Positions 1-64,000 of a DNA stretch of 64,000 bases are shown here, one piece after another; positions within the stretch are counted from its first letter, which is position 1; every line of letters starts with the position of its first letter. The stretch is from positions 3,348,001 to 3,412,000 of the forward strand of contig CM074766.1 in NCBI GenBank assembly GCA_037355855.1. Direction: 5' to 3'. The stretch comes from Pseudo-nitzschia pungens (Eukaryota > Bacillariophyta > Bacillariophyceae > Bacillariales > Bacillariaceae). A program made the position numbers and the translations under genes. The notes under the pieces were generated by a model, which did not search any database, was not told where the DNA came from, and was given only the letters and a program-made list of their open reading frames with translations.

Positions 1-254
1 ACAGAAGACCCATGCATAGAGGATGAAGAGGCTGAGGAGGCAGAGGAAGAGGATGATCTGGTATCAAGAGTAGGAGAGGGAGTAGTAAGAGCAGAGGTGA
101 CACTAGAATGTCTTGGAGGAGTCTTTTGCACAAATGGGCGCTTGTTAGACCGAGCCCCAGGGGCAGACCTAGCAGAAGAAGGAGGCATGGAAGATCTTTT
201 CTTCCGGGAAGCTGCTTGGGAGGTGGGCCACCCCTTAGTGGGAGGGGGAGGCAT
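1..254 (-). CDS. Ser/Pro-rich open frame, cut by the window edge
   Basis: On the minus strand an ATG at 254 opens a frame that stays open to the window edge (84 residues). The residues look protein-like: Pro-rich at the start, then basic, then Ser-rich. Just upstream, in the same frame, lies a CPQC pair, and further upstream the frame enters the 34-bp minisatellite, so the true start is uncertain. No family is recognised. It could be the N-terminus of a retroelement or host protein, or a chance frame beside the repeat. Coding status is inference only. Confidence 0.25.
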   Translation of the reverse strand, partial: MPPPPTKGWPTSQAASRKKRSSMPPSSARSAPGARSNKRPFVQKTPPRHSSVTSALTTPSPTLDTRSSSSSASSASSSSMHGSS

Positions 255-289
255 TGTACCAGAAGTGGAGCACTGAGGGCAAATGACAA

Positions 290-3200
290 ATGCCGGGGCA
301 GGAGAAGCACAGGTGGAGAGCAAATCAACAGCAGGAAACCTCCAGTGGAGTGCAGGAGCACCAACTGAAACGCCGCGCTGGAATGGAGAAGCACCGGTTG
401 AGTACAAAGGCCGGGGCAGGAGAAGCACCGATTGAGGGCAAACAACAGCTGAAAAGCAAGCAATTGGGTGCTGGACCAACAGCAGACACGCCTCTTGGAT
501 GTGCAAGTGCAAGGTGATGACAAAGGCCGAAGCAGGGGAAGCACCGGTTGATGACAAAGGCCGGGGCAGGAGAAGCACCGGTTAATGACAAAGGCCGGGG
601 CAGGAGAAGCACCAGTTGAGAGCAATGCAACAACTGAAAAGCAAGCAGTTGGGTGTTGGACCAACAGCAGACACGCCTCTTGGATGTGCAAGTGCCAGGT
701 GATGACAAAGGCCGGGGCAGGAGAAGCACCGGTTGAAGGCAAAGGCCGGGGCAGAAGAAGCACCGGTTGATGACAAAGGCCGGGGCAGAAGAAGCACCGG
801 TTGAAGACACAGGCCGGGGCAGGAGAAGCACCGGTTGATGACAAAGGCCGGGGCAGGAGAAGCACCAGTTGAGAGCAAAGCAACAACTGAAAAGCAAGCA
901 GTTGGGTGTTGGACCAACAGCAGACACGCCTCTTGGATGTGCAAGTGCCAGGTGATGACAAAGGCCGGGGCAGGAGAAGCACCGGTTGAAGGCAAAGGCC
1001 GGGGCAGGAGAAGCACCAGTTGATGACAAAGGCCGGGGCAGGAGAAGCACCGGTTGATGACAAAGGCCGGGGCAGGAGAAGCACCGGGTGAGGGCAAACA
1101 ACAGCTGAAAAGCAAGCAATTGGGTGCTGGACCAACAGCAGACACGCCTCTTGGATGTGCAAGTGCCAGGTGATGACAAAGGCCGGGGCAGGAGAAGCAC
1201 CGGTTGAAGGCAAAAGCCGGGGCAGAAGAAGCACCGGTTGAAGACAAAGGCCGGGGCAGGAGAAGCACCGGGTGAGGGCAAAGACCGGGATAGGAGAAGC
1301 ACCAGTTGAGAGCAAAGCAACAACTGAAAAGCAAGCAGTTGGGTGTTGGACCAACAGCAGACACGCCTCTTGGATGTGCAAGTGCCAGGTGATGACAAAG
1401 GCCGGGGCAGGAGAAGCACCGGTTGAAGAAAAAGGCCGGGGCAGGAGAAGCACCAGTTGATGACAAAGGCCGGGGCAGGAGAAGCACCGGTTGATGACAA
1501 AGGCCGGGGCAGGAGAAGCACCGGGTGAGGGCAAACAACAGCTGAAAAGCAAGCAATTGGGTGCTGGACCAACAGCAGACACGCCTCTTGGATGTGCAAG
1601 TGCCAGGTGATGACAAAGGCCGGGGCAGGAGAAGCACCGGTTGAAGGCAAAAGCCGGGGCAGAAGAAGCACCGGTTGAAGACAAAGGCCGGGGCAGGAGA
1701 AGCACCGGGTGAGGGCAAAGACCGGGATAGGAGAAGCACCAGTTGAGAGCAAAGCAACAACTGAAAAGCAAGCAGTTGGGTGTTGGACCAACAGCAGACA
1801 CGCCTCTTGGATGTGCAAGTGCCAGGTGATGACAAAGGCCGGGGCAGGAGAAGCACCGGTTGAAGAAAAAGGCTGGGGCAGAAGAAGCACCGGTTGATGA
1901 CAAAGGCCGGGGCAGAAGAAGCACCGGTTGAAGACAAAGGCCGGGGCAGGAGAGGCACCGGTTGATGACAAAGGCCGGGGCAGGAGAAGCACCAGTTGAG
2001 AGCAATGCAACAACTGAAAAGCAAGCCGTTGGGTGTTGGACCAACAGCAGACACGCCTCTTGGATGTGCAAGTGCCAGGTGATGACAAAGGCCGAAGCAG
2101 GGGAAGCACCGGTTGATGACAAAGGCCGGGGCAGGAGAAGCACCGGTTGATGACAAAGGCCGGGGCAGGAGAAGCACCAGTTGAGAGCAAAGCAACAACT
2201 GAAAAGCAATCAGTTGGGTGTTGGACCAACAGCAGACACGCCGCTTGGATGTGCAAGTGCCAGGTGATGACAAAGGCCGAAGCAGGGGAAGCACCGGTTG
2301 ATGACAAAGGCTGAGGCAGGAGAAGCACCAGTTGAGAGCAAAGCAAAAACTGAAAAGCAAGCAGTTGGGTGTTGGACCAACAGCAGACATGCCTCTTGGA
2401 TGTGCAAGTGCCAGGTGATGACAAAGGCCGGGGCAGGAGAAGCACCGGTTGAAGGCAAAAGCCGGGGCAGAAGAAGCACCGGTTGAAGACAAAGGCCGGG
2501 GCAGGAGAAGCACCGGGTGAGGGCAAAGACCGGGATAGGAGAAGCACCAGTTGAGAGCAAAGCAACAACTGAAAAGCAAGCAGTTGGGTGTTGGACCAAC
2601 AGCAGACACGCCTCTTGGATGTGCAAGTGCCAGGTGATGACAAAGGCCGGGGCAGGAGAAGCACCGGTTGAAGACAAAGGCTGGGGCAGAAGAAGCACCG
2701 GTTGATGACAAAGGCCGGGGCAGAAGAAGCACCGGTTGAAGACAAAGGCCGGGGCAGGAGAGGCACCGGTTGATGACAAAGGCCGGGGCAGGAGAAGCAC
2801 CAGTTGAGAGCAAAGCAACAACTGAAAAGCAAGCAGTTGGGTGTTGGACCAACAGCAGACACGCCTCTTGGATGTGCATGTGCCAGGTGATGACAAAGGC
2901 CGAAGCAGGGGAAGCACCGGTTGATGACAAAGGCCGGGGCAGGAGAAGCACCGGTTGATGACAAAGGCCGGGGCAGGAGAAGCACCAGTTGAGAGCAAAG
3001 CAACAACTGAAAAGCAATCAGTTGGGTGTTGGACCAACAGCAGACACGCCTCTTGGATGTGCAAGTGCCAGGTGATGACAAAGGCCGAAGCAGGGGAAGC
3101 ACCGGTTGATGACAAAGGCCGGGGCAGGAGAAGCACCGGTTGATGACAAAGGCCGGGGCAGGAGAAGCACCACCAGTTGAGAGCAAAGCAAAAACTGAAA

Positions 3201-3960
3201 AGCAAGCAGTTGGGTGTTGGACCAACAGCAGACACGCCTCTTGGATGTGCAAGTGCCAGGTGATGACAAAGGCCGAAGCAGGGGAAGCACCGGTTGATGA
3301 CAAAGGCCGGGGCAGAAGAAGCACCGGTTGAAGACAAAGGCCGGGGCAGGAGAGGCACCGGTTGATGACAAAGGCCGGGGCAGGAGAAGCACCAGTTGAG
3401 AGCAATGCAACAACTGAAAAGCAAGCAGTTGGGTGTTGGACCAACAGCAGACACGCCTCTTGGATGTGCAAGTGCCAGGTGATGACAAAGGCCGAAGCAG
3501 GGGAAGCACCGGTTGAAGACAAAGGCCGGGGCAGGAGAAGCACCGGGTGAGGGCAAAGGCCGGGATAGGAGAAGCACCAGTTGAGAGCAAAGCAACAACT
3601 GAAAAGCAAGCAGTTGAGTGTTGGACCAACAGCAGACACGCCTCTTGGATATGCAAGTGCCAGGTAATGAAAAAAGGCCGGGGCAGGAGAAGCACCGGTT
3701 GAGGGCAAAGGCCGGGGCAGGAGAAGCACCAATGGAGGGCAAGTCAACAGGTGAATAGCAACCTGTTGGGTGCTGGAGCAACAACAGACACTGCACTGGG
3801 ATGTAAAAGTGCCAGGTGATGACAAAGGCCGGGGCAGGAGGGGCACCGGTTGAGGGCAAAGCAACAAACTGAAAAACAGTTGGGAGACAAAAGCCGGGGA
3901 GTATAAACACCAGTGTAGTGCAGAGGCCACAATAGAAACGCCGCTTGGGTGAAGAAATGC
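290..3960. repeat. 34-bp minisatellite with higher-order blocks
   Basis: The core unit, about GACAAAGGCCGGGGCAGGAG followed by AAGCACCGGTTGAT, is 34 bp long and repeats throughout, with variants such as CCGAAGCAGG. Single-copy-like blocks of about 110 bp containing CTTGGATGTGCAAGTGCC interrupt it roughly every 150-255 bp, about 16 times. Some blocks recur at exactly 437 bp (835, 1272, 1709), giving a higher-order repeat. Because 34 is not a multiple of 3, every third unit returns to the same frame. The minus strand has almost no stops in any frame, which produces very long artificial open frames. I do not call a protein here. Confidence 0.95.
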
Positions 3961-4240
3961 CAGGGGATAGGTTGTATGCTGGGAAACAGGGTACAGCAGC
4001 AAAAACAGGTCCAACGTTGGTCTGGACAAGGAAAAATTCCACGGGAACCAAAAGAAAAGACTGGAGCACTACCAGAAGAGGCACGTTGGAAACCCACAGA
4101 GGTGCTCTGGAGGTACAGAATTTAGAAACTCCAGTAGACCACTGCAAATCGTGTAGAAACTGCAGCAAATTGGCTTGTAGACTTATAGGGACCAAAAGGG
4201 AACAGGGCAGCTGCTTGCGTAGAAACCAGGGGCTTTAGTA
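3961..4240 (+). pseudogene. Retroelement gag-pol spacer remnant
   Basis: This stretch resembles the region after gag in the LTR elements at 6310-6480 and 60960-61140. It shares GGGTACAGCAGCAA, a GTCCAACGTTGGTCTGGACAAG-like segment matching GGCCAACCTTGTTCCGGACAAG, CCCACAGAGGTGCTCTGGAG and the following AACTCCAGTAGACC. It is diverged and not open. It sits directly against the minisatellite, and the repeated block in the array (CGCCTCTTGGATGTGCAAGTGCC) resembles CGCCGCTTGGGTGAAGAAATGCC at 3942-3964. The array may therefore have grown inside a dead retroelement. Confidence 0.5.
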
Positions 4241-5412
4241 GGAACACTTAGGGACCGGGAGAGATCAGTGGCAGGGCACACTTAAAAGGCTCAGGAGGGA
4301 ACTTGAAGTTCAAACTCGCAAGTACTTATAAGTGGAAACAGTATCCAGGGGCAATTGGCTTGAAAACAGGGACCTTGAGCGAGACACTTAGGGACCAGGG
4401 TTGCAGTGGAAACAGTATCCGGGGGCAATTGGCTTGAAAACAGGGACCTTGAGCGAGACACTTAGGGACCAGGGAAGCTGCTTGCTTGAAAACAGGGGCT
4501 TTAGTAGAAACACCTAGGGACCAGGAGGAGGCTTGTGTCTTGAAAACAGTGTCGAACTTGAAGTTCAAGTTGGGGTTGCTTAAGAGCGAAAACACTTAGG
4601 GAACAGGGAACTCGCGAACACTTAGGGACCAGGGGAATTGTAGTCTTGAAAACAAGGGGCGGTAGTAGCTGTAGTCTTGGAAACAAGAGTGCAATAAGTA
4701 GGAGGTACTTAGGGATCGGTTGGTCTTGGCTTGAAAACAGGTGTAGTAGAGGGAGCCTTAAGCGAAAACACTTAGGGACTGGGGGGCTTGACTAGGAAAC
4801 AGGGTAGCTCTTAAATGATAGGCACTTAGAAGAGCAGGGGGGCTATTGGCTTGAAAAGAGGGAGGAAACTGGAAGATATGCTCGTGTGAACTTGCAAATA
4901 CTTATGGATCAGCGAGTAGGAACCTTCTAGAAAAGGGGGGTGTATATGTGTTCAATCTTGAAGAATGTAGAACGTTAAGTGGGTTCGACCTTGAAGAATG
5001 TAGAACGTTAAGTGGGTATCACTTAAGGGGCTTGGAAGACTGTATAGCGTTAAATAAAAAGATGGCTTGAAAACAGATCGAAAAACAAACCGAGCTCAGA
5101 AGCGAAACAGAATCAGCTGTAGAAATTAGTACTGGAAGCTCTGTAGAAAATTATGTGTTGGGTTGTTGCCGAAGCTTGTTGCTGCCGATCGATCGACCGA
5201 CACGGAAACAAGCAACCAAAGCAACCAAAGGGAGCAATGAGCAGCCAAACAAACAGCAGAATCAGATAGGGGAGGTCTCTGTTAATAGGTGTGGTGCTTG
5301 GTTTTGTTGTAGGAGCTTTAGAAGTGAGTGAGATATCAAAGGGGAAAGTTGTGTAGAAATCTACGTGTTTTAAGTACTGGAACATCGGAACGTCGGACAA
5401 AATGCGCGGTGC
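4241..5412. repeat. Degenerate short repeats, no gene seen
   Basis: From 4240 to about 4900 the phrases CACTTAGGGACCAGGG and GGCTTGAAAACAGGG alternate many times with drift; the segment around 4340-4410 recurs at about 4400-4470. A second small repeat, GAATGTAGAACGTTAAGTGGG, occurs twice near 4963-5018. From 5100 to 5412 the sequence is unique-looking; its minus strand is open for about 100 codons but shows no recognisable domain. The junction with gag-like sequence at about 5413 is abrupt, so one end of an insertion or rearrangement lies there. Confidence 0.6.
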
Positions 5413-5958
5413 GAAAATCGTAAGACCATTCTGCTGCACACCTTCCCAAGCAAATGGATCAACAGCTACGGTCTAATCCACCAAGGAATACAAGAAGATA
5501 CCACGGTACGATTCATCGTGGATCATATGAGCTGTTTAGAGCGTCAAGCAAAACGCCGATCACTCTATCCCAATAGCGATAACAACAGCTCTGATTTGGA
5601 CGCTGACAGCATTGACAGCAACAGCTCTAATTTGGAAAGTGACAGCGACACTGAATCCGAAGACAAAGAAGAGAAAGAGCAAGAGCCATCCGGTGGCAAA
5701 AGAAAATATAACAATCCTTGCAGAATCCCCGGACACAATCATGATTGGTCCGAATGTCCAAAGAACAGATATTCCAAAAGAAATAAGAGCAATAGCAGCA
5801 ACAACAGCACTGCTACGACTCCTAGCAATGAAACTGGAAGCACTGCTTCAACGGAATCGCTCCAAGCGCATGTAAAGCAAGCGATTGAATCCTATTGCAT
5901 GCAACATGGAGGACGCGTCGAGAGAAACTTCGATGGCAGTCTCCAATGGCTACCATAG
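5413..5958 (+). pseudogene. 3' part of a gypsy-type gag
   Basis: The open frame matches the C-terminal half of the gag at 59517-60590. It starts at the equivalent of TILLHSFPNEW (here TILLHTFPSKW), continues through the FIVDHMS motif and an Asp/Ser/Asn-rich linker, then the zinc knuckle CRIPGHNHDWSEC (CHHC spacing), and ends in GGRVERNFDGSLQWLP and TAG. The N-terminal half is missing because homology stops sharply near 5413. It belongs to the truncated LTR element ending at 7428 and could only give a truncated nucleocapsid-like product. Confidence 0.8.
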
Positions 5959-7079
5959 CCACTCGAACAAAACAAAACAATATAAGGATCACAGTATCCA
6001 GCACCGTGCCTCCAGCTCCCCTGGACCTGGATGCCAGCTCAGCCCTGCTGACTGGGAAGACGCATGGAGGGAACTCCCCAAAAGAGAGGAAAGAACCTAC
6101 AGAGATGAGCCCTGTTGCAAACAATATGTTCGAACTAAAATCGAAGCGCTCAGTCCGATCCACAGCGACGGCAACAACAATCAACCAAATAAAATAATAA
6201 AACACTAAACAGATTCAATGGCAAATACAAAACAAACGCAAAGCGATCTGGACGCAGATCAACTTGCAAGGGTACAGACGCTTAACGCCATGAATCAATC
6301 GAATCGCACTGTTGATATCGATAAAGGGTACAAAGGGTACAGCAGCAACAACAAGGCCAACCTTGTTCCGGACAAGCAAATCGTCCACAGGGAGCTCCAG
6401 AAATAACCGGAGCAATCCCACGAAATCCATACTCTACACCCACAGAGGTGCTCTGGAGTTACAAAATTGAAAACTCCAGTCGACTGCTGCAAAGAACACC
6501 CAAAACAAAAGACCGGACAAAGTATACGGCAAATTGCGAGCGCATTGAAATGTAATTCAATACAACACTAACAATGCGTCCCCTCTCTGCCTTAAACATA
6601 CCCCCCAGTACAATCGCAGATACGGCAAGCAACACATTCAACGCTCCGGCTTTTCACCTACCTTGAACTCCTATCACAGGAGGTGTTTTTATGCCTACCA
6701 TGAGCAACTGATTTCGACATCGATTTCAAATCAACCGAATTTATACAATCAGCTCCACTACTCAAAGGGAGGTCCATCACAGTTGGGGGAGGAAAAGAAT
6801 TTTCTTCGACACTTTTTCTATTTTTATTCCTGTCTTTACGAGCACTCTCAAGAACAAGAAACAAATCTTCGATTTCTAAAGTTTCACAAAGAACCTTCTT
6901 CAATCCCACTTCGATCTACATTTCCATATATCTTCAAAATATTTGAAACGGCATATATCATCTTCAACCGGTTCTCCGAACAAGCATATCTCCTTTTTCC
7001 AAACGTATTGTACTGAACTACAACTCCGAACCTATTGTATTGAACCACATGCAAACTTCACCTAATCATTGGGGAACTA

Positions 7080-7428
7080 TGTAACATGCTACCGTATGTT
7101 ACTCTACGAGGGCTCTAAATGATTATTGAATCCCGCATGTACTCCAATATATATGGTATACATGTATGTATATTCAGTATGTATACACATACAACGGACA
7201 TTGTCAAATATCAAGATAAACAAAGATTCTTGTGACTCGCTGATTATTGATATTATGCCTGACGAACATTATTATTGTTCGATCGCTCATTCATCCCATA
7301 CTCAAGAAATCATTCCCATCTCGTAAAGTATTCAACCATTCTCTTTCGTAACACAATTTATTAACCTTACATCATTAAAATACCTCTATCGCATACCACT
7401 CCATCTAATTCTACCCTAGAGTGTTACA
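7080..7428 (+). repeat. 3' LTR (349 bp)
   Basis: It starts TGTAACATGCTACCG and ends GAGTGTTACA, with short inverted ends TGTAACA/TGTTACA. It is nearly the same as the LTR at 63156-63504, with about 7 differences by eye over 349 bp. It is followed directly by GTGGG (7429-7433) and LINE sequence. The LTR at 63156 is preceded by the same GTGGG in the matching LINE position. Confidence 0.93.
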
Positions 7429-7913
7429 GTGGGTGCAGGGACATCAAGCTGGAATCTTTCTTGATTGGTGGGCCCTTCGCAATCATCAGGTTGACAGCAT
7501 GGCCAAGGCCTTTCTCTCTGTCCATAGAGCTTCTGCCCATCACTATCCCAGACTTGTGTTTGAGCCCTGGGCTTTTTCTCTCAATGGATGCAAATGTTCA
7601 AGGTTTGATCAGAATGCTCTGCATGTTGCTATTTCTGGTCCTCCTCTTCTCCAATACTGGCAGACCCACCATGATATCCCAATTCCACAACCTGTTTTGA
7701 ATTCCATCCATTGGTGTGCCCATCAGTCTGCCTTCAAGCGTCTACCTCCTGGCATGCAAAGGTGGTTTGTCAAATTTGCTTCTGGCAGTATTGGTGTTGG
7801 CAACCAACTCCTTCACTACCAGTATCAGGATCACTCCAGGTGCCCATTGTGTGATGCCGAAAACGAGAAGGTGTCTCATGTGCTCTCCTGCAAGGACACT
7901 GGGGCAGTACAGT
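7429..7913 (+). pseudogene. LINE ORF2 3' piece: RNase H end and Cys/His knuckle
   Basis: After the GTGGG target duplicate the frame reads on as WVQGHQAG, then VDSMAKAF. These carry the last conserved His and Asp of an RNase H domain whose first half is at 62780-63155. Downstream lies a region of about 90 residues and a CPLCDAENEKVSHVLSC zinc-binding signature, typical of the 3' end of non-LTR ORF2 proteins. It runs into the N gap, so the stop and 3' tail are not seen. Confidence 0.85.
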
Positions 7914-8413
7914 NNNNNNNNNNNNNNNNNNNNNNNNNNNNNNNNNNNNNNNNNNNNNNNNNNNNNNNNNNNNNNNNNNNNNNNNNNNNNNNNNNNNNNN
8001 NNNNNNNNNNNNNNNNNNNNNNNNNNNNNNNNNNNNNNNNNNNNNNNNNNNNNNNNNNNNNNNNNNNNNNNNNNNNNNNNNNNNNNNNNNNNNNNNNNNN
8101 NNNNNNNNNNNNNNNNNNNNNNNNNNNNNNNNNNNNNNNNNNNNNNNNNNNNNNNNNNNNNNNNNNNNNNNNNNNNNNNNNNNNNNNNNNNNNNNNNNNN
8201 NNNNNNNNNNNNNNNNNNNNNNNNNNNNNNNNNNNNNNNNNNNNNNNNNNNNNNNNNNNNNNNNNNNNNNNNNNNNNNNNNNNNNNNNNNNNNNNNNNNN
8301 NNNNNNNNNNNNNNNNNNNNNNNNNNNNNNNNNNNNNNNNNNNNNNNNNNNNNNNNNNNNNNNNNNNNNNNNNNNNNNNNNNNNNNNNNNNNNNNNNNNN
8401 NNNNNNNNNNNNN
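7914..8413. other. Assembly gap (500 N)
   Basis: Exactly 500 undetermined bases. A round number suggests a default scaffold gap of unknown true size. It interrupts the LINE at its zinc-knuckle region. The sequence right of the gap (8414 on) shows no LINE coding match, so the order and distance of the two contigs are uncertain. Confidence 0.99.
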
Positions 8414-10854
8414 GATGGAGGCAACGTTAAAGTCTGGTTACAGACTGAGTAATTTAGTTCCACCTCTGGTGGTAAATTTATTTAAATACATATATTAATT
8501 AATTAATAGGCATTCTTTACCACTGGAGTTTGTCCCAAGATGGCTTGTCATTACCCTACAAATCAATAAACTAAATTAAGAACCCAGATGGCACCTTGCT
8601 ATTGTGAATATACTACACAAATGATAGGTCAAAACTCATGTTCTTCATTTTGTAAAGATATTTGTCCGTCGACAATAGAGATACAGAGGCAAGAGCAGTA
8701 ACAACAGTACAGCACAGAGTGCTGGCAAATAGTACTACAGAGGATACTGTTCACACACTGTTGCATATACCACGAGCACACTAGTAGCTACCACTCTAGA
8801 GGCACTCTAGAGGTACATTAGAGATGTCAAGCTTGATGCTATGTTGATATTCAAGATGATGCTACAGACTGTGGTGCTAGGGCTCCTGTGTAGAGGAGTA
8901 TACTGGGGCTACAGCGAGTAGCACCTGGTAGCTCACCACTAGGAGCTGAGCTGAGTGCTAGTAGGAGCTGTGTACTAATTGGTAGCATACAGGCTTAGCA
9001 TACAGGCTTAGCATACAGGCTTACTAGCAACAGGCTTATCCTGTTTGGTATGGGTGCTAACTCCAAAGATACCAGCGTTGTCGCGTACGATGTGTACCAG
9101 TTGTACGTACCCCGGGTATAGCATCCGCACTAATACAGTGTAGCTGAGTGCTACAAGGTTAGGGTTGCTAATGCTACGAGATACTGGATATGCTAACCTA
9201 CCATGATACCATGCTAAGACACTATGCTACCGCTGGGGTGAGGTCATTGGTGTACAGCTAGTACTATGACCGGATACCTGACTCAGACAGTTCAAGTTAG
9301 CACACGCGCTAGCACACGATTGGATCTAATTAAGTGAAGCTACGCTACTCCGTGCGCTATGCTACTCCGTAGAACACAGTACTGGAGCTACAGAGCTCTA
9401 TTATCCTACGAGTTAGCGGAGTGCTGCTACGATAAGATAGAGCTGAGCGCTTTGGCTCAGCTCCCTCCACTATATTCACTCTTTCTATTCCACTCTAAAA
9501 TAAAACCTATCATGCCCTCCCCTTTCGATCAATTCCGATGTACCTCTAGGGAAGTACCTTGTAGTAACTAAGTGTATGCAATAGAGACTGAACAGTATCG
9601 TCTGTAGTCTCACTATTTGTCAGGACTCTACGTGCTATTATTGTTATTGCAATCCCCTTATTTTGCTGACGAGCAAATATCAACGCAATGCTGAGCATGA
9701 TGTGTTCTCTTAGAGGTTTAAACTGAGAGTATTTCAAAGAGTGAGAGCATCCCGGATGGAGCTCCAGATAATGTATTGCTGATTCATATGTTGGTAAAGG
9801 GTCAGGGTACGTAGGTCCAGTACTTAATTCAACGTACTGACCATACCTCCTTTTACGGACACCTGTAGATCCAGTACTGTAGCGTACGCGCTGTACACTG
9901 TAGTACTGTACTTGATTGGTGCGCTTGCTAAACTCGCTTGCTTGTCAATAACTGCAGGGCTGGGTACACTGTTCTAGTACTAATTGTATGTGTTGACCAT
10001 ACCCCACGGTAGTTGTATAATATGGAGGTGAAATATCTTCATAATTTTGAGTCAGAATCTTGTCAAATCAAGATGTGTGTATCACATAACAATGGGTTTG
10101 GAAAGAAGCAAAACTGGGACCTCAAAGAAATAAAAATCTGATAAAAGACCAAGTTTGTTAAGCAACACACTCCCTCCCTCCTTCCTAACCATGTTGAATA
10201 TGCTTCTCATTCCACAAGAACATGCAAAATCTTTAATTTAAGTGTGTTGAGAATGTGCTCCTGCTGGTTATGATACTACCAAAATCATTGATGATTGTTC
10301 TTGTTGTTTTCATTGCTCAAATTCATTCATTGTAGGTACAAAGTTTCTGGGTTTGCATGTAATTAGGCCTACAGCTATCAACTAAAGTTGTCAGGGCAAA
10401 AAGTTAGTTATTTAAATACGTATATTATTATTATTATTATTATTAGGGTTTAAACTTCATCAAGGTATTCTCACTACAGTAATTACAATTTACTGGAACC
10501 GCTGGTTCCTACCGGTGAATATCGAGAACCAATACCGTAGAGCAACATGATGTTCGACAGAGGTCTACCGTACGAGTAAGGTTTACCGTACGCACGTTGC
10601 GAAGCGGGAACAACCAACAAGTGAACGACGGACAGACATTGCGATCTCAAATCTCTCTCCACTCCAATGAAAGAACGATCGATTTCTGAAAAACTAGGGC
10701 TCGAGCGGATACAGGCGGAAAAACTTGAAACTGACCACCGAACGAAGGAGTAAAATGAAACGATAGCAATAACGAAGTAACCTTACACCAACTACATCAG
10801 TTTTCGATCAAAACGACAAAATCAACACCCCTCGCCTTATCTCAATTCCGAAGT
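8414..10854. other. Long non-coding stretch
   Basis: No gene is supported. The segment 8700-9400 is rich in CTA/TAG-containing words, with a three-fold direct repeat of CATACAGGCTTAG near 8995-9030. A (TTA)n microsatellite lies at about 10423-10445. From about 10500 the motif CTACCGTACGAGTAAGG appears, of a kind scattered over other intergenic parts of the window. The last 150 bp are probably the promoter and 5' UTR of the gene at 10855; no TATA box stands out. Confidence 0.6.
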
Positions 10855-11697
10855 ATGTCAAACAAATCAGCTTGTAAAACTACTACTACCGCCAAACGAA
10901 AGACCGGTGGCGATTCAAACGACGAATCTGTTTCGAAAAAGAGCAAGATAGGGAAAACCAAAAAATCATCTGTGAAGGGCGCAAAGAATTCGCAATCTAC
11001 AGACATCGCGAATGGTCAATTTCGCATGCTCGACCTGAAAGATATTCACGACAAACTAGAGGCGCTTTGTGAAAGAGTTCCTGTCATTCCGGAGGGAAAT
11101 TTTGTGACCGGCAACAACGAACAAAATGGGGAACCAATTATTGATGAGAACGCGACCCGAGAATGGGCCGCTCAACTTCAAATTGTTCTTGAGGAATTCA
11201 ACCTATATGTGTGCTGCGTAGGAACAGCAACGTATAAATGGGGCACCGAAAGGACAGGAGCTGCTGACCAGAATTTGACGTTATTGTTGAGCGAAATGTC
11301 GTCCAGCCAGGAACAAATATCTACCGCTGTGACTCCACGCTTGACTAATTTGTTGGCACCAGTGGTAGATTTGGTGATCGAAAAAACCGTGACCTATCAA
11401 CAGAAAAGGACGAATGATGATAGCAATAACGAAGGTAGTACTGATGCCAATGCTGATCCCGACGCCGATACCGACAACAAAAAAAACAGCTCGACAGTTG
11501 AAGTCAAGGAAAATCATTTCACTCAAAGAGTGGTCGATCTGGCATTTCTTTCGTTATGCCACCAAATTTTAGCACGCAATGCGCCCTTACTACGGCATGT
11601 TGTGCTATCAAACTTCCACAAGCTCCTGAGAGCCATGAAGGACTTCTTGAAGGCTCAAGAAAACGACCAACAACACAGTAGAAGCTTCACGTATTAA
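10855..11697 (+). CDS. Hypothetical nuclear-type protein, 280 aa
   Basis: A single-exon frame starting at the first ATG. Residues 1-50 are Lys/Ser/Thr-rich with KRK and KKSK clusters that could act as nuclear localisation signals. Residues 55-180 and 225-270 are predicted mostly helical and contain conserved-looking aromatic and Cys residues (VCCVGTATYKWG). Residues 185-220 are an acidic Asp/Asn-rich linker. No catalytic motif is visible and I do not recognise the family. Codon use looks like that of the other host genes, and no intron is needed. The gene is likely real; its function is unknown. Confidence 0.7.
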   Translation: MSNKSACKTTTTAKRKTGGDSNDESVSKKSKIGKTKKSSVKGAKNSQSTDIANGQFRMLDLKDIHDKLEALCERVPVIPEGNFVTGNNEQNGEPIIDENATREWAAQLQIVLEEFNLYVCCVGTATYKWGTERTGAADQNLTLLLSEMSSSQEQISTAVTPRLTNLLAPVVDLVIEKTVTYQQKRTNDDSNNEGSTDANADPDADTDNKKNSSTVEVKENHFTQRVVDLAFLSLCHQILARNAPLLRHVVLSNFHKLLRAMKDFLKAQENDQQHSRSFTY

Positions 11698-11731
11698 TGG
11701 TTCACAACGCTTTCACTTCATAACATTCGCC

Positions 11732-11963
11732 ATGAATGTTGCCACGGACAACGCCAAAGTTCAAAGTGAAAAGAAAGTGAACCTCATGAATTTCGAAGGA
11801 AGTTGCTGATCTCAAAATGCCGCATCCCGATGACCCTGAAACTTTCGTATATCGTCTTTTCTTGAAAACCGGAACACGTTATGATTTGAGAGAAGCGTCA
11901 AATACAGATGCACCAAACACTTCTTATGTTCAAATTGACATTACTCCTCGTTGCGGCGTGTAA
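11732..11963 (+). other. Two short frames after the 280-aa gene
   Basis: A 25-codon frame (11732-11809) and a 48-codon frame (11817-11963) lie in different phases close together. The second, MPHPDDPETFVYRLFLKTG and onward, looks protein-like. They could be one small gene with a frameshift or unrecognised intron, or simply the 3' UTR of the preceding gene. An AATAAA sits at 11967-11972, just after the second stop. Confidence 0.3.
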
Positions 11964-12145
11964 CGAATAAAAATATTTCGACACAAGTATTTTGTGCTGT
12001 ATTTGCTGGTCTAGTTTTCCAAATAATCGAGGAAATTATAAATTTAGTTCAAACACCCCTTATTGTTCATCAGATCAAGATTACATAAAGCCAAGTTTTC
12101 TCAAAACTTGAAGGGCGAAATTGTACCTTCAACATGAAAGTTGCA

Positions 12146-13351
12146 TTAAAGCTCTTCCTTTTCTTCAGTTTCAACCACGATAGGAACATCTTCCAAAAAG
12201 AAGTTTCCGACGACTGGCAAATGGGGGGCGTTCCCAGAGGCGCCGATTCGAGCACCAGATAGAAAGCAAGCCAAACCGATCACGATCAATTGCATGAGCG
12301 ACGACAACATGCCTCCATTCCCATTTCCTTTTCCCTGACTATTTCCTGAAGATCTACCACCTTGTTTATTTTCTAGTGCAGATCTGGCCGCCATTTCCCG
12401 ATTATAGTCTCGTTTGGTCTGCTCTAACGTGTTGCTAAGAATATCTCTTTCCGCTGTCAAGTTGACACTGAAGGATACAAGTTCATCATACTTGCGTCTC
12501 AGATTCGAAAGCTCCGCAGATATTTGTTCCGCAGACATATCCGTCAGCTTTGAGTGCGCTGTCGACTCCAAATTAGGTGTCACGCCCTTCGTCTTTGGCG
12601 CAACACTCTTTGCTGGAGCTACACTCGAAGTAGCACCTGTTCCGGACGACGGGGAATCAACGATGTGGCGAACGTGTAACTTTTTGTTTTGCAAAACGGC
12701 CGTAGATCCACCGCTTGAGATCGAATTCCACAAAGAGGTCAGAGAATCATATAATTCCGATTGACTTCCAGACTTCTTCGCAGCGAAAGAATTGTCGACT
12801 GTGCAAGATTGAACCAGAAATTTATCTTTCGAATGATCCAAACCGGATTGACCCAAACGCTCATATGATTGCAACAGAACCTGTTTATCTTTTTCTACCA
12901 ACAAAATCGATATAGTTTCGGAGGTGCCAGGTGCGATCAAACCTTGGTTGGGTCTCACGAGATACCGGCGTGGTTGTGTTGTTTTGACCTACGACACCGA
13001 GTCGCGTATTAGATTGTTGAAACCACGTAAATTGATGCGTGAGGAAAATTCCAATTTGAGGTGTTTTCATGTTGAGCACGGGGAGTCGCGTCCATTTTAT
13101 CCCGTTTCCTACCGTGAGCTGTTGCCCACCAGACTCTCCATATTTTATCCAAACATCTGGTTTTCGAATAGCACTTCATGATATGTAGATTTGTTGCGTC
13201 GACCACAACCAGCACTTACCTTGAACGCAATGTAGTCGCTTGTCCCACCTCCGTGTCTCAAAGTCATCATGCATCGTGGCGTTGCTTCATTCGGAGACAA
13301 GGTGAACACTAGTTCTGATTCAGGGTCGATCTGCAAGGTGTGACCTGCCAT
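12146..13351 (-). CDS. VAP-like MSP-domain membrane protein, 324 aa (2 exons)
   Basis: Exon 1 is 13351-13220 and exon 2 is 12988-12146; the 231-nt intron has a GTAAGT donor and a TAG acceptor. Joined, they give an N-terminal major sperm protein (MSP) domain of about 125 residues. It has LQIDPESELVF, then IAFK+VKTTQPRRYLVRPN+G and DKFLVQS, the usual VAP signatures for binding FFAT-motif proteins. Residues about 200-255 form a coiled coil. Near the C-terminus LMQLIVIGLACFLSGARIG is a single membrane span, followed by an unusually long acidic tail of about 40 residues. The family tethers the ER to other membranes; the expected site is the ER membrane with the MSP domain in the cytosol. The tail makes it atypical for a tail-anchored protein. 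Confidence 0.9.
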
Positions 13352-14046
13352 GGTGAATTACACTTTTCCTTCAATAGGTTATCTGTAGCGCTTGGCTTGG
13401 ATAAAGCAAGTGTGCATGAGAAGGTGGCAAGCACTTACACACCAAAAGCACTAGTACTTCCGGTGACTTTGTCAAACCTTTTGGCGAAGCGATAAATCCC
13501 GTTGTTGTAGTCGTGTGGTTATCTGCTTACCCTACCGTACTACAAGTACTTCTAATTACGTGTCATTCACTCGTAGACCGTGGCTGTAATCGTTACTCCT
13601 AGTCAGTAACTTACTGGATGCTGTATTCACTCTTCACTTGCACTGTGAAATTTTAGTATTTCCCCCCATCATGAATTTCGAACTTAAAATAGCCGTTGCT
13701 AAATCTACGCGCAAGCAAGGTTCCGATTGGGGGGTGAAAAAGAATGCTGTAATTGTTATTGACGTAGACGGTAACCTTACGAGTAATTAAGATCTTACTG
13801 ACGCCATGGTAACTTAGGTCTTGAATGCATAATCTTACCGGGTACTAGTACGAGTTTAGTCGTACCTGGAGATCCATACCGGAATGTCCGTTAAGTCCGA
13901 TATGGTACTGGACGTACGAACTCCTATATACGGTAATTACCAGTACATGATGTCTGTAAAAATTTGCTGTGCATGTTCTCGTGGCAGATGCTCTTCCGAG
14001 TAGAAGTACAAGGTAACCTTAACCTTATTGAATACTGTCCTGTAAG
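13352..14046. other. Intergenic, upstream of the VAP gene
   Basis: No gene is seen. It should hold the VAP promoter. It contains several copies of the recurring GTAAGG/CCTTAC-type words (GGTAACCTTACGAG near 13770, AGGTAACCTTAACCTTATT near 14010). It ends at the left inverted repeat starting at 14047. Confidence 0.6.
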
Positions 14047-14454
14047 GCAGGGGTCATAATTAGAAGAGGTGTGCCACGATCACGAAAAATTGGTGATTCA
14101 TATTCCATGTGTGGTCCAAATTAAAAAAATGTCCCTCAGACAATTTTTTTCTTCTCATAATTTACTGCGTATCACTAGTAAAAGTGTACCTGATAAACCA
14201 ACTTACCAAGTACACTTCCAACCACTTTCCAACTTTTAAATTTGATATGCAGTTTACGTATATAGTTGAGAGTCAAGTAGTAACTACCTTTTTCAGTTTA
14301 TGTCCGTCTGCTGTCTGATATTGCTGATTCAAACTACCAGTGATCTTTGCCTTCCACCTGGAATATAAAATACAAAATCGGATTGTCTGTCTGTCATCTG
14401 TTTTATTTTTATTCAATTCAAAGCTTCCACTTGGAACCAAAATTTGGACCATCC

Positions 14455-14778
14455 TGTGACACTGTAGTGTAGCTACAATCATGAATGAATAATTAACTGA
14501 ATCCCACATGGGAATGGAATGTAATATAAATCTTCGAGGATGGATACATTTAATATGTGTCCTAATTATTATGGTCGAGTCCCAGAAGATGATATATGCC
14601 TAATCGTGGGAATCGACAATGAAACAACATTTATGGCAGAGCATGCCAAAATGTGGTTATGCTCGCGACCTCAAATTTTATATGTTTCCATTCTCAATTC
14701 GAGTAACAATATTCCGTAAAGTATCTAAACATTCACAATATTCATACCACTCCAAAAATTCTACCTTAACGTGTAACA
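14455..14778 (+). repeat. Solo LTR (324 bp) with CATCC target duplication
   Basis: It starts TGTGACACTGTAG and ends GTGTAACA. It is flanked by CATCC at 14450-14454 and 14779-14783, a 5-bp duplication typical of LTR integration. No internal sequence is left, so the element was lost by LTR-LTR recombination. It is a relative of the solo LTR at 45789-46108: both contain TATGGTCGAGTCCCAGAA and TTTATGGCAGAGCATGCC. Confidence 0.93.
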
Positions 14779-14943
14779 CATCCATCCAAATAAATTACTT
14801 TAGCTTCCATCCATCAAGACTGAAAATGAGTAACATATTAAGAATCCTCATAAAAATTGGGCTAGTTACAATATTCACATATTACTCTGTTACAATTTTT
14901 GATGGAGGTTATAGATTGAAGTGTAATAGTTTTTGTTAGTATT

Positions 14944-15343
14944 GAGTGATTCCCGAAACTATATGCCTTCATATAATATCCTAGATTATATGCCTTCATT
15001 CTTTTTGGCGCACCGAACGGAGAACCGTTAAAAATGGATGACAGACAGGCATGTCGAAGGCCTATTTTAGAATTTGGAATCTTGTTTCGAAAAACAAAAA
15101 ATGCTCTCTTTATTTATTCACTGCGCGTGTATCGACAATTTTTAGCGCGCGATTATTGTTTTCAAGATTCCCTAGAAATTTTATTCTGGTTGCATATTCT
15201 GGAGGAGGCAAATTTGTCTCCTCCAGAATATGAAAAAATCGGTTAAAAATTTCATATAAGTATGTTACAGGCGACAAATAATATGTGTGCCACGTCACGA
15301 ATAATGTAATATTACATGTGCATATTAGTTTCGGGAATCACTC
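14944..15343. mobile_element. MITE, 400 bp, TIR GAGTGATTCCCGAAACT
   Basis: Perfect 17-bp inverted ends (GAGTGATTCCCGAAACT at 14944, complement ending at 15343), flanked by ATT on both sides (14941-14943, 15344-15346). A 3-bp duplication fits the PIF/Harbinger superfamily. Internal sequence GGCCTATTTTAGAATTTGGA is shared with the larger MITE at 44394-44954 (GGCCTATTTTGGAATTAGGA). It has no coding capacity and would need a transposase in trans. Confidence 0.9.
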
Positions 15344-15503
15344 ATTATGCAGTGAAAGTGGGAAAAAAGATTGGGGTTGAGGGAAGTTTTTCTTATTTGG
15401 ACCACACATGGAATACAGAGTGCTTTTTTTTACTAGCATATATATGACAAACACGGATGATGGACAGACATTGTGGCACACCCCTTCTAATTATGACCCC
15501 TGC

Positions 15504-16653
15504 TTTAAGATACGGCACCTACCAGTACCTGTACCAAAAAAATTGTTGACACAAACTACAAACTACTTCCGAGTACATACTTTGTACATACAGTAATCAG
15601 AGCATGTGACGATAATTTAGAGTAATGGTGGTGCTTTATTCAAAGTATCAAATTCAGCTAACTTTGGTTTTAACAATGCTTGTGCCTGGTATAGCATTCA
15701 AAGTACATGGGCTCACATTGCTTTTCATTGGCATGGTTCTTGGCAAATATAGTTGAGGAACTCAAAGAGGATAATTTATGATGTCAGGATAAAAGCCAAA
15801 GTTGACTGAATGTTCACATTGAATAAAGAAGCGTTCATTCAGACCCAAACAGTAAAAAGTGTTCTGTATTAGCATTATTTACCAAGCAAAGCAATATAAA
15901 GATTAAAATGCACTCTGATTCCTACATGTGCAGAGAGATACACCTGCATATGGCTGAACTCCTACTATCCTTAATGAATTGAGTAAACAAATTTCAATAC
16001 AAATAGCAACATTCATTCCACTCTTAATCCAAATCAATATAAGTGATGCTGACACATAACCTGCTACTTCCTCCTAATCAGAATTGAACTTCAGAATTGT
16101 ATGTACGTGAGAGATATCAAAATACAAAAACCAGCAAGCATTAGCATTCTTAATGTCTAGCCAAGGTTCATGGATTCATGAATAGATTATAATGTAGTAG
16201 TAGTTTCAGCAGGAGATTAAAAAGGAATCATAATTATGCTTTGCAAGTCCAGAAGGAATTCTCTGCAAGTCCAGCACCATGGGAGCTAGATGATCAAGTA
16301 TTCCAACAGTGTTGTTAGTAACTGCATTATAAGGCCATTGAAGTCAAAGTGCAAACAAGTCTCTCTGGGGTCTACGGTACTGGTAATGCAAAGTAGGACG
16401 TAACCTCAAAATGAAGAGCACGTACCGGTATGCACAAAAAATATGAATCTCTGACACTTTTTGAACAAAAAAAATACGGGGAATAAATCTTACTTCCTAA
16501 TCACGAAGCACATCGGGTGGTTGTTCGTTCATTTTTTGTTAATTAATCTCACCGGTGATGTGGTACGTACGTACCATACCAGTACAAAAATGTACAGTAG
16601 ATAGCTGGAATCATCATCGGCACGAAGTTTTTATGTGAAAAGATCGAACGAAG
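15504..16653. other. Intergenic, AT-rich
   Basis: No gene is supported; all frames are short. The segment 15600-16300 is AT-rich with many stops. Around 16380 and 16560 there are clusters of TACGTACGTACC and GTACCGGTA words. It probably holds the upstream region of the thioredoxin-like gene. Confidence 0.6.
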
Positions 16654-16719
16654 AAAAAAGTGGCGCGGTTCTTCCTTCTGTCCGTTTTCGCACAGAAGGA
16701 AGGACCGCGCCACTTTTTT
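16654..16719. repeat. 28-bp-stem hairpin
   Basis: AAAAAAGTGGCGCGGTTCTT...CTGT (16654-16681) pairs with its complement (16692-16719) with one mismatch that would be a G-U pair in RNA. The loop is CCGTTTTCGC (10 nt). It lies about 200 bp before the start codon of the thioredoxin-like gene. It could be a small foldback element, a structured 5' leader or a small-RNA precursor; nothing in the sequence decides which. Confidence 0.9.
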
Positions 16720-16915
16720 CCCTCTTTTTGGGTGATCTGATTGGCTCAATCAAGCCGGCGAGCTCGAGAGTAGGCAGGAAACGAACAAAATCTCAAGGAG
16801 GTATCATGAATTTCGTTCCAGATCAAAAACATGCCTTCAGCGGTCTCACATTTTACTTCACAACTTCGTCAAGACCATCACATCAATCTTCCACAACCGA
16901 AAGGAAGTGAAAACG

Positions 16916-17653
16916 ATGCCAGCCGTAACCCTTCCGAAGTTACCACTTGTCTGCCTGAAGACAGCAGATTTTAAGAATACCAATCAGGTTGTCCAAGGCA
17001 AAAACACTGTGATTGGTAAGTCGAAAAAAAAAAAACTAAGGAAACTTTTACTCCGTGAAGACGACGCTTTGTGTTAGCATACTTGATCTCATATTTTTTG
17101 CCAACAAATTACAGACTTCTGGACCACAAAATGCACTCGATGTCCTGATGCCCTGGACAAGCTCGATGAAATGGCCCAAGATCCAAAGTATCAGGATGTT
17201 CAATTTATTAGCATCTGTTGTGATCAGCTTGACGGTGCGCGGGGAATTATTGAAAAGGATGATGACTTGCGATGGCAAAATGTAAATCATTACTTCATGT
17301 CGAAAGAAGACAAAGAAACAGCAAAGAAATTACTAGGATTTCAGCAAGTACCATTCTATGTCGTTATGGACGAACATGGGGCGATCACACAGTCGGGAAG
17401 TGGACGACAAGTAGATTTCGACGACGTCCCTGGAGTCGTTCGACCTGAGTCTGACTCCGATTCTAGTGTCGAGTTCGTATCTGAGTCCGATGAAGAGAGC
17501 GATGGTTTTGATGATATGGGACTTGATTTTGAGCTCGACTTTGGAAATAGACTTTCGATAGAAGACGATTCAGACACTCAGGGAAGTTCGTCAAGTACGA
17601 GTAGTCCATTGGAAATACTTGATCAGTCCATCTTCGAATTAGATGATTTTTAG
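16916..17653 (+). CDS. Thioredoxin-like protein with acidic tail, 212 aa (2 exons)
   Basis: Exon 1 is 16916-17015 and exon 2 is 17115-17653. The 99-nt intron runs from GTAAGT to ACAG and splits the codon for Asp34. The joined protein shows a thioredoxin fold: DFWTTKCTRCP with redox Cys40 and Cys43 (CTRC instead of CGPC), a following helix, QFISICCD, and VPFYVVMDEHG, where VPF carries the usual cis-Pro. About 85 residues of Asp/Glu/Ser-rich tail follow. No clear signal or transit peptide is seen, so it is probably cytosolic. It could reduce disulfides or act as an adaptor; the partner is unknown. A strong hairpin lies upstream. Confidence 0.88.
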
Positions 17654-17892
17654 AGGGAATTAGGAATTCAGGGGATAATGAAATAAAGAAACTTGTATCA
17701 ATAGTGCATTCAAAGACTATACCATGCTGTACGGCATGGACGGGATGAATAGTGGAACTGCTAGACTAAATTGTATTTTTGTCTCTCAGTACGACCAAAT
17801 TATCACATCGACCGTATGTACTGTGGTTGTGCACTAGGAGGTATTTTGAAGCCTGTTGGGACAATCTATCCCTTAAGAGCTAATGTAGATGC

Positions 17893-19578
17893 CTACGAAA
17901 GAATTTGATCCACCTCTTCTGCTGTTACTTCCTTGATGCTCGTATGTTCCCAACCTCTGAAAGGCGGAGCTAGGAATTCATCTCCTCCATGTTTTTTCAC
18001 GTGTGCTAACCAATTAAGAAAATCAGGTTTTTTCATCAGTTTTCGTTGAGCCTTCGCCTCTCGAGCCATGCAATTCTCCATGTTTGCCTTTCGTTCTTTT
18101 CCCATTTTCATCAATTGATAAACTACACGCAGAGATAATGGAGACTGTTGCTCCATACGATCCACCAACTCCTCTGCGAGTGCGGGTGTTGAGAGATCCT
18201 CATTTTCCGCACCACTGGCCGCCACTTCCTTCAGGCGTTCGATCAAACCTTCCAGAGAATTTTCTTGCCTGAAAACAACATCCAACTCGGTAGCCATATC
18301 AACGAGGGTGCTGGAGAAAAATCCTTCATCCCAAGGAACGTGGTCAGTATCCAAGGACGCATCACCACAGCCATCTTCATAAACGGAGGTGAAATCAAAC
18401 GGAAAATCGTTAGATGAATCCGCGGAAACGTCAGAAATTTGAGAGATTAAGTTTGCAATGCTACGGTTTCGGAATCTTCCATTTGCATCGTGAAATTGAT
18501 TGGGGGTGGGGCGCTGTGATTGCAATTGTTGCTGCAAATAGTTCTGTTGCTGTTGATGACGATTTTGATTCTGAAGGTTTCTGCTTTGTCCATAAAGCTG
18601 TCTAGGCTTTCGTACCAGGCCTTGTTGATTCCACGGCGGTAGAGTTGCTAATTCTTCTTCTAATATGGGTAAGATACCCGAATCGCCTATCAAGTGTGTC
18701 GCTAAACCTGTCTCAATCATGTCTGATGCATTTGCTTCGTACCCCGCTAGTGCCATAATCATACCACATCCAGAATATTTTTTTGATTCCTGATCAAACT
18801 CCCAGCCAAGCCTCGGCAGAATGTAGGAATATCCAATAGGATCAAACGAAAGGCCGCGGGACGGGTTCAGAATTGCCATGGAAGATTCCTCAGTCGCCAG
18901 AACGTACGAACCCATGCACAGAGCGTAGCCACCGTCAGTAACAGCTCCATGTGGCATAGTGATGATAGGAATTTTTGTTTCGGCACCGTATCCCTGCACT
19001 GCCACAGCTACCTTTCGAAGCGATTCCAACAAGTAGTCAATGTGGTCACTGTTATCAGGGTCGATTTTGACTGGGTTGTATCCTCCAGATACATACCACG
19101 TATGATCGGGTGCGGGGTCCACATCAAAACCCACACCGGAAAAGTTCACTTCCTTGCGTTGAGTTAGATACCGGGGCAAACAATTGTTGTCAATGCCCTT
19201 TCCTTTTTTATCAAAGTCTCCTCTTCCATAGTCGACTTGGTCGTCCGTAGCGATCAACAAGCTATTGATCCCCTCGCTCTTGGACAAAGCCCGGATTCGA
19301 TGTGCCAATCCCTCGAGATCTTCTGCCTCGAGGTATGGATCCAACAGAAAGGCGCGACGACTGTTACCCATAGATCTCATAGAGACGCTGGCGAGACGTG
19401 AATCGCCGGTGACATTAGTGTAGTCACTTGCACGGGTAGGCACTCGCCTCACGGTCAAAGGGACCTCAGCGGACTGTGCCATCTCCACCATCCGCGCAGC
19501 CTCTGCTGAAGCCTCCTTCGCCATCTGTTTCGAAATGCGAGGACGGGTGACAACCCGGGATGCAACCGCGCTCACCAT
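17893..19578 (-). CDS. 3-hydroxyisobutyryl-CoA hydrolase-like protein, 561 aa
   Basis: A member of the enoyl-CoA hydratase/isomerase superfamily, ECH_2 type. Residues 1-40 are basic, Ala/Ser-rich and fit a mitochondrial transit peptide. The core runs over about residues 80-320: LESLRKVAVAVQGYG, PIITMPHGAVTDGGYAL (oxyanion-hole segment) and GLATHLIGDSG. A Gln-rich insertion follows at about 340-375. The C-terminal ECH_2 part at about 440-561 ends FRGWEHTSIKEVTAEEVDQIL. The family hydrolyses 3-hydroxyisobutyryl-CoA in valine breakdown. Here the segment that usually carries the catalytic Glu (MPE-T-IGLFPDVGG) reads LNPSRGLSFDPIGYS, so activity may be altered or lost. It is longer than usual (about 380-410 aa) because of the inserts. 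Confidence 0.82.
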   Translation of the reverse strand: MVSAVASRVVTRPRISKQMAKEASAEAARMVEMAQSAEVPLTVRRVPTRASDYTNVTGDSRLASVSMRSMGNSRRAFLLDPYLEAEDLEGLAHRIRALSKSEGINSLLIATDDQVDYGRGDFDKKGKGIDNNCLPRYLTQRKEVNFSGVGFDVDPAPDHTWYVSGGYNPVKIDPDNSDHIDYLLESLRKVAVAVQGYGAETKIPIITMPHGAVTDGGYALCMGSYVLATEESSMAILNPSRGLSFDPIGYSYILPRLGWEFDQESKKYSGCGMIMALAGYEANASDMIETGLATHLIGDSGILPILEEELATLPPWNQQGLVRKPRQLYGQSRNLQNQNRHQQQQNYLQQQLQSQRPTPNQFHDANGRFRNRSIANLISQISDVSADSSNDFPFDFTSVYEDGCGDASLDTDHVPWDEGFFSSTLVDMATELDVVFRQENSLEGLIERLKEVAASGAENEDLSTPALAEELVDRMEQQSPLSLRVVYQLMKMGKERKANMENCMAREAKAQRKLMKKPDFLNWLAHVKKHGGDEFLAPPFRGWEHTSIKEVTAEEVDQILS

Positions 19579-20369
19579 TATTGCTGCTGGATTTCGTTGC
19601 AGTGAATTTCGATTCGAGCTGATCGGAACAAAATGCTTGCCCTTCTAATAGTTGGTTGCTAAGGATTTATTTTGATGTCTACTGCGTCGAAGTGGTGTGA
19701 GCATGGCCTGCACCTCAAAAGTTTGGGACCCATTCAACCATCCGGTACAGGTTCTGGTACAGCTATGTGCTGGACCGTACCAACCTGCTATCGTTATTTC
19801 TTGTAGCGGTAAACCTTACTAAGCTCAATTTACTCGTACAAGTACTCGTGCCGTATTACGTACCACCTGGTCCGAGTAATGTTTCTGTGCAATACGTACC
19901 AGTTACAGTAATGAACAACGTACGGTAGTCCTATGTATCGGTATGTACAGTACCGTACTGGTCCCAAACTCTTTAACCTCGCTGTCTCGATCTCAAAATA
20001 ATAAGTTCATGGTATGGTCTGTCGGCGTCGGGATTAAAAAAAAAAACGGCAAAGGCAACTTATTCGTACAGAGATGTACAGTAAACCTTACTACCGTACC
20101 AGAAACAACTAAGATCTTACGTACCCGTAACTTAAAATTGTGTGCTTGTGTGCTTGTATGACCATCTTCAAAGATGAAGAAAACTTGTCGAAGGAGTCCG
20201 TGCCAATAACAGTGCTGCGCGAAGGAAGAATCGCACGGAACAGCAGAAGCGTTAGCGAGCGAACAGGTGAAATTCACTCGGACTTGACATGAAGTCGATC
20301 CTTCTCCTTCTGAACACCATACTCGTATTGACGTTAGTACGGTATTAAACACTCCATATCAGCCTCACG
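19579..20369. other. Divergent promoter region
   Basis: It lies between the minus-strand hydrolase-like gene and the plus-strand 93-aa gene, which are divergently transcribed. No coding frame is supported. It contains many TACGTACC, GTACCGTAC and GTAAACCTTAC words between about 19740 and 20110. Confidence 0.6.
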
Positions 20370-20808
20370 ATGTCGTTCTTCGCTGCTGGACGAGCAACTT
20401 CCCAGGCCACTAGCCGAGTGCTATCTCGTCGAATGTCGACGGCTCCAAGATTGCACAAAGCCAAGGACGAATGGGCGAAGTTTGCTAGCAAACGGCCTGC
20501 TCCCGATGTGAGTCCTCTCTTGTTGAAGACGCAGTAGGATCCCGCGCATCCACACTGAAATGCCGCGGCCGCTTCAATCACCTTATTCACTTAATGCATC
20601 AATCAATCAAAAGCCACGTAACTAACCCATTCGTTGTGCTCGCTCTTTCAATTTTTCTTTCCAGCACCTGGATGCACACAAATGCTTTCACCCTCCTTAC
20701 AATCCGGCTGTGATCGGAGGAGGACTCATTATGGTATGGGTAATCGGTTATGGAAGCATGTACTTTGGCTTTGCTTGGCAACAAAAGAAGCAGGGATACT
20801 GGAAATAA
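20370..20808 (+). CDS. Small mitochondrial-type single-span protein, 93 aa (2 exons)
   Basis: Exon 1 is 20370-20507 and exon 2 is 20665-20808, with a GTGAGT donor and a TTTCCAG acceptor (157-nt intron, phase 0). Residues 1-25 are Arg/Ser/Thr-rich without acids, like a mitochondrial presequence. Then come HKAKDEWAKFASKRPAPD, HKCFHPPYNPAVIGGGL, one hydrophobic span (IMVWVIGYGSMYFGFAW) and a short basic tail, QQKKQGYWK. Size and layout match small respiratory-chain subunits such as cytochrome c oxidase VIIa-type proteins, but I cannot prove which subunit. The clean splice join supports a real gene although neither exon alone is long. Confidence 0.78.
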
Positions 20809-22395
20809 GGATCCGTTTTCGTCGTCCGTTCTATCGAGTTCTTTAAGGGCGGCAAGAGGATGGACATTGGCACATCCCATGTCATGTTGTCGACTGGTGC
20901 GCATGGATGTCTTCGCAACAAGAGAGTAAATAATAAAATCCGAGGATTCTTTTTTTGCTATGCAGTCTGCTATGCAGATTTTGAATGTAGAGCTTAGAAT
21001 CGCCTCATTCCGTGGTTAACCCATGGTATCGATCCAATACAACAATACTATTTTCTTATAGTTTGAATTTATGATTTCATCTGTGGAATGTTTGCAGGAT
21101 TCATTAGTCAATCAAGAAGCACAAGAAACATCTCCTTCATTATTGTGAATAGGTAGATGCAATTGCATAGTAAAACATTGATCAAAACATCCCATCTCTT
21201 TTTCTGCCAAAACCTGGACTGATAGCGAAACAATGAAAAACTTCTGATTAACAGTTTTGGTATTAGTCTAGTAGGTATGGCTTATCAGCTGGAGACATTA
21301 TGAAAAGATTAAAAACAGGTGACAGGGGCAAGTAATATACAAAGAACTAATCCAGGAGCAAGAGACTGAAGCATATACAAGAAGGTCGGTTTCCAATGAA
21401 ATGGGGTGCATGTTTCATCCCAGAAACAAAGACTACTGTCCTGTGCGACAAATGTGGGCAGAGGTCAACAGGTGGTGTTTGACATCTGCATTTCAAAGCT
21501 GATGGAAGAGCCAAACCAAAGAGATGTTTCTTATGATTCAACCAGAGATCATTGGCAGTATTGCTCAAGTTGGTGGTTTGACTGCAGCAGCAGCAAATAG
21601 AGTTACTGACAAATGGAGAACAACAAGTTCAAACTTGCTTCTAGCTAGATAGAGGATATTGTTCCCACACTATGCAACATCTTAATTTTGCTTTTTTATT
21701 TCATAGTTTTCCTCGCGGAGGAGTTCTAAAATTTTGGATTGCGTGAGGAGGACTGCTGTTTCAATGGCAATTGGTGTGAACGTTGTGAAGAGAAATCTCT
21801 GACAGACTTGTTCCAATTCAAACATGCTCCACGTTGAAAGCAGCCTAAGTGCATGTCTTCGTCACTTGTTGTTTGCTTGCTTTGAGTGGATGCACACCTA
21901 ATCTTAATGTGCACTCGTTCTTGGAATGCACAGATCTTGTGATTTTGACCTCTGCAGAAAGCCAATTTTGGTGACGGGCTTGTTTGCTTTGGTTGGTTAT
22001 TCGCGTGCGAGTCGTGCAAGATCTTTGCGATTTTCGCATAAATAAATACTGTACGTAATTACGTACGGTACTAGTAGTACTCTTACTTCTAAGTAAGGTT
22101 ACTGGTACATGGCAGGTGCAAGAATGACAGCTTTCGTGCTCGCCCTGCGGTCTACTGTATCTCACCTAGTTAGGTATCCGAATTCGAGTACAAGTAGTCG
22201 GGGCATACGGTAGGGTAACTGGTTCCGGAGCGAAACTTGACCAAGACTACCACTGAGGTACAAAAGAGGGACGGACTGTCCGATGGGAAAAGGATGCTGG
22301 GGTAATGTTGCCGCGGACCATTGATACTACAGGGCATTATTAGTAAAACTTCTCCGCAAAGTTGTAGCAGAAGTACTGATCTATATCTAAAAGCG
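20809..22395. other. Intergenic, no gene seen
   Basis: 1.6 kb with only short frames. No transposon ends were recognised. Near 22060-22110 there is a cluster of TACGTACGGTACTAGTAGTA and AAGTAAGGTTACTGGTAC words. The last 200 bp lie upstream of the DEK-like gene. Confidence 0.55.
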
Positions 22396-23397
22396 ATGCT
22401 TGAGAACGGAAAGAGTGAAGCGGCTTCCAAGGAGCCAGAAGAAGACGAATCAGTCGAAGACGACAACTCTGACGACGAAGAAGAAGAAGACGAGGTCATC
22501 GACGCCGAGAAGGGCAGGGGAAAAAGAAAACGTCGGGAATCAAAAAATTACGAACCCGATGACTTCACTATGTCATCATACAACGCTGCCATGAAGGCAT
22601 CTGTTGTTGCTGAGGGTCGCGGGAAAAAATTGGGGGAGATCGCTGCGGTAAGGTCGAGCATAAATAAGTACAAACTCAACACAGAAGAGCTCTTATTCGC
22701 CTACAAATTTGTATTTTCAAATCGCGGCACAAGTAACAAAAAGTTGATGAAAGACAAGTTGCTGGACTTTAGCGGCTATCTTCCCCCTCTTCCTAAAGGG
22801 AAATACAACAAAGAGAGGCAAGATGAAGAAGATGAAGTTTTTGAGGTGAGTTAGTCTTCGAGAGACACCACGGAGATTGCCGAAAAAATCGTTCTCTCAC
22901 CAACGCCTTTTTTCACTGTTAACTCTTTTCATATTGAAATGTAGACGAAGTTTGCTACGAAAGCTTTCAAGATGAATGTTAGTCAAATCAAGACACTCTG
23001 CACCTTTTTCAACGTTGATCATCGCGCCGAGGATGGGAAACCTTTGAAAAAAGACGACTTGATCGACCGTCTATTAGACTTTTTGGGTGAGCCAGACGAA
23101 AGCATGGTAGGGAGTAAACTTTCAGCAGAGGTGAAGAAAACAGGTGATGCGAAGTCCAAGAAGAAGAGAGTAGCGAAAGACCTCAATAAAGACGCTTTTT
23201 CTTTGATCCGAGATTATAAGAAGGGAAAGCTCCCAAGCGACAACGCTATGCGACAATGGGTGAAGGCGTATGTTTGTTGTGTCGACATGGAGACCGCGAC
23301 AACCAAAGACGCTGTTCAGACCGCCTCAGCCAAGTTTGGTGTCGACATGACAGGCAAGAAGGCTCGAATTAAGGAACTTCTTGCGGAGGAAATTTGA
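22396..23397 (+). CDS. DEK-like chromatin protein, 300 aa (2 exons)
   Basis: Exon 1 is 22396-22845 and exon 2 is 22945-23397; the 99-nt intron (GTGAGT...TGTAG) is phase 0. I start at the first ATG in frame, at 22396. Residues 1-60 are strongly acidic, then basic (GRGKRKRRES). The middle (GRGKKLGEIAAVRSSINKYK...LLFAYKFVFSNRG) matches the SAP-like DEK core. Exon 2 begins TKFATKAFKMNVSQIKTLCTFFNVD...KKDDLIDRLLDFL, the second part of the core. The C-terminal ~80 residues form a helical domain. DEK proteins bind DNA and histones and alter chromatin topology; the expected location is the nucleus. Family assignment is by motif only. Confidence 0.8.
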
Positions 23398-24889
23398 TTC
23401 AAAGCACTGGTATTCATCATCTAATGATTGGACTTGAGATTGACCTTCACGAAGGCCGGGCTTGGCCTCTGATACAAGATTGCAGCAACAAATAGAGATT
23501 GAAACAAAATGTTAATATCATGATAGGTTTGAAGACTACATCAGTACAATTACTACTCTAGACTGTGGATGGCGCAGCAAACGATATCTGAATGGGTGAA
23601 CCCGACATTCGTTCTTGTTTTGCTATCAAAAACGGTGGTAATTTTATGATCAAGTGTTTCAGGTGAGAGCCATTGAAATCCAAGTAGCTGTGCTGTGATA
23701 GATTGTTTTGGATAGACCATGGAGATATCAATGATGATAGCAGGGAACCAAAAAATTGTTGGTACAGCTGCAGATTACTGCCGTCAATGCTGTTGCCCCT
23801 TCCAATGTTTATCATCAAACGATTAAACAATGACAACTTGCAAGGATATCTATTGAATTTTTCAGAAATATGTCAAGCTATTTCATGCCAAAAGTGAATA
23901 GAAAGTGCTGGCGAAAGAGACTGCAGCCATCAAACCCTCCCCAATATTCTTGCTGTACTTTCAAGCTTGGTGCACACTTACAGGTTGGATTCCTTGGAAT
24001 CTAGTTTCAAAAAATAATGCACAGCAGGAAAATCTTTTGAAATTGGTGACTCATCCTTGGATCAAAACCAAGCATCAAGGCTCATATGCTGTTGAATCTC
24101 TTCCATGAAATCGTAGCGGTACATGTTTTGCATATCCATTATGAGGAGAGCACTACGATAGTACCGGGACATCATACTACTTACTCTCCTTGTGGGTGTA
24201 CGGTACATCGTAGCATTCGAAAATAATGAGAGTTCGTATGTTGAGTTGAATGTTTAGCTTACGTAGATAAATGAAGCGCGTGTTCGCACGCATCTTACCG
24301 GTACTGTTTTCTGAGACTGTGCGATCTTACTCGTCCTTGTAGGTCTAGTCGCACCTAGAGTATCCGTCCTGCGTATTATGCACCAGTAAGGTATTTGTAG
24401 TTCAAAACCGATGTACGTATGGAAATACGCTGTTGTGTACTAGCACTCGCAATGTAATTACTTCGTAGTGATTACTGTGTTTCTGTGTTCGAAGCTTACG
24501 TCAGACATCACAGGGTCCACTGTGGCGCAATGTCTGAAGACAAGACAAGAAAAACGCAGAATTGACTTCGAAACCGTCTTCTATTTCGGATACGCCGAGT
24601 TTGCGGAGAGAAACACCGCAGCAGCCCATCTGGGAAACATTCGAGGCGACAGAACGTGAAATCAGCATCGGCATTATTGTGGTATTCCTCGTTCGGCGCT
24701 ATTGACGAGACCGAATCTATTTGTCCACAAAAGAGAAGTGATATGGGCGTATTCATGGGCGACTCTGGTATCAGGACCCCGCATCAGTAAAACAATCTAC
24801 CATTCTTACTTCTAATAGAAAAGCGATGCACCATAAAGTCGATAACTTTTCCGTTTCGACTTGTCTTTGCATATTTTCCGAAACTAATT
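23398..24889. other. Intergenic between DEK-like and PPR genes
   Basis: 1.5 kb. No coding exon is supported, although 24480-24780 contains a weak open stretch that could be 5' UTR. Words such as CTTACCGGTACTG (24295) and CAGTAAGGTATTTG (24387) recur. No mobile-element ends were recognised. Confidence 0.55.
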
Positions 24890-27800
24890 ATGACCAAGGA
24901 AGGTAATCGTTCATATCCTGCTACTGCTGATACGTCGACCTTCGGAATGAGGAAAACAACGTTCTGTTTGTTAGTGGCCTGCCTTTTTGGCAATTCGTCA
25001 TCGTTGTCCTCCCAGCCGCATAACCGAATGCCATTAAAACATTTCGATGAAAATTTAATACAAGGTATAACTAAGGAAGCTATTTCGAAGAATCCAACGA
25101 GAAGCAAGATAACTCGGCTCTCCTCTTCGAGAATAAACGGATTCAACGCCACGGACGCTGGATCGATCCTAGACTTTCGACGAGAACAGGAGGCAGTGGC
25201 TTTGAGAGAATCAAAATATTCGAAAGCCCTTCCCGTTTCTCTTCCTTTGCCCAGTTCAACACTAATCGACTCTTTTAAAGAAGTTCGAAACGATGTTATC
25301 GACCAGCTCCGCCAAAACGACAACCTAGATGATGCAAAAATGATAATATCTGGAATGATCGAATACTTGAAAGATCATTGTATCGAACAGAAAAGAATAT
25401 GCGTGGATGAAATTTCTGCAGTGGGAACAAATACAACAACGTCTTTTGGGCAAAATGGTGGCTCGTTCAGTAGGAAGCAGTGTGAGGAGCAAATACTCTC
25501 ACTCGAAGAACGAAGGCAAATTTCGGAAATGATTGACGAGGCGTTTCAAGCCTTTTTCGCTCGAGCGTTTGCACCCATACCACTCAACTATGGCAACATC
25601 AATCGAAGCAAATCTCAAAAGCGAAATGCATGGCATCGAGTTGCACTCGGAGTTGAATTATTAAAGTTGCAGTTGGGATCTTCTGATGTTCTTGTGGCTC
25701 CATACCATCATCTTCCGAAAAGAGTCGTTGTACAAGCACTTGCTGCTGTAACCAGATTACAGGAGCGGCGCGAACGAGGTTATCAACAGAATCATATGTG
25801 CATGACCGAGGAATCAGAAACTATTCATCCCGATACGGCATTTCGATTGCTGCAACGTCTCGCTACGGGAGTTGGTGTTCGGAACTCACACCGTTCCAAG
25901 TACTTTGCAAATAAGAAAAGGAAAAAGAGCATCGGTGAGAACGACAGTAATGGCAGTGGCTCAACAAAGCCTGCCCCACTATTTGAAGTCGACTTCAACC
26001 GTGTACTAAATATCTACTCCAGTACAGGAAAAATGGAAATGGCACATCGTGTCATTGCGCTGCAAGAACGAACTCCACATGCTCCTGCGTTATCACCTGT
26101 AACTTACTCTATTCTCGTCAAAGGCTACGGTAAACTTCGTGATGCCGAAAACATAGACGCGCTCCTTCGACATGCGGCCTCGACAGAGGAGGGTCAAAAT
26201 TTCATGAAACCAGACACCATATTTTTCAACTCACTGATGGACGCCTACATCAATTGTCGTCAACTTCACAAAGCACAAACCATTCTGATGGCGATGATAT
26301 TAAACGATAACTATATCTATGGCGCAATCGATCGAAGCTTTTCTGAGAACGATTTGAATAGAAGGAGAAACGATTTTTTTACGTTTCCCTGTAGTCTGTG
26401 TCCATCTCCTAATCTGAGATCCTACAATACTCTACTCAAAGGATACGCCAAAGAAGGGCTATTGCCAGATGCATTAAAGCTTGCTGAAGAGATGAGATCC
26501 ATTGGGTCCCGTACAAACAACAACGGACAATGGTGGGACCACGTGACAACGAACACTTTGGTTCAAACTGCTGTTGTTGCGAAGGAGTTTGGAATTGCTC
26601 AAGATATTTTGGATCAGTATGCCTTGTCGCGAAGGAAAACGCACGAGGATCGCAATCTCGATCATCCAAACGCAGATGCGTATACAACTCTTATGGATGG
26701 TTACGCAAAGGATGGAAAACTGAAGCAAGCAATCAGCTTATTAAAAACAATGAAAGACCGCAAGGTGGAACCTAATGAGTATCACTACTCATGTTTGATT
26801 GGGAGCCTTACGCGCGAGGGGAAAGTGGACCAAGCCGAGAAGATGCTGGACTATGTGAAGACCAAGGCAACAATGTCTCGGCGACATTTAAGAGTGATAC
26901 ATAACGCCTACATATCTGGTTTGGTAGAGCATCATGGACGCGCTTCGTTAAATGATGTTGATGATGAGTATGACAAGAATGTGAATAAAGCTCTATTAAC
27001 TCTGAGATCCATGATCGACGACAGAATAATGCCCGACGCAAATACCGTTGCAATTATTCTTGACGGTTTCGGTCACTGTCTTAAACCACGAATGAAAGAA
27101 GCTGTGACTCTTGTAGAAAAACTTGAAACACAGGGGATCATCCCGAAGAACCATATCAGAGTGACTACCGCCTTGGTTCGAGTTTGTGGCTCCTGTGAAA
27201 GTTTGGAGGGAGCCATCGCATGCTTTCGACGAATCAAACGTCCGGATGTTGCCGCCATTAACGCTCTGATTGACGCCGCAGTCCGAAGTGGAAACGACAA
27301 AGTAGCGGTACAGACTTTCAATCGTTACTTCAATGGAGATGTCCCCCGTGCTATTCCGAACGTAATATCCTTTTCCACGATGATTGGTGCGCACATGAAG
27401 AAGGGGACATTTGATGGATCTCGTGCAGCACGAAAATTGTACCAAGAAATGAGATTCCAACGACGCATTCTCCCTGATAGGGGTCTTGTGGATATGTAAG
27501 TCTTTGTGTACGTGGAATGCAGCGATTGACAAGCGATCTTTGATTACTGACTTCAATCTTTTGTTGACCTGTAACATGTTGCAGAATCGTGAAGGGCATG
27601 GTAGAGACAAGCAGAACTTGTGGGGTGCAAGCCTCTGATGCCCGCTTTGCGGCAGGTGTCTTGAGAGACGCTGAAATGCTTGACTGGGAAGAGGGTCAGT
27701 TGGAAAGGAGAAAAAGAGCTATAGAGTCTGCTATGAATAATCATGTTGCAAATGCGTGGGAAGAAGAGGCAGAGCTATATGGATTGTGGAAGAAGGATGG

Positions 27801-27975
27801 AGCCAGCAGGAGATTGAGTGAGAACAATATGTTTGAGCGACATGGATGGAACAAAGTTGACTCTGGATTTCGTCTGTGGGGTCCAGGGAAGAAAGAAACA
27901 GAGCGCACTACTGATGACTTCTTGGAGTCCAAGGGGTGGAATGATATGGACTCAGGGTTCCGTCTTTTTTTCTAG
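24890..27975 (+). CDS. Pentatricopeptide-repeat (PPR) protein, 998 aa (2 exons)
   Basis: Exon 1 is 24890-27495 and exon 2 is 27585-27975. The 89-nt intron (GTAAGT...TTGCAG) splits an Ile codon. An internal ATG at 24947 begins MRKTTFCLLVACLFG, which looks like a signal sequence, so translation may start there. PPR units are visible from about residue 400 on: FFNSLMDAYINCRQLHKAQ, YNTLLKGYAKEGLLPDALK, AYTTLMDGYAKDGKLKQAI and FSTMIGAHMKKG. Exon 2 ends with a duplicated short motif, GWNKVDSGFRLWG and GWNDMDSGFRLFF. PPR proteins bind organelle RNA and act in its processing or translation; the target organelle is not certain here. Confidence 0.88.
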
Positions 27976-28774
27976 ATGACTTCCCCTGCATACATATTTC
28001 TAAAAGCAAAACAAAAATAAAAAAGCTAAAACATTAATATTGCTCTTTTTTCTGCAAGTTGATGAAAGAACAAAGCTGCATATTTGGGCTTTGCACTCAG
28101 TGTATGTTTTTTCTCCACTTGAACTTAGCGGGGCTACACAATATGAGTATCAAGGTACAGGGGTTGGCTGGATTGCAGGTAGAAGGGTAAAATTGGTTAA
28201 TACAAACGAACTCTGTGCTTCATTCAATGAATAGGTTGGGGAAGCTGTAGTGAGCCCCCTTTTACTCTTCATCGAATGGTAATGTTCCAAAATTTACAAC
28301 TCTCGGAGACCCACACCCTCAGCTACTATGACACATTTTCTTTCGCTGTCTAGTTCACAAGGGGAAGAAGTTCAATCACCTTATTCTTCAAAGTAAGTTC
28401 ATAGGAGTTTACTTCCGATTCAATTTGTAGGAGGGAGCCATCTAGGGATGGTGTAGATACGTGTTAGCTGTCACCCTTTGTATCTTGGCATCGTTTCTTG
28501 GGCTGAGATTTTTTTGAAAAAGATTGAAAGTACGAGTAGGTTTACGAACTCCTCGTAAGTAAGGTTACCGTACGGTAAAAACCTTACCGGTTATACCGAA
28601 TTGTGGTCGTCAATTCAAGTCGGGTCTCATTTTTCATGGGATTCGAATATTCTCTAGATGTATTACAAGTAAGGTTTACCGTAAATTACCTTAAGGTTTA
28701 CAGTATTATTTTGACCGCACGATTACCAGTGCTTGTAACCTTACTCGCAACTTCGAAGTAGGAGTTCCTGCACT
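27976..28774. other. Intergenic left of element B
   Basis: No gene is seen. An AATAAA-like signal follows the PPR stop. Dense copies of the recurring intergenic word occur here: GTAAGTAAGGTTACCGTACG near 28553, ACAAGTAAGGTTTACCGTAA near 28666 and GTAACCTTACTCGC near 28735. Confidence 0.6.
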
Positions 28775-28903
28775 GGGCCCTCCGGAACTGAAAAAAAAAT
28801 CGCGCGTACCGCACTTTGTGTCGAGTCCCGTTAAAAAATATCAATTTTTACAACCGTGCCGTTCCCTAATGTAAAAGGGGGAAAATAATTTTTTAAGGGG
28901 TAA

Positions 28904-29168
28904 AAAACGTGGGTTTTTTTTCACTATCAATAACCCACGGGTTGCAACGTGGGTTTTTTTTCACCGTGAAAAACCCACTTGAACCCACGTGACTCCACGA
29001 ACCCACGAATGGAATAATTGTGGGTTCATATGAACCCACGTTAACCCACGTTAACCCACAAAAATAACCCACGATAACCCACGATAACCCACGAAAACCC
29101 ACGAAAACCCACGAAATAACCCATGATAACCCACGACTTTTTTCCGTGAACCCACGAACCCACGATTG
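28904..29168. repeat. Left subterminal AACCCACG array
   Basis: About 18 copies of AACCCAC or its complement GTGGGTT, mostly 8-10 bp apart in the same orientation (AACCCACGATAACCCACGAT). The outer part also has GTGGGTTTTTTTTCAC twice. Regular spacing near one helical turn suggests a multi-site binding platform. It also lies where the promoter of the 29546 gene should be. Confidence 0.95.
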
Positions 29169-29215
29169 TGGGTCAACTTTCGGTGAATGTTACACCGACA
29201 AGACGTGAGCGCTCA

Positions 29216-29535
29216 TTAGCTCAACTTTCCGTGAAGCTAGTGAGCGCTCAGCTCATTTCCGTGAACGCTCTATATCGACATCAACTTTCCGTGAAGCTAG
29301 TGAGCGCTCAGCTCATTTCCGTGAACGCTCTATATCGACATCAACTTTCCGTGAAGCTAGTGAGCGCTCAGCTCATTTCCGTGAACGCTCTATATCGACA
29401 TCAACTTTCCGTGAAGCTAGTGAGTGCTCAGCTCATTTCCGTGAACGCTCTATATCGACATCAACTTTCCGTGAAGCTAGTGAGCGCTCAGCTCATTTCC
29501 GTGAACGCTCTATACATCGACATCAACTTTCCGTG
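29216..29535 (+). repeat. Five 60-bp tandem repeats
   Basis: The 60-bp unit includes CAACTTTCCGTGAAGCTAGT, GAGCGCTCAGCTC and TTCCGTGAACGCTC. Five copies are nearly identical (one G-to-A change in the fourth; two extra bases in the last). Each has the palindrome GAGCGCTC and two TTCCGTGAA words. It ends about 10 bp before the ATG of the next gene, so it is likely leader or promoter. The frame is open only because 60 is divisible by 3. Confidence 0.95.
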
Positions 29536-29545
29536 AACCGTGAAA

Positions 29546-30337
29546 ATGCCGACAACACAGAAATTAAGAGCAGGATCGGGAGCTCAAGCAACAATTCTTA
29601 CGAAATACATCAAACCTCCTCAATTACTTCCGAATCCACAGCATCGGAGCAACATAGTGCTCCTAGGCCGCAAAGGAAATGAGTATGAGTTTTGTTATCT
29701 TCATGACAACGAATCAGGAAACGAAGATTTTGTTTCCATGACTGGACCTTGCCGTTTTGTGAAGGTTGTCAAAGAAGGAGATCCGATGCTTTTTTTTAGT
29801 AAGGTCTACCAAGAGCCTAGTATTCCATGGGCAAATTCGAAAGCAAAGAAACTATTGTACAAAGATATAATGAACGGAGTAGTTCCTCTTGAACCCAAAG
29901 ACCATAACCGGAGGATTACAATGCCGCTAAAAGAAATATATTTGATGCATCCAGAATATGCGGAATATCACTTCAGTAAGTTCTCAAGTAGATTGAGTAG
30001 CCTTCGCAAAACAATCAAATCAAGCAATCAAAGAGCAGAGACCGACCAAAAAGCTTTTGAATTGTTTATTGCAAACAACCCCATTTCATATTACAGTCAC
30101 AAAGGCTATATTCAATGGCAGGGGTCGGAACAGCAGAAATTGTTGTTGAAAGACATTGAAGATGGAATTGTGGAGGAATTCGGAAGTCGAAAGAAAGATC
30201 TATGGGAATCAAGAGACGAATATTTAGCTTTCCCCCTGCATGTATTCCGTGACAAGGTTAAACAAGAGATTCGTACATCGAAATACTTCTACACATTAAA
30301 AACAAGGGGCAAGCAGGCAACTTACAAATATGCATAA
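29546..30337 (+). CDS. Element B gene 1: protein with a duplicated ~60-aa module, 263 aa
   Basis: I take the ATG at 29546. After about 90 residues come two similar modules. The first has PWANSKAKKLLYKDIMNG.V...YLMHPEYAEYHFSKFSSRL. The second has IQWQGSEQQKLLLKDIEDG.V...YLAFPLHVFRDKVKQEI. The pattern W..S.A..LL.KDI..G, then Y...P...F, looks like a small helical DNA- or protein-binding domain. I do not recognise a named family. Harbinger transposons often carry a second, DNA-binding protein gene, and this one is a candidate (inference). It is convergent with gene 2, with 74 bp between the stops. Confidence 0.75.
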   Translation: MPTTQKLRAGSGAQATILTKYIKPPQLLPNPQHRSNIVLLGRKGNEYEFCYLHDNESGNEDFVSMTGPCRFVKVVKEGDPMLFFSKVYQEPSIPWANSKAKKLLYKDIMNGVVPLEPKDHNRRITMPLKEIYLMHPEYAEYHFSKFSSRLSSLRKTIKSSNQRAETDQKAFELFIANNPISYYSHKGYIQWQGSEQQKLLLKDIEDGIVEEFGSRKKDLWESRDEYLAFPLHVFRDKVKQEIRTSKYFYTLKTRGKQATYKYA

Positions 30338-30411
30338 ATTAAATAGTGCACTACAAAATATAACTACAGCGACACAAAATTCCTACCGTACACCGAATTG
30401 GTTGTTTCGAA

Positions 30412-31819
30412 TCACAATTCTTCTTCGATTCGTTTTCTCTTCATTTGTTTGTTTGTACCTTGGGATTTAAATGATTTTTCCCCATACACAAATTTGAAAA
30501 AACGTTCTACTTTGTCTGTGAATGCCCAATTATTACCAGATGAGGTTTCCGATCGCTTCATATCTTTTCCAATCTTCTGCAACATTGAACCGAAAGTCTT
30601 TTTGTCGAAGTCTTCAGGGATAAGAAAAAATAGCTCAGGTTGATGCTCTCCACTAGTGTTTTGTCGGAAAAAGTGCTTCATATCTTTGGATGCCTTTCCC
30701 TTGATTTGACTTGGTTGCGCAATCATTTCATCAAATACAACCATCATTGTTTGAAGTTTGGGCTTTCCATTGCGCTTTTCTGCTTCCCATGTCGTGCTAT
30801 ACTGGAATTGTTTGATCATCTCTGAACACACGGTAAATTTTCTGGACGACGCATCATCTTTCACTTGTGCACAGGAAGATGGCCTTGAAAAAGTAGACCT
30901 CCTATATCCTTTTTTTTTCTTTGTTGAAAGTTGTTTCCTCTGTTTGCTGGTAGGATGAGGAAGTGAATAATGATCAAAAAGCATTTCTTCGAATGTCTTC
31001 CTCTTGCGATTTGGGAACTCAGAATACAAGCTCTTCACTGTGGTAGCCAAATCAGCGTAACTCAATGATAGAATAACTTGAAGTTTCTCCTCAACAGTTT
31101 TCCCTTTCAAATCCATACCATCGATCTCCTCATCCGCAGTATCAAGGTTATCGCTGCCTGTATCGTCACCGTGACCATCGCTTTTTCCCTCTGTATCCGA
31201 ATGTTCACCGTCATTGCTTTCGCTGCGATGAGTATCATCGATCTCCTCATCCGCAGTATCAAGGTTATCGCTGCCTGTATCGTCACCGTGACCATCGCTT
31301 TTTCCCTCTGTATCCGAATGTTCACCGTCATTGCTTTTGCTGCGATGAGTTTCAGCACTGTTGCCGTTGCCGTTGCTCTCATCGAACTCAGGTTTGTCGC
31401 TGCGATTAGGAGTTTCACCATTGTCAATCTCAGAAGTTTCACCATACCCAAATTCGTCTTCGTCAGCATTGTTGCCGTTGCCGTTGCTCTCATCGAACTC
31501 AGGATCCAACCCAGGAGTTTCACATTCACCATTGACAATCTTGAACTCAGGAGTTCCGCCCCTGTCATTGTCAACATGTTCTGCTTCTGGAAAACGCTTT
31601 TGTTTCTTCTTTGGGGGCTCACAACTTTCCTTGTTCCTTCGTGCAGCCTTGATTGCTTCCACTTGCGCTAATACAGCCAAACAAAAGAATGTCAGAAGCC
31701 TTGTCTCCATCGTAGTAGTACTGGACTTCACAGCAGGTCGACTCACCATCCAAGCATTTGCCTTCTATCGAAACAGGCCAAGCCAAGTTGAGATATTGCT
31801 CCCAAATGCAGAATTTCAT
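30412..31819 (-). CDS. Element B gene 2: acidic nuclear-type protein, 442 aa (2 exons)
   Basis: Exon 1 is 31819-31747 and exon 2 is 31667-30412; the 79-nt intron has a GTGAGT donor and a polypyrimidine tract before TTAG, and it rejoins the frame. Residues 35-45 hold a likely nuclear localisation signal (PPKKKQKR). Residues 55-205 are Asp/Glu/Gly/Ser-rich, with a perfect-looking duplication of about 36 residues (THRSESNDGEHSDTEGKSDG) and a second Pro-Glu-Phe-Asp-Glu-Ser repeat. From 205 on the protein is basic and helical, ending in KRKRIEEEL. There are no known domains. An unspliced start at METRLLTFFCLAVL would mimic a signal peptide, but the splice signals argue against it. Confidence 0.7.
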
Positions 31820-32813
31820 CCTGGATAATTAGTTTATGACCTACCAAAGCAGCAGCTTCTGCTGCAGCAGCAGCAGCATATTCACATCATGGCTCAGTTT
31901 TTGTCACGATTTTCATGGTATATGTTTCGGATTTCGTGAAGGTTTTGATGAAAACACAAAAAATGTTGGCGTGGGAATGGAACATAATGATCGTGAAGGT
32001 TTTGATGAAAACACAAAAAATGTTGGCGTGGGAATGGAACATAATTAATAGACCGTTGGATCGCCTGGAGCGGAAGAAAATTTGCGCTGATTCGTTCTAC
32101 ACAGTGGTAGTGGTAAGGTTACCTAGGTAGTACTTTATGTTTCCCGCCAACAAAGACCAAGAAAAGCCAACACGAGGAATAAGCCAAAGTGCGAGGCAGT
32201 AAAAAAAAACAACATAGGCCCGTGTGCCCTTGGGAGGAATGAAAATTGATAGGTTGAACCGCGCACATACTCCGGACGTTGGATCGCTGGCTAACGCTGA
32301 GGCGCTTCAGAACTACCACCACCCACATATGAACCCACGTTAACCCACAAAAATAACCCACGATAACCCACAATAACCCACGATAACCACGATAACCCAC
32401 GAAAAAAGTGCTCCTTCTTTAAGCGTGAGGGTGCATCTATCTTGCTTCTTTGCACGTGAAGGATCCACAAACCCACGACTCTACTGATTCCGCAAGTAAA
32501 ATGAATCGTAAACTTGCTTCTTTCAAAGAAGCAAGGTTCACGGAGAAGGGTGCATCTTGCTTCTTTGCGCGTGAAGGATCCACAAACCCACGAACCCGCC
32601 ACTTGGTCGTGTACTGATTCCGCAATCGTAAACTGTCTTGCTTCTTTCAAAAGAAGCAAGGTTCACGGAGAATGGCTGAACATTGATTGTCATTGGTTTT
32701 CTGCAAAATGAACGGGCACCGAATCGGTGCCCGTCAAATTTTGTCGCAATTGGCAGGGTTTGGACGCTCGAGAGTGAACTTCTCAAATTTTAGATCGTCG
32801 CATTTCTCTCACA
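31820..32813. promoter_or_regulatory. Central divergent promoter of element B
   Basis: It separates gene 2 (leftward) from gene 3 (rightward), so both must be transcribed from here. It contains a 54-bp direct repeat twice (31936-32044), a block of about six AACCCAC units (32326-32404) like the terminal arrays, and two copies of a segment of about 130 bp containing GCGTGAAGGATCCACAAACCCACG and AAGAAGCAAGGTTCACGGAG (32445-32560 and 32560-32675). A palindrome lies at 32712-32734. No coding frame is supported. Confidence 0.6.
32712..32734. promoter_or_regulatory. Perfect 11-bp-arm palindrome
   Basis: ACGGGCACCGA, one central A, then TCGGTGCCCGT. It stands 80 bp before the ATG of gene 3. A symmetric GC-rich site in this place fits an operator-like binding site or a short hairpin in the leader; no known factor is matched. 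Confidence 0.85.
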
Positions 32814-35800
32814 ATGGTTGTTTCCATAGCAGTGAAAAAGCAATTAGCAGAAAAAATTGAAAGTGCTGGAGGACTAGGCAAGTTTTTCAACGCTAATCGA
32901 GCCGATCAAACACTTTCAAAGTTTCTTGACCAGGATATACGTTCTTACGGAAAGAGAGGTACAGCAAAACGCAAAACAATTCGTGATTTGTTGAAAAACT
33001 GGAGAAGCTATCCAGAAAAGAAATACGAACAGCTTCTCAAAACTTTGAATGTTCTTCCGCATTCAGCACGATATCGAACGGCTGAGGAGGACGAGGAGGA
33101 CGACTACGAAGAAGAAGAAGAAGAGGAAACAGAGGTGAGATTGTTTTTCCGTGAACTTGATTTTATTTTCTGTGAATGTTATCTCACTTCTTTCTAGCTG
33201 CCATTTCAATCCCCCCGACGAGTATTGTTCCAATCACCATTTGAGACTCGTTCTAAATCTGAAGCACGTCCAACGCCAAAGTCAAGTGAAGAAATGGGTC
33301 CTACGGTTTTTCCAACGATTCCAATGAACATTGTGCGCAAGATCAATATTGACTTGCAGAATCCACACAAGAATGGCCCGTGGATGTTTGTTGTTGCCAA
33401 TAACTGCTATGTCCCAGAAAGCGGTGCTAAGATGGATAAGATTGTCATGTCTACACCCCTCACTGATGGACTTGATATGGCACAGGGTCGATACATCGTG
33501 AAAGTCAGCGTAGATGGGAAGATCATTTATGCGCGAACACCCTTTCATCCCAACTTCTTGATGACCGGTGGTGATAAGAACTTCGTAGGGTGTGATACAC
33601 AGACAATTGATGCACACAAGGCTTTTGCTTTGAAACTCACTCGGGATGAAGTCACAAGAGATGATCGTACGGAGTGGATCGAGTATCATCTACCACACGG
33701 CTACCATGTGACCACCCAGTACTTCAACAATGTCAATGGAGGCAATGTTGGTGTTCCCGACTGTGGGGCAGATGGACTATGGTCAACTCATCTCAGATGT
33801 GAAATGTATAGTGGTTGGATGGTACCTCCAAATCCGCGTTCATCTGATGCTTCTCTGCGTGAAGGTTATCCACATACGAAAGCTGTACTTTATGTCCAGT
33901 TGGCCATCACCAATACAATTGAACTTGTTGAGAGGACCTCAGTCGACCGAGTACAGTCAGCATTTGCAGATGCTTTTCGTCTGGGTGAGTGGTAGTAAAT
34001 TCAATGCATAATGGGTAGTAACACAATGATACGAAACTAAACATTTTTTTTCTAGGTTCTCCATCACCTCCTCCTGACGGCCCAGATAATGTATCTAGTT
34101 CGCAAACAACTAAAACAGAAACAGGAGGAGTCAGTTCGCAAACAACTAAAACAGAAACAGGAGGAGGAGTCAGCTTTCAAACTCCAACAACGGAATCCAA
34201 AGGTGGACAGTCTGTGGCAAGCTCATTTGCTGCAAGCTCATCCAGACAGTCATCGCAACCATCTTTCGCTTCCGGACAGTCATCGCAACCATCTTTCGCT
34301 TCCGGACAGTCATCGCAACCATCTTTCGCTTCGGGACAGTCATCGCAACCATCTTTCGCTTCCGGACAGTCATCGCAACCATCTTTCGCTTCCGGACAGT
34401 CATCGCAACCATCTTTTGCTTCCAGACAGTCATCGCAACCATCTTTTGCTTCCAGACAGTCTGCTGCAAGTTCATCGCAACCTTCGAGACAGTCATCGCA
34501 ACCATCTTTTGCTTCCAGACAGTCTGCTGCAAGTTCATCGCAACCTTCGAGACAGTCATCGCAACCAACTTTTGCTTCGAGACAGTCTGCTGCAAGTTCA
34601 TCGCAATCATCTTCTGCTTCGACTGCTGCAAGGTCATCTTTTGCTTCGAGACAGTCTGCTGTAAGTTCATCTTTTGCTTCGACTGCCGCAAGGTCATTTG
34701 CTTCGAGGTCATCTTTTGCTTCGACTGCCGCAAGTTTTGCTTCGAGACAGTCTGCTGCAAGCTCGCAACCATCTTTTGCTTCGAGACTGTCTGCTTTTGC
34801 TTCGAGACAGTCTGCTGCAAGTTCATCGCAACCATCTTTTGCTTCGGGACAGTCATCTTTTGCTTTGTCTGCGTCGTCACTACCTTTGTCTGCAAGCTTA
34901 TCACAACCATCACAGCCATCTTTTGGAACGTCTGGTGGGCACGGTCAGCTTGCCAGAAACTCTCCCGATGAGCAACAACGTCCTGCAGCCGGTGAGCAAG
35001 GAGACGGTCAGGAGTCTATAGATTTTCCATCTCCGGCAGCTCCATCTCCGCCAGCTCCATCTCCGCCAGCTCCATCTCCATCTCCATTTGCAAAATATAG
35101 TCAAGAAATTGATGAGATGCTTGAGGACATTGAACTGCCAAATATTACTGTAGATTGGTTCTCACCGCCTGAAAATCCTGACCAGCACAAGCCCCCACCA
35201 CCTGGTCCTCTTGACCAGCAGCGCAAGCCCCCACCACCCGGTCCTCTTGACCAGCAGCGCAAGCGCCCACCACCCGGTCCTCTTGACCAGCAGCGCAAGC
35301 CCCCACCACCCGGTCCTCCTGACCAGCGCAAGCCCCCACCACTCGGTCCTCCTGACCAGCGCAAGCCCCCACCACTCGGTCCTCCTGACCAGCGCAAGCC
35401 CCCACCACCCGGTCCTCCTGACCAGCGCAAGCCCCCACCACCCGGTCCTCCTGACCAGCGCAAGCCCCCACCACCCGGTCCTCCTGACCAGCGCAAGCCC
35501 CCACCACCCGGTCCTCTTGACCAGCAGCGCAAGCCCCCACCACCCGGTCTTGACCAGCGGAAATCACCATCACCCGGACAGAAGCGCAACGAGGCACCAC
35601 AGTGGAGTTCTGATGATGAGGATGAGTTTCCGAAACGTCCTCCTGGTCAATTTCGTAGAAATCTGCTTCGTGAACAACTCCATGGCAAGTTTGGTACTCC
35701 TGATAATCCTGCGTTCATCAGTACATCAGTACGTGTAGGGGGCAAGAAGTTGAAGCTGAAATCTAATCGCAATCCGAACAGTGCTGTCATTGACGATCTT

Positions 35801-35830
35801 CATACTAACATTTGGTCCAATATGAAGTAA
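32814..35830 (+). CDS. Element B gene 3: large repeat-rich protein, 960 aa (3 exons)
   Basis: Exons are 32814-33134, 33198-33984 and 34056-35830; the introns of 63 and 71 nt both start GTGAG and end CTAG. Residues 1-95 are basic and helical (possible DNA binding), then an acidic run. Residues about 115-370 form a compact globular region with conserved-looking motifs (NGPWMFVVANNCYVP, DGLDMAQGRYIVKVSVDGK, HLPHGYHVTTQYFNN, CGADGLWSTHLRCEMYSGW). It is unlike any enzyme I know. Residues about 420-630 are Ser/Gln tandem repeats (QPSFASGQSS). Residues about 690-840 are Pro-rich repeats (PDQRKPPPPGP). The C-terminal ~60 residues are basic. Exon 3 alone would look like low complexity; the splices link it to the globular part. 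Confidence 0.8.
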
Positions 35831-35884
35831 ACTTTGTAAATTATACTACGAGTACCACCTTCACAAAACGTGATGGATATGCTT

Positions 35885-36832
35885 CTAAATTTCCAATGAC
35901 GCCATCAATTCTGCAACTTCATCCTCCGGTCCACCAAAGACAACATCTTCAATGAGTACGTCAAACAAAGGTTCATTTGCCTCAATTTTGTATTCGCAAA
36001 TAACAGCAACAGCTTCAAAGGCATTAGCAATTTTTCCCACACCGTGCCGAAATCTGCTGCTTAGAACTTTAAAACTCTTACACATCCCATTAAAATCTTC
36101 GTGTCCTTTGAGAGCTCGGGTTTTGAATGTCTTCACTCCGTAACTGTCATGAAGGTTTGGGTATGAAACTGTTTTGTCGTGGCCACGGTATATTCCATCT
36201 CCGATTGCCTTCTGCTTTAACATTAGTAGCCGTTCTTCCAATCCTTCTTCAACAAAGATATTCAAATCATTTCTTCCAGCTTTGAATGGACCATTCATCC
36301 ATATTACTCTTCGTGTTGCGAGAGAAATTCCTATTTCATAATTGATACCGGCTTTGTTGAATTTATGACTGAAGTATTCCGAATCTTGTGAATATATTTC
36401 ATGTCCGGGCTCTTCAATCCATACATGTGTGCCATCAACAGTCATCACCCATGTTTCACCAAAGCTCAAGTCATCAGGCCACACTATCTTTCTTGTTTTC
36501 AATGCCTGTATTTTTTCAATCATCTGCCAAATTGGGCCACGAGCGTAGCGTGAAGTCAAACCGAATAATGTTTCGAAATCGTCTTCAAGGGGATACTTTC
36601 GAAGGTATAGAACTGCACGGAGAAACCATTTAAAGTTTACTTCGAACCCTTCCTCTGCCTGCAGATCCTTGTAGATTGTGCATAGCACATCGGGTGAGGC
36701 ACCAAACTTTGAGTTGAATCTACCGCCGTTGCTCTTTTCGTTGCCCCGGTCGATTTGTTTTCTTGAGTAGTTTGCAATTAGCAGGCCTTCAATGAGCATG
36801 TCATCTTTGGTGACAACAAGATCGTTATCCAT
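35885..36832 (-). CDS. Element B gene 4: PIF/Harbinger-type DDE transposase, 315 aa
   Basis: It should cut and insert the element. Residues about 65-110 (FKWFLRAVLYLRKYPLEDDF and LFGLTSRYARGPIWQM) match the helix-turn-helix before DDE_Tnp_4 domains. Catalytic residues are Asp133 (MTVDGTHVW), Asp212 (AIGDGIYRG) and Glu245 (LKGHEDFNGMCKSF), a D-79-D-33-E spacing. The C-terminal helix HGVGKIANAFEAVAVICEY is also typical. No frameshift or stop interrupts it, so it may be active. It starts about 85 bp from the right subterminal array, which likely holds its promoter, and is convergent with gene 3 (54 bp between stops). Confidence 0.9.
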   Translation of the reverse strand: MDNDLVVTKDDMLIEGLLIANYSRKQIDRGNEKSNGGRFNSKFGASPDVLCTIYKDLQAEEGFEVNFKWFLRAVLYLRKYPLEDDFETLFGLTSRYARGPIWQMIEKIQALKTRKIVWPDDLSFGETWVMTVDGTHVWIEEPGHEIYSQDSEYFSHKFNKAGINYEIGISLATRRVIWMNGPFKAGRNDLNIFVEEGLEERLLMLKQKAIGDGIYRGHDKTVSYPNLHDSYGVKTFKTRALKGHEDFNGMCKSFKVLSSRFRHGVGKIANAFEAVAVICEYKIEANEPLFDVLIEDVVFGGPEDEVAELMASLEI

Positions 36833-36916
36833 GGTAGTTCAGTCGACGTTCACGCACAATTGGTGTTGGGTTGACGGAAAAGGTGATGGGACATTCACGG
36901 AGGTCGAAGGTGGGTT

Positions 36917-37133
36917 CTTTAATCATGGGTTCGTGGGTTCACGGAAAAAAGTCGTGGGTTATCATGGGTTATTTCGTGGGTTTTCGTGGGTTTTCGTGGG
37001 TTTTAGTGGGTTTTCGTGGGTTATTTTTGTGGGTTAACGTGGGTTAACGTGGGTTCATTCGTGGGTTCTTTTTCACCGTGAATAACCCACGAATGCAACG
37101 TGGGTTTTTTTTCACCGTGAAAAACCCACGTAT
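36917..37133. repeat. Right subterminal GTGGGTT array
   Basis: About 15 copies of GTGGGTT (complement of AACCCAC), spaced 8-10 bp (TCGTGGGTTTTCGTGGGTTT), in the inverted orientation to the left array. It includes TTCACCGTGAAAAACCCACG as on the left. It covers the interval upstream of the transposase start. Confidence 0.95.
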
Positions 37134-37258
37134 TTTAGGGGGAGGAAAAAATAAAGGGGGCGGTCACGGAGAATGAATGTAAGTTCACGCAAAACAAATC
37201 AGTCCCGAGTTGACACAAAATTGCATGCGCGCGCAAATTATTTAGTTCCGGAGGGCCC

Positions 37259-37740
37259 TGGTGGTAAAAATTACCGTACGCTCAACGTTCGAATTTGGAT
37301 GAATACGTGCGTAGTTGTAGGCAAGATCTTACTCGTAGTCAGTCGTGATTCCTTTTCACATGAAACGAACGATGAACTTTTTTGAGATGAGATGATGAAA
37401 ACTTTCTCGCTCCATACAGTAAGATTACAGCAATTCGTGGTCGTGTGAAATTAGAGGAAATTCGTACAAATCGATGCCGTGTAGAAGTAGCTCGTACTGT
37501 ACGTACAAGCAAGACTACAAGTAATTGTGCTCGTACTTGCATCTAATATTCTGGCATCATTCGGAACGCAAATTGCATCGTTGCTTTCCCAAATTGAACC
37601 ATCATTTTTTCGTGAAAGTGACACACGATTCAATACAAACGATTTTCACTAAAGAGCTCTTTCGAAGAGTTCTGCACCTGTGTCTTTTTCAGGCACCATA
37701 AAAGTGTACAAAAAGACAGCAAAGATAACGAATCATCAAT
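37259..37740. other. Intergenic right of element B
   Basis: Likely promoter and 5' UTR of the DUF6824 gene. It contains TTACCGTACG beside the transposon border and CTCGTACTGTACGTAC near 37490. No gene. Confidence 0.6.
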
Positions 37741-38355
37741 ATGATCATGAACGATAACGCAATGGAGGACTATCAGATAGCCATGAATACCAAGCAATAC
37801 ACGTCTAGCAACGAGATTAATCCTAATGATGTTTTGTGCGGTCGCGGGGGATTGACAAATTCGCACATTGGTAACAAAGAGTTTCGGTATGTGGTCGCCG
37901 AGTATCAGCAAGAATATCTCCATTCTCGGAAGAATGACAAGAAAGAAATTGCTCGAAAAATTGTTTCCCAAATAAAAGAAAAAGGTGGTCGTTTCCTACA
38001 GCGAGCCGCTGATTCGAGTGTCTGGTCTGAAGTGACCCAAAAAAAGGCGTTGGAGAAGACATCTCAAGCATTACGCGAGGGGTTGGATGTGCGGCACAAA
38101 AAAGTACGTCCCGAAAAATTGGTTCGCAGACTGGGGAATACTTCTGGCAGAGGAAAAAACAAAACCAGGAGACATCCGAAGATAGTCGAGGGAACCGTGA
38201 TGGAAGCTTCGGAAGTAAGCGGCGTTTCTGGCGCGGAAAACATCCCTGACCTAATACACGAATCGCCGACAAACTCATTCGAGCCGATATTTACATTCCG
38301 GGAAGATTTCGAAGATGTAACCGACACGGATTGTGACAAAATCCATCAAATCTAA
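37741..38355 (+). CDS. DUF6824-domain protein, 204 aa
   Basis: Residues about 25-95 match DUF6824: NPNDVLCGRGGLTNSHIGNKEFR, then YQQEYLHSRKNDKKEIARKIVSQI, GGRFLQ and KKALEKTSQALREG. The domain is abundant in diatoms and related algae and usually occurs in putative nuclear or DNA-binding proteins of unknown role. Residues 100-150 are basic (RPEKLVRRLG..RGKNKTRRHPK), consistent with nucleic-acid contact; the tail is acidic. Several in-frame ATGs (37741, 37747, 37762) make the start ambiguous; I use the first. Confidence 0.85.
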   Translation: MIMNDNAMEDYQIAMNTKQYTSSNEINPNDVLCGRGGLTNSHIGNKEFRYVVAEYQQEYLHSRKNDKKEIARKIVSQIKEKGGRFLQRAADSSVWSEVTQKKALEKTSQALREGLDVRHKKVRPEKLVRRLGNTSGRGKNKTRRHPKIVEGTVMEASEVSGVSGAENIPDLIHESPTNSFEPIFTFREDFEDVTDTDCDKIHQI

Positions 38356-38663
38356 ATTGAACATTTCTCATGTAAACAATCTCGACTGAAAGAACGCAAG
38401 TAACTGAGTTTGCGATCGAATTCGCCGTAGACTTTTAATAGGCTTTAAAAAGTAAAGTTTCACATGGGGTGTTGAAACATTCCTTCCTTTCTACTTCATA
38501 CTAGATCGCACCAACAAATAATACTTGTGTTCAATTCCTGCTCGGCTTTCGCTTCGCTCGCATTAAGTTTGCGGGAAAGGTTCAAATACATCAGAAAAAT
38601 AATCATTGACTATAAAATTCATGGGGAGTTACTCAAACATCCAGAAGTTCGATCCAACCAATC
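38356..38663. other. Short gap between convergent genes
   Basis: 3' flanks of the DUF6824 gene and of the epimerase gene, which face each other. No further feature is seen. Confidence 0.6.
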
Positions 38664-39932
38664 CTAGTTTTGGAGGCACACCATCGATGGGGCACGGCCA
38701 AGGCCGTTCGCCTGCATCTCAGGGCAAATCTCGATTTCCTGCTTCTGGTAAGCAGTTTTGTACCACTCGGCTGTGCGTCGGATTCCCTCCTCGAAGGGAA
38801 CTGTGGACTTGTATCCAAGATACTCGTATGCTTTAGTGACATCAGCACAAGTGTATGGAACATCACCTGGCTGGTCGGGAAGCACTTTGATGATTGCTTT
38901 CTTGCCCACGTGCTTTTGGACCAATTCGATGAATTCTTTCAGCGATGTGCCTTCACCTTTTCCGAGATTGAAAACCTCATATTTGTGGGGACGGTCAATG
39001 GCTCGAACGACACCATCCACAATGTCGGAAATGTAGGTGTAATCACGGCTGGAGGAGCCGTCACCGAATTGTTGCATCTCGACTCCACGACTGACGCGGT
39101 CAATGAACTTGAACGGGGCCATGTCCGGGCGTCCTCGAGGTCCGTACACGGTGAAGAATCGTAGACCCGTAATGTTCAATTTATAAAGATGGTGGTAGGT
39201 GTACGCAAGGAGCTCACAGGCCTTTTTCGATGCGGCGTAAGGACTGACAGGGTTGTCGACGTTTTCTTCTTCCGAGAAGAAAGTCGATTTCGATCCACCA
39301 TAAACAGAGGACGACGATGCAAATACAAAGTTCTCCACACCGTATTTGTGGGAAAGTTCCATGAGCTGCGTCGTGCCTTTGATGTTGGAGTGGATGTAAA
39401 CGAATGGATCCTGAATCGAAGGTCGAACACCTGCACGAGCAGCCATGTGGCAAACCCATTTAGGTTGCTCGGTTTCAAAGATTCGCTCCATCAAATCCTC
39501 GTCACAAATGTCACCACGGTAGATTTTTACTCTCCCTTCCTCCGGATACGACTCCTGCAGGAGTCTGAGGTTGGATTCCTTGATGCTAACGTCGTAGTAA
39601 TCGTTCATTTCGTCTACGATAACAACATCATCACCTCTGGCAAGAAGGAACTCTGCGACGTTGCTCCCAATGAATCCTGCTCCACCGGTAACAAGCACCT
39701 TCTTGTAACCAACGTGAGGCTGCACAGGGGTGTGTTCGGACACTTGCGACGACTTGTTGATCTCGGAAAACATCACGGAACTTCCCGACCTATGCATGTT
39801 TGAACTTGATAAGTTGGTGTTTTCGTTTGCAAGAGTGGAGGCTTCAGAACCAGAATTGTTGGACATACTGTCGTCATCACACTGGACGAGCACAGGCATG
39901 CTGGGAGAATGATTGAGGTTCTTCATGTTCAT
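38664..39932 (-). CDS. UDP-glucuronate 4-epimerase, 422 aa
   Basis: It interconverts UDP-glucuronate and UDP-galacturonate for polysaccharide synthesis; an extended short-chain dehydrogenase/reductase. After about 80 Ser/Asn-rich residues the NAD-binding fold starts with KKVLVTGGAGFIGSNVAEF. Further marks are HMAARAGVRPSIQDP, the catalytic SSSSVYG and YAASKKACE (Tyr-x3-Lys), TGLRFFTVYGPRGRPDMA and SRDYTYISDIVDG. I start at the ATG at 39932. An intron in the 5' UTR (40066-39951, GTAC...TCAG) separates it from a leader exon near 40070-40150. The N-terminus lacks the membrane span of plant Golgi enzymes, so it may be cytosolic. Confidence 0.93.
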   Translation of the reverse strand: MNMKNLNHSPSMPVLVQCDDDSMSNNSGSEASTLANENTNLSSSNMHRSGSSVMFSEINKSSQVSEHTPVQPHVGYKKVLVTGGAGFIGSNVAEFLLARGDDVVIVDEMNDYYDVSIKESNLRLLQESYPEEGRVKIYRGDICDEDLMERIFETEQPKWVCHMAARAGVRPSIQDPFVYIHSNIKGTTQLMELSHKYGVENFVFASSSSVYGGSKSTFFSEEENVDNPVSPYAASKKACELLAYTYHHLYKLNITGLRFFTVYGPRGRPDMAPFKFIDRVSRGVEMQQFGDGSSSRDYTYISDIVDGVVRAIDRPHKYEVFNLGKGEGTSLKEFIELVQKHVGKKAIIKVLPDQPGDVPYTCADVTKAYEYLGYKSTVPFEEGIRRTAEWYKTAYQKQEIEICPEMQANGLGRAPSMVCLQN

Positions 39933-40150
39933 GGGGCGGGAATGTGCCTCCTGAGTAACAAAAAATAGCGTGCGAGAAGTTAGAAATATCTGTGTTTTAC
40001 ATGGCAAAACTAGCAGCCTGATTCGTATCTGACACTTCACGTCTCGCCCCAACTTCGTCTTCGTACCTTTCACGCAACTCCGTGTAAATCCGGGATAAGG
40101 GAACGTCTTGGCAGTTTATCGGTCGTTCCTCTTCACGAGCAACGACAACA

Positions 40151-41087
40151 CTGGATTCTTTCGTTGGTTTTCAATGGGTGTGGTCAGATAACTCGCAGCT
40201 CAAAAGTTCTTGCTGTGAGTTGTCAAATCTTGATGTCAAGAATCAGATACTTGTTTTCTTGGTTGTGGTTGTAGTGAATAATCAATACTATGATGATCAG
40301 GCCGTCAATCAATTCAAAGCGGATGTGGAATTTTTCGGTCGTGCGGTAAGGTTACGTAAGGGTAACCTTACGTTATCTCATTGTTTTTGGTGCCATGAGC
40401 GTGAAAATATTTTTTTGATGGAAAGCATTCTACGGCGGAAAGACCACTGTACGGTACGTAAATGGTTACACAGAACAGCCACGATGATTTTCGCGTGGTT
40501 AGAATGAATGTTACTGACGTTTTTCGTGACTTTTTAAAAACAGACCTCGCATAAAATATCATTATTTTTTACGAAGTAATCTAAAACATCATCTTCTTCA
40601 CCGATAGAGAAAAAATACTTCACGTGGCAAAATAATGCTTCTTTAGAGCCTTATTTGTGGACCTCGCCGGTACCGGTACACTCATTTTGAATTACCCGTA
40701 CCAGGATGTTCGTCAAACGTGATGTGTCGGACTGAAATGAAAGAAGGCAACCCTACTGCGTCAGAAAGTTGAGAAAGAAGAAAGAAAAAATATCAGGCCT
40801 AATTTTTTTCATCGTTTCTTCGCCACTGCGAATCGACGCTCTCACGATTAAAATGCAAAAACAATATTCCATGCAGTTTTTTTGCATTATGCGCCATGAG
40901 CGTTGTTTTGATTGAGGAGTGGTCGAGAAAATATTAAACTTTTCTGAGTTTTCTGTATGAAGAGAACGGGAACGTACCGTATCGTTATTACTTCTACTTA
41001 GTAATCTTATTACAGTAATTACCGGTAAGGTTACTCTTATTATTATTTTTTACAAAAATCATTCGACGAGAACAGTTAAATCTTACT
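40151..41087. other. Intergenic left of element A
   Basis: No gene is seen. It contains GCGGTAAGGTTACGTAAGGGTAACCTTACG (split here: GCGGTAAGGTTACGTAAGG, then GTAACCTTACG) near 40345-40372, a near-palindromic cluster of the recurring intergenic word, and ATTACCGGTAAGGTTACTC near 41018. The rest is AT-rich. Confidence 0.6.
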
Positions 41088-43524
41088 GAGTCTGCGGGAA
41101 ATCATGTTTTCCTACAATTGGTCCTCCAAAAAACATGTGTTGAGGGAATCGAAACTACATTTAAGGGGGAAAAAATGAAGAAATTCCCGCAGAAGCAATA
41201 AAAATTCCCACAGAAGCAAAAAACGCTCCCCCAGAAGCAAAAAACGCTCCCGCAGAAGCAGCAAACGCTCCCGCATTCTGCGGGAATTTTTTTTTTTCCC
41301 GCAGACACCAATTTTGAACAAAAAAGAAATTTGGTGTCTGCGGGAAAAAAAATAAATTCCCCCAGTCTGCGGGAAAGTGCCCAAAAAACTGGACCAGCAT
41401 ATAAAAAATTGGAGCAAGCTTAAATACACTGGACCAAGCTTAAATACACTGGACCAAGCTTAAATAAATTGGATCAAGGCTCGAATACACTGGAGCAAGC
41501 TCAAACAAATTGGAGTAATACACGCATTTCGAAAGCTCGCCAAATCGAAAGCTCGCCAAAACTACGCTAATTTACTGTAGTTGGCTCGGTTTTGACACCG
41601 TTGCCAGACCACTGATTTTTTTAATTCTTTTCGACAACACCTCGTCGGATCGTGCATCGTGCGCTGGTTGCACCCGTGTTGAATTGCAAGTCGAATTTGA
41701 ATTCCAATTTGAATGCGGAGGTTAGTGAAATTAGAAGAAAAAGGCCAAGAAGAAAGGAGGGAACTGAAGGCGTCTCCACCACCAGTAGATTGTTGTGTTG
41801 CGTCAGCGTCTCCGCCATTGCCGATTGTTGCGTCTCCACCAGAAGATTGTTGTGTCTCCGGCGTCCCCACCATTGTCGATTGTCGATTTTGGTTAGATCC
41901 CTTAGTGGTTGTTTAGTAGATTGCTTTTGCTGTTTGCAAAAATAGAAATAATGAAAGCGCTTGCTGCTTGCTGCTGCTTGCTGAATCCATCGATCGATTT
42001 CTTACAAAAGCAAGAATCGACTGTTCCGGTTTTCATGTAACATATGTTTGATATCCACCCCTGTAAATAAATAACAACTAAAGACAACTCTAACCTATCA
42101 GATTACAAGCACGTCGGTCTTCAATCCCATCAGTTCTTCTATACTTTGCGGCGCCGGTCGACTTCAATCCCAGCATGTGGACGTCCAAGGTTTTCTATTG
42201 TACCTATGTTCGATATCCACCAATGGAGATGGAAATAATCAATTCCCACAAGTGTTCGATACTTAGCTGTGGGAGTGACGTGGGAGTGACACTGCCGGCG
42301 GCGCTATTAGTATACAATCGAAAACATATTGCAAATAAACTGGAGCAAACTACTAGTGGAACAAACTGGAGCAACACTAATTCATTATTTCTATTTTTGC
42401 AACTCTGCAAAAGCAAATCTAAACTACCACTAAGAAATACAACCAAATCGAAATCGACCATGGTGGAGCCGGAGACGCGACAATCGACAATGGTGGAGAC
42501 GCGACAATATACTGAGTGGCGGGGACTCGAGACGCGACAATCTACTGTCCCCTGTATAGTATCGACACGTTGCTACTTGCTGTTTATCGACACGTTGCTG
42601 TTTGTCGCATATTGACGCGTTGCTGCTGCTGTCCCCTGTATATCAATGTATATCAACGTGTTGCTGCTGTCCCCTGTATTATCAACGCGTTGTATCCATT
42701 TTATCTAAGGCGATGCTAAGGCATTGTTTCGCAGTACCGCTGCCTACGATCCGACGGACGCCAAGGCTCTGATCGATCCCAGGGGGTATTTTTGCTACGA
42801 AGGTCGATTTTCGAGGGAAAAAAGGGCTCAAAAGCACTCTCGATGCAAGGTTTGCTCTGGACAAGAAAATTGAGTTCAAAGGAGCTGTTGCAACAGGATT
42901 TGGGCAACCACCATGGTACCGGTCGAAGTGAGAAGTGGTGGTGTGTTGGTGTCAAAAAAGAAGAAGACTAGATTCTACAGTGAATTGAGTAGAATTAAAG
43001 TACCAGAGAATATTTCCAGGGAAGGGCGCGGCCATTAACTTCAGGAGTTTGCAATGTAAAACCGCGGAGTTTTGGCGAGCTTTCGAAATTCGTGTATTAC
43101 TACACTTAACCGTTCCCGCAGCGTTAAAAACATTCCCTCAGCGTTAAAAACCGTTCCCTCAGCGTTAAGAATGTTCCCGCAGAAGAAAAAATGCTCCCGC
43201 AGAAGCAAAAAACGCTCCCGCAGAAGCAAAAAAACGTTCCTTCAGCTGAGGGAAAAAAAACAAATTCCCGCAGCCCACAAATTTGAACCCAAAAAAAAAT
43301 TGGTGGCTGCGGGAATTTGTTTTTTTTCCCTCAGCTGGAGGAGTTTTTCCATTTTGAGGGAGAAACGGTAATTCTTGAAGGAAAATTCTTCACAATCGGG
43401 AATTTATTAAAAGTAGCGACATGTGAATGGGGGAGGAATAGTAATTTTTAAGAGCAACTCGTTTATTTTGGTTCCCCAAATATTTGTACCACTTTCGTGA
43501 AAAATTATAAATTCCCGCAGACTC
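41088..43524. mobile_element. Element A: long-inverted-repeat DNA element, 2.4 kb
   Basis: Perfect 13-bp ends (GAGTCTGCGGGAA at 41088, complement ending at 43524) flanked by ACT on both sides (41085-41087, 43525-43527). Inverted similarity reaches about 480 bp inward, to CGAAAGCTCGCCAAAACT near 41540-41560 and its complement near 43065-43085. The arms contain repeats of CGCTCCCGCAGAAGCAAAAA. The middle holds a CTTAAATACACTGGACCAAG repeat (41400-41520), a second inverted pair (about 41820-41950 against 42380-42530) and CTGTCCCCTGTATTATCAACGCG near 42660, similar to the minisatellite in element C. No transposase gene. Confidence 0.88.
42714..42935 (+). other. Coding-like fragment inside element A
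   Basis: A GC-richer stretch without repeats. One frame reads GDAKALFRSTAAYDPTDAKAL, and after a possible frame change another reads KVDFRGKKGLKSTLDARFAL. It could be a captured, decayed host exon. No family is recognised, so this is a weak call. Confidence 0.2.
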
Positions 43525-44296
43525 ACTTCGTACAAGTAATCGTACCGTAGTTTTTATGTCTACTACAGAGTTCCTATCAGCTGTCTCGGGGTTTCAGTAG
43601 AACTTAGTAGTCGGGGACGTAGAACCGGGGGACAGCTGAGAAGAATTTTGTAGTAAGTCTTAAAATAGAAAACCTTACTCAGCTCTCTTGAAAAAAAGTA
43701 TGAACTTGATTGATTAGTTTCTCATAAGTTCCCGTACTCTTACGGTACATCTTTTTAGAAACAAAATTCATCGCGTCCGTTGATCGTGAAAAATAAAGAT
43801 GACCAGTACGTAATTGACATGAAAGCAAGGTGCGTCAACAACAAAAAAAATTTAGAAGAATATTACGTAGTGCTTTGTAGTTGTGTCACATGTCACGTAT
43901 CATAAGGTATTTATGATGATTTTAACCGCACATTTTTGGATCGCGCTTTCTAATCTATGATGAGTCATAGAATAGTTTTCTAATCTATGCTCGATCATAA
44001 TTTACCGTAGATTTATTATGTCCAAAAATCAATCATGGATATCTTATCTCTGTTTTCAATATTGTATTTCGCTTTTTGATACTTCGTGCTTTTCTAATTT
44101 TGAGAATTAGATTCGAAAATATTCTTTTTGGGTTTAGCCAGCAGTGAATTCAGGAATTTGTACTGGTTCGTAGAGTGTTGATATCAATGAGTCAGTCATT
44201 CACGAAATGGAACCTTACCGTACAAGTACCGTAAGAGTTTGAGAATGAGAGGCCTGTTTTTATCCAGGTTATGAGCCAGAGGTCCCTCGAAGCAGC
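43525..44296. other. Intergenic, AT-rich
   Basis: No gene. It includes two imperfect copies of TTTTCTAATCTATG..GA..CAT near 43946-43995 and ACCTTACCGTACAAGTACCGT near 44213. Confidence 0.55.
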
Positions 44297-44390
44297 TGTA
44301 ACACGCTAAAATTAGAATAGAAATTGGTGGAGTGTTACCGGATAGAGGTATTTTAAAGATGAATGATTAAGGTTACTTCCTCTGTTCCGA
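44297..44390 (-). repeat. LTR fragment, reverse orientation
   Basis: TGTAACACGC, then GGATAGAGGTATTTTAAAGATGAA, is the complement of the last ~70-90 bp of the LTR family at 58863-59201. The rest of the LTR is missing; the MITE at 44394 begins a few bases further on, so the break is near that insertion. Confidence 0.7.
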
Positions 44391-44393
44391 AAT

Positions 44394-44954
44394 GAGTGAT
44401 TCCCGGAAGTACATATCGACATAATACATACTACGTAAAAGCAATCCCGGAATGACATAACACATACTACGTATAAAAATTGCGCCCAACGGAAAACCTA
44501 GATCTCCCTCAACGCACGAGGCCTATTTTGGAATTAGGAATCTTGGGAAAAGAAACAAAAATTCCCTTATCGACTATTTTTTGCCTCAAATAGAAGTTCA
44601 AGCTGAAGAAAACAGCAACAGCAGCAACAACAAGGGATAGTTTGTACCTGAGCAGAGCAAGACTTTCAGGTAAACCTACAGAGGTACGGTACATGAAATT
44701 TTGTTCGACGAAAAAGATCGCCAAAAGAAACGCATGTGTCACCACATGTTTGACATGCATTGACATGCGTTGAGTGACTGAAATTTTTGATTCTTAGATT
44801 CCATCTAGGTTTATGTCGAGTGGAAGTCAGACAGACAGCCCTTCCACTATATATGTGCTGAAAACCTAAATATATCTCCCTATGTTTTCAGGAACGTTCC
44901 CTTACATTTTCTAGGATACATAAGTAATGTGTTATGTAATTCCGGGAATCACTC
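44394..44954. mobile_element. MITE, 561 bp, TIR GAGTGATTCCCGGAA
   Basis: 15-bp inverted ends (GAGTGATTCCCGGAA at 44394, TTCCGGGAATCACTC ending at 44954) and an AAT duplication on both sides (44391-44393, 44955-44957). It shares the TIR start and the internal CGAGGCCTATTTTGGAATTAGGAATCTTG-type segment with the MITE at 14944-15343. No coding capacity. Confidence 0.9.
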
Positions 44955-44957
44955 AAT

Positions 44958-45788
44958 AACTGAACTATGACCGATATGTGTCTGCCGTACAACTAAGTAG
45001 AAAATGTCCCACAAAAATAAAAACTTTAAAATAAATTAACAGGAGTGCATTCACGATGGCTAATTTTGAATTTGATCAATCCGATTAACAATTTGATCAA
45101 TCCGATTTAATTTTTTGCAAAAACACACACAAAAAAACTCGATCAAAGATCAAATGCGCGACCGAAAAAAAACTGGCAAAAACTCCATTTTTAGTGTACG
45201 TTGGGTCCCTCCTAGACCCAAAAAATGCAAATGGGACACCCCACCCGGGCTAAAAAATAGGTCTCTTTGGAATCGAAGTGAAGGTACAAGAACTCTCTTC
45301 CTGTTTCTATCACCTATTGCTAGACAAAAATTTAGTGTCTCAGCTTTCCAAAGAACCTTCCCCGAGGTTCAAATGCCAGGTGGAAGCCTTTCAACTGGTG
45401 GAATCACATTTGCAGGGCGGGACAGTCCCTGTTCAAGTCCCAATGAAAGTTAGACCAATACCGCTGATATAAATAGTGTCTAACCAGGCATAAGGACGTA
45501 GTTGAGGAGAGTTTAACCCAAAAAGAACGAATTGAATTGGTTGAAAATTGATTGATAGACAAGCTTGTATGTGCTAGGTGGTCAGTTATTTTGGAACAGA
45601 GGAAGTAATAAATAATTGATGTAACATTAATTGTGAGAAGAGAATGGTTGAATAAGATAATCACGTTTACCAAAATGGATCACATTGAGTGACAGCATCT
45701 TTGCTTTTTGCAATATCTCCTTGTATACACCACCTCTGTTCAAAGTAAAGACATCATCTGTTAGCTAACACTCTACTCTACAACACTC
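44958..45788. other. Unassigned stretch before solo LTR
   Basis: A direct repeat AATTTGATCAATCCGATT occurs twice at about 45067-45110. The frames at 45115-45475 are open for 60-110 codons in two phases but show no recognisable domain; a decayed retroelement is possible. Confidence 0.4.
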
Positions 45789-46108
45789 TGTAACATGCTA
45801 GCGTACACTAGTAGGTTACAACTGAATAATTAACCGAATCCCATATGGGAATCGAATATAATATTCGATTCCGGATACATTTAATATGTGTTCTAACTAT
45901 TATGGTCGAGTCCCAGAATAGGATTTATGCCTAATCGTGGGAACCGACAATGAATCAACATTTATGGCAGAGCATGCCAAAATGTGGCTATGCTCGCGAC
46001 TTCAAATTTTATATGTCTCCATTCTCAATTCGCATAACAATATCTCGTAAAGTATCTAAACATTCACAATTTACATACTACTCCGAATTTCTACCTTAGA
46101 GTGTTACA
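45789..46108 (+). repeat. Solo LTR (320 bp) with CACTC target duplication
   Basis: TGTAACATGCTAGCG at the start, GTGTTACA at the end, and CACTC at 45784-45788 and 46109-46113. It has the same LTR family marks as 14455-14778 (TATGGTCGAGTCCCAGAA). Confidence 0.93.
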
Positions 46109-46294
46109 CACTCTATATTCACTTTTAAACAATCTTGCTTATTCTTCCCTTAGTAAGATCTCAAATACATAAAATGGGCCAAACATTGTGTGTCTTTGAG
46201 TGACAGTGCCATACCCCGGGTCTACTAGTGATTAGAATAGTAGTGATATGCAAATTGTGAGAGCTATTGATTAGTCTATTGCTCTTGCTTTCCA

Positions 46295-47873
46295 GGACCT
46301 TCCGGAACTGAAAATATTTCGCGCAGACTGCGCTATTTTAAGTCGACCTGGTCAATGCTCATCCCCCCTTTTGGAGCTCAATTTTAGGGGGATAAACTCG
46401 CACTTTTTTTCCGCACTTTTTTCGAGACCAAAAAGTGCAAGTTTTCACGGGACTAAAAAAAACGTTCTTTTTCAACTCGCATTAAATGCGAGTTTCGTTC
46501 AACGGACAGAAAAAGTGCGAGTTTTCTTCGCAAAAATTTTTTTTTGACGAGGGAGTCGATTTGTTAATAGAGGCAAAACGACGGAGTCGTTTTGTTAACT
46601 TATTAATAGAGGCGCAACAATGTAGTCGAGTCACGACGGAGTCGATTTGCTAATAGAGGCAAAACGACGGAGTCGAGGCGCAACGGCGGAGTCGATTTGT
46701 TAATAGAGGAGCAGCGACGAGGGAGTCGATTTGCTAAGAGAGGTTCTTAATTAAAATTATGCTTGCTGTCCCCCCCCCCCCCTGTATTATCGACGCGTTG
46801 CTGCTTGCTGCCCCCCCCCCCTGTATTATCGACGCGTTGCTGCTTGCTGTCCCCCCCCCCTGTATTATCGACGCGTTGCTGCTTGCTGTCCCCCCCCCCG
46901 TGTATTATCGACGCGTTGCTGCTGCTTGCTGCTTGCTGCTTGCTGTCCCCCCCCGTGTATTATCGACGCGTTGCTGCTGCTTGCTGCTTGCTGCTTGCTG
47001 TCCCCCCCCGTGTATTATCGACGCGTTGCTGCTGCTTGCTGCTTGCTGCTTGCTGTCCCCCCCCGTGTATTATCGACGCGTTGCTGCTGCTTGCTGCTTG
47101 CTGTCCCCCCCCGTGTATTATCGACGCGTTGCTGCTGCTTGCTGCTTGCTGTCCCCCCCCGTGTATTATCGACGCGTTGCTGCTGCTTGCTGCTTGCTGT
47201 CCCCCCCCGTGTATTATCGACGCGTTGCTGCTGCTTGCTGCTTGCTGTCCCCCCCCGTGTATTATCGACGCGTTGCTGCTTGCTGTCCCCCGTGTATTAT
47301 CGACGCGTTGCTGCTTGCTGCTGCTTGCTGTCCCCCCCCCCGTGTATTATCGACGCCTTGCTGCTGCTTGCTGCTTGCTGTCCCCCCCCTGTGTTGTCGA
47401 CGCAACGACGGAGTCGATTTGTTAATAGAGGCGCAACGATTTGCTAAGAGAGGCGCAACGACGCGGGAGTCGATTTTCTGAGAGAGGCAAAACGACGGAG
47501 TCGAAAACGATGAGTTTTTGGTTGAAATTTTTGTTGAAAACACTCATTTTCCAAAGAAAACTCGCATTTTTTAAAGAAAACTCGCATTTTTTAATGAAAA
47601 CTCGCATTTTTTATTGAAAACTCGCATTTTTCTGCTGAAAACTCGCATCTTTCTGCTGAAAACTCGCATTTATTGCTGTATATACGTGTTTTTTTTCTAG
47701 AGCAAAAATGCGAGTTTTTTTTTACCATAAAAATCCGCACTTTTTTCGATCCCAAAAAATGCGAGTTTCTTTGGGGGAGATAATAAATTTAAGGGGATAC
47801 CCTCAAAATGACTAACTGCAATAAAAAATCGCGCGGTCTGCGCATCGAAAACTATCTTTGTTCCGGAAGGTCC
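46295..47873. mobile_element. Element C: TIR element with C-rich minisatellite, 1.6 kb
   Basis: The ends are inverted: GGACCTTCCGGAACT at 46295 and GTTCCGGAAGGTCC ending at 47873, followed inward by GCGCAGACTGCGC-like sequence on both sides. The 15-bp end is close to that of element B (GGGCCCTCCGGAACT). Subterminal zones repeat AAAACTCGCATTTTT and its complement. The middle is a C-rich minisatellite flanked by ACGGAGTCGATTTGTTAATA repeats. No protein gene. The bases just outside form TTCC-A on the left and A-GGAA on the right. Confidence 0.85.
46759..47398. repeat. C-rich minisatellite inside element C
   Basis: About 14 units of CTGTCCCCCCCCGTGTATTA TCGACGCGTTGCTGCTGCTT-type sequence (40-60 bp), each with a run of 5-11 C and a variable number of GCTTGCT. 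All plus frames are open here only because of the repeat. The G-run on the other strand could form quadruplexes. Confidence 0.95.
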
Positions 47874-48028
47874 AGGAACATCATGGAAAAAAACTTTTCT
47901 GGAAAATTTCCATTTTCATGCGCATTGTGCTGTGCACGCGACTACTCTCAAAAAAATCTTAGGGCAATAACGGCTCTGTTGCTCAGCTCTGGCTTCGCAG
48001 CAGAACTGCTCCTCACCTACGCTTCTTT

Positions 48029-49459
48029 GTGGGACACAGTGCTTCCCTGGAGACTCTCTTTTCTGTCCAGTTGCTCCAGAGGCTCAGAGATCGTGACATG
48101 GACCTGAAGTTTGACCACATACAGGCCCCAGTTATTGTCACCTGTGGTTTTCTCCTTGGATCCTACATGCCGAGTTTTGATCTTGACCACTACAACGAAT
48201 TGCTTCAGACTCATCCCAGGTTTCAGGCCTGTCCTATTGCTGTTATCAGGAAGAATATCAGCCTGGACAACTCCAGAACTACTGATCCCCATCCGGTTCT
48301 GGCGGCTCATGTTTTATGTGATGCTACCAAGCACGCTCAAACTGTTAAGCTCCTCAAAGCCCAGTTCAATCGGTGCAAACCTTCCGACGTTGCCTCTCTC
48401 CCTGATGGTAAATTCTACAAGTTCATTGAGACAGCTACCAATCCTTCTGACAGACCCCTTCCCCCTTCCAAGCTCAAGACTGTTCGCCAAGCTAAGCACC
48501 GCCAAGCCAAATTTATTGAGAGCCATGAAACTGCTCCTGTTTTGGGGGTAGTTGACCTTGATCTTCCTGTTGACTTGGGCCAAGGGCTGGGTTTGAAGAC
48601 ACTGCGCAGTGTGCTTATGGGCATCAGAACCCGTGACAATTGGTCATGGCCTCTCTTTCTTTCTGTTGATACCAGTCCATACCGGGGCGAGATCCTTGCT
48701 TTGTACAACATCACTACCAAGGCTGAAGCCATGGCCATGTTGTCTTTCCTGCCTATTTTTCTGGAGGCTCAGTATGGTTCTTGTGTTAGACAATGGTTCT
48801 CTTCTGAGTGCTTGACTGAAATGGAGGCTTACCATTGGGATGCTGCTGCCAATTGTGTTGTGGAAACTGCACCTGCTGCAGATCCAATGCAGGATGACTC
48901 TCTTCCCTTTTTTGGTGATGGGGATGCCAGAAATTGGGAGCTTGTCGATGATGACTTGTCAGTTGACCTTGCCCCAGACCTCACTTTTGATCTAGATTTG
49001 CACTTTAACCTCCAAGCCCGTGCTGACAGTGGTGGTGGCGGCTTTGATGACTCCCAATCCATGGATACTTTAGCTACAGGCACTTCCAATCTCACTGCTG
49101 TCCAGGCTTCACCGCCTGCCGGTGCTGCTCCTCCTGGGGGTGATCCTCCCAATACTGCCATGGCTGGTACCTCCCCTGTTGCCTCTCCTGATGTCCCACC
49201 TGCAGTTCCTGATCCTCCCAATAATGCCATGGCTGGTGACTCCCCTGTGGCCTCTCCTGATGTCTCAACTGAAGTTCCTGCTGCCGGTGGTGGGGAAGAC
49301 GCAGCCTCTGCATTGAGGCTTGGAGTTGCTGCTATTGCATTCTCCTCCAGCCATGATGCTAGTGTCAGCGATTTGAGCCATGCCAATGTCTCCACCAAAT
49401 CCGCTCCGGCAACTCTTTCTTCCGTGCGACAGACTCGGTTTCCTTCTGATCATGGTTAG
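48029..49459 (+). CDS. LINE ORF1 protein, about 476 aa
   Basis: An open frame with no in-frame ATG at its left edge; it extends upstream of 48029, and a neighbouring frame (47884-48107) may be its shifted beginning, so the start is unknown. Residues 20-300 look globular (APVIVTCGFLLGSYMPSF, WPLFLSVDTSPYRGEILALY, FLEAQYGSCVRQWFSSE). Residues 300-476 are acidic, then Pro/Ala/Ser-rich with a short repeat (MAGTSPVASPDV, MAGDSPVASPDV). ORF1 proteins of LINEs bind RNA, but I see no RRM or zinc knuckle. Its stop overlaps the ORF2 start (ATGGTTAG), suggesting coupled translation. Confidence 0.7.
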   Translation: MGHSASLETLFSVQLLQRLRDRDMDLKFDHIQAPVIVTCGFLLGSYMPSFDLDHYNELLQTHPRFQACPIAVIRKNISLDNSRTTDPHPVLAAHVLCDATKHAQTVKLLKAQFNRCKPSDVASLPDGKFYKFIETATNPSDRPLPPSKLKTVRQAKHRQAKFIESHETAPVLGVVDLDLPVDLGQGLGLKTLRSVLMGIRTRDNWSWPLFLSVDTSPYRGEILALYNITTKAEAMAMLSFLPIFLEAQYGSCVRQWFSSECLTEMEAYHWDAAANCVVETAPAADPMQDDSLPFFGDGDARNWELVDDDLSVDLAPDLTFDLDLHFNLQARADSGGGGFDDSQSMDTLATGTSNLTAVQASPPAGAAPPGGDPPNTAMAGTSPVASPDVPPAVPDPPNNAMAGDSPVASPDVSTEVPAAGGGEDAASALRLGVAAIAFSSSHDASVSDLSHANVSTKSAPATLSSVRQTRFPSDHG

Positions 49460-52400
49460 GTTTTCTGGTATGAGGTTTGATGGGATGCCTTCCACACCAA
49501 ATCCCATCAATGCTTCCACTGTTTCTCCCTTTTCCCCCTCCGCCTCTTTCCCTGCTTCTCAATTTGTCCAATTAACTCTTCATGGAGACTCTCTTGCTGC
49601 TAAGGATTCTGATAGTTTTGGTCATCCTTTTCCTCAAGCTCCATCATCTAATTCCACCATCATCACCTTCCAAAACATTGGACCCCAGCGTAGAGCGGCT
49701 TTTATGTCCAGGTCCAAGCACAACTCCCGTCAATTTGTCAAGAGCAACGCCAGTGTGGCGCTTTTTGCTGAACATTGTTTGAATGAATCCAAACTCCTGC
49801 CCTGTGATCTTTTCAATCGGCGCATGAAGAATGTCTGTCCCTCAAGTTTTTCCTATCTTGCCAACAACAAGCATGAAGCTTCTGAATGCACATGGCTTCA
49901 GCCCGGAGGCACAGGTTTTTCCATTGACCAATTGTTCAGTTCCCACAAGGTTGCTCATGGGGCTGATCCTTCCGGTCTTGGAAGATGGTCCTTTGTCAAG
50001 TTTCAGGGCAGGGATGGCTACACTGTCACAATGTTTTCTGCCTACTGCCCAGTTGAAAATGATAGGGATCTTGGCTCCGTCTGGAATCAACAGTACCGCT
50101 ACCTTCAAGCAGCTGAAAATCTTTTCAGTCCCAATCCATGCCTTCTTTTTCACAGGGATTTGACTGCTGCCCTTCAGGCTTGCCTGGGGGCAGGTGACCA
50201 GATCATTCTTGGGATTGATCAAAATGCTGATGTTCGGTCTGATGGCTTGTCTTTTGAGCTCCAGGCTCTTGGTTTCAGAGAGGCCATTCTTACCCTTCAT
50301 AGTCAGTCTTCTCCTCCTGCCAACCACAACAGAAACACTACCAGAACGCCAATTGATGCCATTTGGGTCTCTGAGAATGTTGATGTTCTCAGGGCAGGGT
50401 ATTGTCCCTTTGGTGGTGCCCATGGTATGGAATCGGACCATCGCATGCTCTGGATTGAAGTCTGTAATGGCAGTATCATGGGAAAACATTTGCCACCTCC
50501 TGTGAGCATCTCTCATTCCAAACTCCAGTCCTCCCACCCTCATCTGCGCCAACGGTATTTCAGGCGTGTCAGGCACAGCTTTCTCAAGGCTGGAGTGTTC
50601 TCTCTCCAAGCTAAGCTGGAGCACCTACTGGCTCAGTTTCAGTCTGGGGATATTTCTGTGCGCGCTGATCTCATCAATACATACGAAGTACTCCATGAAA
50701 CCTCCACCTCTCTCAGGCTCTCTGTTGAACAAAACCTTTGCCACACTAGAGCTGGTTTGGTTCCATGGTCACCCCAGCTGCAAGTCTATCGTGATACAAT
50801 TGACTTTTGGAGGCGTGTTGTCAAGTTGAGACAGGGTGTGTCCACCAGTCATACTGTTTTGAAAAGGTTGGCCTGCAAGCTTTCTCTCTACAAAGGGGAA
50901 CACAGTGATCTTTCCAGTGCTCTCCTCCATCTGAAACAAGCTTACAGGCAATACCGGGCAGTGAAGAAATTGGCCCCCTCATGGAGAGACTCCTTCAATC
51001 AAGGCCTGGTGGATGCACTTCTTGCTGAAGGCAAGCCTCACAACCAGAGTGCTTCCCAGATCCGTGCCAGGATGCGCAGGGAACGGCTTCAACGAGAACT
51101 TGGCCTTGCTGCTCGGTCTATTCGGGGACGTGTCAACAAGTCAGCAGTCTTGCGAGCTATTGCAGTTGGCCATGATGGTGTTGAACAGGTCTTGGAGTCC
51201 CAGTCTACTATGGTTCCAGCTATGGCTGAATCCAATGTCAGGCGTCAACAGCAGTGTCTTGGCACTCCTTCCATGCATCCCTCCTTCATTCAAGATTTTG
51301 GATACCTAGGCACAGCCCATGCTTCTGCTCAAGTCCTTGATGGCACATACATTCCTCCTCCTGCCACTGACAAATACCTGTCTGAATTTCTATCTTGTCT
51401 CAAAGTCCCTGACTCTATCCTGAGTTTGCCCCCCTTTGACTATTCAGTGTGTCCAGCTGACAATGCTGCTGCCTGGAAACGCCAGAGGGAACGCACTGCC
51501 AGTGAACCTTCTTGTTTGAGCTTTGCACATCACAAGGCTTTTGCCCTTGATCCCCAGTTGAACAAGTTTGACACTCTCCTGAGATCCGTCCCATTGATTG
51601 GTGGCTTCTCTCCTTCTGCTTGGCAGGTCATCACTGATGTTGAGATCTTCAAGAAACCTGGTGAATATAGAGTGGATAAGATGAGGCTTATTCAGTTGAT
51701 GTCTCCTGAGTTCCAAATCAACAGCAAGATGATTGGCAGACGCATTCTTGCCTACGCTGAACTTGCCAATGCAGTGGCTGTTGATCAACATGGAAGCAGG
51801 AAACACCACAAGGCAATCAACACCTGCCTGAACAAGAAGCTCATATGTGATGTGTTGCGGCAGAAGCGCAGATCTGGTGCTGTTGCTATGAATGATGCCA
51901 AGGGCTGTTATGATAGAATCTCTCATCCCATTGCAGGTCTCACTCTTCAGAGCTTTGGGGTTCCTGCCCATGTGTGTGAGGTTCTCCTGTCTACTCTGCA
52001 ACATGCCAAGCACCACATCAAAACTGGTTTTGGTCGGTCAGGTCCTGTGTATGGTGATGAACCTGTTCCTCTCAGTGGTTGTGGCCAAGGTAACAGTATT
52101 GGTCCAACTCTTTGGGCTTTGGTGTCAACAATTGTCTTCCGCATGATGCAACAGGCTGGGCATGGTGTCCATCTTATCACTTCTTTGTCACTGCAACTGG
52201 TTTCTCTTGTGGGTTTTGCTTTTGTGGATGACACAGATTTGTTTTGTGCTGGCTTTGATTCCTCAACATCTGGTGAGGACTTGGCTGTTGACTTTCAGGA
52301 AGCTCTTGACAGATGGGCTGGTGGCATTATTGCCACTGGAGGTGCTATTGAACCTGCCAAATCTTTCTGTTATTTGATTGATTTCAAATGGAATGGATCC

Positions 52401-52781
52401 GGTTGGGACTATCGCTCAATTGCTGACATGCCTGGTGACTTCTCTGTTGCTGACAAGAATGGTAATCGAGCTACCCTGGATCGGTTTGAAGTTGACCATG
52501 CTGACAAGACCCTTGGGGTTTTTATCTCCATGGATGGCAATGAGGAAGCGCAGATTGCTCACATGCAGTCCCAGTCTCAGTCTTTTGGCTCTCAACTCAA
52601 GGCTTCCAAGTGTGAGAAGAGAGCCTCCCTCTACACCTTCAAGTATTCGTTCATGAAGTCTGTTGAATACCCCATGCCTGTCACGCAACTTGATGAGGCC
52701 ACCTGGACTAAGATTATTCACCCAGCTCTTGTTCCTGTGCTGAACAAAGCAGGGATGTCGCGGACATTTCCTAGACATGTA

Positions 52782-53091
52782 TGTAACATGCTAGCGTAGG
52801 CTAGTAGTGTTACGAATTAATAATTAACCGAATCCCACATGGGATTCAAAAATATATAAGGTATCCATGTACGGATATCTGGTATGTGTAAACAGGCATG
52901 CAGAAGAGAGCGATTATACGATTAAGGTTACATACGGAATATATGTTATATACAGGGATGGTTATTATATGAGAAGGTCGCGATGACCTCATCGCTCATT
53001 ATTTCCTCTCTCTAATTTCAATCCCATCTCGTAAAGTGAAATAACACACAATTATTCATACTACTCCAATTTTCTACTTTAGAGTGTTACA
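52782..53091 (+). repeat. 5' LTR of gypsy element (310 bp)
   Basis: TGTAACATGCTAGCGTAGG at the start, TTAGAGTGTTACA at the end. TATATAAG at about 52855 is a possible TATA box. It is followed by CAGTAATTACTG. Confidence 0.95.
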
Positions 53092-53103
53092 CAGTAATTA
53101 CTG
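53092..53103 (+). promoter_or_regulatory. Palindrome at the primer-binding position
   Basis: CAGTAATTACTG follows the 5' LTR directly. The same 12 bases stand at 59202-59213 and 63505-63516 after two other 5' LTRs. It does not begin with TGG as a normal tRNA 3'-end primer site would, so priming may use another mechanism. Confidence 0.7.
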
Positions 53104-53240
53104 TCCGCTTTTACGTAGGAACAGTAGTAGAATTCAGTACTGAACTCTCAAGAAAACCGAAACAACGAAAGCCTCAACAACAGAGGTAACTTGTATCTCC
53201 AACAAGAGCAACTCAGCTAACTCAACTAACTTCCTCAACC

Positions 53241-54278
53241 ATGTCAGGCATCTACAGAGAACCACCGGTCTCCTACAAGAGCTCTTTCGACAGCCACAAG
53301 CCAAAGCTAATTACGCTCTCGATCTACGACAATGCGGATCATTCCGATAGCGTCAAGATCCCTCTTTTCACAGATAAAGGAGGCCTGGAAGAATTACTCC
53401 ACAAGGAGGAAGCTTTTCTAAACGCAGTAGAAGATCTGGGGGTACAGGACTCAGCACTCATCCGCTACTTCGGACGCTGCCTATGCGTTAAAGCACAAAC
53501 CGAATGGAGAGCGCTAACGCGAAACACCAGACCGAATGGACAAAGACTATACGCCCTTACAAGACATGGCTTTGAGTCAGCCTTCGCAGCCTTCATCAAG
53601 CTCTACTGCAACGCCGAAGACGCCAGGGACATCATGCACATATATCTACGGAGTCCGGCATGCAAAAAGAAGGTGGAGTCTACCTGCAAAGACCACACAG
53701 ACCGCCTCATAACCCTCATGAAATATACAGCCAAGCTCCATGGGTATGTAGCCAATCTGGACCACCTCCAGCAAGTCACCATAATCCTGCACAGCTACCC
53801 AAACGCCTGGATAGAAGACTATGTACGCATCCACAAAGGAGTCACCCAGGACACTACATCGCAGTCCCTGGTCGACCACATGAGCAGTCTCGACCGGCTC
53901 AGCAAACAGAATAAGAACAACAAGAATACTGGAAGACGTTCCAACAATTCTAATAGTTCTAACAACAACAGGAAGCGCCCTGGAACCCACAAGAACAATC
54001 CCAAGGGCAAGAAGAAGTCCAACCCCTGTCGCATTCAAGGCCACAACCACGAGTGGTCCGAGTGCCCCAAGAACAGATACTCAAAGAATTACAAGGGAAC
54101 CGGCAACAAATCGACCACTGAGACCTTCCATACACAGACTCATGACCTTTCCGGCAGCAATGAGTCTTTCCAAGCCCACATCAATGCTGCTGTCGAAGCA
54201 GCAAGGGAATCGTATCATTCCGAACATGGAGGGCGCACAGAAAGGAGCATCGATGGTGAGCTAATTTGGCTCCCATGA
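53241..54278 (+). CDS. gag: Gypsy gag, 345 aa
   Basis: Structural protein of the particle that packages element RNA. It starts MSGIYREPPVSY, shared in form with the gags at 59517 and 63717 (MAGLYRDPPI.Y). Residues 1-215 are the capsid-like part (PLFTDKGGLEELLHKEEAF, RYFGRCL, HLQQVTIILHSYPNAWIEDY). Residues 220-260 are Asn/Lys-rich. The zinc knuckle is CRIQGHNHEWSEC (C-x4-H-x-H-x4-C), a variant of the usual CCHC. It ends GGRTERSIDGELIWLP and TGA, with pol continuing in the same frame. Confidence 0.93.
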   Translation: MSGIYREPPVSYKSSFDSHKPKLITLSIYDNADHSDSVKIPLFTDKGGLEELLHKEEAFLNAVEDLGVQDSALIRYFGRCLCVKAQTEWRALTRNTRPNGQRLYALTRHGFESAFAAFIKLYCNAEDARDIMHIYLRSPACKKKVESTCKDHTDRLITLMKYTAKLHGYVANLDHLQQVTIILHSYPNAWIEDYVRIHKGVTQDTTSQSLVDHMSSLDRLSKQNKNNKNTGRRSNNSNSSNNNRKRPGTHKNNPKGKKKSNPCRIQGHNHEWSECPKNRYSKNYKGTGNKSTTETFHTQTHDLSGSNESFQAHINAAVEAARESYHSEHGGRTERSIDGELIWLP

Positions 54279-57200
54279 TTGCACAAGCAATCCTCCACCA
54301 AACAGCGACCCAAGGGTCCAACAAAACCAGCAATCACCTTGCCTCCGGCGCCACAGGCCCTGGATGCCAGTCCAGCACAGCTGACTGGGATGACGCAAGG
54401 AGGAGATCTCCCGGAGAAAAAGGGGAAGGAACCTACAGGATGGAGTCCTGTTGAGCGCTTAGCAAAGACTGCAACAGCAGCAACAACAACAAAAACAGTT
54501 CGATTCTCCACAACGAGCAATACGAACATGGATCCGAATCGAAACCAAACGAATCGATCCAAGGGTACAACAGACGTGAAAGATAGTACAGCAGCAATAA
54601 ATAGACCACTCTTGTCCCTGGCAAGGAATTGGTCCACTGGGACAGCAAAAAATCTCTATTGCAATACCCAACACTCCAAAGACTACACCAAAGGAGGTGC
54701 GCTGGAGCAAAATTATTTAAAGCTGCTGTCGACTACTGGAACTCCAGTAGAACAGGCATCGAATACGAGCAACGTGGCTCCTATTCAGAATAAGAGCAAC
54801 GTGGCTCCTATTCTTCTAACTACAGTACAGTACATACAAGGCATCCCTACAAAATCAAGACCACTACTCGCACTACTCGATAGTGGATCTTCCGGAACTC
54901 TAATTAATAAAAGAGCACTACCATTTGGCACACTACCAATCAGAAGCAAGCATCGAGTACTAACAACGACAGCAAACGGAAGCTTCGACACTACAGAATA
55001 TATTATCATGAAGAACCTTAAGCTACAAGAGTTTGGCAACTATACCATCGACAAACAAGAGGCAAGACTCTTCCATTCCCCGGACTGCAGATATGATCTA
55101 ATACTAGGCAGAGACTTCCTCCACCTAGCAAAGATCAATCTCCTATTCAAAGAAGGAGCAGTCCAGTGGATGGACAGAACTATCCCTATGAAAGATACAG
55201 CCCTATACCATGAGTCCAACTACACCATGCTCATGGAAGAACTAGAAGACGCCGAACTCTTTGCTGATGACCTCGCCTTTGCTAATCCATACAAGTCCAA
55301 GGTGATCCTTGATAGAGCCTACCAAGAAACAGATCCATCCACAGTGGCACAGCAGCAGTCCCACATGTCCGAGCAAGAGCAACAACAGTTCCAAGCAATA
55401 TTAAACAAGTATCCTAATGTCTTTAATGGGGAACTCGGCAAGTACCCACACAAGCAAATCTCTCTAAGACTGAAGCCCGGATCCAAGCCCATACACAAGA
55501 AGCCTTATCCAGTTGCATACAAGCGAGAAGACCTATTCAAAAGGGAGCTCCAAAATCTTTGTAATGATGGAGTCCTCAAGCGTTGTACTGGACCGGCTGA
55601 ATGGGCATTCCCCACCTTTATTGTCCCAAAGAAAGACAACAGAGTTAGATGGGTATCAGACTTTAGAGAACTGAATGAACTCCTTGAGCGCAGACCTTAT
55701 CCCATACCAAGAATACAAGAAGATATCATGAACAAGCGCGGCAAGTACACTCACTTCACCAAGATCGACTTGTCCATGCAATACTATTGCTTTGAACTGG
55801 ATGACGCAAGCAAGAAGCTCTGTACCATAGTAACTCCATATGGTTGCTATGAATACCAAAGACTACCAATGGGTGTCAAAGTCTCTCCGGATGTTGCCCA
55901 ACAACTAATGGAAGATATTCTACAAGACACCGACTGCACTGTTTATATTGATGATATTGGTATATGGACTGATGGATCCTTTGACCTCCACATGCAAACC
56001 ATTGACAAGATCCTCAACAGACTCAACCAGAATGGACTTAAATGCAACCCACTCAAATGTGATTGGGCTGTACAAGAAACTGACTTCCTGGGCTATTGGA
56101 TGACGCCTACAGCAGTTAAACCATGGAGGAAGAAGATTGAAGCCATCCTACACATGGATAGGCCCCGAACTGTCACTCAGGTTAAGTCCTTCCTCGGAGC
56201 AGTCGGATACTACAGAGACATGTGGCCCCGAAGATCCCATGTCTTAGCTCCTCTTTTTGATATAACTGGTACGCCCAAGAAGACTCCCCAAGCAGCTGCC
56301 ATCAAAGGCAAGCAAAGGAAGGCTCCTTCAGCCTTCACCTGGGGACCTGCTCAGGACAAAGCCTTTCAAGAGATGAAAGCAATGGTAGCAGCGGATGCGC
56401 TGAACACCTATCCAGACCTTAACAAGCCCTTTGAACTGTACACTGATGCCTCAGACCTCCAGCTGGGCGCTGCCATACTACAGGATGGCAAGCCTATTGC
56501 ATATTGGTCCAAGAAACTATCTTATGCCCAAAAGAACTATACTACTATGGAGAAAGAACTCCTCGCAATCGTACTCTGCTGCAAAGAGTACAGAAAAATG
56601 CTACTTGGTGGTGTTATCAATGTATACACCGACCATAAGAACCTCACCTTCAGAACCTTATCGGTCCAACGAGTCCTCCGGTGGAGACTATTCCTCGAAG
56701 AATTTGGTGTCAACCTCACCTATGTTGAAGGCAAGAAGAATGTTCTTGCTGATGCCTTCTCCAGACTACCCAGGATGGATCCACCTACTGAAGGGAAGAA
56801 AGCCCTTTCCAAGGGCACCTTAATCGATTTCTTGAAACTTGAAGTCCCCAAACAAGATGAAGAACTGTTTCTAGCAGAGTTCCCGAACCTCTTCCAGCAC
56901 TTATGCGATGACGCAGACAGCGAACTACAAGCCTGCTTGCTGAATAATGAGTGTCTAGTTAACCTACCAAATAACCAAGACCTGGAATGCCCGGTGAACT
57001 ATTCCAATATTTATCTTCATCAACAGAAGGATCCTACGATCAAGTTCAATATTCAATCCAAAGCCTTCTTCTACCAAGAATTAGAAGGCAATAACATCCT
57101 CTGCTATGCCAATCAATCGAACCCAGACAACTGGCGTATATACATACCAAGCTCTCTCTCGAACGATACCATCAAATGGTACCATCTCCTGTTGGGTCAT

Positions 57201-58241
57201 TGTGGATCCACCAGGCTATATCAAACTATCTCTTCAAGATTCTACATCGACAATCTATCTAATCTTTGCAAGACTTACATTTGCCCCGACAGCTGCATTA
57301 AATACAAGAACCAGCATTCCAAATATGGGAAGCTACCACCGAAGGAAGCCCCGCTAGCTCCATTCAACGAGATACATGTGGACCTCATAGGCCCCTGGAA
57401 GATTACAGCCCAAGGCAAGAACTACAACTTCAAGGCCCTAACATGCATCGATCCAGTCACGAACCTCCTGGAAATCATCAGAATTAGGGACAAGTCCTCA
57501 CAGCATGTATCAGATCAATTCAAGAACTGTTGGCTCTCAAGGTATCCAAGACCTATCAGATGTGTGCACGACAATGGGGGAGAATTCCTAGGAGCTGAAT
57601 TTCAAACTACCCTTAAGCAGTATGGGATTCAGTCCATTCCCACTACAGTGAAGAATCCCCAATCTAATGCCATCTGTGAAAGAGTCCATTATACAGTTGC
57701 TGATATTCTCAGAGTCCTAGTTCATGTAAATCCCCCTCAAGTCAACACCAGAGCCAGTCAGCTCATGGATAATGCCCTGGCAACTTGCATGCATGCCTCT
57801 CGATGTGCTGTCAACGCTGCCTTACAGGCATCCCCAGGGTCCCTAGTATTCAATCGGGACATGCTGATTGATCTGCCACTAACATCCAATCTGTTAGCTC
57901 TACAACAGCTCCGGCAACAAGGGATTAACAAGAATCTACTCAGAGATAATGCCAAGCGTATCAACCATACCTTCCAAGTCAATGACAAGGTATGGATCCA
58001 AGAACCAGATCCGGACAAGCTACAACCCAGGAAGCTTGGTCCTTTTCCAATCACGCAAGTCAATACGAACGGAACTGTAAAGTTGCAACGGACTCCCTCA
58101 GTAGTGGAAACAGTGAACATTCGGAAGCTAACTCCATATCGGGAACCGAATCAGTCGGAGTCTACGTCAGCTGAATCCGCAGATATCGAATTGAGCCAAT
58201 CGAATGACTCAGATTGTTCCATGAGTCACTGGTCGGCTTAA
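54279..58241 (+). CDS. pol: Gypsy pol polyprotein, about 1320 aa
   Basis: It follows gag in frame after one UGA, so it is probably made by readthrough. Numbering starts after that stop. Protease: LLDSGSSGTLINK (Asp at about 201) and ILGRDFLH. RT at about 400-640: TKIDLSMQYYCFEL, PMGVKVSPDVAQQLM and YIDD at about 555. RNase H at about 715-840: YTDASDLQLGAA, MEKELLAIV and YTDHKNL. Integrase: zinc-binding HLLLGHCG...CPDSC, then Asp at about 1032 (HVDLIGPW), Asp at about 1096 (VHDNGGEF) and Glu at about 1132 (AICERVH), DD35E-like. The C-terminus has a GPY/F-like module (KLGPFPITQVNTNGTVKL) and no chromodomain. It appears intact. Confidence 0.95.
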   Translation: MHKQSSTKQRPKGPTKPAITLPPAPQALDASPAQLTGMTQGGDLPEKKGKEPTGWSPVERLAKTATAATTTKTVRFSTTSNTNMDPNRNQTNRSKGTTDVKDSTAAINRPLLSLARNWSTGTAKNLYCNTQHSKDYTKGGALEQNYLKLLSTTGTPVEQASNTSNVAPIQNKSNVAPILLTTVQYIQGIPTKSRPLLALLDSGSSGTLINKRALPFGTLPIRSKHRVLTTTANGSFDTTEYIIMKNLKLQEFGNYTIDKQEARLFHSPDCRYDLILGRDFLHLAKINLLFKEGAVQWMDRTIPMKDTALYHESNYTMLMEELEDAELFADDLAFANPYKSKVILDRAYQETDPSTVAQQQSHMSEQEQQQFQAILNKYPNVFNGELGKYPHKQISLRLKPGSKPIHKKPYPVAYKREDLFKRELQNLCNDGVLKRCTGPAEWAFPTFIVPKKDNRVRWVSDFRELNELLERRPYPIPRIQEDIMNKRGKYTHFTKIDLSMQYYCFELDDASKKLCTIVTPYGCYEYQRLPMGVKVSPDVAQQLMEDILQDTDCTVYIDDIGIWTDGSFDLHMQTIDKILNRLNQNGLKCNPLKCDWAVQETDFLGYWMTPTAVKPWRKKIEAILHMDRPRTVTQVKSFLGAVGYYRDMWPRRSHVLAPLFDITGTPKKTPQAAAIKGKQRKAPSAFTWGPAQDKAFQEMKAMVAADALNTYPDLNKPFELYTDASDLQLGAAILQDGKPIAYWSKKLSYAQKNYTTMEKELLAIVLCCKEYRKMLLGGVINVYTDHKNLTFRTLSVQRVLRWRLFLEEFGVNLTYVEGKKNVLADAFSRLPRMDPPTEGKKALSKGTLIDFLKLEVPKQDEELFLAEFPNLFQHLCDDADSELQACLLNNECLVNLPNNQDLECPVNYSNIYLHQQKDPTIKFNIQSKAFFYQELEGNNILCYANQSNPDNWRIYIPSSLSNDTIKWYHLLLGHCGSTRLYQTISSRFYIDNLSNLCKTYICPDSCIKYKNQHSKYGKLPPKEAPLAPFNEIHVDLIGPWKITAQGKNYNFKALTCIDPVTNLLEIIRIRDKSSQHVSDQFKNCWLSRYPRPIRCVHDNGGEFLGAEFQTTLKQYGIQSIPTTVKNPQSNAICERVHYTVADILRVLVHVNPPQVNTRASQLMDNALATCMHASRCAVNAALQASPGSLVFNRDMLIDLPLTSNLLALQQLRQQGINKNLLRDNAKRINHTFQVNDKVWIQEPDPDKLQPRKLGPFPITQVNTNGTVKLQRTPSVVETVNIRKLTPYREPNQSESTSAESADIELSQSNDSDCSMSHWSA

Positions 58242-58271
58242 CTGTGGGATTCGTTCAATCATGAGGCACTT

Positions 58272-58581
58272 TGTAACATGCTAGCGTAGGCTAGTAGTGT
58301 TACGAATTAATAATTAACCGAATCCCACATGGGATTCAAAAATATATAAGGTATCCATGTACGGATATCTGGTATGTGTAAACAGGCATGCAGAAGAGAG
58401 CGATTATACGATTAAGGTTACATACGGAATATATGTTATATACAGGGATGGTTATTATATGAGAAGGTCGCGATGACCTCATCGCTCATTATTTCCTCTC
58501 TCTAATTTCAATCCCATCTCGTAAAGTGAAATAACACACAATTATTCATACTACTCCAATTTTCTACTTTAGAGTGTTACA
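58272..58581 (+). repeat. 3' LTR of gypsy element (310 bp)
   Basis: Identical by eye to 52782-53091, and followed by the target copy ATGTA. Confidence 0.95.
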
Positions 58582-58862
58582 ATGTATTCTATGGTCCTTC
58601 CCTCTATCAAGGCTTTGGTTTCATCCATCCATACCTCCTCCAAGAGTTTAGCCATATTGCCACTCTCTTTCAGGAATCTGTCAGGTCCTCGCAAACTGGT
58701 AGGATTCTCAGGCTAACTGCTGAGTCTCTCCGGCTTGAACTTGGATTTCCTCTTCATCTTGGTGTCACACCCTATCATCCTTTTGCTTCATACGTCACTC
58801 CTTGCTGGTACAAACATGTGTGGAAGTTTTTCTCTGTTCACCCTGTGAGCTTGGTTGAAGAC
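58582..58862 (+). pseudogene. LINE ORF2 middle piece
   Basis: After the ATGTA duplicate the ORF2 frame resumes (FYGPSLYQGFGFIHPYLLQE) and ends at VED, where the next LTR element is inserted after AAGAC. It is part of the RT-RNase H connection region; no catalytic motif lies in it. Confidence 0.88.
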
Positions 58863-59201
58863 TGTGACGGGCTGGTGTAGGCATCCCTACGAGAGGCTCT
58901 AAATGATTATTGAATCCCGCATATACTCCAATATGTAGGATATTCATGTACATATACTGAATATCCAACGTACAAGAATACACATACAATTCAAACAAAG
59001 ATTCCCATGACTCACCAATTATTGATATTATGCCCGACGAACAATTATATCATTGTTCGATCGTTCATCCATACTCAAGAGATCATTCCCATCTCGTAAA
59101 GTATTCAACCATTCTCTTTTATAACACAATTTATTAACCTTTCATCTTTAAAATACCTCTATCCCGTATTACTCAGTCTAATTCTACTCTAGACCGTAAC
59201 A
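58863..59201 (+). repeat. 5' LTR of gag-only element (339 bp)
   Basis: TGTGACGGGCTGGTG at the start and AGACCGTAACA at the end, followed by CAGTAATTACTG. Related to, but distinct from, the LTR at 63156. Confidence 0.95.
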
Positions 59202-59516
59202 CAGTAATTACTGTTTGTGCTTTAAAGTAGAAACAGAACCAAATCAGTACTGAATCCAAAACAACCTTTATCCTAAACAACAGGGATACATCGATACCCT
59301 GACAAGCAAATCCTACAATCGGAACCTCCGAAAGAAAGAACCGATCAAACGAAATCTACGACGATCGAATCAAGAGCCACAGAATACATCTACGAATCCA
59401 TCGAACGCTCTACAAGCAATTCGAATCTCCGATCGATCGCAATCTCCAACCGAATCGATCGAACACCGAATCAATCGAACGCCAAATCGATCGAACTATA
59501 CAAATCAAAAACAACC

Positions 59517-60590
59517 ATGGCAGGACTATACAGAGATCCTCCAATCCCTTACAAGAGAGCCTTTGACAGCTCCAATCCCAAACTTGTTACACTAACAGTT
59601 TACAACGCTGAAGACCAAGAAGACAGCGTCAAAGTCCCTCTATTCACCGACACAGGAGGACTAGAAGAACTCCTACACACAGAAGAAGCCTTCCAAAACG
59701 CAGCAGAAGACCTTGATATATCAGCAACTAAATACATCAAATACTTTGGCCGATGTCTATCTGTTAACGCCCAAACCAAGTGGAGGTCCTTAACGAGACA
59801 AGGATATCCACAAACACTAAATGGATACAAGCGAGCAATTTCAGCCTTTATCAAGCAAGAACATTGCAGCGCCGAAGATGCAAAAGACATCATGCACGCT
59901 TACCTCCAAAGCTCCGGATCATGCAAGAAGCCAAGCAACGTATCATGCAAAGACCATGCAGACCGAATGAAACAGCTCTTCAAATACACTGCAAAACTAC
60001 AAGGCTTTGCAGCTGATCTAAACCACTTACAACAGATGACAATCTTGCTCCACAGCTTCCCAAATGAATGGATTGAAGACTACTGCAGAATCCATAGTGG
60101 AATCAGACAGCACACCACTGTCCAATTTATAGTGGACCATATGAGCTCCCTCGATCGATCAAGCAAGAAACGCAACTCCATCGACAATCCATACGATTCT
60201 GATATCAACAGCAATACAGGCGCCGAAAGCAACAACTCTAATTCGGACACTGAAAACAACAGCTCTAATTCGGACAGTAACGACGATGCTGAATCCGAAA
60301 AAGAAGACAACAGCAATAATACCAGCAAGCGCAAGTACAACAACCCTTGCAGAATTGCAGGACACGACCATGATTGGTCTGAATGTCCAAGAAATAAATA
60401 TTCCAAAAGAAATAAGAGCAATAGCAGCAACAACAGCACTGCTTCGGCTCCTAGCAATGAAAATGGCAGCACTGCTGCTTCCAATGAAGCCTTCCAAGCT
60501 TACATCAAGCAAGCAATGGATTCCTATTGCATGGAACATGGCGGACGTGTCGAAAGAAACTTCGATGGCAGTCCTACTTGGCAACCATAG
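59517..60590 (+). CDS. gag: Gag of the gag-only element, 357 aa
   Basis: Complete and uninterrupted, with MAGLYRDPPIPYKRAFDSSN at the start. The capsid-like region matches the gypsy gag (PLFTDTGGLEELLHTEEAF, KYFGRCL, LQQMTILLHSFPNEWIEDY). The Asp/Ser/Asn-rich linker is longer. The zinc knuckle is CRIAGHDHDWSEC. It ends GGRVERNFDGSPTWQP and TAG. Retention of an open gag in an element without pol suggests selection for its own packaging protein. The frame after the stop is shifted relative to pol-like residues, so no fusion product is expected. Confidence 0.92.
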   Translation: MAGLYRDPPIPYKRAFDSSNPKLVTLTVYNAEDQEDSVKVPLFTDTGGLEELLHTEEAFQNAAEDLDISATKYIKYFGRCLSVNAQTKWRSLTRQGYPQTLNGYKRAISAFIKQEHCSAEDAKDIMHAYLQSSGSCKKPSNVSCKDHADRMKQLFKYTAKLQGFAADLNHLQQMTILLHSFPNEWIEDYCRIHSGIRQHTTVQFIVDHMSSLDRSSKKRNSIDNPYDSDINSNTGAESNNSNSDTENNSSNSDSNDDAESEKEDNSNNTSKRKYNNPCRIAGHDHDWSECPRNKYSKRNKSNSSNNSTASAPSNENGSTAASNEAFQAYIKQAMDSYCMEHGGRVERNFDGSPTWQP

Positions 60591-61684
60591 CCAAACCGAA
60601 CAACAAACAAAGGATCACGAATCCAGCACCGTGCCTTCGGCTCCACTGGACCCGAATGCCAGTACAGCACTGCTGTCTGGGATGACGCATGGAGGAGAAC
60701 TCCCAGAAGGGGAAGGAACCTACAGAGATGAGCCCTGTTGCAAACAAAATGTTCGAACTAAATCAATGCGCTCAAGACCGATCCAAAGTGACGGCAACAA
60801 CAATCAACCAAATACAATAACAGATTCAAATGGCAGATAAATAAAGCAATAAAGATCTGGACGCAGATCGGTTCGGACGCGAACCAATTGCAAGGGTACA
60901 GACGCTAACGCCACAAATCATGAATCAATCAATCAAATCGAATCGAATCGACAATATCGATATCGATAAGGGTACAGACGCAAACAAAATAAAGGGTAAA
61001 GCAATAACAAGGCCAACCTTGTTCCGGACAAACAAATAGTCCACAGGGAGCTCCAAACATAATGGAGCAATCCCCCGGAATCCATATTCAAAACCCACAG
61101 AGGTGCTCTGGAGTTACAAAATTCTAAACTCCAGAAGACTGCTGACAATAACACCCAAAATAAAAGACCGGCAAAGTATACGGCAAATCCATGTGAATTC
61201 GAACAATTCAACAACACTAACATTGCGTCCCCTCTCTGCTTTCACACATACAATCGCAGAGACGGCAAGCAACACACCCAACGCAGCCCGGCTTTTCACC
61301 TACCTAACTCCTATTACAGGAGGTGTTTTTATGCCTAAAGAGCAATCGTTCTCAATCATTCGAACTCAGCTCCACTACCTAACGGAGGCGAATCACAGTT
61401 GGGGGAGGAAAAGAATTTTCTTCGACTCTTTTTCTATTTTTACCATGTCTTTACGAACCTCCTCAAAAACAAGAAACAAATCTTCGATCTTTTGAGTATC
61501 ACAAAGAACCTTCTTCAATCCCACTTCGATCTACATTACCATATATCTTCGAAATATTTCAAATGGCATATATCATCTTCAACCGGTTCTCCGAACAAGC
61601 ATATCTCTTTCCATCGATACTACTCAACTCCGAACCTTATTGTATTGAACCACATGCAAAATTCACCTAATCATTGGGGAACTA
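60591..61684 (+). other. Non-coding internal tail of the gag-only element
   Basis: It begins with the same segment as the gypsy pol start (GATGACGCATGGAGGAGAAC, GGGGAAGGAACCTACAG), passes CCCACAGAGGTGCTCTGGAG and then jumps to 3' sequence shared with 6480-7079. A purine run GGGGGAGGAAAAG lies near 61397. No frame is long enough to encode an enzyme. Confidence 0.8.
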
Positions 61685-62023
61685 TGTGACGGGCTGGTGT
61701 AGGCATCCCTACGAGAGGCTCTAAATGATTATTGAATCCCGCATATACTCCAATATGTAGGATATTCATGTACATATACTGAATATCCAACGTACAAGAA
61801 TACACATACAATTCAAACAAAGATTCCCATGACTCACCAATTATTGATATTATGCCCGACGAACAATTATATCATTGTTCGATCGTTCATCCATACTCAA
61901 GAGATCATTCCCATCTCGTAAAGTATTCAACCATTCTCTTTTATAACACAATTTATTAACCTTTCATCTTTAAAATACCTCTATCCCGTATTACTCAGTC
62001 TAATTCTACTCTAGACCGTAACA
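61685..62023 (+). repeat. 3' LTR of gag-only element (339 bp)
   Basis: Identical by eye to 58863-59201, and followed by AAGAC and the LINE ORF2 frame. Confidence 0.95.
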
Positions 62024-63155
62024 AAGACTTCCCAGATCTTCCTCTGCTACGTTCCAATGACTGTTATCTCATGCAAGCCTTTGTCAATGCTGGCTTCAGA
62101 GGTGCTGACTTGTCCCTCTTGAATCACATTCAAATGTCCCTCAAGGCTGTGTCCCTTTCTGATATTTGTACTCCAGATGGGACAAGGCTTACCCCCATGG
62201 CTTTCCAGCTGACATCCTCCAATCACTTGAGGGATCATCTTGACTGGCCCAGATGTCCTCCATCTTGGCCTCCAGTAGCTCAGCGCTTATGGGTCAAGGC
62301 TCTTCAGACCTGTTTTCTTCCTCCTTGTCCACCCCCTGCAGCCAGGGCATTAGCTCCTTCTTTTCACCTTGGGCATTGGCTCTCTCCCCAGACAGCTTCT
62401 CTTTGGCCTTGGTTTTTGTCTTTATCTACCAACAGAATATTCTCCGAAACTTCTACTGGCTGGATTGTGAGCACCTCCCAGGGCAGGGGCAGATACAGGG
62501 TCACTTCTGAAACCATTTCTGACAAACCAGCATGTGCTGTTGTGCTTGTCTGCCCTGTTCTTTGCGGCCAAGTTGTACGCGTGGTTGGGTCCTCAGCCTT
62601 TGTTTCTGAACCTCCTGACATGGATCCTCTGGAGTACAATCCATTTGATTCTCTTCCAGACTCCCCCTGCAGATGCCTTTGATGCACTCTGTGCGTCTCC
62701 AAGGGTACTTCTCCACAAATATTCCCTACCACAGGCTGACTGTCAGACCCTTGTTGATGCTATTCAGAATGGTACTGCCAGTGCTGTATGTGATGGTTCA
62801 TTTGATCCGGACCTTCTCAGAGGCACTTCTGCTTTCATTCTATCACCCATTACCTCCACCAAGACTGCTTCATTGTTCCTCACTGGCTGTAATTTTGTCA
62901 GTGGGTCCCCTGAGGATCAATCATCCTATAGGAGTGAACTGGCAGGTATCATTGGAGTTCTCACCTGTTGCACTGCTCTGGTGAGTATCTTTGATATTGC
63001 TTCTGGCTCTATCACCATTGCTCTGGATGGTGACACAGCTCTCAAACAGGCTCAAGGATCTTGGCCTTTGGTTATTTCCCAGAAGTCTTTTGATTATGTT
63101 TATGTCATCAGAAACATGATTTCTGCCCTGCCAATCTCTGTGCACTTTCAGTGGG

Positions 63156-63504
63156 TGTAACATGCTACCGTATGTTACTCTACGAGGGCTCTAAATGGTT
63201 ATTGAATCCCGCATGTACTCCAATATATATGGTATACATGTATGTATATTCGGTATGTATACACATACAACGGACATTGTCAAATATCAAGATAAACAAA
63301 GATTCTCGTGACTCGCTGATTATTGATATTATGCCCGACAAACATTATTATTGTTCGATCGCTCATTCATCCCATACTCAAGAAATCATTCCCATCTCGT
63401 AAAGTATTCAACCATTCTCTTTCGTAACACAATTTATTAACCTTACATCATTAAATTACCTCTATCGCGTACCACTCCATCTAATTCTACCCTAGAGTGT
63501 TACA
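63156..63504 (+). repeat. 5' LTR of third element (349 bp)
   Basis: Same family as 7080-7428, differing at about 7 positions by eye. Ends in GAGTGTTACA and is followed by CAGTAATTACTG. Confidence 0.94.
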
Positions 63505-63716
63505 CAGTAATTACTGTCCGCTTGAAAGTAGAAGACAAAGACAAGAACTCAGTACTGAATCCAAAACATCCTTTATCCTAAACAACAGGGATACATCGAT
63601 ACCCTGACAAGCAGAATCCTACAATCAAAACAAGAATCGATCGAACGAAACGATCGAAATCTACGAATCGATCGAACGAAACGCCGATACGAATCGATTG
63701 AACGCGACGAATCAAT

Positions 63717-64000
63717 ATGGCAGGCCTCTACAGAGATCCTCCAATCAATTACATCCCTTCCTTCAAGAGGAACAAACCAAAACTCACCAAGCTCTCGATT
63801 ACACATCCCAATGGGAAACAAGACAGCATGAAGATCCCTCTATTCACCAACAGAGGAGGATTAGAGGAATTTCTATTTGTTGAAGAAGCCTTCAGGAATG
63901 CCGCAAAGCTCCTAGGATTACCAACCACCGACTACATTACTTACTTCAGCAGATGTCTAAATACAGACACTCAATCCAGGTGGAATGAAATGCTACAGGA
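63717..64000 (+). CDS. gag: Gag, N-terminal part, cut by window end
   Basis: 94 residues are visible, with MAGLYRDPPINYIPSFKRNK at the start, then PLFTNRGGLEEFLFVEEAF and YFSRCLNTDTQSRW, as in the two other gags but clearly diverged from both. Whether pol follows cannot be seen. Confidence 0.88.
   Translation, partial: MAGLYRDPPINYIPSFKRNKPKLTKLSITHPNGKQDSMKIPLFTNRGGLEEFLFVEEAFRNAAKLLGLPTTDYITYFSRCLNTDTQSRWNEMLQ

Follow-up and report, generated by a model that had tools for sequence, protein, structure and literature searches.

The window analysed here is a 64-kb stretch of DNA (64,000 nucleotides; C9:3348001-3412000 of the genome searched, which comprises 66.9 Mb in 28 contigs), and its positions 28776-37257 are one mobile unit of about 8.5 kb, with four genes, Harbinger-type ends and a Harbinger-type transposase. 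The unit begins with the terminal inverted repeat GGCCCTCCGGAACT (28776..28789, plus strand) and ends with AGTTCCGGAGGGCC (37244..37257, minus strand), the exact reverse complement of the left end; the 14-bp repeat is perfect. A CTG at 28773..28775 is paired with a CTG at 37258..37260, and together they form the target-site duplication. The preliminary description of this locus was right about the inverted ends and the presence of an element, but its limits (28775-37258) took in one base of the duplication on either side. Like the preliminary description, we take the host to be probably a diatom; a neighbouring gene encodes a DUF6824 domain, which is abundant in diatoms.

The element contains 33 occurrences of the motif AACCCACG, and the rest of the window none. 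Near the left end they are mainly forward and near the right end mainly reverse, and another group lies between genes 2 and 3, which confirms the repeat arrays noted earlier at the ends and centre. The left subterminal array (28906..29167, plus strand), which holds predicted protein-binding sites, is mirrored by the right one (36921..37130, minus strand), and the inverted arms at 29030-29167 and 36921-37058 are 97% complementary over 138 nt. The internal array lies at 32321..32402 (plus strand). Immediately 5' of gene 1, a 60-bp tandem repeat carrying TTCCGTGAA is present in 5.2 copies (29221..29537, plus strand), and the number of its units varies between copies of the element.

The four genes

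The gene models, drawn from sequence alone, uphold the earlier report of three spliced or long genes besides a transposase. Gene 1 (29546..30337, plus strand; 263 aa) is predicted to encode a small beta-barrel and two helical segments that start alike, near W95 and W191 in the model. The fold search covered little beyond the N-terminal barrel, and no Myb/SANT model in Pfam matched gene 1 or 17 relatives. In studied elements it is a DNA-binding partner that guides the transposase into the nucleus and onto the element's ends (available parts of PMC2836001 and PMC9710019). By analogy, gene 1 likely encodes the DNA-binding partner of the transposase, and would fill the role of the Myb-like partner on the arrays. 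The three extra proteins of the preliminary description would then be reduced to two, those of genes 2 and 3, because the second protein usual in Harbinger elements most likely has its counterpart in gene 1.

Gene 4 (35885..36832, minus strand; 315 aa) encodes the DDE transposase, with the triad D133, D212 and E245. It matches PF13359 (DDE_Tnp_4) with an E value of 1.2e-7 and 31.9 bits, the curated cut-off being 24.8. We named six families in this analysis, A (that of the window element) to F, and matches above the cut-off were obtained for A, B and D. The three residues align with D, D and E in families B, C, E and F; one of the two family D sequences aligned keeps the E, and the other has K. 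Both the domain match and the family alignment bear out the transposase and triad proposed earlier.

Gene 2 (30412..31749, minus strand) consists of an acidic low-complexity N-terminal part, a conserved C-terminal domain and a basic tail; the gene had been recognized before, but with 442 aa rather than the 445 aa counted here from the first ATG. Gene 3, on the plus strand, encodes 960 aa in three exons separated by GT..AG introns of 63 and 71 nt. Exon 1 (32814..33134, 107 codons) resembles its family B equivalent by eye, exon 2 (33198..33984) holds the conserved core, and exon 3 (34056..35830) contains Ser/Gln/Pro-rich 30-bp repeats, 33-bp repeats encoding KPPPPGPPDQR and a C-terminal tail. 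Intron 2 is in phase 1 and lies at nearly the same place in families A and B (B being read by eye). The low-complexity stretches of genes 2 and 3 differ by family, as do the arrays. Genes 1, 2 and 3 had no family match in Pfam or NCBIfam, and neither TET/JBP nor SET was matched by genes 2 and 3, the NCBIfam scan having covered exons 1 and 2 of gene 3.

Copies in the genome and related families

A genome search with the ends and the proteins recovered several copies sharing both ends and gene order, which agrees with the single mobile unit proposed in the preliminary description; that the genes are single-copy host genes, the objection it had raised itself, is ruled out, as they are multi-copy. 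Seventeen copies were compared from one end to the other; partial copies occur as well, and all copy numbers are lower bounds. Five of the 17 are long (8.2-8.5 kb, and one of 19.3 kb), and the other 12, of 0.9-1.2 kb each, are too short for genes. Exact 3-bp duplications flank every one of them, CWG (CTG or CAG) in 16 cases and CCG in one, and the first 14 bases are alike at both ends in 17/17, with G for A at one left end.

All 12 short copies retain both arrays in mirrored order, the left one included, with 23-31 occurrences of AACCCAC per copy versus 0.2-0.7 expected under a first-order model. In 11 of them the alignment extends over 338-365 bp at the right end and roughly 250-505 bp at the left; the twelfth (C11:24 kb) aligns more patchily.

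Among the four long copies that are contiguous, identity at aligned bases is 99.43-99.72%, which suggests recent movement of family A. In the 19.3-kb copy, gene 3 is interrupted in its first exon by about 10.9 kb of other sequence, bordered by repeats of some 18 bp. In the window and C7 copies, all four reading frames are open. Stops interrupt genes 2 and 4 of the C1:5.08-Mb copy, and a single one interrupts gene 1 of the C1:4.76-Mb copy. Indels between long copies in genes 2 and 3 measure 6 to 120 bases and are multiples of 3; only gene 2 of the C1:5.08-Mb copy departs from this, by a 1-bp insertion. The pattern is no more than modest evidence of constraint, since many of these indels lie in repeats with a unit length already divisible by 3.

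The flanks of the two C1 copies are 98-99% identical (748 bp on the left, 1067 bp on the right), which suggests a single insertion later duplicated together with its flanks, so that the five long copies represent no more than four independent insertions. Joined together, the flanks of these two copies have one exact counterpart in the window (31/31 bases), but this empty site is weak in kind because the flanks are satellite sequence: other places in the window match with 3 differences, and there are more in the copies' own flanks. For the 19.3-kb copy, the joined flanks are matched at one place in the window, where 2 of 31 bases differ, and no empty site was found in the sequence searched for the remaining two long copies, the window copy among them.

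The gene order in family A is gene 1 (+), gene 2 (-), gene 3 (+) and transposase (-). Family B (C2:6581923-6591371, CTG) has gene 1 (+), gene 3 (-), gene 2 (+) and transposase (-), and family D (C5:5.74 Mb, C5:5.56 Mb and C7:1.81 Mb, represented by sequence that stops short of covering both ends) has gene 1 (+), gene 3 (-), gene 2 (-) and transposase (-). All four genes are therefore present in B and D, with transposases 72% and 33% identical, respectively, to that of A. Being common to these diverged families, the four-gene set is evidently no accident of a single copy. Family C (C2:3880186-3889124, CTG; C2:5483081-5497861, CGG) shows gene 1 (+), a weak gene 3 (-) spread across two frames and transposase (-), and no gene 2 was seen in the parts of its loci examined, the longer ones being covered in part. 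The five copies of family E have gene 1 (+), transposase (-) and, adjoining the latter, gene 3 (+), with no gene 2 seen in the parts examined; family F has gene 2 (+) and transposase (-) in the part examined. In A-E, gene 1 and the transposase are an outer pair pointing inward, while the order and orientation of the inner genes, 2 and 3, differ among families.

With a gene 3 profile built from A and B, matches were obtained in C, D and E among the open reading frames of the examined loci (best E values 8.5e-6, 1.8e-4 and 0.0019), a gene 2 profile matches A, B, D and F, and gene 1 was seen in A, B, C, D and E; these loci are no random sample, since they were chosen for matching one of the genes. 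The most repeated motifs differ among families B, C, D and E; those of B and C are subterminal at both ends, and those of D and E were seen at the one end examined.

Whole-genome searches are a fairer test of gene presence, one that a rapidly diverging gene can escape. The C-terminal domain of gene 2, with a family D query, was found at at least 77 places, 18 of the 77 within 17 kb of a transposase match (about 3 expected) and 59 farther off. Gene 3-type sequence occurs at 17 places: six of A type (one a fragment), one of B, one of C (detected solely by a local profile search), four of D and five of E. Fifteen of these 17 places are within 6 kb of a transposase match, and the remaining two (C1:5142647 and C7:2449144) have gene 1-type sequence no more than about 13 kb away. 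Of the 67 DDE_Tnp_4 matches in the genome, most have no gene 2 or gene 3 match nearby, so the four-gene set is limited to a part of the Harbinger-type elements here.

Between families A and B, nonsynonymous distances are 0.20 for the transposase, 0.23 for gene 1, 0.65 for the gene 3 core and 0.88 for the gene 2 domain, and the corresponding pN/pS ratios are 0.22, 0.23, 0.58 and 0.71; synonymous sites are close to saturation. Within family A, the synonymous and nonsynonymous proportions over summed pairs are 0.0073 and 0.0027 for gene 1, 0.0111 and 0.0035 for gene 3, 0.0059 and 0.0007 for the transposase, and 0 and 0.0030 for gene 2 (three pairs). These values suggest constraint on gene 1, gene 3 and the transposase; none is visible on gene 2, where changes are few. 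Genes 2 and 3 are best read as fast-evolving accessories whose role we infer.

Proposed mechanism and putative role of genes 2 and 3

The best explanation of the whole, which we consider probable, is a four-gene cut-and-paste element in which gene 1 acts on the arrays, short copies are moved in trans and genes 2 and 3 are standing accessories. The gene 1 protein would bind the AACCCACG arrays at both ends and recruit the transposase, much as the Myb-like protein of Harbinger3_DR recognizes a subterminal motif of 9 bp and is required for the transposase of that element to enter the nucleus (PMC9710019 and PMC2836001, in their available parts). The 14-bp inverted repeats would be where the transposase cuts and CWG sites where it inserts the element, and the 12 short copies, which keep the arrays but have no room for genes, would have been moved in trans. 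The products of genes 2 and 3 would most likely build or regulate the DNA-protein complex on the arrays, or regulate expression of the element; the earlier suggestion that the extra proteins aid mobility or protect the element may thus hold for these two. They are likely helpers of a kind unreported for such elements in the literature searched (a body of papers to which Repbase does not belong), and no element with this gene set was found there, as the preliminary description had maintained.

The persistence of both genes in A, B and D, despite transposases just 33-72% identical to that of A, makes it rather unlikely that they are passengers on a two-gene element formed by gene 1 and the transposase, with no role in movement or control. 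The frames open in the window and C7 copies, and the location of all 17 gene 3 places in or near an element of such a kind, argue in the same direction. However, canonical autonomous Harbinger elements are two-gene elements (PMC4482050, PMC9710019) and those of Ectocarpus all have two tail-to-tail genes (PMC12477816), according to the available text of these papers, and a pair of this kind is seen here in gene 1 and the transposase, on the outside of inner genes of variable order. The gene 2 domain is moreover widespread and has an A-B pN/pS of 0.71, and TET/JBP genes are described, in the accessible part of PMC12730594, as passing between fungal transposon lineages.

It is also unlikely that gene 2 or gene 3 encodes an anti-silencing protein which reads the family-specific arrays and thereby maintains expression of its own family, like VANC of the Arabidopsis VANDAL elements. 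VANC binds a 9-base motif in non-coding tandem repeats of its own element, a motif that varies among relatives, and the protein combines conserved domains with variable regions containing tandem peptide motifs (available part of PMC5735166). The arrays described here are likewise family-specific, genes 2 and 3 pair conserved domains with family-specific tandem peptides, and family A has an internal array as well; yet the top motifs of B and C lie near the ends only, which would fit transposition sites equally well. With some licence, and doubtfully, genes 2 and 3 could be envisaged as a control module peculiar to this algal lineage, whose fast-evolving proteins would read the family-specific arrays and keep transposon families active and separate in parallel with VANC, the gene 2 domain being an accessory passed among many mobile elements.

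Finally, the two ends could belong to separate short elements around ordinary host genes, as the preliminary description had allowed. Short copies with identical ends are indeed common, but we reject this exceedingly improbable reading since the outer flanks share one CTG pair, gene order and matching pairs are common to four other long copies, and the genes are multi-copy.

Descriptions of Harbinger-type elements usually give them two genes, and here four are retained across large divergence. Two proteins without a library match, together with arrays that vary among the families, offer a natural series for studying shifting DNA-recognition codes and the need for extra proteins, and the short copies reduced to ends are a ready substrate for a movement assay. 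The gene 2 domain, present at at least 77 places in one genome, is nameless in the libraries searched.

Relation to known elements

By its transposase and ends the element belongs to the PHIS superfamily (PIF/Harbinger, ISL2EU, Spy, Pangu and Nuwa): it has a DDE_Tnp_4 domain with the DDE triad, terminal inverted repeats and a short target-site duplication. ISL2EU was rejected because the duplications are 3-bp CTG, CAG or CCG rather than AT, and the YqaJ exonuclease had no match in Pfam. The earlier designation as Harbinger-like holds for the type of transposase and for the single unit, but not in the strict sense of PIF/Harbinger as defined in the available part of PMC4482050: the TWA duplication is absent, with CWG in 16/17 copies and CCG in 1/17. 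In its CWG duplication the element resembles NuwaI.

NuwaI has a CWG duplication and was reported only from animals, as far as the accessible text of Han et al. 2015 (PMC4482050) goes, and the same duplication is now seen in a probable alga. This alone may not be new, since PMC12730594, in its available part, already places three other families near Nuwa, including Harbinger4_TP, whose suffix may, at a guess, denote a diatom. NuwaI and our element share a Harbinger-type DDE transposase, the CWG 3-bp duplication, inverted ends and a second protein; ours differs in that gene 1 has no Myb/SANT model match and in its coding capacity, which is four genes here, as in B and D, and two in NuwaI.

With PIF/Harbinger elements such as Harbinger3_DR and rice Ping/Pong it shares a transposase with a partner gene, inverted ends, a 3-bp duplication, short non-autonomous copies and a short subterminal motif. 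In contrast, the duplication is TWA there and CWG here, two genes there correspond to four here, autonomous candidates there have a mean length of about 4.1 kb against 8.5 kb, and long mirrored arrays are found here. PHISTA (TET/JBP) and HarbingerS (SET methyltransferase) elements, described in the available part of PMC12730594, also carry more than the usual gene pair, but genes 2 and 3 match neither TET/JBP nor SET, and PHISTA duplicates TA. The VANDAL/VANC system (PMC5735166, in part) has family-specific tandem motifs and a protein of conserved domains and tandem peptides in common with ours, a likeness of design only, as VANDAL elements belong to another superfamily (MuDR families, according to the accessible text of PMC12730594). 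The inward-pointing outer pair of families A-E resembles the tail-to-tail pair of Ectocarpus described in the available part of PMC12477816.

Dispersal of the gene 2 domain

Gene 2, which encodes a 445-aa protein in the family A Harbinger-type element, has a conserved domain in its C-terminal part. A whole-genome search with a family D query placed this domain at 77 scattered positions, 59 of which lie more than 17 kb from any Harbinger transposase match. Because these places fall into groups alike in score and frame length, the sequences suggest that the domain is present in the genome as several dispersed families.

Variation among related elements

The fifth long copy of family A, on C1, carries in its gene 3 a 10.9-kb insertion (C1:4480310-4491270, loci L002/L059 to L049) bounded by direct repeats of about 18 bp. 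One end of the insertion reads TAATAATAATA, and it is perhaps a LINE. On C7, a 9.7-kb interval (C7:3634096-3643798) has A-type ends at 81% and 91%, and gene searches gave no match there to gene 1, 2, 3 or any transposase.

In a family C copy (C2:3885599-3886807, loci L089/L018), two ORFs of 230 and 172 aa occupy the position that gene 2 or 3 holds in other families; no likeness of these ORFs to gene 2 was seen. The third catalytic residue of family D transposases is K in two copies (C5:5749424-5750608 and C5:5556110-5557294) and E in the copy at C7:1.81 Mb.

Tandem repeats and satellite

A long nested tandem repeat, with 34-bp units inside larger units of 185-437 bp, occupies window positions 385-3861. 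At 46772-47403 lies a satellite with units TGCTGCT and GTATTATCGACGCG; two long copies on C1 are located within satellite of the same kind.

A longer gene 2-like ORF

Copies of a gene 2-like ORF were located at C8:2.94 Mb (L065), C5:5.02 Mb (L067) and C6:3.32 Mb (L068), its length being 623-626 aa in L065 and L067. The adjoining 304-aa ORF gave no Pfam match; the gene 2-like ORF itself has a weak match to a VAL1-like zinc finger (E 0.0017).
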